A stretch of DNA of 35,988 bases from a virus: IMG/VR virus record IMGVR_UViG_3300025898_000024, positions 1 through 35,988 of that record, one strand, 5' to 3'. The notes below the pieces were generated by a model. It worked only from the letters and a program-made list of their open reading frames with translations. It was not told where the DNA came from and ran no database searches. Shown here in pieces: positions 1 to 35,988 of the stretch. The stretch's first letter is position 1; the number at the start of each line of letters is the position of its first letter. A program made the translations under genes and the position numbers.

Positions 1-58
1 CATGATTTCGAGTAAATGGCGCATGCCCGGTAGTAAACGCGGCTCTCCCCATCTCCTC
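1..58. repeat. Left copy of the terminal overlap (58 bases)
   Basis: Bases 1-36 are identical to 35946-35981, and bases 51-58 match the final eight bases of the window. The left copy carries 15 extra bases in between (about 36-50). This is what remains when an assembler closes a circular or circularly permuted genome whose molecules differ by a small indel. It argues that the window is one genome unit and that minus-strand genes at the left end continue into those at the right end. Confidence 0.85.
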
Positions 59-91
59 GTATTTCGATAGCTGATCTTTTGCAATTGGCAT
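1..91 (-). CDS. Candidate small ORF running across the contig junction (partial here)
   Basis: Starting at an ATG at 91-89, with AGGAGGG about 12 bases upstream, a minus-strand frame begins MPIAKDQLSKYEE and is open to base 1. If the ends are joined it continues through 35945 to a TAA at 35866-35868, giving a basic protein of about 56 residues. The 15-base indel between the two terminal copies removes exactly five codons, so the frame stays open in both versions, as expected of a coding stretch. Against it: third-position GC is low, and the second half overlaps the gene that begins near 35969 in another frame. No family recognised. Confidence 0.35.
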   Translation of the reverse strand, partial: MPIAKDQLSKYEEMGRAAFTTGHAPFTRNH

Positions 92-145
92 CGTTCGGTG
101 TTTCCCTCCTGTTGTTTTATTTGCCGCCTTCCAAGTCGTCAATTG

Positions 146-250
146 TCATTTACACATACCTCTATTGGCCAGAATCATCAACAAGACACAGCCACACAAG
201 AGGCGGGATTGTGTATTGCTTATCAGTTGTTCCGTTGTTTGTTGGGTCAT
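146..250 (-). CDS. Tiny one-span membrane protein, 34 residues
   Basis: The ATG (250-248) overlaps the TGA of the upstream 84-residue gene in an ATGA junction, the same coupling used by the two genes before it. The product starts MTQQTTEQL, then has a hydrophobic, cysteine-rich stretch (LLCGCVLLMILA) and a short basic end. A single short span in a chain of small membrane proteins would suit a lysis accessory (Rz1-like or holin-like), but no sequence signature proves this. Its TGA overlaps in turn with a 10-codon ORF (149-117, MTIDDLEGGK), which may be only a leader. No homologue recognised; the call rests on coupling and composition. Confidence 0.45.
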   Translation of the reverse strand: MTQQTTEQLISNTQSRLLCGCVLLMILANRGMCK

Positions 251-501
251 CGATCAATGAGTTTCGGGCCGACGTATGCCGCCGCGGGATCATTCGCCCA
301 ACCTCTGCGCGCGACCGGCTGCGCCGCGTTCGCGTTTGTAACGTGGTGTTGAACCGGCGGGCGGTACTTGCAGAAGTCTACAATCATTCGGACCATTGGC
401 ACGCCAAGCAGGACCGCGACGGTCCATTCTGTCTTGAGTCCGCACATGATCGCGACACCCAGGAGCAACGCGCAGTGGTTCGCATCTAGTTTGATTTTCA
501 T
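247..501 (-). CDS. Small membrane protein, 84 residues (holin candidate)
   Basis: The ATG at 501-499 overlaps the TGA of the preceding coiled-coil gene (ATGA), so translation is probably coupled. The product has two short hydrophobic stretches near the N terminus (ALLLGVAIMCGL and WTVAVLLGVPMVRMIV), then a basic, proline-containing soluble tail. Size and topology suit a small phage holin, but this is inference from topology and neighbours; no holin motif was recognised and no endolysin is visible nearby. It is the third of at least four coupled genes reading leftward from the operator region at 875-1030. Confidence 0.65.
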   Translation of the reverse strand: MKIKLDANHCALLLGVAIMCGLKTEWTVAVLLGVPMVRMIVDFCKYRPPVQHHVTNANAAQPVARRGWANDPAAAYVGPKLIDR

Positions 502-728
502 TTAACTCGTTCCTCTAAATGCTTCAACCGCGCATCGATGACGCCTTCGACCCGGTAGAGTTCAGCGCGCCAAAGATCGCGCATATCGTCAAACCGGGTA
601 TTGATGGACGTAAAACGCTCATCCATCCGCCGATTCATGCGGTCTTCGGTGCGGTTCACGATCCCATAGATCCCTACCAGGACGCCGATACCAGTCGCAA
701 TAGTCGTAACGATATTCGCGTCCATCAT
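498..728 (-). CDS. Membrane-anchored coiled-coil protein, 76 residues
   Basis: An N-terminal membrane segment (residues about 5-24, IVTTIATGIGVLVGIYGIV) is followed by a charged helix with heptad-like spacing (RMNRRMDERFTSINTRF) to the end. This build is common among small phage proteins next to holins and resembles the XhlA/spanin type in topology only. The first of two consecutive ATG codons (728-726) overlaps the TGA of the 49-residue gene upstream, which favours that start. The ATGA coupling downstream to the 84-residue membrane protein suggests the two act together, plausibly in lysis or superinfection control. Function not established. Confidence 0.75.
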   Translation of the reverse strand: MMDANIVTTIATGIGVLVGIYGIVNRTEDRMNRRMDERFTSINTRFDDMRDLWRAELYRVEGVIDARLKHLEERVK

Positions 729-874
729 TTCGCCTTTACCTTCCTACCCCTGCCGCCCGCGAGGCCACCTTTACGCGCAATCTCACTGCGTTCCTCGGGC
801 GTAAGTTTTGTCATTCGAGCTTTTGCACCCCGTTTACCGAGCGCCACCGCCGCCGGATTCTTGCGTTTAGCCAT
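725..874 (-). CDS. Small basic protein with LTPEERSEIARKGG motif, 49 residues
   Basis: The frame from the ATG at 874-872 encodes a very basic 49-residue protein: MAKRKNPAAVALGKRGAKAR, then KLTPEERSEIARKGG and a Gly/Arg/Lys-rich tail. I recognise this as a recurrent small bacterial and phage protein type (the xxALGRKGGxAR...LTPEERSEIARKAA pattern) of unknown function; its charge suggests nucleic-acid binding. It is the first gene of the leftward operon. No Shine-Dalgarno sequence is seen, and a possible minus-10 element ends only eight bases before the ATG, so the transcript could be leaderless. Its TGA overlaps the next start (ATGA). Confidence 0.8.
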   Translation of the reverse strand: MAKRKNPAAVALGKRGAKARMTKLTPEERSEIARKGGLAGGRGRKVKAK

Positions 875-882
875 AAGCATTT

Positions 883-897
883 AGCTTAGCGCTCAGT
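883..897. promoter_or_regulatory. Palindromic operator, copy 1
   Basis: AGCTTAGCGCTCAGT, an imperfect palindrome centred on AGC|GCT at 890.5. It lies just upstream of the ATG at 874 and overlaps the possible minus-10 element of the leftward promoter, where a bound repressor would block that promoter. Confidence 0.75.
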
Positions 898-912
898 ATC
901 ATCCACAGTCAA
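883..912 (-). promoter_or_regulatory. Possible leftward promoter
   Basis: Read on the minus strand, TTGACT (912-907, five of six to the minus-35 consensus) is followed after 18 bases by TAAGCT (888-883, a weak minus-10) and eight bases later by the ATG at 874. The minus-10 lies inside operator copy 1. If correct, the transcript would start close to the ATG. The weak minus-10 keeps confidence low. Confidence 0.4.
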
Positions 913-945
913 CCGCCCAACATTTCACCCCATCGCTCTAAAAAT

Positions 946-960
946 AGCTCAGCGCTTAGT
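946..960. promoter_or_regulatory. Palindromic operator, copy 2
   Basis: AGCTCAGCGCTTAGT, centred at 953.5. It is 63 bases (six turns of 10.5) from copy 1 and 22 bases (about two turns) from copy 3, so all three sites face nearly the same side of the helix. Its last base begins the proposed rightward minus-35 element. Confidence 0.75.
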
Positions 961-988
961 TGCATTCAGCTTAGCGCTGAGCTATTCT
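960..988 (+). promoter_or_regulatory. Possible rightward promoter
   Basis: TTGCAT (960-965), a 17-base spacer and TATTCT (983-988) lie 42 bases before the ATG at 1031. Operator copy 3 (968-983) fills the spacer almost exactly, a classic arrangement for repression. The minus-35 match is poor, so the call depends on position and operator overlap. Confidence 0.45.
968..983. promoter_or_regulatory. Palindromic operator, copy 3
   Basis: AGCTTAGCGCTGAGCT is the most complete copy: a 16-base near-perfect palindrome centred at 975.5, with one mismatched pair. With the other copies it defines a consensus AGCTYAGCGCTNAGY. Confidence 0.8.
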
Positions 989-1030
989 TAATTCATAGCC
1001 GACGGGCTTTAAAACGAAGGGACAACAAAA

Positions 1031-1300
1031 ATGGACAACATGGATTACATCGATTGGGACGAACGCGAGTTTCCGGATGCTTCGTCTTCCGCCGCGGTTC
1101 ACGAGTGCGCGAACTGCGGCCGCACTGCGGACCGCTTGACGCTGGTTCCGGAGTTCAACTACATGGGCTGCGACGACTGCATGGAGGAAGCGCTCGAAAT
1201 CATCGCCGCTGACGCCATCGAAGCGGCTTGCCTTGCGGATCGTAAGGCGATCGCCGCCGCTCGTGCCGCAGCCGTCATCACTCTCCCGGAGGTTGCATAA
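1031..1300 (+). CDS. Small putative zinc-binding protein, 89 residues
   Basis: First gene of the rightward early cluster. GAAGGGA lies eight bases before the ATG at 1031, which favours this start over the ATG nine bases on. The product has an acidic N terminus, then two CxxC pairs (C26/C29 and C47/C50) that could bind one zinc, and an alanine-rich helical C terminus. Such small zinc proteins in early phage regions are often DNA- or protein-binding regulators; no specific family recognised. The stop overlaps the next start (TAATG), with GGAGG for the next gene inside this one. Confidence 0.75.
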   Translation: MDNMDYIDWDEREFPDASSSAAVHECANCGRTADRLTLVPEFNYMGCDDCMEEALEIIAADAIEAACLADRKAIAAARAAAVITLPEVA

Positions 1301-1929
1301 TGTCCGACGTCATCAAGTTCGAATTCGATCAGCCAGTGGAAGTCGCGCTGCGCTTCCCCGAACCGCGGGTGTTTCCCCCGTCCGACCGTTTCCCAGGCGC
1401 CGAAGAGCGTCACATGTTCTCGACCACAGACGGGCGCGTGATGTACGTCACGCCGCTGACATCGGCGCGCATCAAGGCGTTGCATCTGGCGCAGGGCGAA
1501 TGCTTTTGGATCTGCAAGCGCAAGAACGGCCGCATTACCGATTACACCGTGACGCGCACCGTCCAGGAATCGCAGCCGCAGCCGCCCGCGCCCGTCGCGG
1601 TTCAGCCGCGGCCGGTCAAGAGCAACCTTCCGGAACGGCTGTATTACTCACCCAACGAACTCCCCGCAGAGCCGCCGAGCGAGCTTGAAAACAAGCTGGC
1701 CGACTCCATCGCACTAGTCGAACGCCGGAAGCAAGCGCAGCAGGCGCCCGCGGCCGAATGGGCGTCTCATCTGGTTAACCAGAGTTGCGCACTGGTCGAC
1801 GCCTACGCGGCGGTTCTTAAACATGCGGCGCGTCATGAGAACGTCCGCGGCGAAGACGTCCGCAGTCTGTTTCTCTCAGCGTTCATCAACGTGAGCAAGG
1901 CGGCAAACGGGGGGCGCAATGCGGCCTGA
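1300..1929 (+). CDS. Early phage protein of unknown function, 209 residues
   Basis: Start at 1300 is well supported: GGAGG eight bases upstream and TAATG overlap with the previous stop. Residues 1-90 look like a compact beta-rich domain (FEFDQPVEVALRF through CFWICKRKNGR). A Pro/Gln-rich linker follows (about residues 88-105), then a helical C-terminal half. I do not recognise the family. Position in a short early operon directly under the operator array suggests regulation or host takeover rather than a virion role, but this is inference. The end overlaps the start of the 48-residue membrane protein. Confidence 0.75.
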   Translation: MSDVIKFEFDQPVEVALRFPEPRVFPPSDRFPGAEERHMFSTTDGRVMYVTPLTSARIKALHLAQGECFWICKRKNGRITDYTVTRTVQESQPQPPAPVAVQPRPVKSNLPERLYYSPNELPAEPPSELENKLADSIALVERRKQAQQAPAAEWASHLVNQSCALVDAYAAVLKHAARHENVRGEDVRSLFLSAFINVSKAANGGRNAA

Positions 1930-2065
1930 GGTGCCGCAGAATGGAGACATGAAGGGCGAAGGATGGACGCCGTACCGCGAAGTCATGCGGTACCGGCGTC
2001 TTTTGCTTTTGTCGACATTGTTGAACCTGGCGCTCGCCGCCGCCCTGATAAACTGCTGGCGATGA
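1919..2065 (+). CDS. Single-span membrane protein, 48 residues
   Basis: ATG at 1919, 11 bases inside the end of the preceding gene. The product starts MRPEVPQNGDMKGEG, has a basic segment (YREVMRYRR), then one hydrophobic span (LLLLSTLLNLALAAALI), giving a positive-inside signal-anchor protein. Its TGA overlaps the ATG of the next gene (ATGA), which supports both as real coupled genes. Role unknown; tiny membrane proteins in early phage operons include superinfection-exclusion factors, but nothing here proves that. Confidence 0.65.
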   Translation: MRPEVPQNGDMKGEGWTPYREVMRYRRLLLLSTLLNLALAAALINCWR

Positions 2066-2349
2066 CCGAACTGAAGCAGCATATCCCGCCGTTCTTCGAC
2101 GGATTCGAGCCAAAACTGGAACGCATCGAAACCGCGGCCGATCTCGATGGCGTCGACTGGCTGCAATCCTGGCGCAGACATCCGGATTTTTACCGCTTCA
2201 GCGTCTCGCGCGAGGCGGGCCGCATGAAACTGCTGATGGCCGAGTTCGAGAAGGGCCGGAAGTGGTACGTGGTGGGAATCCTCAGCAACGATTTGCCGGA
2301 CCTTCCTGCGTGGGTTGCTAAGGACGGCGCCTCTCCCAGTCTGCAATAA
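2062..2349 (+). CDS. Phage protein of unknown function, 95 residues
   Basis: I place the start at the ATG at 2062, which overlaps the previous TGA (ATGA); an earlier in-frame ATG at 1963 would run through the 48-residue gene. The product (MTELKQHIPPFFDGFEPKLER and onward) is charged and soluble, with a motif SREAGRMKLLMAEFEKG followed by a WYVVGIL strand. No family recognised. Last gene of the rightward early cluster; its end overlaps the last gene of the leftward block tail-to-tail by 32 bases. Confidence 0.7.
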   Translation: MTELKQHIPPFFDGFEPKLERIETAADLDGVDWLQSWRRHPDFYRFSVSREAGRMKLLMAEFEKGRKWYVVGILSNDLPDLPAWVAKDGASPSLQ

Positions 2350-2653
2350 CGGCCGCTTCGATCAAGCGGTTTCGATCGCGCTGATACTGCATGTTCCGAT
2401 TCATCGTGTACGAACCCTTCGAGTTGACAGCCCATAGCAGAGCGATCGCGCATGACCACCACTGGCGGAAAAAGGCTAACGCGATCGCCGCGGCGAGATT
2501 GAGGGCCAGCAAGCCAACCATCACGCGGGCGGCAATGCGCAGATCGCGATCGTAGGTCATTTTCACGCCGATGACGATCACCGCGCCCAGATCGAACCCC
2601 AACAGGCCGAAGATCAGGTGGGCGGTAATCCTCAAATCGCGATCGTAGCTCAT
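2318..2653 (-). CDS. Membrane protein with internal tandem duplication, 111 residues
   Basis: Residues 1-31 and 32-62 are two copies of the same unit: a polar head M(S/T)YDRDLRI(T/A)A, then a membrane span. The duplication is also visible in DNA with a 93-base period, and each unit begins with ATG, so the second copy (ATG at 2560) is an alternative start. A third hydrophobic stretch (SCAIALLWAV) and a charged tail (MQYQRDRNRLIEAA) follow. Last gene of the eleven-gene leftward block, coupled to its upstream neighbour by ATGA. Function unknown; holin or exclusion roles are possible but unsupported. Confidence 0.7.
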   Translation of the reverse strand: MSYDRDLRITAHLIFGLLGFDLGAVIVIGVKMTYDRDLRIAARVMVGLLALNLAAAIALAFFRQWWSCAIALLWAVNSKGSYTMNRNMQYQRDRNRLIEAAVIADWERRRP

Positions 2654-2976
2654 TTCGGCATGACCCAGTCATCGGGGCGTTGCGGGCCTTCGCGTTTGCC
2701 GGTAAGTCCCGCGCGGTATCGCCTGAAGTCCTGCAGCAATCCCGCGGCCTGCTGCTCGCCCGCGCCTACGTGTTCCATTACCCACTTGTAAATGAAGGCG
2801 TCCGTCTCGGCTGCTTCGGCCGCCTCAATCATCGCCCGGGCGTGGTCGCGGGCCTCAGCAACACTCATTTGCGCAATGACGGCCATTCCACGAATTAACT
2901 GAACGAAGGGCGCTCCCTCCCGGTTCACACCGCTCTGATGCCACAGGATGTCATCAGGGATTTTGTCATGGCTCAT
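2650..2976 (-). CDS. Early phage protein of unknown function, 108 residues
   Basis: ATG at 2976-2974 overlaps the TGA of the preceding gene, and its own TGA overlaps the next ATG. The product is soluble: an N-terminal part (MSHDKIPDDILWHQSG), a hydrophobic strand (VQLIRGMAVIAQM), then an alanine/glutamate-rich helix (ARDHARAMIEAAEAAE). No motif or family recognised. Gene placement in a tightly overlapping string and the high third-position GC support coding. Confidence 0.7.
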   Translation of the reverse strand: MSHDKIPDDILWHQSGVNREGAPFVQLIRGMAVIAQMSVAEARDHARAMIEAAEAAETDAFIYKWVMEHVGAGEQQAAGLLQDFRRYRAGLTGKREGPQRPDDWVMPK

Positions 2977-3452
2977 GTTTTCCCCGCCGATTGTTTTGCT
3001 ACCGCCTTGATGCGCCGCGACCCGGTGCGCGCGTCGATAATCAAGGCGGCCGCCCGCGACTTGCCGAGCAGATCCTCTAACGCGCCGATCGGCACGCTGG
3101 CCAGTTCGAGAAATTTCTCGATGCCGATCGCGTCGACCAGGCCGCGCATGCTACGCACCCGCCGCTCGCGTTCCCGGGCCGACAGGTGCAGCCGGTAGAG
3201 ATTCCCCTCGATGGTTCCATCGGCATCCGCCGGCATGCGGTCGAACCAGGATTTTATCGCCCGCTTCAGCGTCTCAAACCGGGCGACGTCTGGCGCGAAT
3301 AGCTGCATGCGCCGATCCAGTTCTCCGTATTCGTCGGCCATGCGCCGCTGCTCGCGATCGACAATCACGGCGAGTTCGGCCTTTGCGGGCGGGCCGCGGC
3401 GGGCGGGCGGCCGGACCGCACTTTCGGTTTGGCGGGCCGCAGGGCGTCTCAC
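2973..3452 (-). CDS. Early phage protein, helical, 159 residues
   Basis: The start is GTG at 3452-3450, overlapping the upstream TGA as GTGA. The first 25 residues are Arg/Pro-rich. The rest is predominantly charged helix (DREQRRMADEYGELDRRMQL, later SARERERRVRSMRGLVDA), ending with a basic tail. The composition suggests a coiled-coil or nucleic-acid-binding protein. I do not recognise a family. Its TGA overlaps the start of the next gene. Confidence 0.7.
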   Translation of the reverse strand: MRRPAARQTESAVRPPARRGPPAKAELAVIVDREQRRMADEYGELDRRMQLFAPDVARFETLKRAIKSWFDRMPADADGTIEGNLYRLHLSARERERRVRSMRGLVDAIGIEKFLELASVPIGALEDLLGKSRAAALIIDARTGSRRIKAVAKQSAGKT

Positions 3453-4030
3453 TGCATCGTTTCCTTTTGCGCTCGCGCGAACATCCTTCGCGGGCGCCCA
3501 AAATAACCTTCAATTTCCGCTTCGCTCAAAAGCCGATTTTTTGCGCTGTCCGGTAGCACGGCACTCGGCGGTAAGTCCCCCACCGCGATAACACATTCAC
3601 CACCGGGAGAGATGCCCAGTTTGTGGCTCTGTTCCATTGCGTGCATGGGGCCGTGGGCTTCGATGAGCGCACCGCCTAAAAACTGTTCGTCATCGGCAAA
3701 ACTGAGCCAGAACCAGCGCAGCGGCTGGCGCAGTTCGTCGGTAAGGATCTGCGCGCGACGCGCTTTCCATGCTGGCGACCCAGGTTCCACAATCTCACTC
3801 ACCTTTCTGCGAAGCTGTTCCACCGTAACCCCGCATTCCTCGGCGGCGCGGAGTTCCATCTTTCGCATTGCCTCTTCCTCAGCCAGACGCTCGGCGGTTG
3901 TCGACTGCCAACCCTCGCAGTAGTCCTCCCCGCAATCGCAGGGCGCGACGATCCGCCCGAGTTCGCGCAACCGCTCCACCGTGATACCGCTGTCCTCGGC
4001 GTATTTGCGTTCAAATTCTTCCGCAGTCAT
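3449..4030 (-). CDS. Early phage protein with internal helical repeat, 193 residues
   Basis: I choose the ATG at 4030-4028 because it overlaps the TGA of the MerR-type gene (ATGA); an in-frame ATG at 4105 would run into that gene. The N-terminal half holds two related segments, SGITVERLRELGRIVAP (about residues 14-30) and CGVTVEQLRRKVSEIVEP (about 65-82), the first followed by CDCGEDYC, a possible metal site. The C-terminal half has a conserved-looking sandwich (RWFWLSFADDEQFLGGALIE, then HGPMHAMEQSHKLGI), a pattern I associate with uncharacterised phage proteins. Function unknown. Confidence 0.7.
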   Translation of the reverse strand: MTAEEFERKYAEDSGITVERLRELGRIVAPCDCGEDYCEGWQSTTAERLAEEEAMRKMELRAAEECGVTVEQLRRKVSEIVEPGSPAWKARRAQILTDELRQPLRWFWLSFADDEQFLGGALIEAHGPMHAMEQSHKLGISPGGECVIAVGDLPPSAVLPDSAKNRLLSEAEIEGYFGRPRRMFARAQKETMQ

Positions 4031-4416
4031 GCAGCCGCCCTCCGTTTCTTCGCCGGTTGTCCGTTCAACCTGGCGCGCAGTTCCCTCAGACTTACCACAG
4101 AGCAACCGCGGCGGGCGGCCGCCAGGGTGGGCAGCAGTTCGGCCTCACTGCAATAGATCGCGTTGCGGGAATCCGTTACCAGGAAATCGGCCAGAGCCTC
4201 GGCCGCGGTCGGTTTAATTTTGAGCCTTCGGATTTTTGTGAGAGAGAAGCGTTTCTTCAAGCGGAGTTCGGCCACGATCGCGGCGATCATCGCTTGATCT
4301 TCATCGAAGACGTACTGACCGGAGCGGGAATGGGGCCGGATCACGCGATGATCGACCCACCACTGAATCATTCGTTGAGTGATGCCGAGCCGCTGGCGAA
4401 GGTCACCGGACTTCAT
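4027..4416 (-). CDS. MerR-type helix-turn-helix regulator, 129 residues
   Basis: Residues 1-70 fit the MerR/excisionase DNA-binding fold: a first helix-turn-helix (DLRQRLGITQRMIQWWVDHR), a short wing (VIRPHSRSGQYVFDE) and a second helical element (QAMIAAIVAELRLKKRFSL). The C-terminal 55 residues are basic and lack the cysteines of metal-sensing MerR proteins. It is a candidate for the protein that reads the palindromic operators at 883-983, or for an excision or transcription switch, but neither link is visible in sequence. ATGA junctions join it to both neighbours. Confidence 0.75.
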   Translation of the reverse strand: MKSGDLRQRLGITQRMIQWWVDHRVIRPHSRSGQYVFDEDQAMIAAIVAELRLKKRFSLTKIRRLKIKPTAAEALADFLVTDSRNAIYCSEAELLPTLAAARRGCSVVSLRELRARLNGQPAKKRRAAA

Positions 4417-4841
4417 AGCGGGATCGGTTCCTTTCCTATGTCGCGTTTGGTGAGAAATTTTATGCAGCGCTTCAGGTCCTGCTGCGCGATCTTCTGTTTT
4501 CCGCGGCCGATATCGGGGATGTACATTCGGCGCAGCAACGCCATGCCACGCCGCGCAACCGCGCGACGAATGGCGATGTAGGCCGGGTTCGGAAAACAGC
4601 CCGCGGCTTTCAGGCTCTTAACCTCCGCTTGCCATCCCGCGCAAAGTTTCCGATTCGATGGATGCAGACTCAGGGGTCCGAGTGGGTCAGATTGCCAGTC
4701 ATATTCGGCGTTATCGAGCCGCCCATGATGGCAGTAGAACGGAATCGCGCCAAGTCCGCAGAGGCGCGACATGAGTGCATTGTCCGGTTCGTTGGCGGCG
4801 CCTTCGCGGCCGAAGGCGCACGTTTCACAGCGATTGTTCAC
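4413..4841 (-). CDS. Five-cysteine putative metal-binding protein, 142 residues
   Basis: Start assigned to GTG at 4841-4839, which overlaps the HNH gene's stop (GTGA); an in-frame ATG at 4946 would overlap that gene by over 100 bases. The product begins with CETC (C5, C8), followed by C28, CHH at 37-39 and C67 (LCAGW). I recall uncharacterised phage proteins with the same CxxCAF ... PFYCHH ... CAGW layout, consistent with zinc or an iron-sulphur site. The C-terminal half is basic and helical (RRAVARRGMALLRR). Next to an HNH nuclease; possible nucleic-acid processing role is inference. Confidence 0.7.
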   Translation of the reverse strand: MNNRCETCAFGREGAANEPDNALMSRLCGLGAIPFYCHHGRLDNAEYDWQSDPLGPLSLHPSNRKLCAGWQAEVKSLKAAGCFPNPAYIAIRRAVARRGMALLRRMYIPDIGRGKQKIAQQDLKRCIKFLTKRDIGKEPIPL

Positions 4842-5128
4842 AACGTCTCCAATAGCGGCCGCCCGCGGTCCTTCCGGCGGGCCCGGGTTTCGCGGGCCTT
4901 GCGGGCCCAGACGACGTAATCGGTCCGCCGATGGCATCGAGCGCACAGCGCAGCCAGATTCTCATCGGCATCGTTCGGCGGGTTCTGGTCCAGGTGCGCG
5001 ACCTCCAGCCGCTCGGGGCAGCGGCCGCAGCGCTCACACACGCCACCGGCACGCTGCAGGATTCGCGGTCTGACGACCGTACGCCAGCGGTGGCCGTAAA
5101 AGCGTTTAAAGTGCGGGGCGATCGGCAT
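4838..5128 (-). CDS. HNH endonuclease, 96 residues
   Basis: A complete small HNH nuclease: zinc knuckle pairs C31/C34 and C62/C65 bracket the motif, with first histidine H45 (EVAHLD), asparagine N57 (ENLAALC) and final histidine H66 (CARCH). HNH proteins nick or cut double-stranded DNA using one metal ion; phages use them in packaging (then next to terminase) or as homing or host-DNA nucleases. Here it sits in the early block far from the large terminase, so a replication, recombination or host-attack role is as likely. The start lies within the end of the upstream gene (23-base overlap). Confidence 0.88.
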   Translation of the reverse strand: MPIAPHFKRFYGHRWRTVVRPRILQRAGGVCERCGRCPERLEVAHLDQNPPNDADENLAALCARCHRRTDYVVWARKARETRARRKDRGRPLLETL

Positions 5129-5342
5129 CGGTTTTGGTTTGAAACTCTTCAGGGATCTGGTAGGGCCGAAACCGCGGACTGCCAGCGAGCAGGCGATTAG
5201 TGAAATCGAGCCAGTGCCAGAACGTGGTTTTATCCCGGTTCTGCGAAGCTCTGCCGGTGGCCGCTCCGAACATGACCAACAAAACGTCGTAATCGGCGCG
5301 GTTCATTTCGAGGGTGATGGTATCGCCGTCTTCCCGGTACAT
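5106..5342 (-). CDS. Early phage protein of unknown function, 78 residues
   Basis: Starts at the ATG at 5342-5340, sharing one base with the upstream TGA. The product is a compact soluble protein (TITLEMNRADYDVLLVMFGA, later FWHWLDFTNRLLAG) with a strand-helix pattern. No motif recognised. Overlap with genes on both sides and normal codon use support it as real. Confidence 0.65.
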   Translation of the reverse strand: MYREDGDTITLEMNRADYDVLLVMFGAATGRASQNRDKTTFWHWLDFTNRLLAGSPRFRPYQIPEEFQTKTDADRPAL

Positions 5343-5659
5343 CAGGCATCTGTCTCCTTCGTAGAGGATGCTTCCATCTCTTTCGCCCTTGTCGCTTTCA
5401 TCTGCGCCCTGACCTCTGCCTCTCGTTTTTTGAAGACCCGATCAACATCGGCGGGCAGTATCTCGGGCATCATTCCCAGAAAATTTTTCAGTTTGGAAAA
5501 CGTCTCTCGGGCAGCGATAACCCTGCTTACCAACTCCTCTTTTTGAAGCGCAAGTTTGGCTAATCGGGCTTCCAGGGTAGGGATTGGGCGTGGTCTATGC
5601 AAAACAAAGCCGCGGCGAGTGAGAACGACATAAGCAGCACCCGCACCTTTCGCGGTCAT
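5342..5659 (-). CDS. Early phage coiled-coil protein, 105 residues
   Basis: ATG at 5659-5657 overlaps the upstream TGA (ATGA). After a basic N terminus (YVVLTRRGFVLHRPRP) the protein is one long charged helix with heptad-like leucines (LEARLAKLALQKEELVSRV), then a second helix (VDRVFKKREAEVRAQMKA). Likely oligomeric. No family recognised. It shares a one-base TGATG junction with the next gene. Confidence 0.65.
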   Translation of the reverse strand: MTAKGAGAAYVVLTRRGFVLHRPRPIPTLEARLAKLALQKEELVSRVIAARETFSKLKNFLGMMPEILPADVDRVFKKREAEVRAQMKATRAKEMEASSTKETDA

Positions 5660-5874
5660 TCCTGAGCACTCCCTCCCGCGGGCGGCGCTTCCCCGCTTAC
5701 CTCCCCCGAGATTTGCGAGATTGGGGCGCCGCCGCGGTCCGCTTCAGCGTGCATTGCGGGATCTAGATCCTGCCGGGACCATCCCTGTCCGCGCTGATAG
5801 CCGTGGCGGGCGTCTGGGTGGTGGGCCCAGTCACCGGGCGCGTGAAGGCGCTTATTTTCACAAGCAGGGCACAT
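5656..5874 (-). CDS. Small CxxC protein, 72 residues
   Basis: Start placed at the ATG at 5874-5872, five bases after the stop of the replication-type gene; an in-frame ATG at 5958 would overlap that gene. The product begins MCPACENKRLH (one CxxC pair plus several histidines in HHPDARHGY), has a GWSRQDLDP segment and an acidic, Gly/Pro-rich tail. It could bind a metal through Cys and His. I recall similar short phage proteins with an HxYxRxQGW pattern but no function is known. Confidence 0.6.
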   Translation of the reverse strand: MCPACENKRLHAPGDWAHHPDARHGYQRGQGWSRQDLDPAMHAEADRGGAPISQISGEVSGEAPPAGGSAQE

Positions 5875-5878
5875 CTGT

Positions 5879-7129
5879 TCAGCCTCGTGGCTTTTTGAAC
5901 GCTTCCAGGTCGCGACGCATGATCCGGTATTTGCCGCCGGGGCGCGGGCCGACGTCAATGAAAGGCAAAGCCGCGGATTCGATCAATTCGAACAGGACGG
6001 TTTCAGGTATGCCGTACTCCGCTTCGGCTTCGACCACGGTTAGGCAGTCCGGATCGAGCAGGCGTTTTTCCAGGTCCGCAACCTTGCGTTTTGCAGCTTG
6101 TTCCCAGTCCATAGTTTCGCGATAGCCCTCAAAGGCCGGGGGAACGATCTTCATCAACAGAGCAACGGGGTTTTGCGTGTTGCGCGTGATGCTGGGCGAC
6201 TTTTCAGAAATCATTTGCGCCACTTCGGGCGCGGTGGCATCGGGGCACTTTTGGCGGCAACGGACAATCAGGCGTTCGGCGGTCTCGAAATCCGCAGGTC
6301 CGAATGGGGCGAGCGCGGTCCGGACCGCGGCGACTTCATCGGTAGTGGGCTCCACGGGTGGGGCGAGGGCTGGCGGTTCGGGGGTGGGGTCCGGAAGGGA
6401 GAGAACTGCTGCTGCTGCTGGTTGCGGTTCGGACCCGTTCACGGCAACGCCAGCAGTAGCAGTTTCTTCTCTCTTCTCAGTCTTCTTAAACCCAATAATG
6501 ATGCCGTGGTCTTTGCAGACCTGTACCAACATCTGGCGGTAGTCAGTACGACCCTGTTTTAGCCATTTGTTGTAGCCGGTATTGAGTTCTTGGAGCGCAT
6601 TTTCGGCCGCGATACGGGCATCCGGATCAGCGGGCAAGTTGTCAGTACTGACAACCACTCCAGCTATATTCCAAGTTGCAGTATTGCAACCGTCTTCCCC
6701 TTCGGTGCGGTCATCGTACGCCATCGGATCTGCCTCAAGATAATAGGCTTCGCCGTCAAATGTCAGAAACCCCTGCTGGTTCAGAAGGCGTATCGTTCGG
6801 GAAATATTCCCCTTTGATGACTCGGGCAGTTCGAGGAGTTCCCGTATGTCTTTTTGAGTTGCCAGTATTGGTTCCCCGCCGCTTCGCTCGATGAAGCCGG
6901 ACCGGTCTTTTTTTACGACCCGATCAGAGCTTACGGGGCCGCAAACGCTCCACAGCACGCAGGCGTAATAGACCCGGTTAATCAGCGGCTGGTCGGCCGC
7001 CATGCGACGAAGGATGGTGGAGCGTGGCATCTTTGCCCAGTGCTTTGCGTCTTTGTATAATTGCCGCGGCTTCGATATTGGAATCTCAGTTTCGCGTCTG
7101 TTCCTCGGTTCAATTGCCGCTGTTGCCAT
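5879..7129 (-). CDS. Winged-helix replication-initiator-like protein, 416 residues
   Basis: The only large early gene. A winged-helix unit at residues about 90-131 (TQKDIRELLELPE, NISRTIRLLNQQGFLTFDG) follows a conserved helical N terminus. A long Pro/Ala/Glu-rich linker (about 215-265) leads to a helical region and a C-terminal excisionase-type helix-turn-helix (363-416, ending in RPGGKYRIMRRDLEAF). Phage initiators such as lambda O share the plan of N-terminal DNA binding, linker and C-terminal partner domain; no polymerase, helicase or primase is seen in the window, so host-factor recruitment is likely. GGGGGAT precedes the ATG. A 16-base palindrome (7141-7156) lies 11 bases upstream, suggesting autoregulation. 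A transcription-regulator role is the alternative. Confidence 0.65.
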   Translation of the reverse strand: MATAAIEPRNRRETEIPISKPRQLYKDAKHWAKMPRSTILRRMAADQPLINRVYYACVLWSVCGPVSSDRVVKKDRSGFIERSGGEPILATQKDIRELLELPESSKGNISRTIRLLNQQGFLTFDGEAYYLEADPMAYDDRTEGEDGCNTATWNIAGVVVSTDNLPADPDARIAAENALQELNTGYNKWLKQGRTDYRQMLVQVCKDHGIIIGFKKTEKREETATAGVAVNGSEPQPAAAAVLSLPDPTPEPPALAPPVEPTTDEVAAVRTALAPFGPADFETAERLIVRCRQKCPDATAPEVAQMISEKSPSITRNTQNPVALLMKIVPPAFEGYRETMDWEQAAKRKVADLEKRLLDPDCLTVVEAEAEYGIPETVLFELIESAALPFIDVGPRPGGKYRIMRRDLEAFKKPRG

Positions 7130-7199
7130 CCCTATCCCCCATAAAACATGTTTTATAAATTACGTTTGGGGATTTGGGATAAGCGCTTATTTGTGCCAT
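7110..7199 (-). CDS. Candidate 29-residue leader ORF
   Basis: An ATG at 7199-7197, preceded at 12 bases by GGGGAGG, opens a 29-codon frame (MAQISAYPKSPNVIYKTCF, then GDRDGNSGN) that ends 20 bases inside the replication-type gene. The two palindromes at 7141-7156 and 7179-7190 lie within it. It could couple translation into the initiator gene or be fortuitous. Confidence 0.3.
   Translation of the reverse strand: MAQISAYPKSPNVIYKTCFMGDRDGNSGN
7141..7156. promoter_or_regulatory. 16-base perfect palindrome upstream of the initiator-like gene
   Basis: ATAAAACATGTTTTAT is a perfect 16-base palindrome, AT-rich in a GC-rich genome, ending 11 bases before the ATG at 7129. It is well placed as a binding site for a dimeric regulator, possibly the winged-helix protein itself. 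Confidence 0.6.
7179..7190. promoter_or_regulatory. 12-base palindrome sharing the AGCGCT operator core
   Basis: ATAAGCGCTTAT is a perfect palindrome centred on AGCGCT, the core of the three operators at 883-983, though its flanks differ. A further partial match, ATGCGCTTAG, lies just downstream. It may be a diverged fourth site for the same regulator. Confidence 0.4.
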
Positions 7200-7833
7200 G
7201 ATGCGCTTAGGCCTCCCCAAGTGCGCTCGGGTTTTCTGTTGTTGGTTTTCGTCGCGATCGGCTGCGCTAGGTTTCCGGCGAAGGGGTTTAGCGCGGCACA
7301 TCAACTGAAATAGAAAATTAGGGTGGTATCTCAGGAAGGCCCAAATTTTTAGGAGTATCGAGACCGGGCAGCGAAAGCTGTCCGGTTTTCTGCGTTCGGG
7401 GCGTTTTCTTCCATCTCACCGGCCGCTGTGCGATAGGCGCAGGTCGCGTATCTGCGTGCTTTGTCGTTCCGGTCCCGAATTGGCGATAGGTTTTCGTGGT
7501 CTCTCCCCTCTCTCTTACGAAGAGGGTTGGAAGGCGACCGTGGTAAGAACCCCTGTGGGACAGGGGCACAGCCGCCGTTCCGTTCCTTTAAACTACCCGG
7601 TAGCGAGCCGAGCGAAAAAAAGCATAACACGTTTCCGCTGTAACAAGATTTATGCCTTTGCGGCACAGCATTCCCCGGGAACACCTCCTCTCGGAAGCGC
7701 TCGCTCGGACGGAAATACCACTCCCGCCGTAAAGACTTCCTAACCATATTCCCGGGGGCGTTCACGCGCAACCCCGGCGCTTAAGAATTCTTAGGGAAAC
7801 GAATTAACACTGTATTCGATATCCCGTGTTTCA
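7200..7833. other. Gene-poor, hairpin-rich interval
   Basis: About 630 bases without a convincing gene. Minus-strand open frames exist (7318-7569 and 7349-7771) but show biased, low-information composition and conflict with each other. The interval contains a plus-sense terminator-like hairpin, a perfect 7-bp hairpin with a 3-base loop at 7550-7566 (CCCCTGT GGG ACAGGGG), the palindrome TAAGAATTCTTA at 7782-7793, and a relatively AT-rich end near 7781-7840. It separates two minus-strand genes. Candidate roles: replication origin, non-coding RNA locus, or a long regulated leader of the initiator-like gene. Confidence 0.5.
7363..7390 (+). terminator. Terminator-like hairpin in plus orientation
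   Basis: ACCGGGCAGC, loop GAAA, GCTGTCCGGT: a ten-pair stem with a GNRA tetraloop followed by TTTTC. One pair is G-U on the plus-strand RNA and would be a C-A mismatch on the minus-strand RNA, and the T-run follows only in plus sense. Both flanking genes are on the minus strand, so it would end an unannotated plus-strand RNA or is used for another purpose. Confidence 0.55.
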
Positions 7834-8328
7834 CTATTTCTTCCTCCGTAAAATTCCTGGGACCGGTTTGACGGCCAGTTTCTGACCTTCCATCGCGTCG
7901 ATATCCGCCCGTCTGATCCGGTACCGGCCACCGGGACGTACGCCGACGTCCAGGGCCAGCAGGGCGCCGGTATCGATCGCGTGGACCAGGAAACTTGCCG
8001 GTAAGCCGGAATACTCGGCCGCCTCGGCCGCGGTCATCCAGAGCCGCGGCGCCGGGGGCTCGATCGGCGGAAGTGCGAGGTTTGGGCGGGCGAGCCGCAC
8101 TTCCGCCGCACCTCCAGACGCAGGAAACACACCGTTCACGGCGTTCACTGCGTTCCTGGTGAGACGGGCGACGTCCGCAGCCAGCAGGACGGTATTTTCG
8201 CGTCCGGTGGCTGGGTCGACCTCCCGGGTACGCCGGATCTTTCCAGCGCTCGAAAGTTCAAGAACGCGGCGCACGCTCAGGCCGAGCCGTTGCGCCGCAA
8301 TCTGTTTACTGAGATATTCTGGTTTCAT
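7834..8328 (-). CDS. Double helix-turn-helix, excisionase-like protein, 164 residues
   Basis: Two DNA-binding units. Residues 1-40 (YLSKQIAAQRLGLSVRRVLE) fit a MerR/excisionase-type helix-turn-helix. Residues 98-148 (MTAAEAAEYSGLPASFLVHA, then RPGGRYRIRRADID) form a second excisionase-type unit, clearly related to the C terminus of the replication-type protein encoded at 5879-7129. A variable Ala/Pro-rich linker joins them and a basic tail (ILRRKK) ends the protein. It may be an excisionase or recombination directionality factor, a transcription regulator, or an origin-binding partner. AGGA precedes the ATG at 8328. Confidence 0.7.
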   Translation of the reverse strand: MKPEYLSKQIAAQRLGLSVRRVLELSSAGKIRRTREVDPATGRENTVLLAADVARLTRNAVNAVNGVFPASGGAAEVRLARPNLALPPIEPPAPRLWMTAAEAAEYSGLPASFLVHAIDTGALLALDVGVRPGGRYRIRRADIDAMEGQKLAVKPVPGILRRKK

Positions 8329-8348
8329 AGTCCTGTGTTTTGTCCATT

Positions 8349-8376
8349 GGCGGAAGTCATTCGAGTGACTTCCGCC
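8349..8376. repeat. Perfect 11-bp inverted repeat
   Basis: GGCGGAAGTCA and TGACTTCCGCC flank a six-base loop (TTCGAG). It lies 20 bases upstream of the ATG at 8328 and 23 bases after the stop of the 45-residue gene. No T-run follows on the minus strand, so it is more likely an operator or an mRNA structure near a translation start than an intrinsic terminator. Confidence 0.65.
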
Positions 8377-8399
8377 TCACCTCTTTTGTAGCCGTTTCG

Positions 8400-8537
8400 T
8401 CACGTCACAAGCAAGGCCAGTACCCATAAACTCAGTCCCAACGCAATCAGGTTCACGCGCGGCGTGGATATGCCGACAGCGGCCAGCACGAACGCGACCA
8501 GGGCCAGAATCATCAACACCACTTTTAGCGAAAGCAT
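8400..8537 (-). CDS. Small hydrophobic membrane protein, 45 residues
   Basis: ATG at 8537-8535, directly preceded by a purine-rich ribosome site (GGGAAGAGGGA). The product is nearly all hydrophobic: a first span (LKVVLMILALVAFVLAAVGI), a short loop STPRVN, and a second span (LIALGLSLWVLALLV). I recognise this as a recurrent type of tiny two-span protein in phages and prophages, of unknown function. First gene of the leftward pair before the hairpin-rich interval. Confidence 0.75.
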   Translation of the reverse strand: MLSLKVVLMILALVAFVLAAVGISTPRVNLIALGLSLWVLALLVT

Positions 8538-8644
8538 TCCCTCTTCCCTTCCCTTCTGCTACGATTAGCGCAACGCAAAAGCGAGCCGCCGGACCGGTTT
8601 CCCGTTGTTCCAATAGTCCGCCCTTCCCCTACATCAGAATTTCT
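8538..8644. promoter_or_regulatory. Divergent intergenic region between early and late blocks
   Basis: This 107-base gap lies between the leftward 45-residue gene and the first gene of the rightward late operon, so it should hold promoters in both directions. It is pyrimidine-rich on the plus strand. I find no pair of hexamers good enough to name and no repeats; late transcription may need a phage-specific activator. Confidence 0.35.
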
Positions 8645-8944
8645 GTGTCTCTTCCCCAAGCCGTGAAAGTGCCCGTGTTCACCCAATACGGGCTGCTCGA
8701 ATATGCGGACGCCGCACGTGTGCGCCAGCTTGCCGCGGCCGCGAATGTCCGCTTTATCAGGCGTCGCAGCGACGGGCGCCTGATGCGGATATTGCTTGAA
8801 AGCCACGGTGATGATTATGCGCTTTTTGCGCATCGTGGCAATCCGCAATCAGACATCCATCATGCCGAAACCGACACCAACCCGCCGCGGGTCTGGGCCT
8901 TTAAGCGGCACTGCGGCGAACGTGCGAGCGAGCCGCACCTATGA
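8645..8944 (+). CDS. Small protein at the head of the late operon, 99 residues
   Basis: First plus-strand gene before the terminase. The GTG at 8645 lacks a clear ribosome site and a second GTG at 8663 is an alternative start. The product has a beta-rich core (VPVFTQYGLLEYAD) and a basic helix-strand segment (FIRRRSDGRLMRILLESHGD), suggesting a small nucleic-acid-binding protein. No family recognised. Its stop overlaps the next ATG (ATGA). Confidence 0.6.
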   Translation: MSLPQAVKVPVFTQYGLLEYADAARVRQLAAAANVRFIRRRSDGRLMRILLESHGDDYALFAHRGNPQSDIHHAETDTNPPRVWAFKRHCGERASEPHL

Positions 8945-9135
8945 CCATCGGCGATCTTCGAAAGGCAATCACGCACCTGGACGATGAACTCGTGATAGTC
9001 GTTCATGTGCCGATCGAAGATGCGGACGGCGACACGGTGGAACAGTTCTTCGCCATGCGGACGGTTAACCGCGATATGGACCCAGACACCGCGGAATGGT
9101 ACGCGCGGATCAGATGCGCGCCCGTTGATGAATGA
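8941..9135 (+). CDS. Small protein of the TIGDLRK...LDDELVIVV type, 64 residues
   Basis: Coupled at both ends by ATGA junctions, to the 99-residue gene and to the large terminase. The N-terminal pattern TIGDLRKAITHLDDELVIVV recalls a widespread family of small phage and actinobacterial proteins (TVGELRAxLxxLPDDxPVVV) of unknown function. The second half (AMRTVNRDMDPDTAEWY) completes a small alpha/beta fold. Direct coupling to terminase suggests an accessory packaging or assembly role, by position only. Confidence 0.65.
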   Translation: MTIGDLRKAITHLDDELVIVVHVPIEDADGDTVEQFFAMRTVNRDMDPDTAEWYARIRCAPVDE

Positions 9136-10694
9136 GCCTTTCGGCAGTCGCGATCGAAGGCGAACTCGTTGATTTCATCGCGCAGTTTAAAGATGATCCG
9201 CTCGGCTTCGTCCTGGCCGCCTACCCCTGGCGCGAACGCGGGCCGCTGGAAGCCTATGACGGGCCGGACGACTGGCAACGGGAACTACTCGCCGAGATTG
9301 GTGCGGAGGTGCGGCGCCGCGGCTTCGACGGGCTCAATGGCGTACTGCCGCTGCGTCAGGCCATCAGTTCAGGCCACGGCATCGGAAAGAGTACATGCTC
9401 AGGGTGGCTCTGCAACTGGATTCTTTCGACCCGTCCCAACTCACAGGGCACCGTCACCAGCAACACGTTTGCGCAACTCTCGACAAAGACCTGGCCCGCG
9501 ATCCTCAAGTGGACGCGCATGTGCATCACCGCGCACTGGTTCCAGGCCGGACAGGAAAAGATATTCGCCAAGGCGGCTCCGGAGTCTTGGTTTGTCACCG
9601 CGCAAACCTGCCGGCGAGAGAACTCCGAAGCCTTTCACGGGCAGCATGCGGCGCGGTCGACCAGTTGGTACCTGTTCGATGAAGCGAGCGCCATCCCCGA
9701 TGAGATTTGGAACGCCGCGGAGGGCGGGTTAACGGACGGCGAGCCGATGATTTTTGCGTGGGGCAACCCCACCAGAAACACCGGCAAATTTCACCGCATC
9801 GTATTCGGCAATGAACGGGACCGGTGGCGGCAAAAGATCATTGACAGCCGCACCGCCCGGTTCACGAACAAGTCACTTCTCGATGAGTGGATACGCGACT
9901 ACGGCGAGGATTCCGACTTTGTACGGGTCCGCGTCCGCGGCATCGCACCCAGAGCAGGCGAATTGCAATACATCGACCAGGAGAGAGTCTGGCAGGCGCA
10001 GTTGCGCGAGCCGTCCAGTTTTCCCGATGATCCGCTCATTGCGGGTTTTGACGTCGCAGGCCGCGGCGGAATGTTCAATCTACCGGGTGCGCGAAGCGAC
10101 GCGCCAACCGGTGAGGCGCGGCGGGAGACGCATGGCTCCGGAGCATGGAACGTGATTGCCTTCCGCCGCGGTCTCGACGCGCGCACTATCCCCGCAATCC
10201 GAATTTCGGGCGAGGATACGCGCGACCGTAGCGTGATGCTGGCGAAACTGACCGAGATTTTGAGCGACCGGCGGCCGACGCATAAGGTCGCAATGATGTT
10301 TGTCGATTCGGCCTTCGGCGCGGTCTACGTCGAACGGCTGCGCGCGATGGGTTTCGACAACGTACAGGAAGTGAACTTTGGCGCACCTTCACACGACCGG
10401 CACCAGGCGAACATGCGCGCGTACATGTGGTCGCGCATGAAGGAGTGGCTGCTCAAGGGCGCGATTCCCTCAGACAACATCCTGGAAACGGATCTCACGG
10501 GCCCGGGCTATCACCTGAACCAGAAAGAACAGTTAGTGATCGAGAGCAAGCAGGACATGGTGAAGCGGGGTATCGCCTCGCCGGACTTCGGGGACGCGCT
10601 CGCCTTGACGTTTGCGGCGTTCGTGGCACCGCCGCCACCGCAACCGGAAGCGGAGCGGGTCCGCGGCTTCGGTGGCGGTTCTTGGATGGGCTAA
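9132..10694 (+). CDS. terL: Terminase large subunit, 520 residues
   Basis: Packaging motor: the ATPase pumps DNA into the prohead and the nuclease cuts it. Walker A is GHGIGKST (residues 81-88), Walker B YLFDEAS with D183/E184, and coupling follows at FAWGNPTRNTGKF. The RNase-H-like nuclease carries acidic residues at D307 (IAGFDVAGRG), D392 (MMFVDSAFG) and D485/D488 (SPDFGDALAL). Length is normal for the family. The ATG overlaps the upstream stop (ATGA). The candidate small subunit is not adjacent: it is on the other strand at 34770-35231, roughly 10 kb away across the joined ends. A headful mechanism would suit P22-like relatives and the permuted assembly. Confidence 0.95.
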   Translation: MSLSAVAIEGELVDFIAQFKDDPLGFVLAAYPWRERGPLEAYDGPDDWQRELLAEIGAEVRRRGFDGLNGVLPLRQAISSGHGIGKSTCSGWLCNWILSTRPNSQGTVTSNTFAQLSTKTWPAILKWTRMCITAHWFQAGQEKIFAKAAPESWFVTAQTCRRENSEAFHGQHAARSTSWYLFDEASAIPDEIWNAAEGGLTDGEPMIFAWGNPTRNTGKFHRIVFGNERDRWRQKIIDSRTARFTNKSLLDEWIRDYGEDSDFVRVRVRGIAPRAGELQYIDQERVWQAQLREPSSFPDDPLIAGFDVAGRGGMFNLPGARSDAPTGEARRETHGSGAWNVIAFRRGLDARTIPAIRISGEDTRDRSVMLAKLTEILSDRRPTHKVAMMFVDSAFGAVYVERLRAMGFDNVQEVNFGAPSHDRHQANMRAYMWSRMKEWLLKGAIPSDNILETDLTGPGYHLNQKEQLVIESKQDMVKRGIASPDFGDALALTFAAFVAPPPPQPEAERVRGFGGGSWMG

Positions 10695-10755
10695 ACAGTT
10701 TTTCAAACGGGGGCAACCCCAACTTTCAACCAACCAACTGCGGAGGAAATAACGA

Positions 10756-11169
10756 ATGCAGATGTACTACATCTATCCGGCCGGATCTGGCGTACCAGGA
10801 TCACCGGATAATTCACTACCCGGGGGCGGGGGTCCCGTCGATCCCGGTTACGGTGTGGGCGGGGACAGACCGTCTCACCCAATCGTGCTGCCGCCTCTCC
10901 CGGGCGTCTGGCCGAAACCCGGCGAACCGTCTCACCCGATCGTGATCCCGCCCGATGTTGCGGGGATTCCGTCTCACCCGATTGTGCTTCCCGGGTCACC
11001 AGAGCATCCGATCGCGCTACCGCCGGGAACCGTCTGGCCGCCCTTGCCGCCGAGCACCACTGGCAAGTACGCCATTCTCATCTGGGTTGTGGGCGTGGGT
11101 AGCCGCTGGCTGATCGTCGACTCGGCGCAGGTAAGCCCGCCGATCGCGCCGACGCCATCACCGAAGTAA
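10756..11169 (+). CDS. Proline-rich repeat protein, 137 residues
   Basis: GGAGG lies nine bases before the ATG at 10756. Residues about 38-100 are made of imperfect repeats PSHPIVLPP, PSHPIVIPP, PSHPIVLPG and EHPIALPP separated by Gly/Pro linkers. A folded C-terminal segment follows (KYAILIWVVGVGSRWLIVDS) and a Pro/Ser tail. I recall similar P-S-(H/Q)-P-I repeat proteins near phage terminase and portal genes; function unknown, perhaps an extended virion or assembly protein. A terminator-like hairpin follows the gene. Confidence 0.7.
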   Translation: MQMYYIYPAGSGVPGSPDNSLPGGGGPVDPGYGVGGDRPSHPIVLPPLPGVWPKPGEPSHPIVIPPDVAGIPSHPIVLPGSPEHPIALPPGTVWPPLPPSTTGKYAILIWVVGVGSRWLIVDSAQVSPPIAPTPSPK

Positions 11170-11191
11170 TTCCACCCGCATTTGGGACTGG

Positions 11192-11237
11192 GGGCCCGGG
11201 GCGTTTTTCTGGCGAACGTCCCGGGCCCGGGGGTTTT
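11192..11237 (+). terminator. Strong GC-rich hairpin with T-run
   Basis: GGGCCCGGGGCG (11192-11203) pairs with CGTCCCGGGCCC (11217-11228), a twelve-pair stem with one G-U, 13-base loop, then GGGGG and TTTT (11234-11237). It sits between the proline-rich gene and the 58-residue gene. The T-run is short and five bases off the stem, so it may only attenuate transcription, or mask the next ribosome site. Confidence 0.6.
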
Positions 11238-11239
11238 CT

Positions 11240-11416
11240 ATGCCGTTAAAACGGGGCAAGAGTCAACCGGTAGTGAGTGCGAATATCCGCAAACTGCGGA
11301 GTGAGGGCCGCCCGCCCGCTCAGGCCGTGGCGATCGCACTTAGGACGGCGGGCAAGGCGCGACCGCAGAAACGCACCTTGCGCGACATCATGAAGGACGG
11401 CGATGGGCAGTCTTAA
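11240..11416 (+). CDS. Small basic protein, 58 residues
   Basis: ATG at 11240, immediately after the T-run of the hairpin; no clear Shine-Dalgarno beyond GGGGG six bases upstream. The sequence MPLKRGKSQPVVSANIRKL, then GRPPAQAVAIALRTAGK, matches a familiar small phage protein pattern (MPLKKGSS...ISxNIxELxxxGxPxxQAVAIAL), often found near terminase or portal genes, of unknown function. Its TAA shares the palindrome TTAA with the TAA of the antisense gene at 11413-11595, so the two end tail-to-tail with a four-base overlap. Confidence 0.8.
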   Translation: MPLKRGKSQPVVSANIRKLRSEGRPPAQAVAIALRTAGKARPQKRTLRDIMKDGDGQS

Positions 11417-11595
11417 CGTGATAGCGGTTGAAACACGGCCTTTATGCAAGGGGATCGGCAGAACGGGCACCGCTCGTAAACGTCGTAATCAGGACTCACC
11501 ACGTACGCAGTCCCGCATGTAATGCAACGAACCTCTGCACACGGTTCAGGAAAGCCGCTCCAGTCCAAGGGGTATTGCGTGATTGGCAGTGCCAC
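11413..11595 (-). CDS. Antisense zinc-ribbon micro-protein, up to 60 residues
   Basis: A minus-strand frame in the gap between the 58-residue gene and the portal. It holds two zinc-ribbon pairs in a credible context: CITCGTAYVV and ERCPFCRSPC, with an extra upstream cysteine. The GTG at 11595 has GAGGT too close to serve as its ribosome site; a TTG further in (before DWSGFPEPC) is another possible start. If real it is a stand-alone gene against the late operon, perhaps a cargo or regulatory gene. The well-formed CxxC-15-CxxC pattern is the main support. Confidence 0.5.
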   Translation of the reverse strand: MALPITQYPLDWSGFPEPCAEVRCITCGTAYVVSPDYDVYERCPFCRSPCIKAVFQPLSR

Positions 11596-11613
11596 ACCTC
11601 AGTTATAAAACCC

Positions 11614-13806
11614 GTGGCAACTAGTAAGGCCGACAAAGATCTGATCGCAACCGCAAAGGGGCGATACGAACTCGCCGAAGAGGCCGAGCGCCACATTCGG
11701 CGAGAGGCGATTATTGATCTCGAATTCGCCGCGGGCCAGCAGTGGGACCCGAACGACCTCAACCAGCGCAACGCAATGGGCATGGGCAACCGGCGGCCGT
11801 GCCTCACGTTCAACAAACTGACCGGGCCAATCAACCAGGTCGCGAACCAGGCGCGCATGAATAAGCCGGACCTGGAAGTGCTACCGGCCGACCTTTCAGG
11901 CGATGTCGATACCGCCGAAGTCATCGAGGGCATGATTCGCCAAATCGAGTACGCATCGAAGGCCGACCAGGTTTACGAAACCTCCCTGGATCAGAGCACC
12001 AAGGGCGGTTTCGGCTATTTCAAAGTCACCACGCGGTACTGCGGCAACAAGACCTTCAACCAGGAATTGCGCATCGAGCGGGTGGTAAACCAGTTCGCGA
12101 TTCTGATCGACCCGTACGCCAAAAAGGCCGACAAAAGCGACATGAAGTGGGCCTTTGAACTTGAGTGGATTCCACGCGATGAGTACAAAGACCAGTTTGG
12201 GGACACCGAAGTATCGAAGATGAATTTCTTCGACGGGGTGACCAACCCCGCGCCCAACTGGATCACCAAAGAGGGCGTGCTCATCGCCAATTATTGGTAC
12301 GTCGATATCGAAGTGAAAACGCTGGTTGGCATCAGGTGGCCGGACGGCGCCGAGACCAGCCAGTACCTGGAAGACCTCCCCGAACAAATGCCGCCCGGGG
12401 TCACGTTCGCGACCGATGAAAACGGCGACCGGCGGGAACGTGAGGACGAAATACGGCACGTCAAAATGTGCCGGATCAATGGCGTTGAGATTCTGGACGA
12501 AATCGAGTGGAAGGGGCAGTGGATACCGATTCTCGCCACGCTCGGCGAAGAGATGTACATCGAGAACACGCGCTACCTGTTCAGCCTGATCCGGTTCGCG
12601 CGCGACCCGCAGCGGCTGTATAACTTCTATCGCAGTTCCGAAGCCGAAACGGTCATGCTCGGGACCAAAGCGCCGTGGGTGGGCGTCAAGGGCGCCTTCC
12701 GCGATCCGCGGTGGGCAACGGCCAATGTCATCCCGTGGTCGTACCTCGAATACGAACCGCTCGATATCGCCGGGAATCCAGTACCGCCACCGCAGCGCAA
12801 CCTGGCCGAGCCGCCGATTCAGGCGCTTTCGATCGGCGCCTCACAGGCATCCGACGATATCAAAGCCACCACCAACGTCTATGATGCGTCGCTCGGGTCC
12901 ACGTCGAACGAAACCTCCGGTATCGCGATCCAGCGGCGCCAGGGGCAAATGGAGCTTTCGAACTTCCATTTTGTGGACAACCTGAACCGCGCGATCCTGC
13001 AATGCGGCGCGATCCTGGTCGACCTGATTCCGAAGATTTACGACACCGCGCGCGAGGTGCGGATTCTCGGCGCGGACATGACGGAAAAAATTGTCAAGGT
13101 AAACCAGCGGTACAGGGATGAGCAGAACATCGAGCGCTGTTACGACCTCCAAAACGGCCAGTACGACGTACGGCTGAAGATCGGGCCGACGTTCAAGAAC
13201 CAGCAGGAAAAGACGGAATCGCAACTGCTCGAACTCGCCCGCGTTTACCCGCCGCTGATGCAGATTGCCGGGGACGTCGTTTTTGACAATCTCAATTTCA
13301 ACGGCGCCGACAAGATCGCCGAGCGCTTGCGCCGCTCGATGCCGCCCGGGCTGGCCGATGACGGCGCCGACAAGAAACCGGCCGAAGTGCTGGCGCAGCA
13401 GAACCAGCAGCAGTCGCAGATGATCGACCAGTTAAGCGCTGCACTGAGTAAGGCGAATGACGATATCCGCGGCAAGCGCATCGAGGCGGAATCGAACGAG
13501 CGTATCGAGATCATGAAAATCGAATCGAGCGATCGGCAGGCCGCACTCGATTCGGACACCAGAATTCAAATCGAACGGATGAAGATTGCGGCCGCGGATA
13601 GCAGCATCACCGCGCAGGAAAACATCGCGTGGATGAAGGCCGAGATGGCCGCTTTGCAGATTCAGGTGGCACGCATGGCGACCGGAGCGGCCGCGGAATC
13701 CTCGATTCCGCCGCCCGTAGGGCCACCGATGCCGCCGCCCGGTTCTGAAGGGCCCGGGATGCTGGCGGGCGCACCTGCAGGGCCGGTGCCGCAGGGAATG
13801 GCGTGA
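11614..13806 (+). CDS. Portal protein, P22 type, 730 residues
   Basis: Forms the dodecameric DNA gate at one capsid vertex, binding terminase then the tail. The N-terminal part (GRYELAEEAERHIRREAIID, FAAGQQW) and the core (NKLTGPINQVANQARMNKP, TKGGFGYFKVTTRY, SNETSGIAIQRRQ) match the P22-like portal family, and the length is near P22's 725. The C-terminal region from about residue 590 is a long coiled coil (AALSKANDDIRGKRIEAESN and beyond) like the P22 portal barrel, ending in a Pro/Gly tail. I place the start at GTG 11614 because upstream codons read antisense to another gene. No ribosome site is visible; TATAAA lies four bases upstream. The stop overlaps the methyltransferase start (GTGA). 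Confidence 0.92.
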   Translation: MATSKADKDLIATAKGRYELAEEAERHIRREAIIDLEFAAGQQWDPNDLNQRNAMGMGNRRPCLTFNKLTGPINQVANQARMNKPDLEVLPADLSGDVDTAEVIEGMIRQIEYASKADQVYETSLDQSTKGGFGYFKVTTRYCGNKTFNQELRIERVVNQFAILIDPYAKKADKSDMKWAFELEWIPRDEYKDQFGDTEVSKMNFFDGVTNPAPNWITKEGVLIANYWYVDIEVKTLVGIRWPDGAETSQYLEDLPEQMPPGVTFATDENGDRREREDEIRHVKMCRINGVEILDEIEWKGQWIPILATLGEEMYIENTRYLFSLIRFARDPQRLYNFYRSSEAETVMLGTKAPWVGVKGAFRDPRWATANVIPWSYLEYEPLDIAGNPVPPPQRNLAEPPIQALSIGASQASDDIKATTNVYDASLGSTSNETSGIAIQRRQGQMELSNFHFVDNLNRAILQCGAILVDLIPKIYDTAREVRILGADMTEKIVKVNQRYRDEQNIERCYDLQNGQYDVRLKIGPTFKNQQEKTESQLLELARVYPPLMQIAGDVVFDNLNFNGADKIAERLRRSMPPGLADDGADKKPAEVLAQQNQQQSQMIDQLSAALSKANDDIRGKRIEAESNERIEIMKIESSDRQAALDSDTRIQIERMKIAAADSSITAQENIAWMKAEMAALQIQVARMATGAAAESSIPPPVGPPMPPPGSEGPGMLAGAPAGPVPQGMA

Positions 13807-15251
13807 CCTATGGAAGCCTGTTCACCGGGATCGGCGGCATTGATCTCGGTTTGGACCGTGCGGGCTTCCGGTGCCGGTGGCAGGTGGAGAACGACCCCTA
13901 CGCGGTCAAGGTCCTCGAAAAACACTGGCCCGGTGTAAAGCGATATGGCGACATTCGCTGCGTTACAGGAGACGAACTCGGCTCCGTCGATCTCATCTGC
14001 GGCGGATTCCCCTGCCAGGATCTCTCCCAGGCCGGAAAGCAGGCCGGTATCGAGGGAACTCGCAGCGGTCTTTGGTTTGAATACGCCCGGTTGGTTCGGG
14101 AACTTCGACCTCGATACGTGCTCATTGAGAACGTCGCAGGGCTCCTTGTTTACGACGCAATGCGACGAGTTATCGGCGAACTGGCCGGACTCGGGTATGT
14201 GGGATGCTGGCGCAGTTTACGAGCTAGCGAGTTCGGAGCCAGTCACCTCCGAAAGCGCGTCTTCATCGTGGCCTACGCCGCGAACAACGGACACGCAGAG
14301 CGGGCGCGGGGTAGCGGAGATCAACGGAGCATTCTACCGTCCGAGTCACTGGCTGGAGGAAGGGAAACTCCTGGGTCAGGCGAACCTGAGCGATGTAGCG
14401 GAATACTGGCCCACGGCCCGTGCGGAGGACTCGGAGAGTTGCGGGAACCATCCGGGGGCAACGGACTCGCTGACGGGTGCCAGTCGCAACTGGCCGACAC
14501 CGCAGGCGCACGATCAGCGGGGAGCGAAGACCCCGGAACAGATAGCGGCCGCGCGGGAGCGGACGGGCGCGGGAGTCTCGAATCTGAACGAAGCCGCGGA
14601 CCTCTGGCGCACGCCCGATACGCCGGCATCAGGCGGGCCGCGCAATCGCCAGACCTCGATAGGCAACGGCCACCAGATCACGATAGCGGAGCAGGCCGAA
14701 CACTGGCAGACCCCGGGAACGGACTCCTTCCGCAGCAGGGGAGGGGACCGGAAGGACGAGATGGGTCTCGACCAGGAGGCGCGGACCTGGTTCCCGACAC
14801 CGGCAGCACGCGACTACCGGACGCCGAACGCGAAGCCCTATACGGAGCGGGGCGGGGGGTCGAAGGGCGAACAGCTTCAGAACTTCGTGGAGCACCTTTG
14901 GCCGACTCCGAACGCGAACCCCTCAGCACCGAACAATTCGACCGACAGGGGGAACGGCCGCATTTCCGCACGCCTGACGGATCAGTGTCTCGAATCGCGG
15001 GCGGAATCCCTCGTTTCGCGCCAGGTCCCAGTGATCCCCGATGGCCCGCCATCCTCGCAGAGTGGCCAGACCTCGCGCCGGCGCTTGAATCCCCAATTCG
15101 TGGAATGGCTGATGGGGTTCCCGATTGGATGGACCGCGCGATGACCAACCGCACCAAACGTCTCGGCCGCCTCGGCAATGCCGTGGTCCCGCAAATCGCG
15201 GAATGGCTCGGATTACGAATTCTCGATTTTGATTTATGTCTGAAGAAGTAG
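13803..15251 (+). CDS. dcm: DNA cytosine-5 methyltransferase, 482 residues
   Basis: Transfers methyl from S-adenosylmethionine to C5 of cytosine in a DNA target. Motif I is LFTGIGGIDLGLDRAGF, motif IV GGFPCQDLSQAG with catalytic C71, motif VI IENV (109-111 region), motif VIII near LRKRVFIVAY, and motif X near the C terminus (RLGNAVVPQIAEWLG). Between motifs VIII and X lies an unusually long variable region (about 160-410) of repeated LADT, LAHA, LADP and LADS elements, where the target-recognition domain should be. Likely protects phage DNA from host restriction. Start GTG overlaps the portal stop; its end overlaps the scaffold start by 16 bases. A second long frame covers most of the gene. 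Confidence 0.9.
   Translation: MTYGSLFTGIGGIDLGLDRAGFRCRWQVENDPYAVKVLEKHWPGVKRYGDIRCVTGDELGSVDLICGGFPCQDLSQAGKQAGIEGTRSGLWFEYARLVRELRPRYVLIENVAGLLVYDAMRRVIGELAGLGYVGCWRSLRASEFGASHLRKRVFIVAYAANNGHAERARGSGDQRSILPSESLAGGRETPGSGEPERCSGILAHGPCGGLGELREPSGGNGLADGCQSQLADTAGARSAGSEDPGTDSGRAGADGRGSLESERSRGPLAHARYAGIRRAAQSPDLDRQRPPDHDSGAGRTLADPGNGLLPQQGRGPEGRDGSRPGGADLVPDTGSTRLPDAEREALYGAGRGVEGRTASELRGAPLADSEREPLSTEQFDRQGERPHFRTPDGSVSRIAGGIPRFAPGPSDPRWPAILAEWPDLAPALESPIRGMADGVPDWMDRAMTNRTKRLGRLGNAVVPQIAEWLGLRILDFDLCLKK
13945..15144 (+). CDS. Overlapping +1-frame ORF with WPTP repeats, up to 399 residues
   Basis: Nested in the methyltransferase gene, +1 frame, open for 1.2 kb. Its sequence is not random: from about residue 50 it reads LDTCSLRTSQGSLF, WPDSGMWDAGAVYEL, then seven W-P-T-P-like repeats (SWPTPRTTD, YWPTARAED, NWPTPQAHD, LWRTPDT, HWQTPGTD, WFPTPAARD, LWPTPNAN), ending LNPQFVEWLMGFPIGWT. 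I recall this pattern (TSQxSLF, PRSGM, WPTPxARD, LNPxFVEWLMGFPxGW) as a recurrent phage and bacterial protein type. Each WPTP here is the same DNA that reads LADT in the methyltransferase frame. The start is uncertain. It may be a true overlapping gene or a frame kept open by constraint on the enzyme. Confidence 0.5.
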   Translation: MATFAALQETNSAPSISSAADSPARISPRPESRPVSRELAAVFGLNTPGWFGNFDLDTCSLRTSQGSLFTTQCDELSANWPDSGMWDAGAVYELASSEPVTSESASSSWPTPRTTDTQSGRGVAEINGAFYRPSHWLEEGKLLGQANLSDVAEYWPTARAEDSESCGNHPGATDSLTGASRNWPTPQAHDQRGAKTPEQIAAARERTGAGVSNLNEAADLWRTPDTPASGGPRNRQTSIGNGHQITIAEQAEHWQTPGTDSFRSRGGDRKDEMGLDQEARTWFPTPAARDYRTPNAKPYTERGGGSKGEQLQNFVEHLWPTPNANPSAPNNSTDRGNGRISARLTDQCLESRAESLVSRQVPVIPDGPPSSQSGQTSRRRLNPQFVEWLMGFPIGWTAR

Positions 15252-16180
15252 CACCCCCTTCGCTCATACAAGGGACCGAAGGCGTCGCAACGGCTGATGC
15301 TCCAACCGATTTCAGGGACTATGCCAAGTGGCGCAATACGGGTGAATTGCCCGAGCAGAAGGAAGAAAAACCAACCGCGGCCGTGGCTGAAAAACCACCG
15401 GCCAAAACTGAACCGGACTCGGAAACGGACGACTCTCAGGAAACAGGGGACGAAAAAGACGAACCGCAGGAAGGCGACGAAGGCGCGCCCGCCAAACGGG
15501 GCGGATCGCGACAACGTCGCATCGATAGGCTGACACGCGAAGTTGAGGAGTTGAAGCGACAGATTGCCGGTCAACCGGTGAAGCCGCAGGATAAGCCCTC
15601 AGAACCCGCGAAACCAGCCGCTGCCGGTAAGCCGAAGCTGGAAGACTTTCAGACTTTAGAGGCGTATCAGGAAGCGCTGACGGACTGGAAACTGGATGAA
15701 CGCGACCGACTGCAAAAGGAACAGCAGGCGCGAACGGACACCGAGAATGCACTCCGCACAGAGCAGACCGAGTGGGCCAGAAAAGAAAAGGCCGCGCGGA
15801 AGGCGCACAGCGACTACGACGACTTGATGGAGACGGTACAGATTCCCGCAGGACCGGGAGTACTGGCCGCGCGTCAGGCGCTCTTAGAAGACCCCAACGG
15901 CGCCGAACTCTTGTATCACCTCGCCAAGAATCCGAAAGAACTAGAGCGCATCGCTGCCCTGCCACCGGCAAGCGCAGTGATGGCCGTGGGCCGACTCTCG
16001 GCCGCGTTTGAAACCCCTGCCACTGAAAACGGGAAACCCAAATTATCGGGCGCACCCAAGCCGCCGCCGCCGAGTTCTAGACCGGGAAAAATCGTTTCCG
16101 ACGATCCCAACGATCCCGATGTACAGAAGGATTTCAAACGGTGGGCGAAAGCGAGGGAGGCGCAATTGAAGGGGCGATAA
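15236..16180 (+). CDS. Scaffolding-type protein, 314 residues
   Basis: Lies directly before the coat gene, the usual place of the scaffold that templates prohead assembly. The product is highly charged and largely disordered or helical: an acidic N-terminal region (DSETDDSQETGDEKDEPQEG), a basic patch (KRGGSRQRRIDRLTREVEEL) leading into coiled coil, a segment LEDFQTLEAYQEALTDWKLD common in phage scaffold-like proteins, and a basic C terminus (DFKRWAKAREAQLKGR) as expected for coat binding. Family assignment is by composition and context. Its ATG overlaps the methyltransferase end, and its TAA abuts the coat GTG. Confidence 0.8.
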   Translation: MSEEVAPPSLIQGTEGVATADAPTDFRDYAKWRNTGELPEQKEEKPTAAVAEKPPAKTEPDSETDDSQETGDEKDEPQEGDEGAPAKRGGSRQRRIDRLTREVEELKRQIAGQPVKPQDKPSEPAKPAAAGKPKLEDFQTLEAYQEALTDWKLDERDRLQKEQQARTDTENALRTEQTEWARKEKAARKAHSDYDDLMETVQIPAGPGVLAARQALLEDPNGAELLYHLAKNPKELERIAALPPASAVMAVGRLSAAFETPATENGKPKLSGAPKPPPPSSRPGKIVSDDPNDPDVQKDFKRWAKAREAQLKGR

Positions 16181-17410
16181 GTGGCCGTCAATACTCTCCT
16201 AACGATTCAGATGATCACGAATGAACTTCTGCTTCGTTTCAAAAACAATTTAGGCTTTAGCGGCGCGATCGATCACACGTGGGACGACAAATTCGCAGTA
16301 ACGGGCGCCAAAATTGGCGACACTCTGCGCCTTCGTGATCCGGTCCGCTACAACGTAACCAAAGGCCGTGTCATCACACCGCAGGACACGGTTGAAACCC
16401 AGAAATTCCTAGTCCTCAACCAGCAGGCAGTCGTACCGTTCCAGTTCACCTCCGCGGAACTCACGCTATCAATCGATGCGTTCCGCGATCGTTATTTGGA
16501 CTCCGCGGCTGTCTCTCTCGCAAACCAGGTCGACGTCGACGGGCTCACAATGGCGTATCAATCGACCGGCAACCAGGTAGGCACACCGGGGACACCGATC
16601 ACGACGCTTGACCCGTTCTGGGCCGCGGGCGAAACCCTCGATTTGTTTTCCGCCCCGATGGACGGCAAACGAACGATGTGTATTTCTCCCAAGTTGCAGA
16701 CCGCCGCACTGAAGGCCGCGCAGGGACTGTTCCAGTCCTCCAACCAGGTCAAGCAGCAGTACGAACGCGGCCGCATGGGGATTATGGGAGGGTTCGAGTG
16801 GGTCATGGACCAGAACGTCAGGACCCACACTGTCGGACCGCTCGGCGGCGCGCCGCAGGTCACCACGGCAGGCCAGACGGGCTCAACCCTGCTGGTAAGC
16901 GGCTTCACCGCGGCCGCGGGCCTGCGCCTGAAGAAAGGCGATAGTTTCACGCTGCCAACCGTGTTCGCAGTGAACGCTGTTTCCGGAGATCCGCAATCCG
17001 ATCTTCTGAAATTCGTGGTCACCGCGGACGTATCGAGCGACGCCAGCGGCGCCGCCTCGATTCCGATCTATCCGCCGATCATCGTCGCAGGCGTCCCGCG
17101 CAACCCGTACCAGACCGTCACGAATTCGCCCGCGGCCGGGGCACCACTGACGATCACCAGCGGCGCCGCAAACGCGCTGATTCCGCAAAATCTGGCATTC
17201 CATCAGGCCGCGTTTACGATCGGTATGGCACCGCTCGCGATTCCGGCGGGCGTCAATTTCGCTGCCAATGCGGTAGACCCCGATACCGGCGTTTCGATCC
17301 GCACCATCAGCGATTACGACATTATCAACGACCTTTTCATTACCCGATGCGACGTGCTTTACGGGCACGCTGCGCCGCGTCCTGAATGGGCAACCCGCAT
17401 CGTGCAGTAA
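16181..17410 (+). CDS. Major capsid (coat) protein, P22 type, 409 residues
   Basis: Builds the icosahedral shell in the HK97 fold. The sequence (NTLLTIQMITNELLLRFKNN, later TVETQKFLVLNQQAVVPFQF, YQSTGNQVGTPGTP, MDGKRTMCISPKLQTAA) fits the P22 gp5-like coat family, and the length is close to the P22 coat (430). A probable inserted or accessory beta domain lies in residues about 220-310. Start is GTG at 16181 with AGGGG upstream, directly after the scaffold stop. The coat gene is followed by three small repeat-containing genes likely to decorate the shell. Confidence 0.9.
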   Translation: MAVNTLLTIQMITNELLLRFKNNLGFSGAIDHTWDDKFAVTGAKIGDTLRLRDPVRYNVTKGRVITPQDTVETQKFLVLNQQAVVPFQFTSAELTLSIDAFRDRYLDSAAVSLANQVDVDGLTMAYQSTGNQVGTPGTPITTLDPFWAAGETLDLFSAPMDGKRTMCISPKLQTAALKAAQGLFQSSNQVKQQYERGRMGIMGGFEWVMDQNVRTHTVGPLGGAPQVTTAGQTGSTLLVSGFTAAAGLRLKKGDSFTLPTVFAVNAVSGDPQSDLLKFVVTADVSSDASGAASIPIYPPIIVAGVPRNPYQTVTNSPAAGAPLTITSGAANALIPQNLAFHQAAFTIGMAPLAIPAGVNFAANAVDPDTGVSIRTISDYDIINDLFITRCDVLYGHAAPRPEWATRIVQ

Positions 17411-17421
17411 GAGGGAAAACC

Positions 17422-17739
17422 ATGAATGATCTGATGAACCCCGCAAGTGAAGCAGCAGAGAGCGGCACCTACCCGAAGGTGTTTTTTAGTCTGCTCGATC
17501 GGACGGCACCACGCATCATCAACAATCCGGATGAAGAGGCGGGGCTCGATCTGTTGGAGTGGACGACGATTCCACCGCAGACGCGGGCCGCCACTGAACC
17601 GGAGTTTCCCGCCGTCTACTACAACATCAACGTTCCCGCGGTCATCATTAACAACGCCGCGGAACTTGCGCAACTCAGCACCAGCTTCGTACGGCTGGAT
17701 TTGACCGGCGTATTTGAACCGGTTCCACCTGCTGTATGA
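17422..17739 (+). CDS. YPK-module protein 1, 105 residues (putative virion decoration)
   Basis: GAGGGA lies six bases before the ATG at 17422, which is preferred over an upstream ATG inside the coat gene. The protein consists of two copies of a roughly 35-residue module: YPKVFFSLLDRTAPRIINNP with the following DEEAGLDLLEW (residues 17-47), and FPAVYYNINVPAVIINNAAE with a matching tail (62-95). Similar modules (YPKxLYHxxxxPxxVxxxEEEAAL...W) occur in many phage proteins next to coat genes. The next two genes carry the same module. A virion surface role is inferred from position. Stop overlaps the next ATG (ATGA). Confidence 0.7.
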   Translation: MNDLMNPASEAAESGTYPKVFFSLLDRTAPRIINNPDEEAGLDLLEWTTIPPQTRAATEPEFPAVYYNINVPAVIINNAAELAQLSTSFVRLDLTGVFEPVPPAV

Positions 17740-17999
17740 AGCCCTCCGACGACTACCCGCGGATGCTCTTTCACCGGGCTAAAGACCCGGTAACGGTGCA
17801 TTCGCGGGAGGAGGAGGCAGCGCTCGGCGCGGAGTGGTCGCGTAAGATCTGGCCGCCGATCGAAGAGCTAGACCCCAACGGTGAAGAGGAAGACGACGAC
17901 GAAGAGAGTGAAGGCTCTGAACCGCCGCCGCCGCCGCCGCACCTTCCGCCGGTTCACAAACCCTCCAAGCGACCAGGCAGACCAAAGAAGAAACATTGA
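17736..17999 (+). CDS. YPK-module protein 2 with acidic, proline and AT-hook-like tail, 87 residues
   Basis: One YPK-type module (YPRMLFHRAKDP, VHSREEEAALGAEW; residues 7-36) is followed by a sharply different tail: an acidic run (EEEDDDEESEGSE), six prolines, and a basic end KRPGRPKKKH that contains the GRP core of an AT-hook. The module suggests attachment to the shell; the basic end could touch DNA or another acidic protein. This combination is unusual for so small a protein. Coupled by ATGA to the previous gene. Confidence 0.65.
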   Translation: MKPSDDYPRMLFHRAKDPVTVHSREEEAALGAEWSRKIWPPIEELDPNGEEEDDDEESEGSEPPPPPPHLPPVHKPSKRPGRPKKKH

Positions 18000-18008
18000 G
18001 GCGAACTG

Positions 18009-18542
18009 ATGCCATATCCGAAAGTGTTTTTCAGCCTCACCGAGCGCCTTGAACCGCGGGTTGTTCAAAACGCTCAGGATGAAGCGCTACTGAATCCGAA
18101 CGAATGGACGACGGTTCCGCCGCAGGCCAAGGCGGGCGAGTATTACCCGCAACTCTGGGCCAACCCGAACGTCTGGCCGGTGATCGTTCACAACCCCGGC
18201 GAACGGGACGCGCTCGGCAGCGATTGGAAGCACTACGATCTGACGCCGTTCCTGCCACCGACAACCGCGGTACGCCTCGAACCTCTCAGCGCGACGATTC
18301 CGGCAATCGGCAGTTTCAGTGAGACGATTGCCGTTTTCATCACCACGCCAGGGCAGGACCCCACCTGGATGCCGACGAAGGACGCCTCGGCAACATGGCT
18401 GATGATCGCTAGCCCAACCGTCCCGCAGACCACGGACGGAACCGTTGAATACCAGGTGTCCGCAAATGCGGGCGCCGCACGTTCCGCCAACATCTACATC
18501 AACGGAAAGACGTTCACCGTTGATCAGGAAGCGGGCGTATAG
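18009..18542 (+). CDS. YPK-module protein 3 with BACON-like domain, 177 residues
   Basis: Two YPK modules (YPKVFFSLTERLEPRVVQNA, residues 3-34; YYPQLWANPNVWPVIVHNP with GSDWKHYDLT, 45-79) precede a C-terminal Ig-like domain (about 88-175). The latter has the BACON-type ending pattern: WLMIASPT, DGTVEYQVSANAGAARSANI, then FTVDQ. BACON-like domains are thought to bind carbohydrates or mucin, and Ig-like domains are common on capsid surfaces. A head-decoration protein that helps adsorption is a reasonable inference. Start ATG 18009, nine bases after the previous stop. Confidence 0.7.
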   Translation: MPYPKVFFSLTERLEPRVVQNAQDEALLNPNEWTTVPPQAKAGEYYPQLWANPNVWPVIVHNPGERDALGSDWKHYDLTPFLPPTTAVRLEPLSATIPAIGSFSETIAVFITTPGQDPTWMPTKDASATWLMIASPTVPQTTDGTVEYQVSANAGAARSANIYINGKTFTVDQEAGV

Positions 18543-18568
18543 GGCTGGAAGTGCGGAGGTGCGGGCGA

Positions 18569-18587
18569 AGTGCGGACGTGCCGCACT
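18569..18587 (+). other. mRNA hairpin with competing left arm
   Basis: AGTGCGG, loop ACGTG, CCGCACT form a 7-bp stem between two late genes. A second AGTGCGG at 18550-18556 can pair with the same right arm, and outer GCTGG/CCAGC arms add stability. No T-run follows, so it may shape processing or translation of the downstream adaptor gene. Confidence 0.45.
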
Positions 18588-18614
18588 ACCAGCAAACGCG
18601 GGGATAAGTGATTT

Positions 18615-19265
18615 ATGCCGACTACTGTTAGCGACCTCATCCATTCCTCGATGCGCCTGATTGGCGCAATCGCCGCGGGGGAATTGCTCGAAACCGATGA
18701 ACTAAACGACGCCTTCGTTTCGCTCAACCAGATGCTTTCCTCTTGGAACACAGAAGGCGCATCGCTGGTTGCGCGCCAGCGTCAGGTGGTGCCGATTGCG
18801 GGCGTGAACTCCTACCCGCTGTCGGTCAGGCCGATCCGGATCGATGCCGCCAGCACCGCCATTAACAGCGTCGATTCGGCGTTAGAGATTGTCGATGCGG
18901 CCGGCTGGGAAGCGATCCCGGTTCCCGAAAAGGCCATGCAGTCAATCTTTATCCGGCGGCTCTACTGCGATTACGCCTTTCCGAACTCGACCGTGTATAT
19001 CTGGCCGACGCCGCGCATGGCGGGAAACCTCGAACTCTGGATGTACGCGCCCATGCCGCCCTTCGCATCTCTGACATCGCCGATCGTGCTTCCCGATGGA
19101 TACGAGGCGGGTCTGCGCTTCAATCTGGCGGTCTGTCTTGCGCCAGAGTACGGGCGCCCGATCGACCCGATCGTGCTCTCTAGCGCGCAAAATTTCAAGG
19201 GCTCTCTGGTTCAGTTGAACGCTGGTAATCAGATGAAATCGCAAGCGCCCGCGGCCGCAGCGTGA
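18615..19265 (+). CDS. gp4-like head-tail adaptor, copy A, 216 residues
   Basis: The sequence (TTVSDLIHSSMRLIGAIAAG, ELNDAFVSLNQMLSSWNTEG, then YPLSVRPIRIDAA, VYIWPTPRMAGNLELWMY, LPDGYEAGLRFNLAVCLAP) fits the P22 gp4 family, which binds below the portal after packaging and begins the tail. Length is slightly above P22 gp4 (166). A second, longer protein of the same type is encoded at 21119-21946, an unusual duplication. The ATG follows a structured 72-base intergenic stretch. Confidence 0.8.
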   Translation: MPTTVSDLIHSSMRLIGAIAAGELLETDELNDAFVSLNQMLSSWNTEGASLVARQRQVVPIAGVNSYPLSVRPIRIDAASTAINSVDSALEIVDAAGWEAIPVPEKAMQSIFIRRLYCDYAFPNSTVYIWPTPRMAGNLELWMYAPMPPFASLTSPIVLPDGYEAGLRFNLAVCLAPEYGRPIDPIVLSSAQNFKGSLVQLNAGNQMKSQAPAAAA

Positions 19266-19275
19266 CAGGCAGGTT

Positions 19276-20880
19276 ATGAGCACTTTTCCCGCAGTTAACG
19301 ACTCAAACGCCACGCTCTACGTAGCGAACGACAACATTCAAACCACGTTGAGCGTAGTCCAGAACCCCTCCGATACCGTCGCTATTGTGGCGTCGACGGT
19401 GGGCTGGTCCCCCTACATGATTGCCACGATCGACAACGAGCAGGAAATGGTTACCGCGGTGGTGGGGGCGAACACGCTGCAGGTGACCCGCAACTTCAAC
19501 GGCACGGGTAGCGCGAGCCATGCGGCCGGACGGAAGGTCTCTAATTTTGTCGACGCCGCGTATCACTCGGCAGTATCTTCCGCGATACAGGCAATTCAGC
19601 AGTCGCTGACGGGCGGCCCGGGCGGCGCATGGCCGCACGGGCCACAGTATAAGACTCCCAACAACAAGTACAAATGGAGTTTCAACGATCCGGATTTTGG
19701 GCTCGCTCTGTTCACACAATACGGTGTTCTGGGCGGGCCCTACATCACCGCATCGAACCCGGGGGGGGGAGACGGACAGGGCGAGGCGCACTACTACTAT
19801 CACGATGCCGGAAACGCAGCCGTCGCGGCGATCGGCAAATCGTGGGGGTTGCAGGCCTATAAACACGCAGGCAGCGGTGGCACTCTCTCGGGCGTCTGGG
19901 TCGATGTCACCGCGGACGGCACCTGGACTGCGCAGGCTCCAGCAGGTGGCGGGATTACCAACGGTCCGATTGCAGGAACATTCTCCGCAACCCTGAATCA
20001 TTCGACGGGCCCGGGCGGGTTCGCGCTTTCGCTCAATACCTACGCGACGTGCAACGGGCCTTCGCCCGCGCAGCAGTTGAGCGGCATCGAAGTGGATATT
20101 GCGAACCATGTGGTAGGCACCAGTGGCCACGTGGGCATCATGGTGGTTGACCAGTCGACGCAGCCTACCACCCAGGCGGGTGCCGATTTCGGATACGGGC
20201 TCATCGGCCAGGGCGGCTCGCCGGGATTCCAGGATGGCATCCACTTCTACGCCGGGGGAGTGGCATCTAACGGCACCGTGTTTCGAGCGGCGGGCGCCTG
20301 TCAGAACGGGATCGATTTATCCGCGTGCACCTTCGGCGGCTATGCGCTCTTTTTGCCGGGGTTCACGCTGGGGCCCACCGGAAATATCCTCTCGCCGCTG
20401 ACGATCAATACCGGCGGCGCCGCGGAGACGCCGCTCACGTTACAGTCCTCCGCAAAGACCTCGGGAAACATGCTCTCGATGGTCCATACGACCACCACAT
20501 GGACCGGCAACGGACTATCGATGAGTTTCGGTCTCGGCGGCGGGACCTACAGCGGCGATTTCATCGCCTGTTTTATCGCGGGCGCCCTGAAATTTGAAGT
20601 CACCAATAGCGGCGGACTCAACAGCGGACCCCAGAACTACATCGGGACCGAGACGGGCGCGAATAATGCCATTGTCGCGACGGTTCCGGTAGCTCTGGCG
20701 GCCGGACTGCGGGTCTCGATCAAGCTGGCGCATTCGCTTCAGGTGGGTGTCAACACGCTGAACGGGGCGCCGATCAAAAGCAGCCGCAACCCCGCAAACA
20801 ACATCGCAACGGGCTACGCCGTGGGCGGCATCTTCACGGCCATCTACGACGGAGCAAACTACCTCGACGTATCGCAATGA
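19276..20880 (+). CDS. Tail spike/fibre-like protein, 534 residues
   Basis: Located between the two adaptor genes. Residues 1-110 look like a virion-attachment domain: a beta-rich part (IQTTLSVVQNPSDTVAIVAS, VVGANTLQVTRNFNGTGSAS) and a short helix (YHSAVSSAIQAIQQSL). The rest is long, Gly/Thr/Asn-rich and strand-forming with few charges (GGITNGPIAGTFSATLNHS, TLGPTGNILSPLTINTGG), as in beta-helix or beta-prism receptor-binding proteins. I see no clear hydrolase signature; a depolymerase activity cannot be read from the sequence. Its stop overlaps the next ATG (ATGA). Confidence 0.7.
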   Translation: MSTFPAVNDSNATLYVANDNIQTTLSVVQNPSDTVAIVASTVGWSPYMIATIDNEQEMVTAVVGANTLQVTRNFNGTGSASHAAGRKVSNFVDAAYHSAVSSAIQAIQQSLTGGPGGAWPHGPQYKTPNNKYKWSFNDPDFGLALFTQYGVLGGPYITASNPGGGDGQGEAHYYYHDAGNAAVAAIGKSWGLQAYKHAGSGGTLSGVWVDVTADGTWTAQAPAGGGITNGPIAGTFSATLNHSTGPGGFALSLNTYATCNGPSPAQQLSGIEVDIANHVVGTSGHVGIMVVDQSTQPTTQAGADFGYGLIGQGGSPGFQDGIHFYAGGVASNGTVFRAAGACQNGIDLSACTFGGYALFLPGFTLGPTGNILSPLTINTGGAAETPLTLQSSAKTSGNMLSMVHTTTTWTGNGLSMSFGLGGGTYSGDFIACFIAGALKFEVTNSGGLNSGPQNYIGTETGANNAIVATVPVALAAGLRVSIKLAHSLQVGVNTLNGAPIKSSRNPANNIATGYAVGGIFTAIYDGANYLDVSQ

Positions 20881-21119
20881 ACCCCCCAGAAATCACCGTC
20901 CAGGAACGCGCTGAATTTTGGCGCAAACGCCACGACCTTTTGTTGGCACAGTTCACCGTCGACAAGGCGCGATACGAGTTCGAAGCACTCTCGCGCGCAT
21001 TGCAGGTACGCGCCGAGCAGGGCGGGTATCAGATGGCGCAGGGCCAGGATGGGGAACCGATATTCGTTCCCAAGGCGACCGATCGGCCAGGGCCGATTGA
21101 ACTCAAAAAGGAGGCCTGA
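20877..21119 (+). CDS. Small helical protein, 80 residues
   Basis: Coupled on both sides: ATGA with the spike gene and TGATG with adaptor copy B. The product is a charged helical hairpin (ERAEFWRKRHDLLLAQFTVD, ARYEFEALSRALQVRAE) with a short C-terminal extension. Genes of this size after a receptor-binding protein are sometimes chaperones, but no family is recognised and the role is open. Confidence 0.65.
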   Translation: MNPPEITVQERAEFWRKRHDLLLAQFTVDKARYEFEALSRALQVRAEQGGYQMAQGQDGEPIFVPKATDRPGPIELKKEA

Positions 21120-21946
21120 TGGGCACCGCTCCGGTCCCGACGCAATGGAACGCCGCGCAATGGAACGCAGGCCTATTCGGGGGCGGCACCCGTCCGCCAG
21201 GTTTGATTACGCAGGTGGGAAACAGCCTGCTGTATCCAGCGCTTCGCAAAGCCGCGGTCACGCTCGGGCCGCAGCGCACGCCCTCCCCGGCGCAGTATCA
21301 GGATGCCATCGAGGAGTTGAACCGCTTAATCGGTTCCTTGAACTGCGATCGGTTCTTCATTTACTCGGTTGATATTTACCTGTTCCCGTTGACCGGCAAA
21401 ATGACCTACACCATCGGCCAGGACCCCTCGGGGATCGCGATAGCCGACTTCGACGCGCCGCGGCCGCAGGGAATCGATCGCGCGAATATTGTCATGGATT
21501 CCGGCGGCGGGATACTGCGCTTCCCGGTGGGGATCATCACCGACCGGCAATGGGCACTGATCCAACAGCAGGAACTGATCAACACGATTCCCAACGTCCT
21601 GTACAACGATCGGGCCTATCCGATTTCGACGCTCTACCTGTACGGGCAACCGATCCCGGGTTATCAACTCGAACTCTACGTATGGCATTTGGTCCCGACG
21701 TTCCAGAGCACTTCGGACGTGGTGTTACTCCCGCCGGGATATGAAGACGCACTGGTGCTGAATCTTGCGGTGCGTCTGGCGCCGCACTTCCAGCGGATCA
21801 TCCCGCCCGACGTGCGCGAGGATGCGCGTCTTTCGCTGATGCGTCTCGAATCGCTGAACGCGCCGCAGCCCGTCGCGCCTCTATTCGGTCTAGGCGGATG
21901 CGGAGGAGGATTCAACATCTATAGCGGCGAGTGGGAGGAGCGCTGA
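21119..21946 (+). CDS. gp4-like head-tail adaptor, copy B, 275 residues
   Basis: Shares the plan of copy A: YQDAIEELNRLIGSLNCDRF, a strand block (YLFPLTGKMTYTIGQDPSG), PQGIDRANIVMDSGGG, YPISTLYLYGQPIPGYQLEL, and LPPGYEDALVLNLAVRLAP, the last nearly parallel to copy A. An N-terminal WNAAQWNAGLFGGGTRPPG segment is extra and looks like an arm. It is likely a tail-ring adaptor; which copy does the gp4 job cannot be told. The 3-prime 57 bases overlap the end of the minus-strand methyltransferase gene. Confidence 0.78.
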   Translation: MGTAPVPTQWNAAQWNAGLFGGGTRPPGLITQVGNSLLYPALRKAAVTLGPQRTPSPAQYQDAIEELNRLIGSLNCDRFFIYSVDIYLFPLTGKMTYTIGQDPSGIAIADFDAPRPQGIDRANIVMDSGGGILRFPVGIITDRQWALIQQQELINTIPNVLYNDRAYPISTLYLYGQPIPGYQLELYVWHLVPTFQSTSDVVLLPPGYEDALVLNLAVRLAPHFQRIIPPDVREDARLSLMRLESLNAPQPVAPLFGLGGCGGGFNIYSGEWEER

Positions 21947-22759
21947 GGGCTTCCGGCAAATGATCGTTTGCAAATATGATTTTCCTGTCCACTCGCCAAC
22001 GCGCACAACCAGCCACATACCGGCGCGAAAGACCCGCTCAACCGAACGCCGCTTTACGGGAATATCGATCGCCTCTAAGGGTGCGTTGTGGGTGAAGTGA
22101 TCGTGGACGTCGAAACCCGCGCGTTCGATCAGATGCCGCAGACTGCGGCCGGTGAAGTGGTGCAGGTGATGGGCCGAGTACAGCCGATTGAAGGCCACGG
22201 GCACTCCCACCCGCCGCCCGATCCTCGCCAGTCCGTAGAGCAGGCTCGATTCGTCCAGCGTCATCACGGCGACGGTGCCGCCGGGAACCGCCAGGTCCCG
22301 CATGCGATTTACAAAGCCGCGGATATCGGCAACGTGTTCGATGACGGCAAGCGACACCACGCAATCGAATTTGCGCCTGAAATCCAGCGCAAGAAAATCG
22401 CCAACGTAGAACCTGATACCGGCCGTCTCGGGATTGTCGAACAGGTCGACGCCGGTAAGGTCCAGATCCGGACGGGCCGAGCGCAGGTAGCGCAGAAAAT
22501 CACCGCGGCCGCAGCCCACATCGAGCACCGATGCGCCTTTCGGGATGAGCTGCGCCAGCCGCGCGAACAGGGGCGTATTCGGATGCTCGAACCATCGCTG
22601 ATGGTCCTGGTCGAAATAACTGTTTTGATAATTTTCCTTCGCAACCGAAGCGAGATCGGTGAACGGATGCGAGCAGGTTCGGCACCGGTAAAGGTCTGCT
22701 TCGGGGTGATGCGCCATGAAGGACACACTGGCGCCGCATACCGGACAGGTTTCAACCAT
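21890..22759 (-). CDS. SAM-dependent methyltransferase with zinc ribbon, 289 residues (cargo gene)
   Basis: Antisense to the late operon. N-terminal zinc ribbon CPVCG...YRCRTC (C5, C8, C26, C29), then a class I methyltransferase fold: motif I SVLDVGCGRGDFL (78-89), acidic GVDLFD, FDCVVSLAVIEHV, PGGTVAVMTLDESS. The build matches enzymes of sugar and surface-polysaccharide or small-molecule modification rather than DNA methylases (no DPPY or PCQ). Opposite orientation and an intergenic gap at its start mark it as a moron that could be expressed in the lysogen and alter the host surface. Natural substrate unknown. Its end overlaps adaptor copy B by 57 bases. Confidence 0.85.
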   Translation of the reverse strand: MVETCPVCGASVSFMAHHPEADLYRCRTCSHPFTDLASVAKENYQNSYFDQDHQRWFEHPNTPLFARLAQLIPKGASVLDVGCGRGDFLRYLRSARPDLDLTGVDLFDNPETAGIRFYVGDFLALDFRRKFDCVVSLAVIEHVADIRGFVNRMRDLAVPGGTVAVMTLDESSLLYGLARIGRRVGVPVAFNRLYSAHHLHHFTGRSLRHLIERAGFDVHDHFTHNAPLEAIDIPVKRRSVERVFRAGMWLVVRVGEWTGKSYLQTIICRKPSALLPLAAIDVESSSASA

Positions 22760-22864
22760 AGACCCGCCGATTCTATCTTGACGCGCTGAAAAACACGCTA
22801 CCGCCGCACGCCACTACGTGCGAATTCAAACCATCTCCCAATTTCGCAATTTGGCAATTTTGGC
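22760..22864. promoter_or_regulatory. Divergent intergenic region with AATTT repeats
   Basis: Lies between the methyltransferase start (minus) and the gp10-like start (plus). Just before the ATG at 22865 there are three near repeats, AATTTCGC, AATTTGGC and AATTTTGGC (22840-22864). The region should carry the promoter of the cargo gene; TAGAAT on the minus strand (near 22777-22772) is a possible minus-10 but no good minus-35 accompanies it. Confidence 0.4.
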
Positions 22865-24574
22865 ATGAAAATCTCTCTCGTTGGGCCCAGTTATACGCTG
22901 CAGAGCGTCGTCGCTGCGGCGCAGCAAACGATGAATTGGTATCCGGAAACTCTGGCCGTGGCCGATGAGCCGCGGCGACAGGTATTTTTCGGGCGGCCGG
23001 GTCTGAAGTTTTTCGCGAATCTGGTCCCGGGCAAAATCCGCTGTATGTGGACCGGGGGAGGCCGGCTTTTTGTCATCCACAACGGCACGCAAAGCGAAGT
23101 ATTTCAAGACGCTACCCATACGGCATCGCCAAAAACCGTGCTGGAAGGCAGCGGAAATCCGGACCCCGCGCAGATATTTTCGAATGGCCACCAGCTGCTG
23201 GTAATTTCCGGCGGGCAAGCGTACTGCGACAACGGCGCGGGTCCCGACCCGATTCTCTTTTCGATCACCGGCACAGCCTCGGCACCGGGGGGCACTAACC
23301 TGATAACCCGTCTCACCGGGCCGCCGTTCGATCCTGCATGGACTAACAAAACCTTGCGGTTCGACGGCCAGTTTTACCACATCGACGGTGTACCGGTGAC
23401 CGTGCCAGCGGGCCAAACGATGCTGGTTACGCCGAACCCGCCCGCGGTCCCCGAAGGCGTCTGGCAGGTGGCGGGAGGGGCGCCGCTTGACGCCATCACG
23501 GGCGGCATTCTAGACGGCTATTTCATCGTGGGCCGGATGCCGAGCAGCAACCCCGCATTGCAGGCGCAGGGGCGCACGTTCAATATCAGCCAATTGAATG
23601 AGGGCGCGTATTGGGACCCGCTCGATTTCGGCGTAAAGGAAGGCTATTCCGACGTACTGCGATCGGTGCTGTGCGATCACGAGGAACTCTGGTTATTTGG
23701 CACGGTAACCACTGAGGTTTGGACAAATATTGGATCAACCGTCGATTCCGCGGGCGTGGCGACGTTCCCGTTTCAGCGCATGGCGGGCGCCTTCATTCAA
23801 GACGGTTCCTCTGCGACGTTCGCGCCCTGTTCAGTCGGTCCCTATACCTGCTGGCTCGGCGGGGGAACGGACGGGCAGACCGTCGCTTACCGCGCGCTCG
23901 CCTTCCAACCGGAACGCATCAGCACGCATGCGCAGGAGGAAGACTGGAACGCGCCCGGGTTCAACGTGAAGGATGCGGTTTCGTTCTGCTACCTCGATGC
24001 GGGACACCTGTTTTGGGTAGTCAATTTTTGGGCGCAACAACAGACGTGGGTCTACGACATGACGGAGGGCCAATGGCATGAGCGTGCGGGCTGGAATCCG
24101 GTTACAAACCAGTTCACGCGCTATCAGCCTTGGTTCCATGTCTTCATCCCCGAATGGGGGGTTGGCGGAAAACACATCGTCGGCGACCCGACGACGGGCA
24201 ACCTCTACGAACAGAGTCTGAACTACTACGACGATGACGGCGCGGCGATTGAATATATCCGCTGTTTCCCGCACCTGCTGAACGAAGACAAGAACCTGTT
24301 TCACCACCGCATCGAGATTTACATGGAGACGGGGGCCGTCCAGAACCCGACTCCCCCCTTGCAGGTGGGACTCGATTGGAGCGACAACCGCGGGCACACG
24401 TTCGGGGACGCTCGAACGATCCAGCTTGCGGGCGCACCAGGCGAATATACGAAGCGCATCGTCTGGCGCCGCCTCGGACGGTCCCGCGATCGGGTCTATC
24501 GGCTTGGGGTCAATGGACGCAGCAAAGTGGCCTTGACGGACGCCTTTCTAGAAGTCACGCCGGGAACCTCGTAA
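22865..24574 (+). CDS. gp10-like packaged-DNA stabilisation protein, 569 residues
   Basis: The N terminus (MKISLVGPSYTLQSVVAAAQ, then QTMNWYPE) and repeated blade-like strands (FVIHNGTQSEVF, LLVISGGQAYCDNG, ELWLFGTVTTEVWTNIGS, FWVVNFWAQQQTWVYDM) match the P22 gp10 family, a beta-propeller-like protein that plugs the portal-gp4 complex to keep DNA inside. P22 gp10 is 472 residues; this version is longer. Its place after the adaptors agrees with P22 order. The stop overlaps the next start (TAATG). Confidence 0.88.
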   Translation: MKISLVGPSYTLQSVVAAAQQTMNWYPETLAVADEPRRQVFFGRPGLKFFANLVPGKIRCMWTGGGRLFVIHNGTQSEVFQDATHTASPKTVLEGSGNPDPAQIFSNGHQLLVISGGQAYCDNGAGPDPILFSITGTASAPGGTNLITRLTGPPFDPAWTNKTLRFDGQFYHIDGVPVTVPAGQTMLVTPNPPAVPEGVWQVAGGAPLDAITGGILDGYFIVGRMPSSNPALQAQGRTFNISQLNEGAYWDPLDFGVKEGYSDVLRSVLCDHEELWLFGTVTTEVWTNIGSTVDSAGVATFPFQRMAGAFIQDGSSATFAPCSVGPYTCWLGGGTDGQTVAYRALAFQPERISTHAQEEDWNAPGFNVKDAVSFCYLDAGHLFWVVNFWAQQQTWVYDMTEGQWHERAGWNPVTNQFTRYQPWFHVFIPEWGVGGKHIVGDPTTGNLYEQSLNYYDDDGAAIEYIRCFPHLLNEDKNLFHHRIEIYMETGAVQNPTPPLQVGLDWSDNRGHTFGDARTIQLAGAPGEYTKRIVWRRLGRSRDRVYRLGVNGRSKVALTDAFLEVTPGTS

Positions 24575-25713
24575 TGGGCAATCAGTTGATCGTGCCACCG
24601 TTTCGGACGTCGCTGTTGACGGCGAACGGCGTACCGCTGTCGGCTCTGGGGGACGGGAACGGCGATCTCGCAGCGGGCGGGCCGCCCGATCGCCGCACCA
24701 CCACCACGATAGAGACCACGCGCGATTGGTGGCTCTATTGGCGCACGCTCGCCGAGTTCGCAAACAACGGTCTGAACATGTTGACCTTTGGCACAGCTTC
24801 AGACCGGCCGGATGCGTCCACGATGCCGGACGGCGCAATCTATGTGGAAAGCGACCGAAGCGGAGTGATCTACCAGAACCAGGGCGGGGAATGGCACTAC
24901 CTCGCCGGGACGATGTACGGCACGCTTTCGCCCGATCAGCGGCCGACTGGACTCGGGCCCAATGACGCGGGCTTCGATTTCCGCAGCACCGATACCAACC
25001 CGCTGTTAGGCGCACGCGAGTTCATCTGGTCCGGATCAATCTGGGTCGAAGCGACGGCCGTCCTCTACGGCACACACGCGCAGCGGCCCGCGGGATCGGT
25101 TGCACCTGCACGATGTCTTTACGTCGAAACCGATCGCTCGGAAGTGCTCTACCAGAACCAGAACGGCACCTGGCATTTTGTGGCGGGCACGATGTGGGGC
25201 ACTCTCGTTCCGGACCAGAGGCCGACCGACCTCGGCGTGAATGATGCCGGGTTCACGTTCCGCGCGACCGACGTACAGAGGCAATTCATCTGGTCTGGCA
25301 CGGCTTGGGTAGAAACCACGCAAACGCAGGGAGACGCGCAGATTGCGTACGCTAACGGTTCAATCACGCTGACGGGTTCCCCCACCGCGATACCTGGCGC
25401 ATCGATCACGTTGAACCGGGCGGGCCGGTATCTGATCACCGGCAACTATACGTTTGTAGTGATCGGTACGGGCGATCTGAATCAGGGCATGCGCGGCGAT
25501 ATGGTCGCAAATGGGGTTGGCCAAGCCGGTACCGTGCTGGCCACCGCGCCCGCCAGCCCAACATACCTGCAGGCGTCGCAGCAATGGATGTACACGGCCG
25601 TAGCCGCGAACCAGGTCGTTTTTCTGCGGGGTTATAAGGACGCAGCGGGGACCGGAACCAGCCAAGCCATTTCCCCGTTTACGTCAATCTCGGCGGTCTG
25701 GATCGCACCATGA
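24574..25713 (+). CDS. Repeat-containing tail fibre-like protein, 379 residues
   Basis: Start at ATG 24574 is chosen over an ATG 198 bases upstream inside the gp10-like gene because of the TAATG junction. The middle holds two tandem units of about 95-100 residues: IYVESDRSGVIYQNQGGEWH with YGTLSPDQRPTGLGPNDAGF, and LYVETDRSEVLYQNQNGTWH with WGTLVPDQRPTDLGVNDAGF, each ending near FIWSGS(I)WVE. The C-terminal 130 residues form a C1q/TNF-like strand-rich domain (SITLNRAGRYLITGNYTFVV, then QASQQWMYTAVAANQVVFLR). Probably a trimeric fibre or needle-type tail protein involved in adsorption. It occupies the place where P22 has its tail needle. Confidence 0.7.
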   Translation: MGNQLIVPPFRTSLLTANGVPLSALGDGNGDLAAGGPPDRRTTTTIETTRDWWLYWRTLAEFANNGLNMLTFGTASDRPDASTMPDGAIYVESDRSGVIYQNQGGEWHYLAGTMYGTLSPDQRPTGLGPNDAGFDFRSTDTNPLLGAREFIWSGSIWVEATAVLYGTHAQRPAGSVAPARCLYVETDRSEVLYQNQNGTWHFVAGTMWGTLVPDQRPTDLGVNDAGFTFRATDVQRQFIWSGTAWVETTQTQGDAQIAYANGSITLTGSPTAIPGASITLNRAGRYLITGNYTFVVIGTGDLNQGMRGDMVANGVGQAGTVLATAPASPTYLQASQQWMYTAVAANQVVFLRGYKDAAGTGTSQAISPFTSISAVWIAP

Positions 25714-26279
25714 TTCATTTCGAACGCTCCTTCGATTACGAATTGATCCGCCGGATTATGACGCACCCGCGCATCTGGCCGTACATCTCTGACGACTATT
25801 CGCCAGCGGTCGAAGACTACTACCCGATGGAAAGCGCGCTGATCTGGTACATCATCGTGCGCGATATCTTCCCCGATGCAGGGCCCGAAGAAATTCTCGG
25901 GTTATGGCTGTTCGTTCCACAAAATGGCATTTGTTGGGAGGTGCATACTTGCCTGTTGCCGCCCGCATGGGGCGAACGCGGGCAGCGGGCCGCGCGTCTG
26001 CTTCCGGAATGGATCTGGGAAAACACGCACTGCCGGAGGATTATCACGAACGTACCGACGCAGAACCGCCTCGCCCTGCATTTTGCGACCCGCGCAGGCA
26101 TGAAAGTGTACGGGGTCAACCAGGACAGCTATCTAAAAAACGGGATTCTCTATGATCTCGTTTGCCTCGGGATCAGCAAACCCGACAAATCGGCCGCTAA
26201 TGAAGCGGAAACCGGGTACCAGGCGCACGAGAGAGACTTCGCCCTGGTGACCACGCAGAAACCCGAAAGGGAGGGTTAG
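25710..26279 (+). CDS. DUF2824/gp14-like protein with GNAT-like fold, 189 residues
   Basis: Sequence features fit the phage family I know as DUF2824, which includes P22 gp14, a head-assembly or DNA-ejection helper: RIMTHPRIWPYISDD near the start, a strand-helix block (CWEVHTCLLPPAWGERGQRA), and ITNVPTQNRLALHFATRAGM with YGVNQDSYLKNG, as in GNAT acetyltransferases (N-x-x-A-x-x-x-x-x-x-x-G motif). Whether it acetylates anything is unknown. ATGA coupling to the fibre gene and position before the first ejection-type gene agree with P22 order. Confidence 0.78.
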   Translation: MIHFERSFDYELIRRIMTHPRIWPYISDDYSPAVEDYYPMESALIWYIIVRDIFPDAGPEEILGLWLFVPQNGICWEVHTCLLPPAWGERGQRAARLLPEWIWENTHCRRIITNVPTQNRLALHFATRAGMKVYGVNQDSYLKNGILYDLVCLGISKPDKSAANEAETGYQAHERDFALVTTQKPEREG

Positions 26280-26284
26280 AAGCC

Positions 26285-27301
26285 ATGCCAGCAGCAGTAG
26301 CGATACCCGCAGCCGTCTCCGCGGGCAGTTCGATCCTCGGAGGTATCCTCGGTTCCAGCGCAGCCAGCAAAGCCGCCGCGATCCAAGCGGCCGCCGCCAA
26401 AGCCGCTGCGGGCGATCTCAAGAGCCAGTTGGATATTTACAATCCGCAGATCGGCGCCGCCAGCACCGCCGCGGCGCAGGGAGTGACCGACGCCACCACC
26501 GCGGGCCGAGCGGATATCCTCGGGGCCGTAGGGACCGGCCAGGGCCGCATCACCGACGCCACTGCGCAGGCGCAGGGCTTTCTACAGCCGTATATGACGG
26601 CGGGCACTGGGGCGCTTACGACGCTTCAGAGTTTGATGGCACCCGGTGGCGACTTGAGCAAGACATTCACCGCGGCCGACATGCAGCAGTACGACCCGGG
26701 TTACTCCTTCCGGATGGAACAGGCCGCGAAAGCGCTGCAGGGCTCGGCGGCCGCGCGCGGCGGGTCACTCGGCGGCGGAACGGCCGCGGCGCTTACCGGG
26801 TTGAGCCAGAATCTGGCATCGAGCGAATTCGGCAACGCCGAACAGAGATTCAGGGCGCAGCAGACCGACCGATTCAACAGATTAAATTCGCTGGTCAACC
26901 TCGGCGCAACGTCGGCCAATCAGGCGGGCGCGTTCGGAATGACGGGCGCAAACGAGTTCGCAAACCTTGGATTGACGGGCACTACATCGGCCGCGGATCT
27001 CGGGTTGCGTGGCGCGACGGGCGCGGGCCAGTTCACAACACAAGGCGTCCAACAACAGGCTTCAAATGCGCTGAACACGTACGGCAAAATCGGGGATCTC
27101 ATGACCGGCGGCGCCGCGGCGCAGGGCGCCGGGATCGTGGGTTCGGCGAATGCGTGGGGCAGCGCTCTGGGCGGGGTGGCCGGTGCAGCGGGGCAAGTCG
27201 GCAACTACTACCAGGGCCAGCAGACCATGAAAGACCTGATGGCGAATCCTGCGCTCGGCTATGTAGTCAACCCGGCAACCGGCCGCGGCTATCGGTTGTA
27301 G
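26285..27301 (+). CDS. gp7-like ejection protein, 338 residues
   Basis: Small-residue-rich protein with a glycine-zipper hydrophobic N terminus (AAVSAGSSILGGILGSSAAS) as seen in phage DNA-transfer proteins. The middle carries the family hallmark GFLQPYMTAGTGALTTLQSL, then YDPGYSFRMEQAAKALQGSA, ARGGSLGGGTAAALTGL and an SSEFGNAEQRFR helix. Such proteins are packaged in the head and ejected to build a conduit across the cell envelope. A Gly/Ala-rich repeat tail with recurrent LGxTGxTxAxxLGLRG units follows. GGGAGG precedes the ATG at 26285. Confidence 0.8.
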   Translation: MPAAVAIPAAVSAGSSILGGILGSSAASKAAAIQAAAAKAAAGDLKSQLDIYNPQIGAASTAAAQGVTDATTAGRADILGAVGTGQGRITDATAQAQGFLQPYMTAGTGALTTLQSLMAPGGDLSKTFTAADMQQYDPGYSFRMEQAAKALQGSAAARGGSLGGGTAAALTGLSQNLASSEFGNAEQRFRAQQTDRFNRLNSLVNLGATSANQAGAFGMTGANEFANLGLTGTTSAADLGLRGATGAGQFTTQGVQQQASNALNTYGKIGDLMTGGAAAQGAGIVGSANAWGSALGGVAGAAGQVGNYYQGQQTMKDLMANPALGYVVNPATGRGYRL

Positions 27302-27309
27302 AGGTTTTT

Positions 27310-28881
27310 ATGGCGATTGATCCATCTATTTCGCTGCAAGTACGGCCACCGGTAATTCCGGTTCCCGAGATCCAGAGTCCGCTGGATCGCTTCACTAAAG
27401 TGCTGACGCTCCAAAACCTGATGACGCAGGGGCAATCGGGGCAACTCGGATTGCAATCGCAGCAACTGCAATTGCAGGAGCGACAGAGGCAGATCGATGA
27501 AGAGGATAAACTGCGCCAACTTTATTCGACTAACCCGAACCCGACCCACGCTGACATCATTTCGACAATCGGTCCAACCCGCGCAATCCCTCTGATCAAA
27601 GCGCAAAGCGAGCAGTTACAGCAGTTTTATAAGACTGAGCAGGAACGAGCCGCAACGCTTGGTTCGCTGGCCGGATCAGCGACTGATAAAGATTCTGCGG
27701 TCCGCGCAGTTTGGGAAGGAATCAACCGCCGCGCTTTTGCTGCGGACCCCACTCAAAATGCCCAGATCGGCCGCCAATTGCTCGATCATCTGAACACCAA
27801 GGGATTCGATCCGGCGGAGTTCAAACAGTTCCAAGCGCAGGCGATGACCGCAGAGCAGCAGCACTCAGCCGCGCTGGCGGATTTGGAAGAAACGCGCAAA
27901 GCGACTCTCGCACCGTATCAACTCTCTGAAGCCCAATCGAAAGCGCGACAGTCTGCACTACAGGATGCGGGCCAGACCATCCAAACGCTTACCGATATGA
28001 AGAATTTTCCCGCGTGGCTCTCAAGACAACCCGCGGAAGCGCAGACGTATTTCCGGGGCCTTGAGAATATGCCACTGGCCGATGTCCAGCGGATTGTGGG
28101 CATGGCATCCACCGCGGCAAAACCCGGTGAGACGATTCCGCTACCGGCGGGCGTTCAGGAACAGAAGGTCGCACAACAGGCCGCGATCGGTCTTGCCACC
28201 GAGCAGGCGAAACAGGGATTCACGAACCAGAAAAACGAAGCGCTGGTTAACGCCGTGATGAATGACAAAAGCGGGGTTGTCTACGCGAATCTGCCGGGGG
28301 AACAACAGAGGGAAATTGCGCCGATCCTCGCGCAACGGGGTTGGACGCAGTTCGCCGCGAAGCCGTCCGATACCGAACTAACCAAGCTGCAGGACATCCA
28401 GAAAGCTCTCGGCATCGCCGGTAATCTCAAATCGACGCTGGAGAAAAACGCCGACCTCATCGGACCGGTAAGCGGCCGTCTCACTCAGTTGCCGTATGCG
28501 ACCGAACGGAAAAAACTGCAGGCCGACATCGACCTGGCGCGCCAGATCATCGGCAAGGGATTAGAGGGCGGGGTTCTGCGGAAGGAAGACGAGGAGAAAT
28601 ATAAAAATATTCTCCCAACGATGATCGATACGCCGGAAGTGGCGCAGAGCAAACTAAGCAAGCTGCAAGAACTCCTGACGCGCGATCTCGGCACCTACCG
28701 GCAGAGTCTGACGGGCGCAGGGCGGCAACTCCCTCCCGCGGCCGCGCAGCCAGCGCAACCGGCGGCGCCGCCGAAAGTCGGCGATATCATCCCCGGCAAG
28801 GCCGGTCAAAACTATATGTTCATCGGTGGCGACCCCAACGACCGGAATAATTACAAAGTCTGGACGCCGGTAACACGCTAA
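27310..28881 (+). CDS. Second ejection-type virion protein, 523 residues
   Basis: ATG 27310 with GAGG seven bases upstream is preferred to an earlier in-frame ATG inside the previous gene. The protein is almost wholly helical and Gln/Ala-rich (LGLQSQQLQLQERQRQIDEE, later LATEQAKQGFTNQKNEALVN), with little hydrophobic surface and a Pro/Ala hinge near the C terminus (about 475-490). It sits where P22 encodes gp20. No specific domain recognised. Stop TAA shares one base with the next ATG (TAATG). Confidence 0.7.
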   Translation: MAIDPSISLQVRPPVIPVPEIQSPLDRFTKVLTLQNLMTQGQSGQLGLQSQQLQLQERQRQIDEEDKLRQLYSTNPNPTHADIISTIGPTRAIPLIKAQSEQLQQFYKTEQERAATLGSLAGSATDKDSAVRAVWEGINRRAFAADPTQNAQIGRQLLDHLNTKGFDPAEFKQFQAQAMTAEQQHSAALADLEETRKATLAPYQLSEAQSKARQSALQDAGQTIQTLTDMKNFPAWLSRQPAEAQTYFRGLENMPLADVQRIVGMASTAAKPGETIPLPAGVQEQKVAQQAAIGLATEQAKQGFTNQKNEALVNAVMNDKSGVVYANLPGEQQREIAPILAQRGWTQFAAKPSDTELTKLQDIQKALGIAGNLKSTLEKNADLIGPVSGRLTQLPYATERKKLQADIDLARQIIGKGLEGGVLRKEDEEKYKNILPTMIDTPEVAQSKLSKLQELLTRDLGTYRQSLTGAGRQLPPAAAQPAQPAAPPKVGDIIPGKAGQNYMFIGGDPNDRNNYKVWTPVTR

Positions 28882-31800
28882 TGCTCGACCAGGACCCGTG
28901 GGAACTCAACTATGCGCCCGCGGCGCCGCCGCCGCAGGCATCGACGGGATACACCGTCAAAGGTCTGCAGGGCAGCGAGCCGAAAATTCAACTCGGGCCC
29001 ATTCAGCGGGCGGCCGCTCCTGCAGCCGCTCCTGCAGCCGCTCCAGGCGTGGACCCGTGGGAACTCCCCTACCAATCGGCGCAGAAGCCGCCGGAACCCT
29101 CGCCGATCGCCAAAACTGCCAAAGCGTTTTGGGAGGGAATCGGCGGGCAGGCGCTCACCGATATGCTCGGCGGCGACTGGCGCGACCCGAAAGCAAATAA
29201 AAAAGCATTCGACACGGCCAAAGCGATCGTCAGCGGAATTGCCGCCGAACCGGGCCGGATGTGGGGTGAACTCTCGCGCACAGGCGAATCGATGCTCAAG
29301 GGCGATTTGAGCGGCACAGCCTTTCACCTAGCGGGCGCGGTTCCGTTTCTCGGCGCGCCAGCGCAGCAGGTGGGGATGGACGTCGATCGCGGCGACCCCG
29401 CGGCCGCGGTAGGGCATACGGCCGCTCTGGTTGTGCCGATGGTTGCGGGGCCACTGGCGGAAGCCACCGGACGCGCGACCGCCACCACCGGCACCGTAGC
29501 GCGTGGCGCCGCTACCGGATTAGTGAAGGCCATACCAACTGCCGCGACGGCCGCCGCCGAGCGATCGGTCTACGGCGCTTTAGGCGGGGTCGAAGGCATG
29601 ATTGCCGCGGCAAAGATCGCCGCCGGCAAGGAACTGGCGCAAGGCGCGATTACTGGCGCGCGTGGAGCGCTCGCCGATCGCGCCGCAGCCGCGGCCGCCG
29701 ACCTCGCCGCCCAACAGGCCGCACGCGAAGCCGCCGACGCTGCACTGGCCAGAGGGGCGAAGGTAACCGACGCGCAGGAAGCGATGGTTAACCCGCCGCG
29801 GCAACTACCGCCGGGGGGGATCATCACACCGGCACCAGCGGCCGAAAGTTTTGTACGCAGCGTTCCGGGGATGTATCCCACCGGGCCGAATCCAGCGCGA
29901 GCGCTGCCACCAGGACCCGCGCGTGTAATCGAGATGCCGGGGCCGGAAGCGCCGCCGAGTGGAATCGAAGTCACTCCGGCAATGCTCGATCAGATTGCCA
30001 GGGACCAGACCGGCAAGCCCTACAAGAAACTGAATGCGGTCGACCAGGCGAACGTGGTTGAGATCGCGCGACGTGTCAGCCAACCGCCGGAAGCGGCGCC
30101 GCCCGCCTCGACCGATACCAGCTTCGTTCAGAGCGTCCCCGCGCAACTCCCCGACATCATCCCGCAAAATTTGCGGACCAATGCGCCAGCGGAAGCGGCC
30201 GCGACCACACTACGCGACCAGATACAACCGGTCAAGGCGGCGACCGAAACAGCAGCCCCACGGGATTTTAAGGCGGGCGCTCAGGACGCGAAGGCCACCA
30301 TCTACGCGCAACAGTTCTTCGACCACAATTTGACATCCGCCGACGTTCAAGACCCCACGCATGGATTCAAAGAACAGCAATGGGTGGATCTAGCGAAGAA
30401 CTTTAAGCACGGGCCGCCGAGCGAAGTTACCCGGGCGATGACGCTGCAAAAACTCGATGCACTTTGGCAAGCCGAGCAGCCGGGACCGGCGACGGCCGCG
30501 CAAGGTAAAGCGGCATTCGAGCAGGCGAAAGCAACCGGAGCCGCTACAATAGAGCCAAATGCTAAAAGTACACCTGCCATCGGACAGACTTCCCGAAAAC
30601 CAACCGGAAGCACGGGGGCGCCGGTTTATGGACCGCGTGAACCAGTGGCGCCAGTCCAACGCGGCGCAGACGTCACCATCAGAGTCCCAGGCGAAACCAC
30701 AACCTACCAAGGACAGTACGCAGTCAGAGAGCTAGACGACGTTTACCCGAGTCACAACCCGCAGACCTTCCAGCAAAACCCCGACTACTATTTCAAGAAC
30801 GATCGCGATTACTCAAACCCCACCAACAAAGAACGGGTTGTAGTCAACAGCAAAGCCGACACGTTTGACCCCGCCTATCCTCTGGCCGACTCTCCCGACG
30901 CTACGCACGGGCCGCCCGTCATCGATCCCAACGGGAACGTACTCGGCGGCAACAATCGCGCGATGATCCTTGAACGGGTCTACAAGAACAACCCCACCGG
31001 GGCGGTCGCATACCGCGCCGAGCTTGCCCGCAGGGCGCCCGCGTTTGGCATCGATCCCGCGCAACTCGCCGGCATGAAGCGGCCGATACTGGTTCGCGAA
31101 CTCGCAGCGGCTGAAGGCGACCCACAGCGGGCAATCACCAATTTGAACAAGACCGGAACCGCCGCACTCACCGCGGCCGAGCGCGCCACCGCGGACGCGC
31201 GCACGATCACGCCAGCGGCCGCGGACTATCTCGCCAAGGCGATCGACACCGAAGGCGCCGACGCCACGCTAAACGATGTCCTCAGCGGAAAGAACGGCGC
31301 CGCGATCGTGAACAAGCTGGTTGACGATGGCGTTTTCACGATGCAGGAAAAACCGAATCTGGTCGACGCGCGCACGGGTTCGGTCACGGCCGCCGGCAAA
31401 GAGCGGATTTCGAAAATGCTACTCGGGCAGGTATTCGAAACCGCGGACCAATTGACCCGCACCCCTCCGGAGTTGCGCGCCAAACTGGAACGGGTTATTT
31501 CGCCCGTCCTGCAATCAGGCCAGAAAGCCGGATTCGATCTACTGCCCACGTTGCGCGAATCGATAAACCTACTCGAATACGCTCGCGCGCACGGTATTGG
31601 ACATTTGCCGGACGCAATCGCGCAGGAAAGCATATTCAGCGATGCGCCTAAATTCTCTCAGGCGGCCGTCGACCTGGCGCAGTTCCTACGCGACAGTAAA
31701 CCGAATGAGGTATCGAAGGCGTTTCGGCGATACGTCACCAACGCTGAGCCGACCATGTTCGGCAAGTCCACACCAGGCGAAGCATTCACCGACGCATTCG

Positions 31801-31898
31801 GCGGGAGTACACCGCCACCGGCAAACCTGCGCGAGTTGATGCCGGAACCGCCCGCGGCCGCGGCGCCACGCAAGCGGCGATCAAAACCCGTTCGCTAG
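28881..31898 (+). CDS. Large ejection-type protein with ddrB-like ParB domain, 1005 residues
   Basis: Last and largest gene of the late operon, in the P22 gp16 position. The N terminus has two DPWEL(N/P)Y boxes separated by an Ala/Pro linker, then Ala-rich helices (about 150-300). Residues about 580-800 hold a ddrB-type ParB-like domain: YAVRELDDVYPSHNPQTFQQ, then VVVNSKADTFDPAYPLADSP, GPPVIDPNGNVLGGNNRAMI. Such domains occur in very large phage proteins. The C terminus is helical and ends in a basic KRRSKPVR tail. Probably ejected with the genome; the ParB-like domain could act on incoming DNA (inference). A strong terminator follows. Confidence 0.75.
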   Translation: MLDQDPWELNYAPAAPPPQASTGYTVKGLQGSEPKIQLGPIQRAAAPAAAPAAAPGVDPWELPYQSAQKPPEPSPIAKTAKAFWEGIGGQALTDMLGGDWRDPKANKKAFDTAKAIVSGIAAEPGRMWGELSRTGESMLKGDLSGTAFHLAGAVPFLGAPAQQVGMDVDRGDPAAAVGHTAALVVPMVAGPLAEATGRATATTGTVARGAATGLVKAIPTAATAAAERSVYGALGGVEGMIAAAKIAAGKELAQGAITGARGALADRAAAAAADLAAQQAAREAADAALARGAKVTDAQEAMVNPPRQLPPGGIITPAPAAESFVRSVPGMYPTGPNPARALPPGPARVIEMPGPEAPPSGIEVTPAMLDQIARDQTGKPYKKLNAVDQANVVEIARRVSQPPEAAPPASTDTSFVQSVPAQLPDIIPQNLRTNAPAEAAATTLRDQIQPVKAATETAAPRDFKAGAQDAKATIYAQQFFDHNLTSADVQDPTHGFKEQQWVDLAKNFKHGPPSEVTRAMTLQKLDALWQAEQPGPATAAQGKAAFEQAKATGAATIEPNAKSTPAIGQTSRKPTGSTGAPVYGPREPVAPVQRGADVTIRVPGETTTYQGQYAVRELDDVYPSHNPQTFQQNPDYYFKNDRDYSNPTNKERVVVNSKADTFDPAYPLADSPDATHGPPVIDPNGNVLGGNNRAMILERVYKNNPTGAVAYRAELARRAPAFGIDPAQLAGMKRPILVRELAAAEGDPQRAITNLNKTGTAALTAAERATADARTITPAAADYLAKAIDTEGADATLNDVLSGKNGAAIVNKLVDDGVFTMQEKPNLVDARTGSVTAAGKERISKMLLGQVFETADQLTRTPPELRAKLERVISPVLQSGQKAGFDLLPTLRESINLLEYARAHGIGHLPDAIAQESIFSDAPKFSQAAVDLAQFLRDSKPNEVSKAFRRYVTNAEPTMFGKSTPGEAFTDAFGGSTPPPANLRELMPEPPAAAAPRKRRSKPVR

Positions 31899-31984
31899 TT
31901 CCTGCCCTTGACGCCGGTCTACGTCGGCCGCATACTTCCGCACAGACACATACCTCCGCGAAAATCGGTGGATTTCCTTTGTAC

Positions 31985-32021
31985 CCGGGACGCTGCACCT
32001 CGCAGGCGTCCCGGTTTTTTT
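31985..32021 (+). terminator. Intrinsic terminator of the late operon
   Basis: CCGGGACGC (31985-31993) pairs with GCGTCCCGG (32006-32014), with further pairing in the loop (TGC/GCA), followed directly by seven T (32015-32021). It lies about 90 bases after the last late gene and just before the convergent recombinase gene, so it ends late transcription and shields the integration module. Confidence 0.88.
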
Positions 32022-32034
32022 GCGTCTTGCGTCT

Positions 32035-32892
32035 TTATCCGACCAACGCTCGAATCAGGCGTGCAAGCTCCGGAGTCTTCCGGAACCATTCGCCATTGTC
32101 GCGGGCGCTCTCAAATTTTTGATGGAGCCATGACTCTGTTTCGCGCGAGGCCGGAAACGATCCGATAAGGCGAATGGCGAACGAACTTGGCCGCAATGTG
32201 CCCAACCCGGTGAAGCGCTGGCGCGGGCGTGTAGAGAAACCGATCTTCACGTGCTGGCCGTCTTCGGTTTCGACAAAGTACACATATCCGGACTCCGTTG
32301 GAAGTGATGGCGTGACACTGCGAGCCGCCACGCCTTCGAATTCCGACTGAAGAACTCTGGCATACGGTAAGGCGCTTTGCAGACTGGCATAGCCAAGTTT
32401 CAATTGGACGCTGACGAGTGATCGCGTCAACCGCAGCGTCTGAAGCGCGCACGTATGCTTCAGTGCGTGGAAGTGGGCCTTTTCCGGCGAGATTCCGGCA
32501 TTCTCGCAATATTTTTTCATCAGATCATCGAGGGTGTTGCGAGAAATAGCCGTTCTTCGTTGCGTGATGAAGAGCGGTCCAGCGTTGCGCCCGCGAACCC
32601 GAAGCCATTTTCGTAACGCTATCGTCGCCTCTGGGCCGAGCATTGCTTCGCCGCCGATTGATCCTTTCACCCGCTTCAGCACAATCCGGTCCGGACACAG
32701 GTGCGTCTTACCTGGGAAATAATCGCCAATATCGAGCAGTCCGATTTCGCTCGACCGCAAACCGTGATCCAACGCCAGATGCACAATAGCCTTGTCCCGC
32801 GCGTTCGCAATCGCCTTTAACAGCAGGGCGATTTCATCCGGCGTAAAGTGGTGCATCCTCTCAATTTGTTGATCGAGCAAACGCTCTTGCAT
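32035..32892 (-). CDS. Tyrosine recombinase fused to a T5orf172/GIY-YIG domain, 285 residues
   Basis: Residues about 15-190 are a tyrosine-recombinase catalytic domain without the usual core-binding domain: R46 (HGLRSSEI), K76 (RVKGSIGG), H142 and K145 (HALKHT, Lys where Arg is usual), Y168 in LGY (His is usual) and nucleophile Y177 (LPYARV). Residues 202-284 are a T5orf172/Mug113-type GIY-YIG domain: GYVYFV, VKIGFSTRPRQRF, E253 in RETESWLHQKF, and GEWF. I know no standard integrase with this tail. The paralogue at 32943-33599 is divergent, 50 bases away. The altered His suggests weakened catalysis; it could be an accessory factor or directionality control. Confidence 0.8.
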   Translation of the reverse strand: MQERLLDQQIERMHHFTPDEIALLLKAIANARDKAIVHLALDHGLRSSEIGLLDIGDYFPGKTHLCPDRIVLKRVKGSIGGEAMLGPEATIALRKWLRVRGRNAGPLFITQRRTAISRNTLDDLMKKYCENAGISPEKAHFHALKHTCALQTLRLTRSLVSVQLKLGYASLQSALPYARVLQSEFEGVAARSVTPSLPTESGYVYFVETEDGQHVKIGFSTRPRQRFTGLGTLRPSSFAIRLIGSFPASRETESWLHQKFESARDNGEWFRKTPELARLIRALVG

Positions 32893-32942
32893 AGCAAGTA
32901 TGATAGCGATTGAGAGACTGAAAATTCCGGAGACTTAACCCC
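32893..32942. promoter_or_regulatory. Divergent 50-base promoter region between the recombinases
   Basis: Both recombinase genes must be expressed from here or from within each other. TATGAT on the plus strand (near 32899) and its complement TATCAT-like stretch on the minus strand are possible minus-10 elements in opposite directions; no good minus-35 is seen for either. GGAG lies about 12 bases before the plus-strand ATG. Confidence 0.4.
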
Positions 32943-33599
32943 ATGATGCGTAAAAACATTGGGAAATTGAAGACTTCACAGACGCGAGAGGCTGGTAATC
33001 CGTATTATCAGACTCCCGAGCCTAAGCCCCAACAGCGCTATAAGTATCTGATAACAGAGGAGATAGAGGCGCTACTCGCCTGCATAACCAGTATGCGTGA
33101 TCGCGCGATATTCCGATTGGCCTATCAACACGGGTTGCGAGCAAGCGAGATTGGCAAAATCCAGATGACCGACTATAGACCTGGCAAATCAAAGGCCGCG
33201 GATCAGGACCGATTGGTTATCGAACGTCTGAAGGGCTCGATTGGCGGCGATACGCGCTTAGTTCCAGCCGCGGCCGTCGCCATTCGGCACTGGGTGAAGA
33301 AACGTGGATATACGCCGGGGCCGCTGTTCATCACGCGCGAGGGAACGCCGATCGGCCAGAGACAGCTTGACCGCCTGATGAAGCGGTATTGTCTGCGCGT
33401 CGGCATTCCACGCGAAAAGGCCCACTTTCACACGCTCAAACACACCTGCGGAACGATCATGCTTTCAGTGTTGAAAGAATCGGTTGCGCACGTTCAGGCG
33501 CACCTCGGCCATGCGGACATTCGCAGCACGATGGTTTATGCGAAGCTCACCGAGCAAGCGAACGAGGAGCGCGCAGCACGATTAAGGAATTGGAGATAG
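32943..33599 (+). CDS. int: Compact tyrosine recombinase (integrase), 218 residues
   Basis: Catalytic residues in order: R66 (HGLRASEI), K97 (RLKGSIGG), H163 and K166 (HTLKHT), H190 (HLGHADI), Y199 (MVYAKL). The HxxK form in place of HxxR also occurs in a recombinase subfamily I recall with the box H(V/M)LKHS. The protein has only about 35 residues before the catalytic domain, so it lacks a standard core-binding domain. It is colinear with the fused recombinase encoded opposite (shared KGSIGG, GPLFIT, HFHxLKHTC). Probable phage integrase or resolvase; two consecutive ATG codons leave the start uncertain by one residue. Confidence 0.87.
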   Translation: MMRKNIGKLKTSQTREAGNPYYQTPEPKPQQRYKYLITEEIEALLACITSMRDRAIFRLAYQHGLRASEIGKIQMTDYRPGKSKAADQDRLVIERLKGSIGGDTRLVPAAAVAIRHWVKKRGYTPGPLFITREGTPIGQRQLDRLMKRYCLRVGIPREKAHFHTLKHTCGTIMLSVLKESVAHVQAHLGHADIRSTMVYAKLTEQANEERAARLRNWR

Positions 33600-33784
33600 C
33601 CAACTCTGTTAATGTCCAGACTGTGCAGAGTCTCGGCATTGCCGAAATTGTGCGCGTTGCGCACCTCCCGTGCAACAGATGCAACACGAAACGGGCCAGA
33701 GAACACCTGTTTTGCGTCCGGACGCAATGATACCAGGGGTTCGGCGCACTAGCGGTTGCTGCGCATTTTAGCGGATAGGTAGAA
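33600..33784. other. Inverted-repeat-rich interval, candidate attachment region
   Basis: Directly downstream of the integrase stop lie three short hairpins in a row: AGACT/AGTCT (33618-33633), TCGGC/GCCGA (33633-33645), GTGCGC/GCGCAC (33650-33664). Two direct repeats TGCAACA follow (33671-33677, 33680-33686), then a perfect 16-base palindrome TTGCGTCCGGACGCAA (33712-33727). Such a set resembles arm and core sites of a recombinase attachment region; no tRNA end is recognised. A role in ending or regulating integrase mRNA is the alternative. Confidence 0.5.
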
Positions 33785-33793
33785 TTGCCTCAA

Positions 33794-34738
33794 ATGAGCA
33801 GTCTGCGATCCATCATTCAAAAGGGCCGGTTTTACGTTCCCGAATATTACGAGCAGGAACTCTTTGAGGCGTTCGCTATCTATACGAGCGCGGGCCTTCG
33901 CGATCCTCAAACGAAGTTAATTAACGCGCAGTCGGTCTGGAACGATACCGTAATGCCCCCACCCGAAAAGCGGGACGAGGATACCTGGAAGCGGTTGCTA
34001 AATTTTGAGGAGATTCCACGACCAAAACCGCCGTTTGAACGAGTCTGGCTGGAAGCGCTGATACCGTCGCAAGATGGATTCAATGCGCAACGAATTGGCG
34101 CGCTGATTTTGCGGATCGAGGGAACCGAAAATATCCTCCGCAGTTTTGCCAACGGGCGGACGATGCCGGAAGATGCCATGAGGCAGATTGAGATTGATCG
34201 CCCAACGACATTTGTAAATGCGCTGTTGATCCACGACTACAACGGTTCGGCTACTCCAACCGGCAATTGCATCTATTGGTTGAATGAAGACGGGCGGTTC
34301 TTGTGGTCTTTTAGAATGGCATCACTCGCACTCGCCGAAGAGGACGAGAAAGCCAAAAATCTCTGCTACGCCCAAATGCGTATGCGCCAGGGATGGATAC
34401 TCCACACATTCGCCCGATTGAACTGCGCCAATGCCAGACTTGTAGAGATTCCTGAGGGCCGGAACGGTCACCGCAGCCATCATAACCGGCCACCATCGAG
34501 CGTCTGGCATGAGATCAAGGTAAGCGACGCGCCGAAGATTCGCCGCGCTACGTCTTCCCGGGCGGCGGATAACGAATGCCCAATTCGTTTCCACTGGGTA
34601 CGCGGCCACTATGCGGACTACACCAAGGGTAAGGGCCTGTTCGGCAACCCGAAACTTCGGCAAGTGTTCTGGATTCCAGAGCATCAAGCGGGAGACGAAG
34701 AAGCGGGAACCGTGATGGCAAGCTACACGGTTAACTGA
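33794..34738 (+). CDS. Phage protein of unknown function with HWVRGHYADYT motif, 314 residues
   Basis: ATG at 33794 chosen; an in-frame TTG at 33785 with closer purine-rich sequence is possible. The N-terminal two thirds are soluble alpha/beta with no recognised motif (FYVPEYYEQELFEAFAIYTS). The C-terminal 80 residues show a pattern I recall from uncharacterised phage and mobile-element proteins: VWHEIKV, IRFHWVRGHYADYTKGKGLF, then a FWIPEHQAG end. The conserved His/Arg/Gly cluster suggests a binding or catalytic site but no reaction is known. It lies between the integrase and the convergent small-terminase-like gene; it may be lysogeny-related cargo. Confidence 0.7.
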   Translation: MSSLRSIIQKGRFYVPEYYEQELFEAFAIYTSAGLRDPQTKLINAQSVWNDTVMPPPEKRDEDTWKRLLNFEEIPRPKPPFERVWLEALIPSQDGFNAQRIGALILRIEGTENILRSFANGRTMPEDAMRQIEIDRPTTFVNALLIHDYNGSATPTGNCIYWLNEDGRFLWSFRMASLALAEEDEKAKNLCYAQMRMRQGWILHTFARLNCANARLVEIPEGRNGHRSHHNRPPSSVWHEIKVSDAPKIRRATSSRAADNECPIRFHWVRGHYADYTKGKGLFGNPKLRQVFWIPEHQAGDEEAGTVMASYTVN

Positions 34739-34769
34739 ATCCCACGTCTCCCGCTGCCTCACCCGGCCT

Positions 34770-35231
34770 TCATCCCGCCTTGTCGTCCTCTGCTTTTTTC
34801 ATCGCGACCAGGCGCGCGCGCGCCGCTTCCAGCCGCTCAACCAGGTTGATACTCCCGCTGTGTTCGACGGCCGTATGCTCGCGGTACAGCTTCGGCCGGA
34901 AGCGCTTCAGCAACACCACGGCCAGATTATTGTCGTACTCCGTCTCGTAGATGAGGTGTCCGCTTTTCGTCTTCATCGGCTTCCCGCGCCAATACAATTG
35001 ACGCTTGACGCCGTTCACGGCGCGATCAATGAGAACGTCCTCCAGTTCCTGGCCTACGCGATCCTGCAGAGCCTCGAACCGCTTGCGGTATTCGGGGTCC
35101 GAGTCCAGCTTGCGGTAGTGCATCGTGCGATCGATGCCAGCGGCCGCGGCCGCGGCTTTGACGTTGCCGGACGTCGCGTAGGCGTTGAGGAACACGCGAA
35201 TGCGTGACGGTTTCGCCGTCTTCTCGGGCAT
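34770..35231 (-). CDS. Terminase small subunit-like protein, 153 residues
   Basis: The N-terminal half has the small-terminase-like helix-turn-helix pattern: IRVFLNAYATSGNVKAAAAA, AGIDRTMHYRKLDSDPEYRK, followed by helix FEALQDRVGQELED and VLIDRAVNGVKRQLYWRGKP. The middle VLLKRFRPKLYREH fits the same family, where KALRPxxYRE is typical; the C-terminal helix is charged. It would recognise the packaging site and recruit the large subunit. It is unusual in being on the strand opposite to the large terminase and about 10 kb away in the circular map. Last gene of the leftward operon. Confidence 0.78.
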   Translation of the reverse strand: MPEKTAKPSRIRVFLNAYATSGNVKAAAAAAGIDRTMHYRKLDSDPEYRKRFEALQDRVGQELEDVLIDRAVNGVKRQLYWRGKPMKTKSGHLIYETEYDNNLAVVLLKRFRPKLYREHTAVEHSGSINLVERLEAARARLVAMKKAEDDKAG

Positions 35232-35243
35232 ATTGGTCTGATT

Positions 35244-35562
35244 CTACGCCGCGCCGCGGATTACGCGCACCTTGTTTTTGCTCGGCACGCTCAACCCGTA
35301 CGCAGTCGGATCGAAGTACTTCGTGAGTGGCATCGTGGGGTTTTTGCGCTGGATGCCGGTATGGTGGAACGATTCGCGCGCGTCGCGACCCTCGGGCGTG
35401 ATGTGGAAGCCGGCGGCCGGGTTTGTACGCGATCCAGCCGCGAATCAGCATCGACCGAAACGGCCGCTGGTCGTAGGATTGCGCTTGACCGATGCTCAGG
35501 TAGACACCGGATGCGAAGGTTTCGAGCATCGGAAACTGAAGGCTGCTCAGGCGGGTAATCAT
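35244..35562 (-). pseudogene. Frameshifted small winged-helix-like phage protein, about 105 residues when repaired
   Basis: The frame from ATG 35562 reads MITRLSSLQFPMLETFASGV, later PFRSMLIRGWIAYKPGR, then turns to low-complexity sequence. Moving one base at about 35411-35420 (a CCGGCGGCC run) restores GFHITPEGRDARESFHHTGI and MPLTKYFDPTAYGLSVPSKN to a TAG at 35244-35246, which matches a small phage protein type I recall (GFHxTxEGREAWxxF, PLTxYFDPxAYGL). So one extra base splits the gene. Causes: assembly error near the contig end, a real mutation, or a +1 programmed shift at the AAA-CCC-G codons. The start overlaps the preceding gene's stop (ATGA). Confidence 0.7.
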
Positions 35563-35969
35563 GACGCCACCGCCAGGGCCGCCGCTTTACGACCGGCGTT
35601 CATATTCGCACTCCGCGCTTTGCGTTGCGCAACGGTCATATTTGCCCAATACTTTTTCTGGGTCTTTCGCATCTTGGCTAGCCACTCATCATGCTTAGGG
35701 TGTTTCGGGTCGCGCGGGTGGAGCGAGCCGTTTTTGCGGGCCTTTGCCTGCCGTCGCGCCATCTCGGCTTTTCGCTCCTCGGGATCATCCGACCAACCCA
35801 TACGGGCCGCGGCGGGCGTCACTGGGGCGCGCTCGGCGAGTTCGGCATTCGATGGCCTTCCGCGCTTACGTGGCACGTTGTGCTTTAACACGTTCAAGCC
35901 CTGCAGCACGCCCAGTTCGCGAGTCATCTTGTCGACTTCCGTTTGCATGATTTCGAGTAAATGGCGCAT
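35559..35969 (-). CDS. Basic DNA-binding-like protein with AT-hook-type motif, 136 residues
   Basis: After an N-terminal helix (MTRELGVLQGLNVLKH) comes PRKRGRPSNAELAER, containing the GRP core of an AT-hook. Next are a GWSDDPEERKAEMARRQAKA helix, HPRDPKHPKHDEWLAKMRKT and a basic C-terminal helix (TVAQRKARSANMNAGRKAA). The composition points to DNA binding. Start uncertain: ATG 35969 has GAGGAG 13 bases upstream in this copy, whereas ATG 35927 has GGAAG eight bases upstream and avoids overlap with the candidate ORF across the junction. Its stop overlaps the next start by ATGA. Upstream sequence continues from base 58 of the window if the ends are joined. Confidence 0.72.
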   Translation of the reverse strand: MRHLLEIMQTEVDKMTRELGVLQGLNVLKHNVPRKRGRPSNAELAERAPVTPAAARMGWSDDPEERKAEMARRQAKARKNGSLHPRDPKHPKHDEWLAKMRKTQKKYWANMTVAQRKARSANMNAGRKAAALAVAS

Positions 35970-35988
35970 GCCCGGTAGTAATCTCCTC
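35946..35988. repeat. Right copy of the terminal overlap (43 bases, 15-base deletion)
   Basis: Matches bases 1-58 except that 15 bases are absent between the GGTAGTA and ATCTCCTC segments. It covers the start region of the AT-hook-type gene, so the indel also changes the distance between that gene's ribosome site and its first ATG. Confidence 0.85.

Follow-up and report, generated by a model that had tools for sequence, protein, structure and literature searches.

The DNA analysed here (the window) is the IMG/VR virus record IMGVR_UViG_3300025898_000024, 35,988 bases long with a G+C content of 60%. Judged by its gene set it is a P22-like podoviral contig: the closest matches of its large terminase (~49%) are to Vibrio phage 1.021.A, its portal matches PHROG 156 (E 7e-114), and the other P22-like genes encode a major head protein, a DNA-ejection protein and, at the right end, a small terminase. 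Elsewhere on the contig, a C5 DNA methylase gene (13803-15251, plus strand) shows a Pfam match to residues 1-161 only and a PHROG match that extends to residue 476, and may carry an insertion within the gene. The last gene of the late operon is followed by two divergent tyrosine recombinase genes, which precede the small terminase and have start codons 50 bp apart (Table 1); both are present as the earlier note had described them. The terminator-like hairpin that precedes them was missed by a hairpin scan with a loop limit of 8, and no match to a sigma-70-like promoter is present in the 50-bp intergenic region. The compact recombinase is separated from the small terminase by a gene for a 317-aa protein (33785-34738, plus strand) with a weak match to PHROG 20769, no match to which was noticed in the loci of relatives.

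Table 1. Features of the recombinase locus in the window and of nuclease-bearing recombinase loci in related contigs (positions without a prefix are those of the window).
Feature	Position	Strand	Basis
Last gene of late operon, ddrB-ParB-domain protein	28881-31898		
Terminator-like hairpin GGGACGC-12 nt-GCGTCCC + T7, between late operon and fused gene	31987-32021	+	Read in sequence
Fused gene, 285 aa, tyrosine-recombinase catalytic domain + T5orf172	32035-32892	-	ORF, Pfam, AlphaFold2
T5orf172/GIY-YIG domain of fused gene	32035-32301	-	Pfam, conserved residues
Divergent intergenic region, 50 bp between start codons	32893-32942		
Compact tyrosine recombinase, 218 aa	32943-33599	+	ORF, Pfam
Noncoding region 3' of compact recombinase	33600-33784		Alignment
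Endonuclease VII-compact recombinase fusions	L125:2521-3549, L133:419-1474		Pfam, alignment to sisters
Truncated T5orf172 ORF, 36-codon stub	L127:3546-3653		ATGA overlap with recombinase stop

Neither protein has the N-terminal core-binding domain usual in tyrosine recombinases; both match the Phage_integrase family (PF00589; E 2e-21 over residues 16-181 of the fused protein and E 8e-24 for the compact one), and their recombinase parts are paralogous and colinear, with 44% identity. Within a single ORF, the minus-strand gene joins its recombinase part (residues ~1-191) through a linker (residues 193-198) to a C-terminal T5orf172/GIY-YIG domain (residues ~201-285), recognized by both T5orf172 (PF10544; E 2e-7, residues 202-275, above the cut-off) and MUG113 (PF13455; E 5e-7), the combined region spanning residues 202-278. 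The PADLOC match of this part, to a candidate family, is only weak. The earlier reading of the sequence, which had recognized the paralogy, the C-terminal T5orf172/MUG113 domain and a Tyr in place of the histidine of the LGH motif, was correct and is far above chance. The AlphaFold2 model of the fused protein, based on an alignment of 25 sequences, shows two well-folded domains (mean pLDDT 92) with a short low-confidence or disordered stretch at the linker only. Its recombinase half, the only part covered by the VIA-align and PDB structure lists, matches the folds of XerA, XerH and Cre (Z 18-20) and also the structures of YopR/MrpR and SroF (Z 12-14); with the T5orf172 profile as query, a sequence search of the PDB yielded no significant match.

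The six catalytic positions of the fused protein are R46, K76, H142, K145, Y168 and Y177, and all but Y168 are kept. The Lys at the position of the second Arg (HxLKH instead of HxLRH) is a family trait, since it is shared by 10 of 15 compact relatives. Tyr168, by comparison, is peculiar to the fused protein: the corresponding His/Trp position is occupied by His in all 15 compact relatives and in four outgroup recombinases. The His-box region around it is altered as well (H165K, H168Y, T174A). Approximately 38 of the 54 columns that are invariant in the compact relatives are kept, a few of these columns lying in poorly aligned ends. The conservation of five catalytic positions at ~44% overall identity hints that strand-cleavage chemistry still matters. 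The T5orf172 half, for its part, has lost none of the residues (Y, K, G, R, E, H, G and W) that are constant across an alignment of six T5orf172 domains.

In a tree of 37 recombinases, the fused protein and its neighbour both belong to a compact clade of 14 members (support 95/95), in which the branch of the fused protein is 1.41 long (2.63 in the first tree) as against ~0.2-0.3 for neighbouring branches. Because it is nested in the compact clade on such a long branch, the fused recombinase is most simply explained as a duplicated, fast-evolving copy of the compact recombinase, although the tree gives it no firm sister and long branches are hard to place. The closest relative of the window, contig L002, carries an intact compact recombinase that is sister to the one described here (93/82). 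This contig begins at an equivalent terminator hairpin; beyond it, on the minus strand, come first the end of the fused gene and then its start. The start region retains 15 of 27 identical residues (tblastn E 1e-6; none of 2,000 shuffles was equally good), and the end reads ELAALIAALLG-stop, compared with ELARLIRALVG-stop in the window (none of 20,000 shuffles was equally good). The two ends differ by four synonymous codon changes, TAA/TAG and three replacements, a pattern expected of coding sequence. Some 240 middle codons are absent and the two pieces are in different frames, which makes the L002 gene a pseudogene; what survives is a recombinase-type start and a T5orf172-type end, and not the whole T5orf172 domain. 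To judge from these remnants, an ancestor or close relative once had a gene with such a start and end, which L002 has lost by internal deletion.

The presence of this frameshifted relic at the same place in an independent contig rules out an assembly or deletion artefact as the source of the fusion, which is genuine. No such relic is visible upstream of the compact recombinase in the other relatives tested, so that the fused gene is intact in a single genome (the window), a relic in L002 and absent elsewhere among the relatives. Its gain and subsequent decay in L002 next to an intact neighbour is what a dispensable, selfish or accessory nuclease might be expected to show.

Relatives of the compact recombinase were recovered from ~42 viral contigs in three viral scans, and in the nearest of them the gene lies, as in the window, between the late operon and the small terminase. 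Outside the window, none of these contigs, several of which are short fragments, has an intact divergent recombinase beside the compact one (in L012, less than 200 bp upstream of it is available). L002 alone has the partner, as a relic, and there the compact recombinase is intact. The earlier suggestion of a two-component device that needs both recombinases, with the pair co-occurring in relatives, is not supported by this distribution, and an obligate pair of the XerC/XerD type is rejected on the same grounds, allowing for the short fragments among the contigs. What holds of the earlier interpretation is the in-frame fusion of a paralogous recombinase to a nuclease domain; the obligatory pair does not. 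Absence of co-occurrence in relatives, which the earlier note had named as a refuting outcome, is largely what was observed for the pair, and leaves the fusion standing. Cleavage-assisted action, another of the earlier proposals, may yet apply, as the compact recombinase itself carries an Endonuclease VII domain in two other phages. The arrangement resembles a chimeric 'selfish' nuclease more than it does a fixed recombination machine with two parts.

A second recombinase of ~310-440 aa, which looks like an ordinary integrase, is present in the long records G010, G011, G012, G015, G025, G029 and G030 and in others; none was found in the window, G016, G021, G023 or G024, records that are possibly incomplete. 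The compact enzyme would thus be the sole recombinase in some phages and a supplementary one in others. A full-length recombinase is convergent with the compact gene in L024 (3519-4583, minus strand) and L141 (2525-3541, minus strand), and L114 (1589-2545, plus strand), L115 (1527-2480, plus strand) and L117 (2021-2983, minus strand) hold a second, full-length tyrosine recombinase of phages that have the compact one too; the window lacks such a second gene. A scan of genome contigs with the compact recombinase as query returned one distant recombinase only, which leaves room for a fused copy in bacterial genomes. Compact tyrosine recombinases of the FimB/FimE type consist of a catalytic domain of ~200 aa with no core-binding domain. 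The window recombinases share this lack of a core-binding domain but are phage-borne, and no invertible segment is seen nearby: inverted repeats in 31800-35300 are short and imperfect, and none flanks a plausible invertible segment.

The noncoding DNA 3' of the compact recombinase can be aligned in 12 phages (the window and 11 relatives) and contains a hairpin of the GTGCGC..GCGCAC type and a tandem repeat, GCAACAGATGCAACA; it is possibly a recombination, protein-binding or terminase site. The units of the tandem repeat seem to change together between phages (GATGCGACA twice in one case, GTGTCTACA twice in another). On the same side of the gene in L135, the last ~27 bp of the recombinase gene (3523-3549) are repeated ~400 bp downstream (3955-3984, 24 of 30 positions identical), and the repeats flank small inserted ORFs, making the 3' end of the recombinase gene an insertion hot spot. 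L002 has a separate, intact T5orf172 gene (2212-3021, minus strand) beyond the small terminase, 1.3 kb past the recombinase.

Nucleases of a second family are joined to the compact recombinase in other phages. An Endonuclease VII domain (PF02945; E 1e-15 and 1e-19) is fused in-frame to the N terminus of the recombinase in L125, which stems from the same record as L022, and in L133. In both contigs the corresponding ~520-590 bp are inserted at one and the same point of the N-terminal coding tail, and the flanks on either side match the sister contigs L135 and L127, where the site is empty; in L133 the severed original N terminus of the recombinase can still be read upstream. The Endonuclease VII parts of the two contigs are 59% identical and the junction is open in both. 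In the tree, the empty L135 groups with the occupied L133, followed by the empty L127, a branching which implies repeated gain or loss of the cassette. Since the fusion affects the only compact recombinase of L125 and L133, a nuclease fusion can coexist with recombinase function. The T5orf172 stub that overlaps the recombinase stop in L127 shares 14 of 25 residues with the window domain and lies inside a ~430-bp segment lacking in L133. Patterns of presence and absence, relics, clean insertions with empty alleles and the involvement of two mobile nuclease families all indicate, at the level of sequence comparison, that the compact recombinase gene acts as a hot spot at which nuclease modules (T5orf172 and Endonuclease VII) are acquired, a clean insertion with empty alleles being seen only for the Endonuclease VII cassette of L125 and L133 and not for the fused gene. 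T5orf172 and Endonuclease VII-motif proteins both belong to phage homing-endonuclease families (PMC10448857, PMC6083498).

The closest functional parallel is Odn (ICP1 gp88), in which a T5orf172 domain is joined to a copied satellite RepA_N DNA-binding domain and cuts the satellite origin (PMC8263062). As in Odn, the T5orf172 domain of the fused protein is C-terminal to a copied domain, here one that would read a DNA site, and its conserved Arg and Glu are present. The two differ in that the putative reader here is a tyrosine-recombinase catalytic domain that keeps most catalytic residues and stems from the phage's own recombinase family, and in that Odn cuts a satellite, whereas cutting by the fused protein is predicted and the analysis found no satellite or target for it. 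Phage T5orf172 homing endonucleases (PMC10448857) share the nuclease family, patchy presence, decay and an adjoining conserved gene, but mostly carry zinc-finger CapR, DUF723 or DUF4397 DNA-binding domains instead of a recombinase. The Endonuclease VII cassette of the relatives resembles homing endonucleases with the Endonuclease VII motif (DHHRN), for example F-CphI (PMC6083498), in being a one-site cassette in two phages with empty sisters, but is fused in-frame to a recombinase, its homing being putative. The recombinase fold is also reused in a phage protein in the MrpR/YopR repressors (PMC10516654); the fused protein differs from these in its extra nuclease domain and in retaining most active-site residues, and is not assigned to this type, which is marked by the loss of catalytic residues.

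Searches of 50,697 phage and 72,556 plasmid records turned up no locus that matches the fused protein over 80% of its length, none of the 58 distinct ORFs (76 viral loci) that contain a related T5orf172 domain is fused to a recombinase, and in the viral structure library none of the matches listed clearly holds both halves. A tblastn match to a Paraburkholderia plasmid over 78% of the query proved to be a recombinase trio without T5orf172. Among the publications that the literature searches listed, seen mostly through titles and abstracts, none describes a tyrosine recombinase-T5orf172 fusion. The parts are thus known, and their combination is new to us relative to the phage, plasmid and viral collections searched.

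Several explanations of the fused gene can be weighed against these data. The compact and fused proteins might form a heteromeric, XerC/XerD-like recombinase acting on two half-sites, with the T5orf172 domain replacing the C-terminal tail and steering the order or direction of strand exchange. The divergent genes, 50 bp apart and 44% identical as in two-recombinase systems, the five retained catalytic positions and the attachment of T5orf172 where recombinases have their C-terminal tail in the alignment all suit such a complex, which is nevertheless unlikely in view of the altered His-box region, the loss of the partner in L002 and the lack of an intact divergent partner in all other contigs. 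It is quite improbable, too, that the attached nuclease is a built-in resolvase for Holliday junctions or single-strand exchanges made by the compact recombinase. Two unrelated nuclease families attached to one recombinase family, and an Endonuclease VII-recombinase ORF kept open with 59% identity between its nuclease parts, are consistent with this role; most family members have no attached nuclease, however, the nearest sisters carry empty alleles, one nuclease is N-terminal and the other C-terminal, and the window fusion is on an extra recombinase copy. A wider form of the idea deserves as little confidence: that the compact-type clade repeatedly recruits branched-DNA nucleases (T5orf172 at the C terminus, Endonuclease VII at the N terminus), making one-protein machines whose recombinase would start strand exchange and whose nuclease would cut or resolve the product.

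The fused paralogue might instead be a decoy or repressor that binds the site of the compact recombinase or a shared promoter and regulates it in the manner of MrpR/YopR. This accords with the YopR/MrpR and SroF structure matches, the divergent gene pair, the altered His box and the MrpR precedent (PMC10516654), yet MrpR has lost most catalytic residues while the fused protein keeps five of six, and repression does not need an intact GIY-YIG motif; the probability of this reading is decidedly small. An accidental, non-functional fusion heading for decay, which the long branch and the pseudogene in L002 would allow, is very improbable for a gene with 858 bp free of stops and frameshifts, two intact domains with conserved active-site residues and a confident predicted fold.

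The reading preferred here, by analogy with Odn and homing endonucleases and with a likelihood approaching but still short of even, is that the minus-strand gene encodes a chimeric site-directed nuclease, targeted by means of a duplicated recombinase. The recombinase half falls within the clade of compact recombinases, and this fast-evolving second copy would supply DNA-site recognition and perhaps a nick, with the C-terminal T5orf172 domain doing the cutting. By analogy with Odn, the recombinase half would bring the nuclease to the recombination sites of related phages; co-infecting relatives are the likely targets, at their recombination site or recombinase locus. The outcome would be homing-type spread of the gene, an advantage for its phage over competitors through their exclusion, or both. 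The compact recombinase would act alone, and the window gene would represent a case where the nuclease took along a copy of the recombinase. No candidate target site, satellite or empty-site cut for the fused nuclease was found in this analysis.

The compact recombinase itself merits attention, as some phages have it in addition to a distinct, full-length recombinase that resembles integrases. With two empty and two occupied Endonuclease VII alleles and the relic in L002, the way in which such chimeras come and go is open to direct test. If the preferred reading is true, what was once a site-specific recombinase now directs a nuclease to its target, in a natural counterpart of engineered recombinase/nuclease fusions, and domain shuffling would have provided phages with a second route, besides Odn, to sequence-directed weapons.
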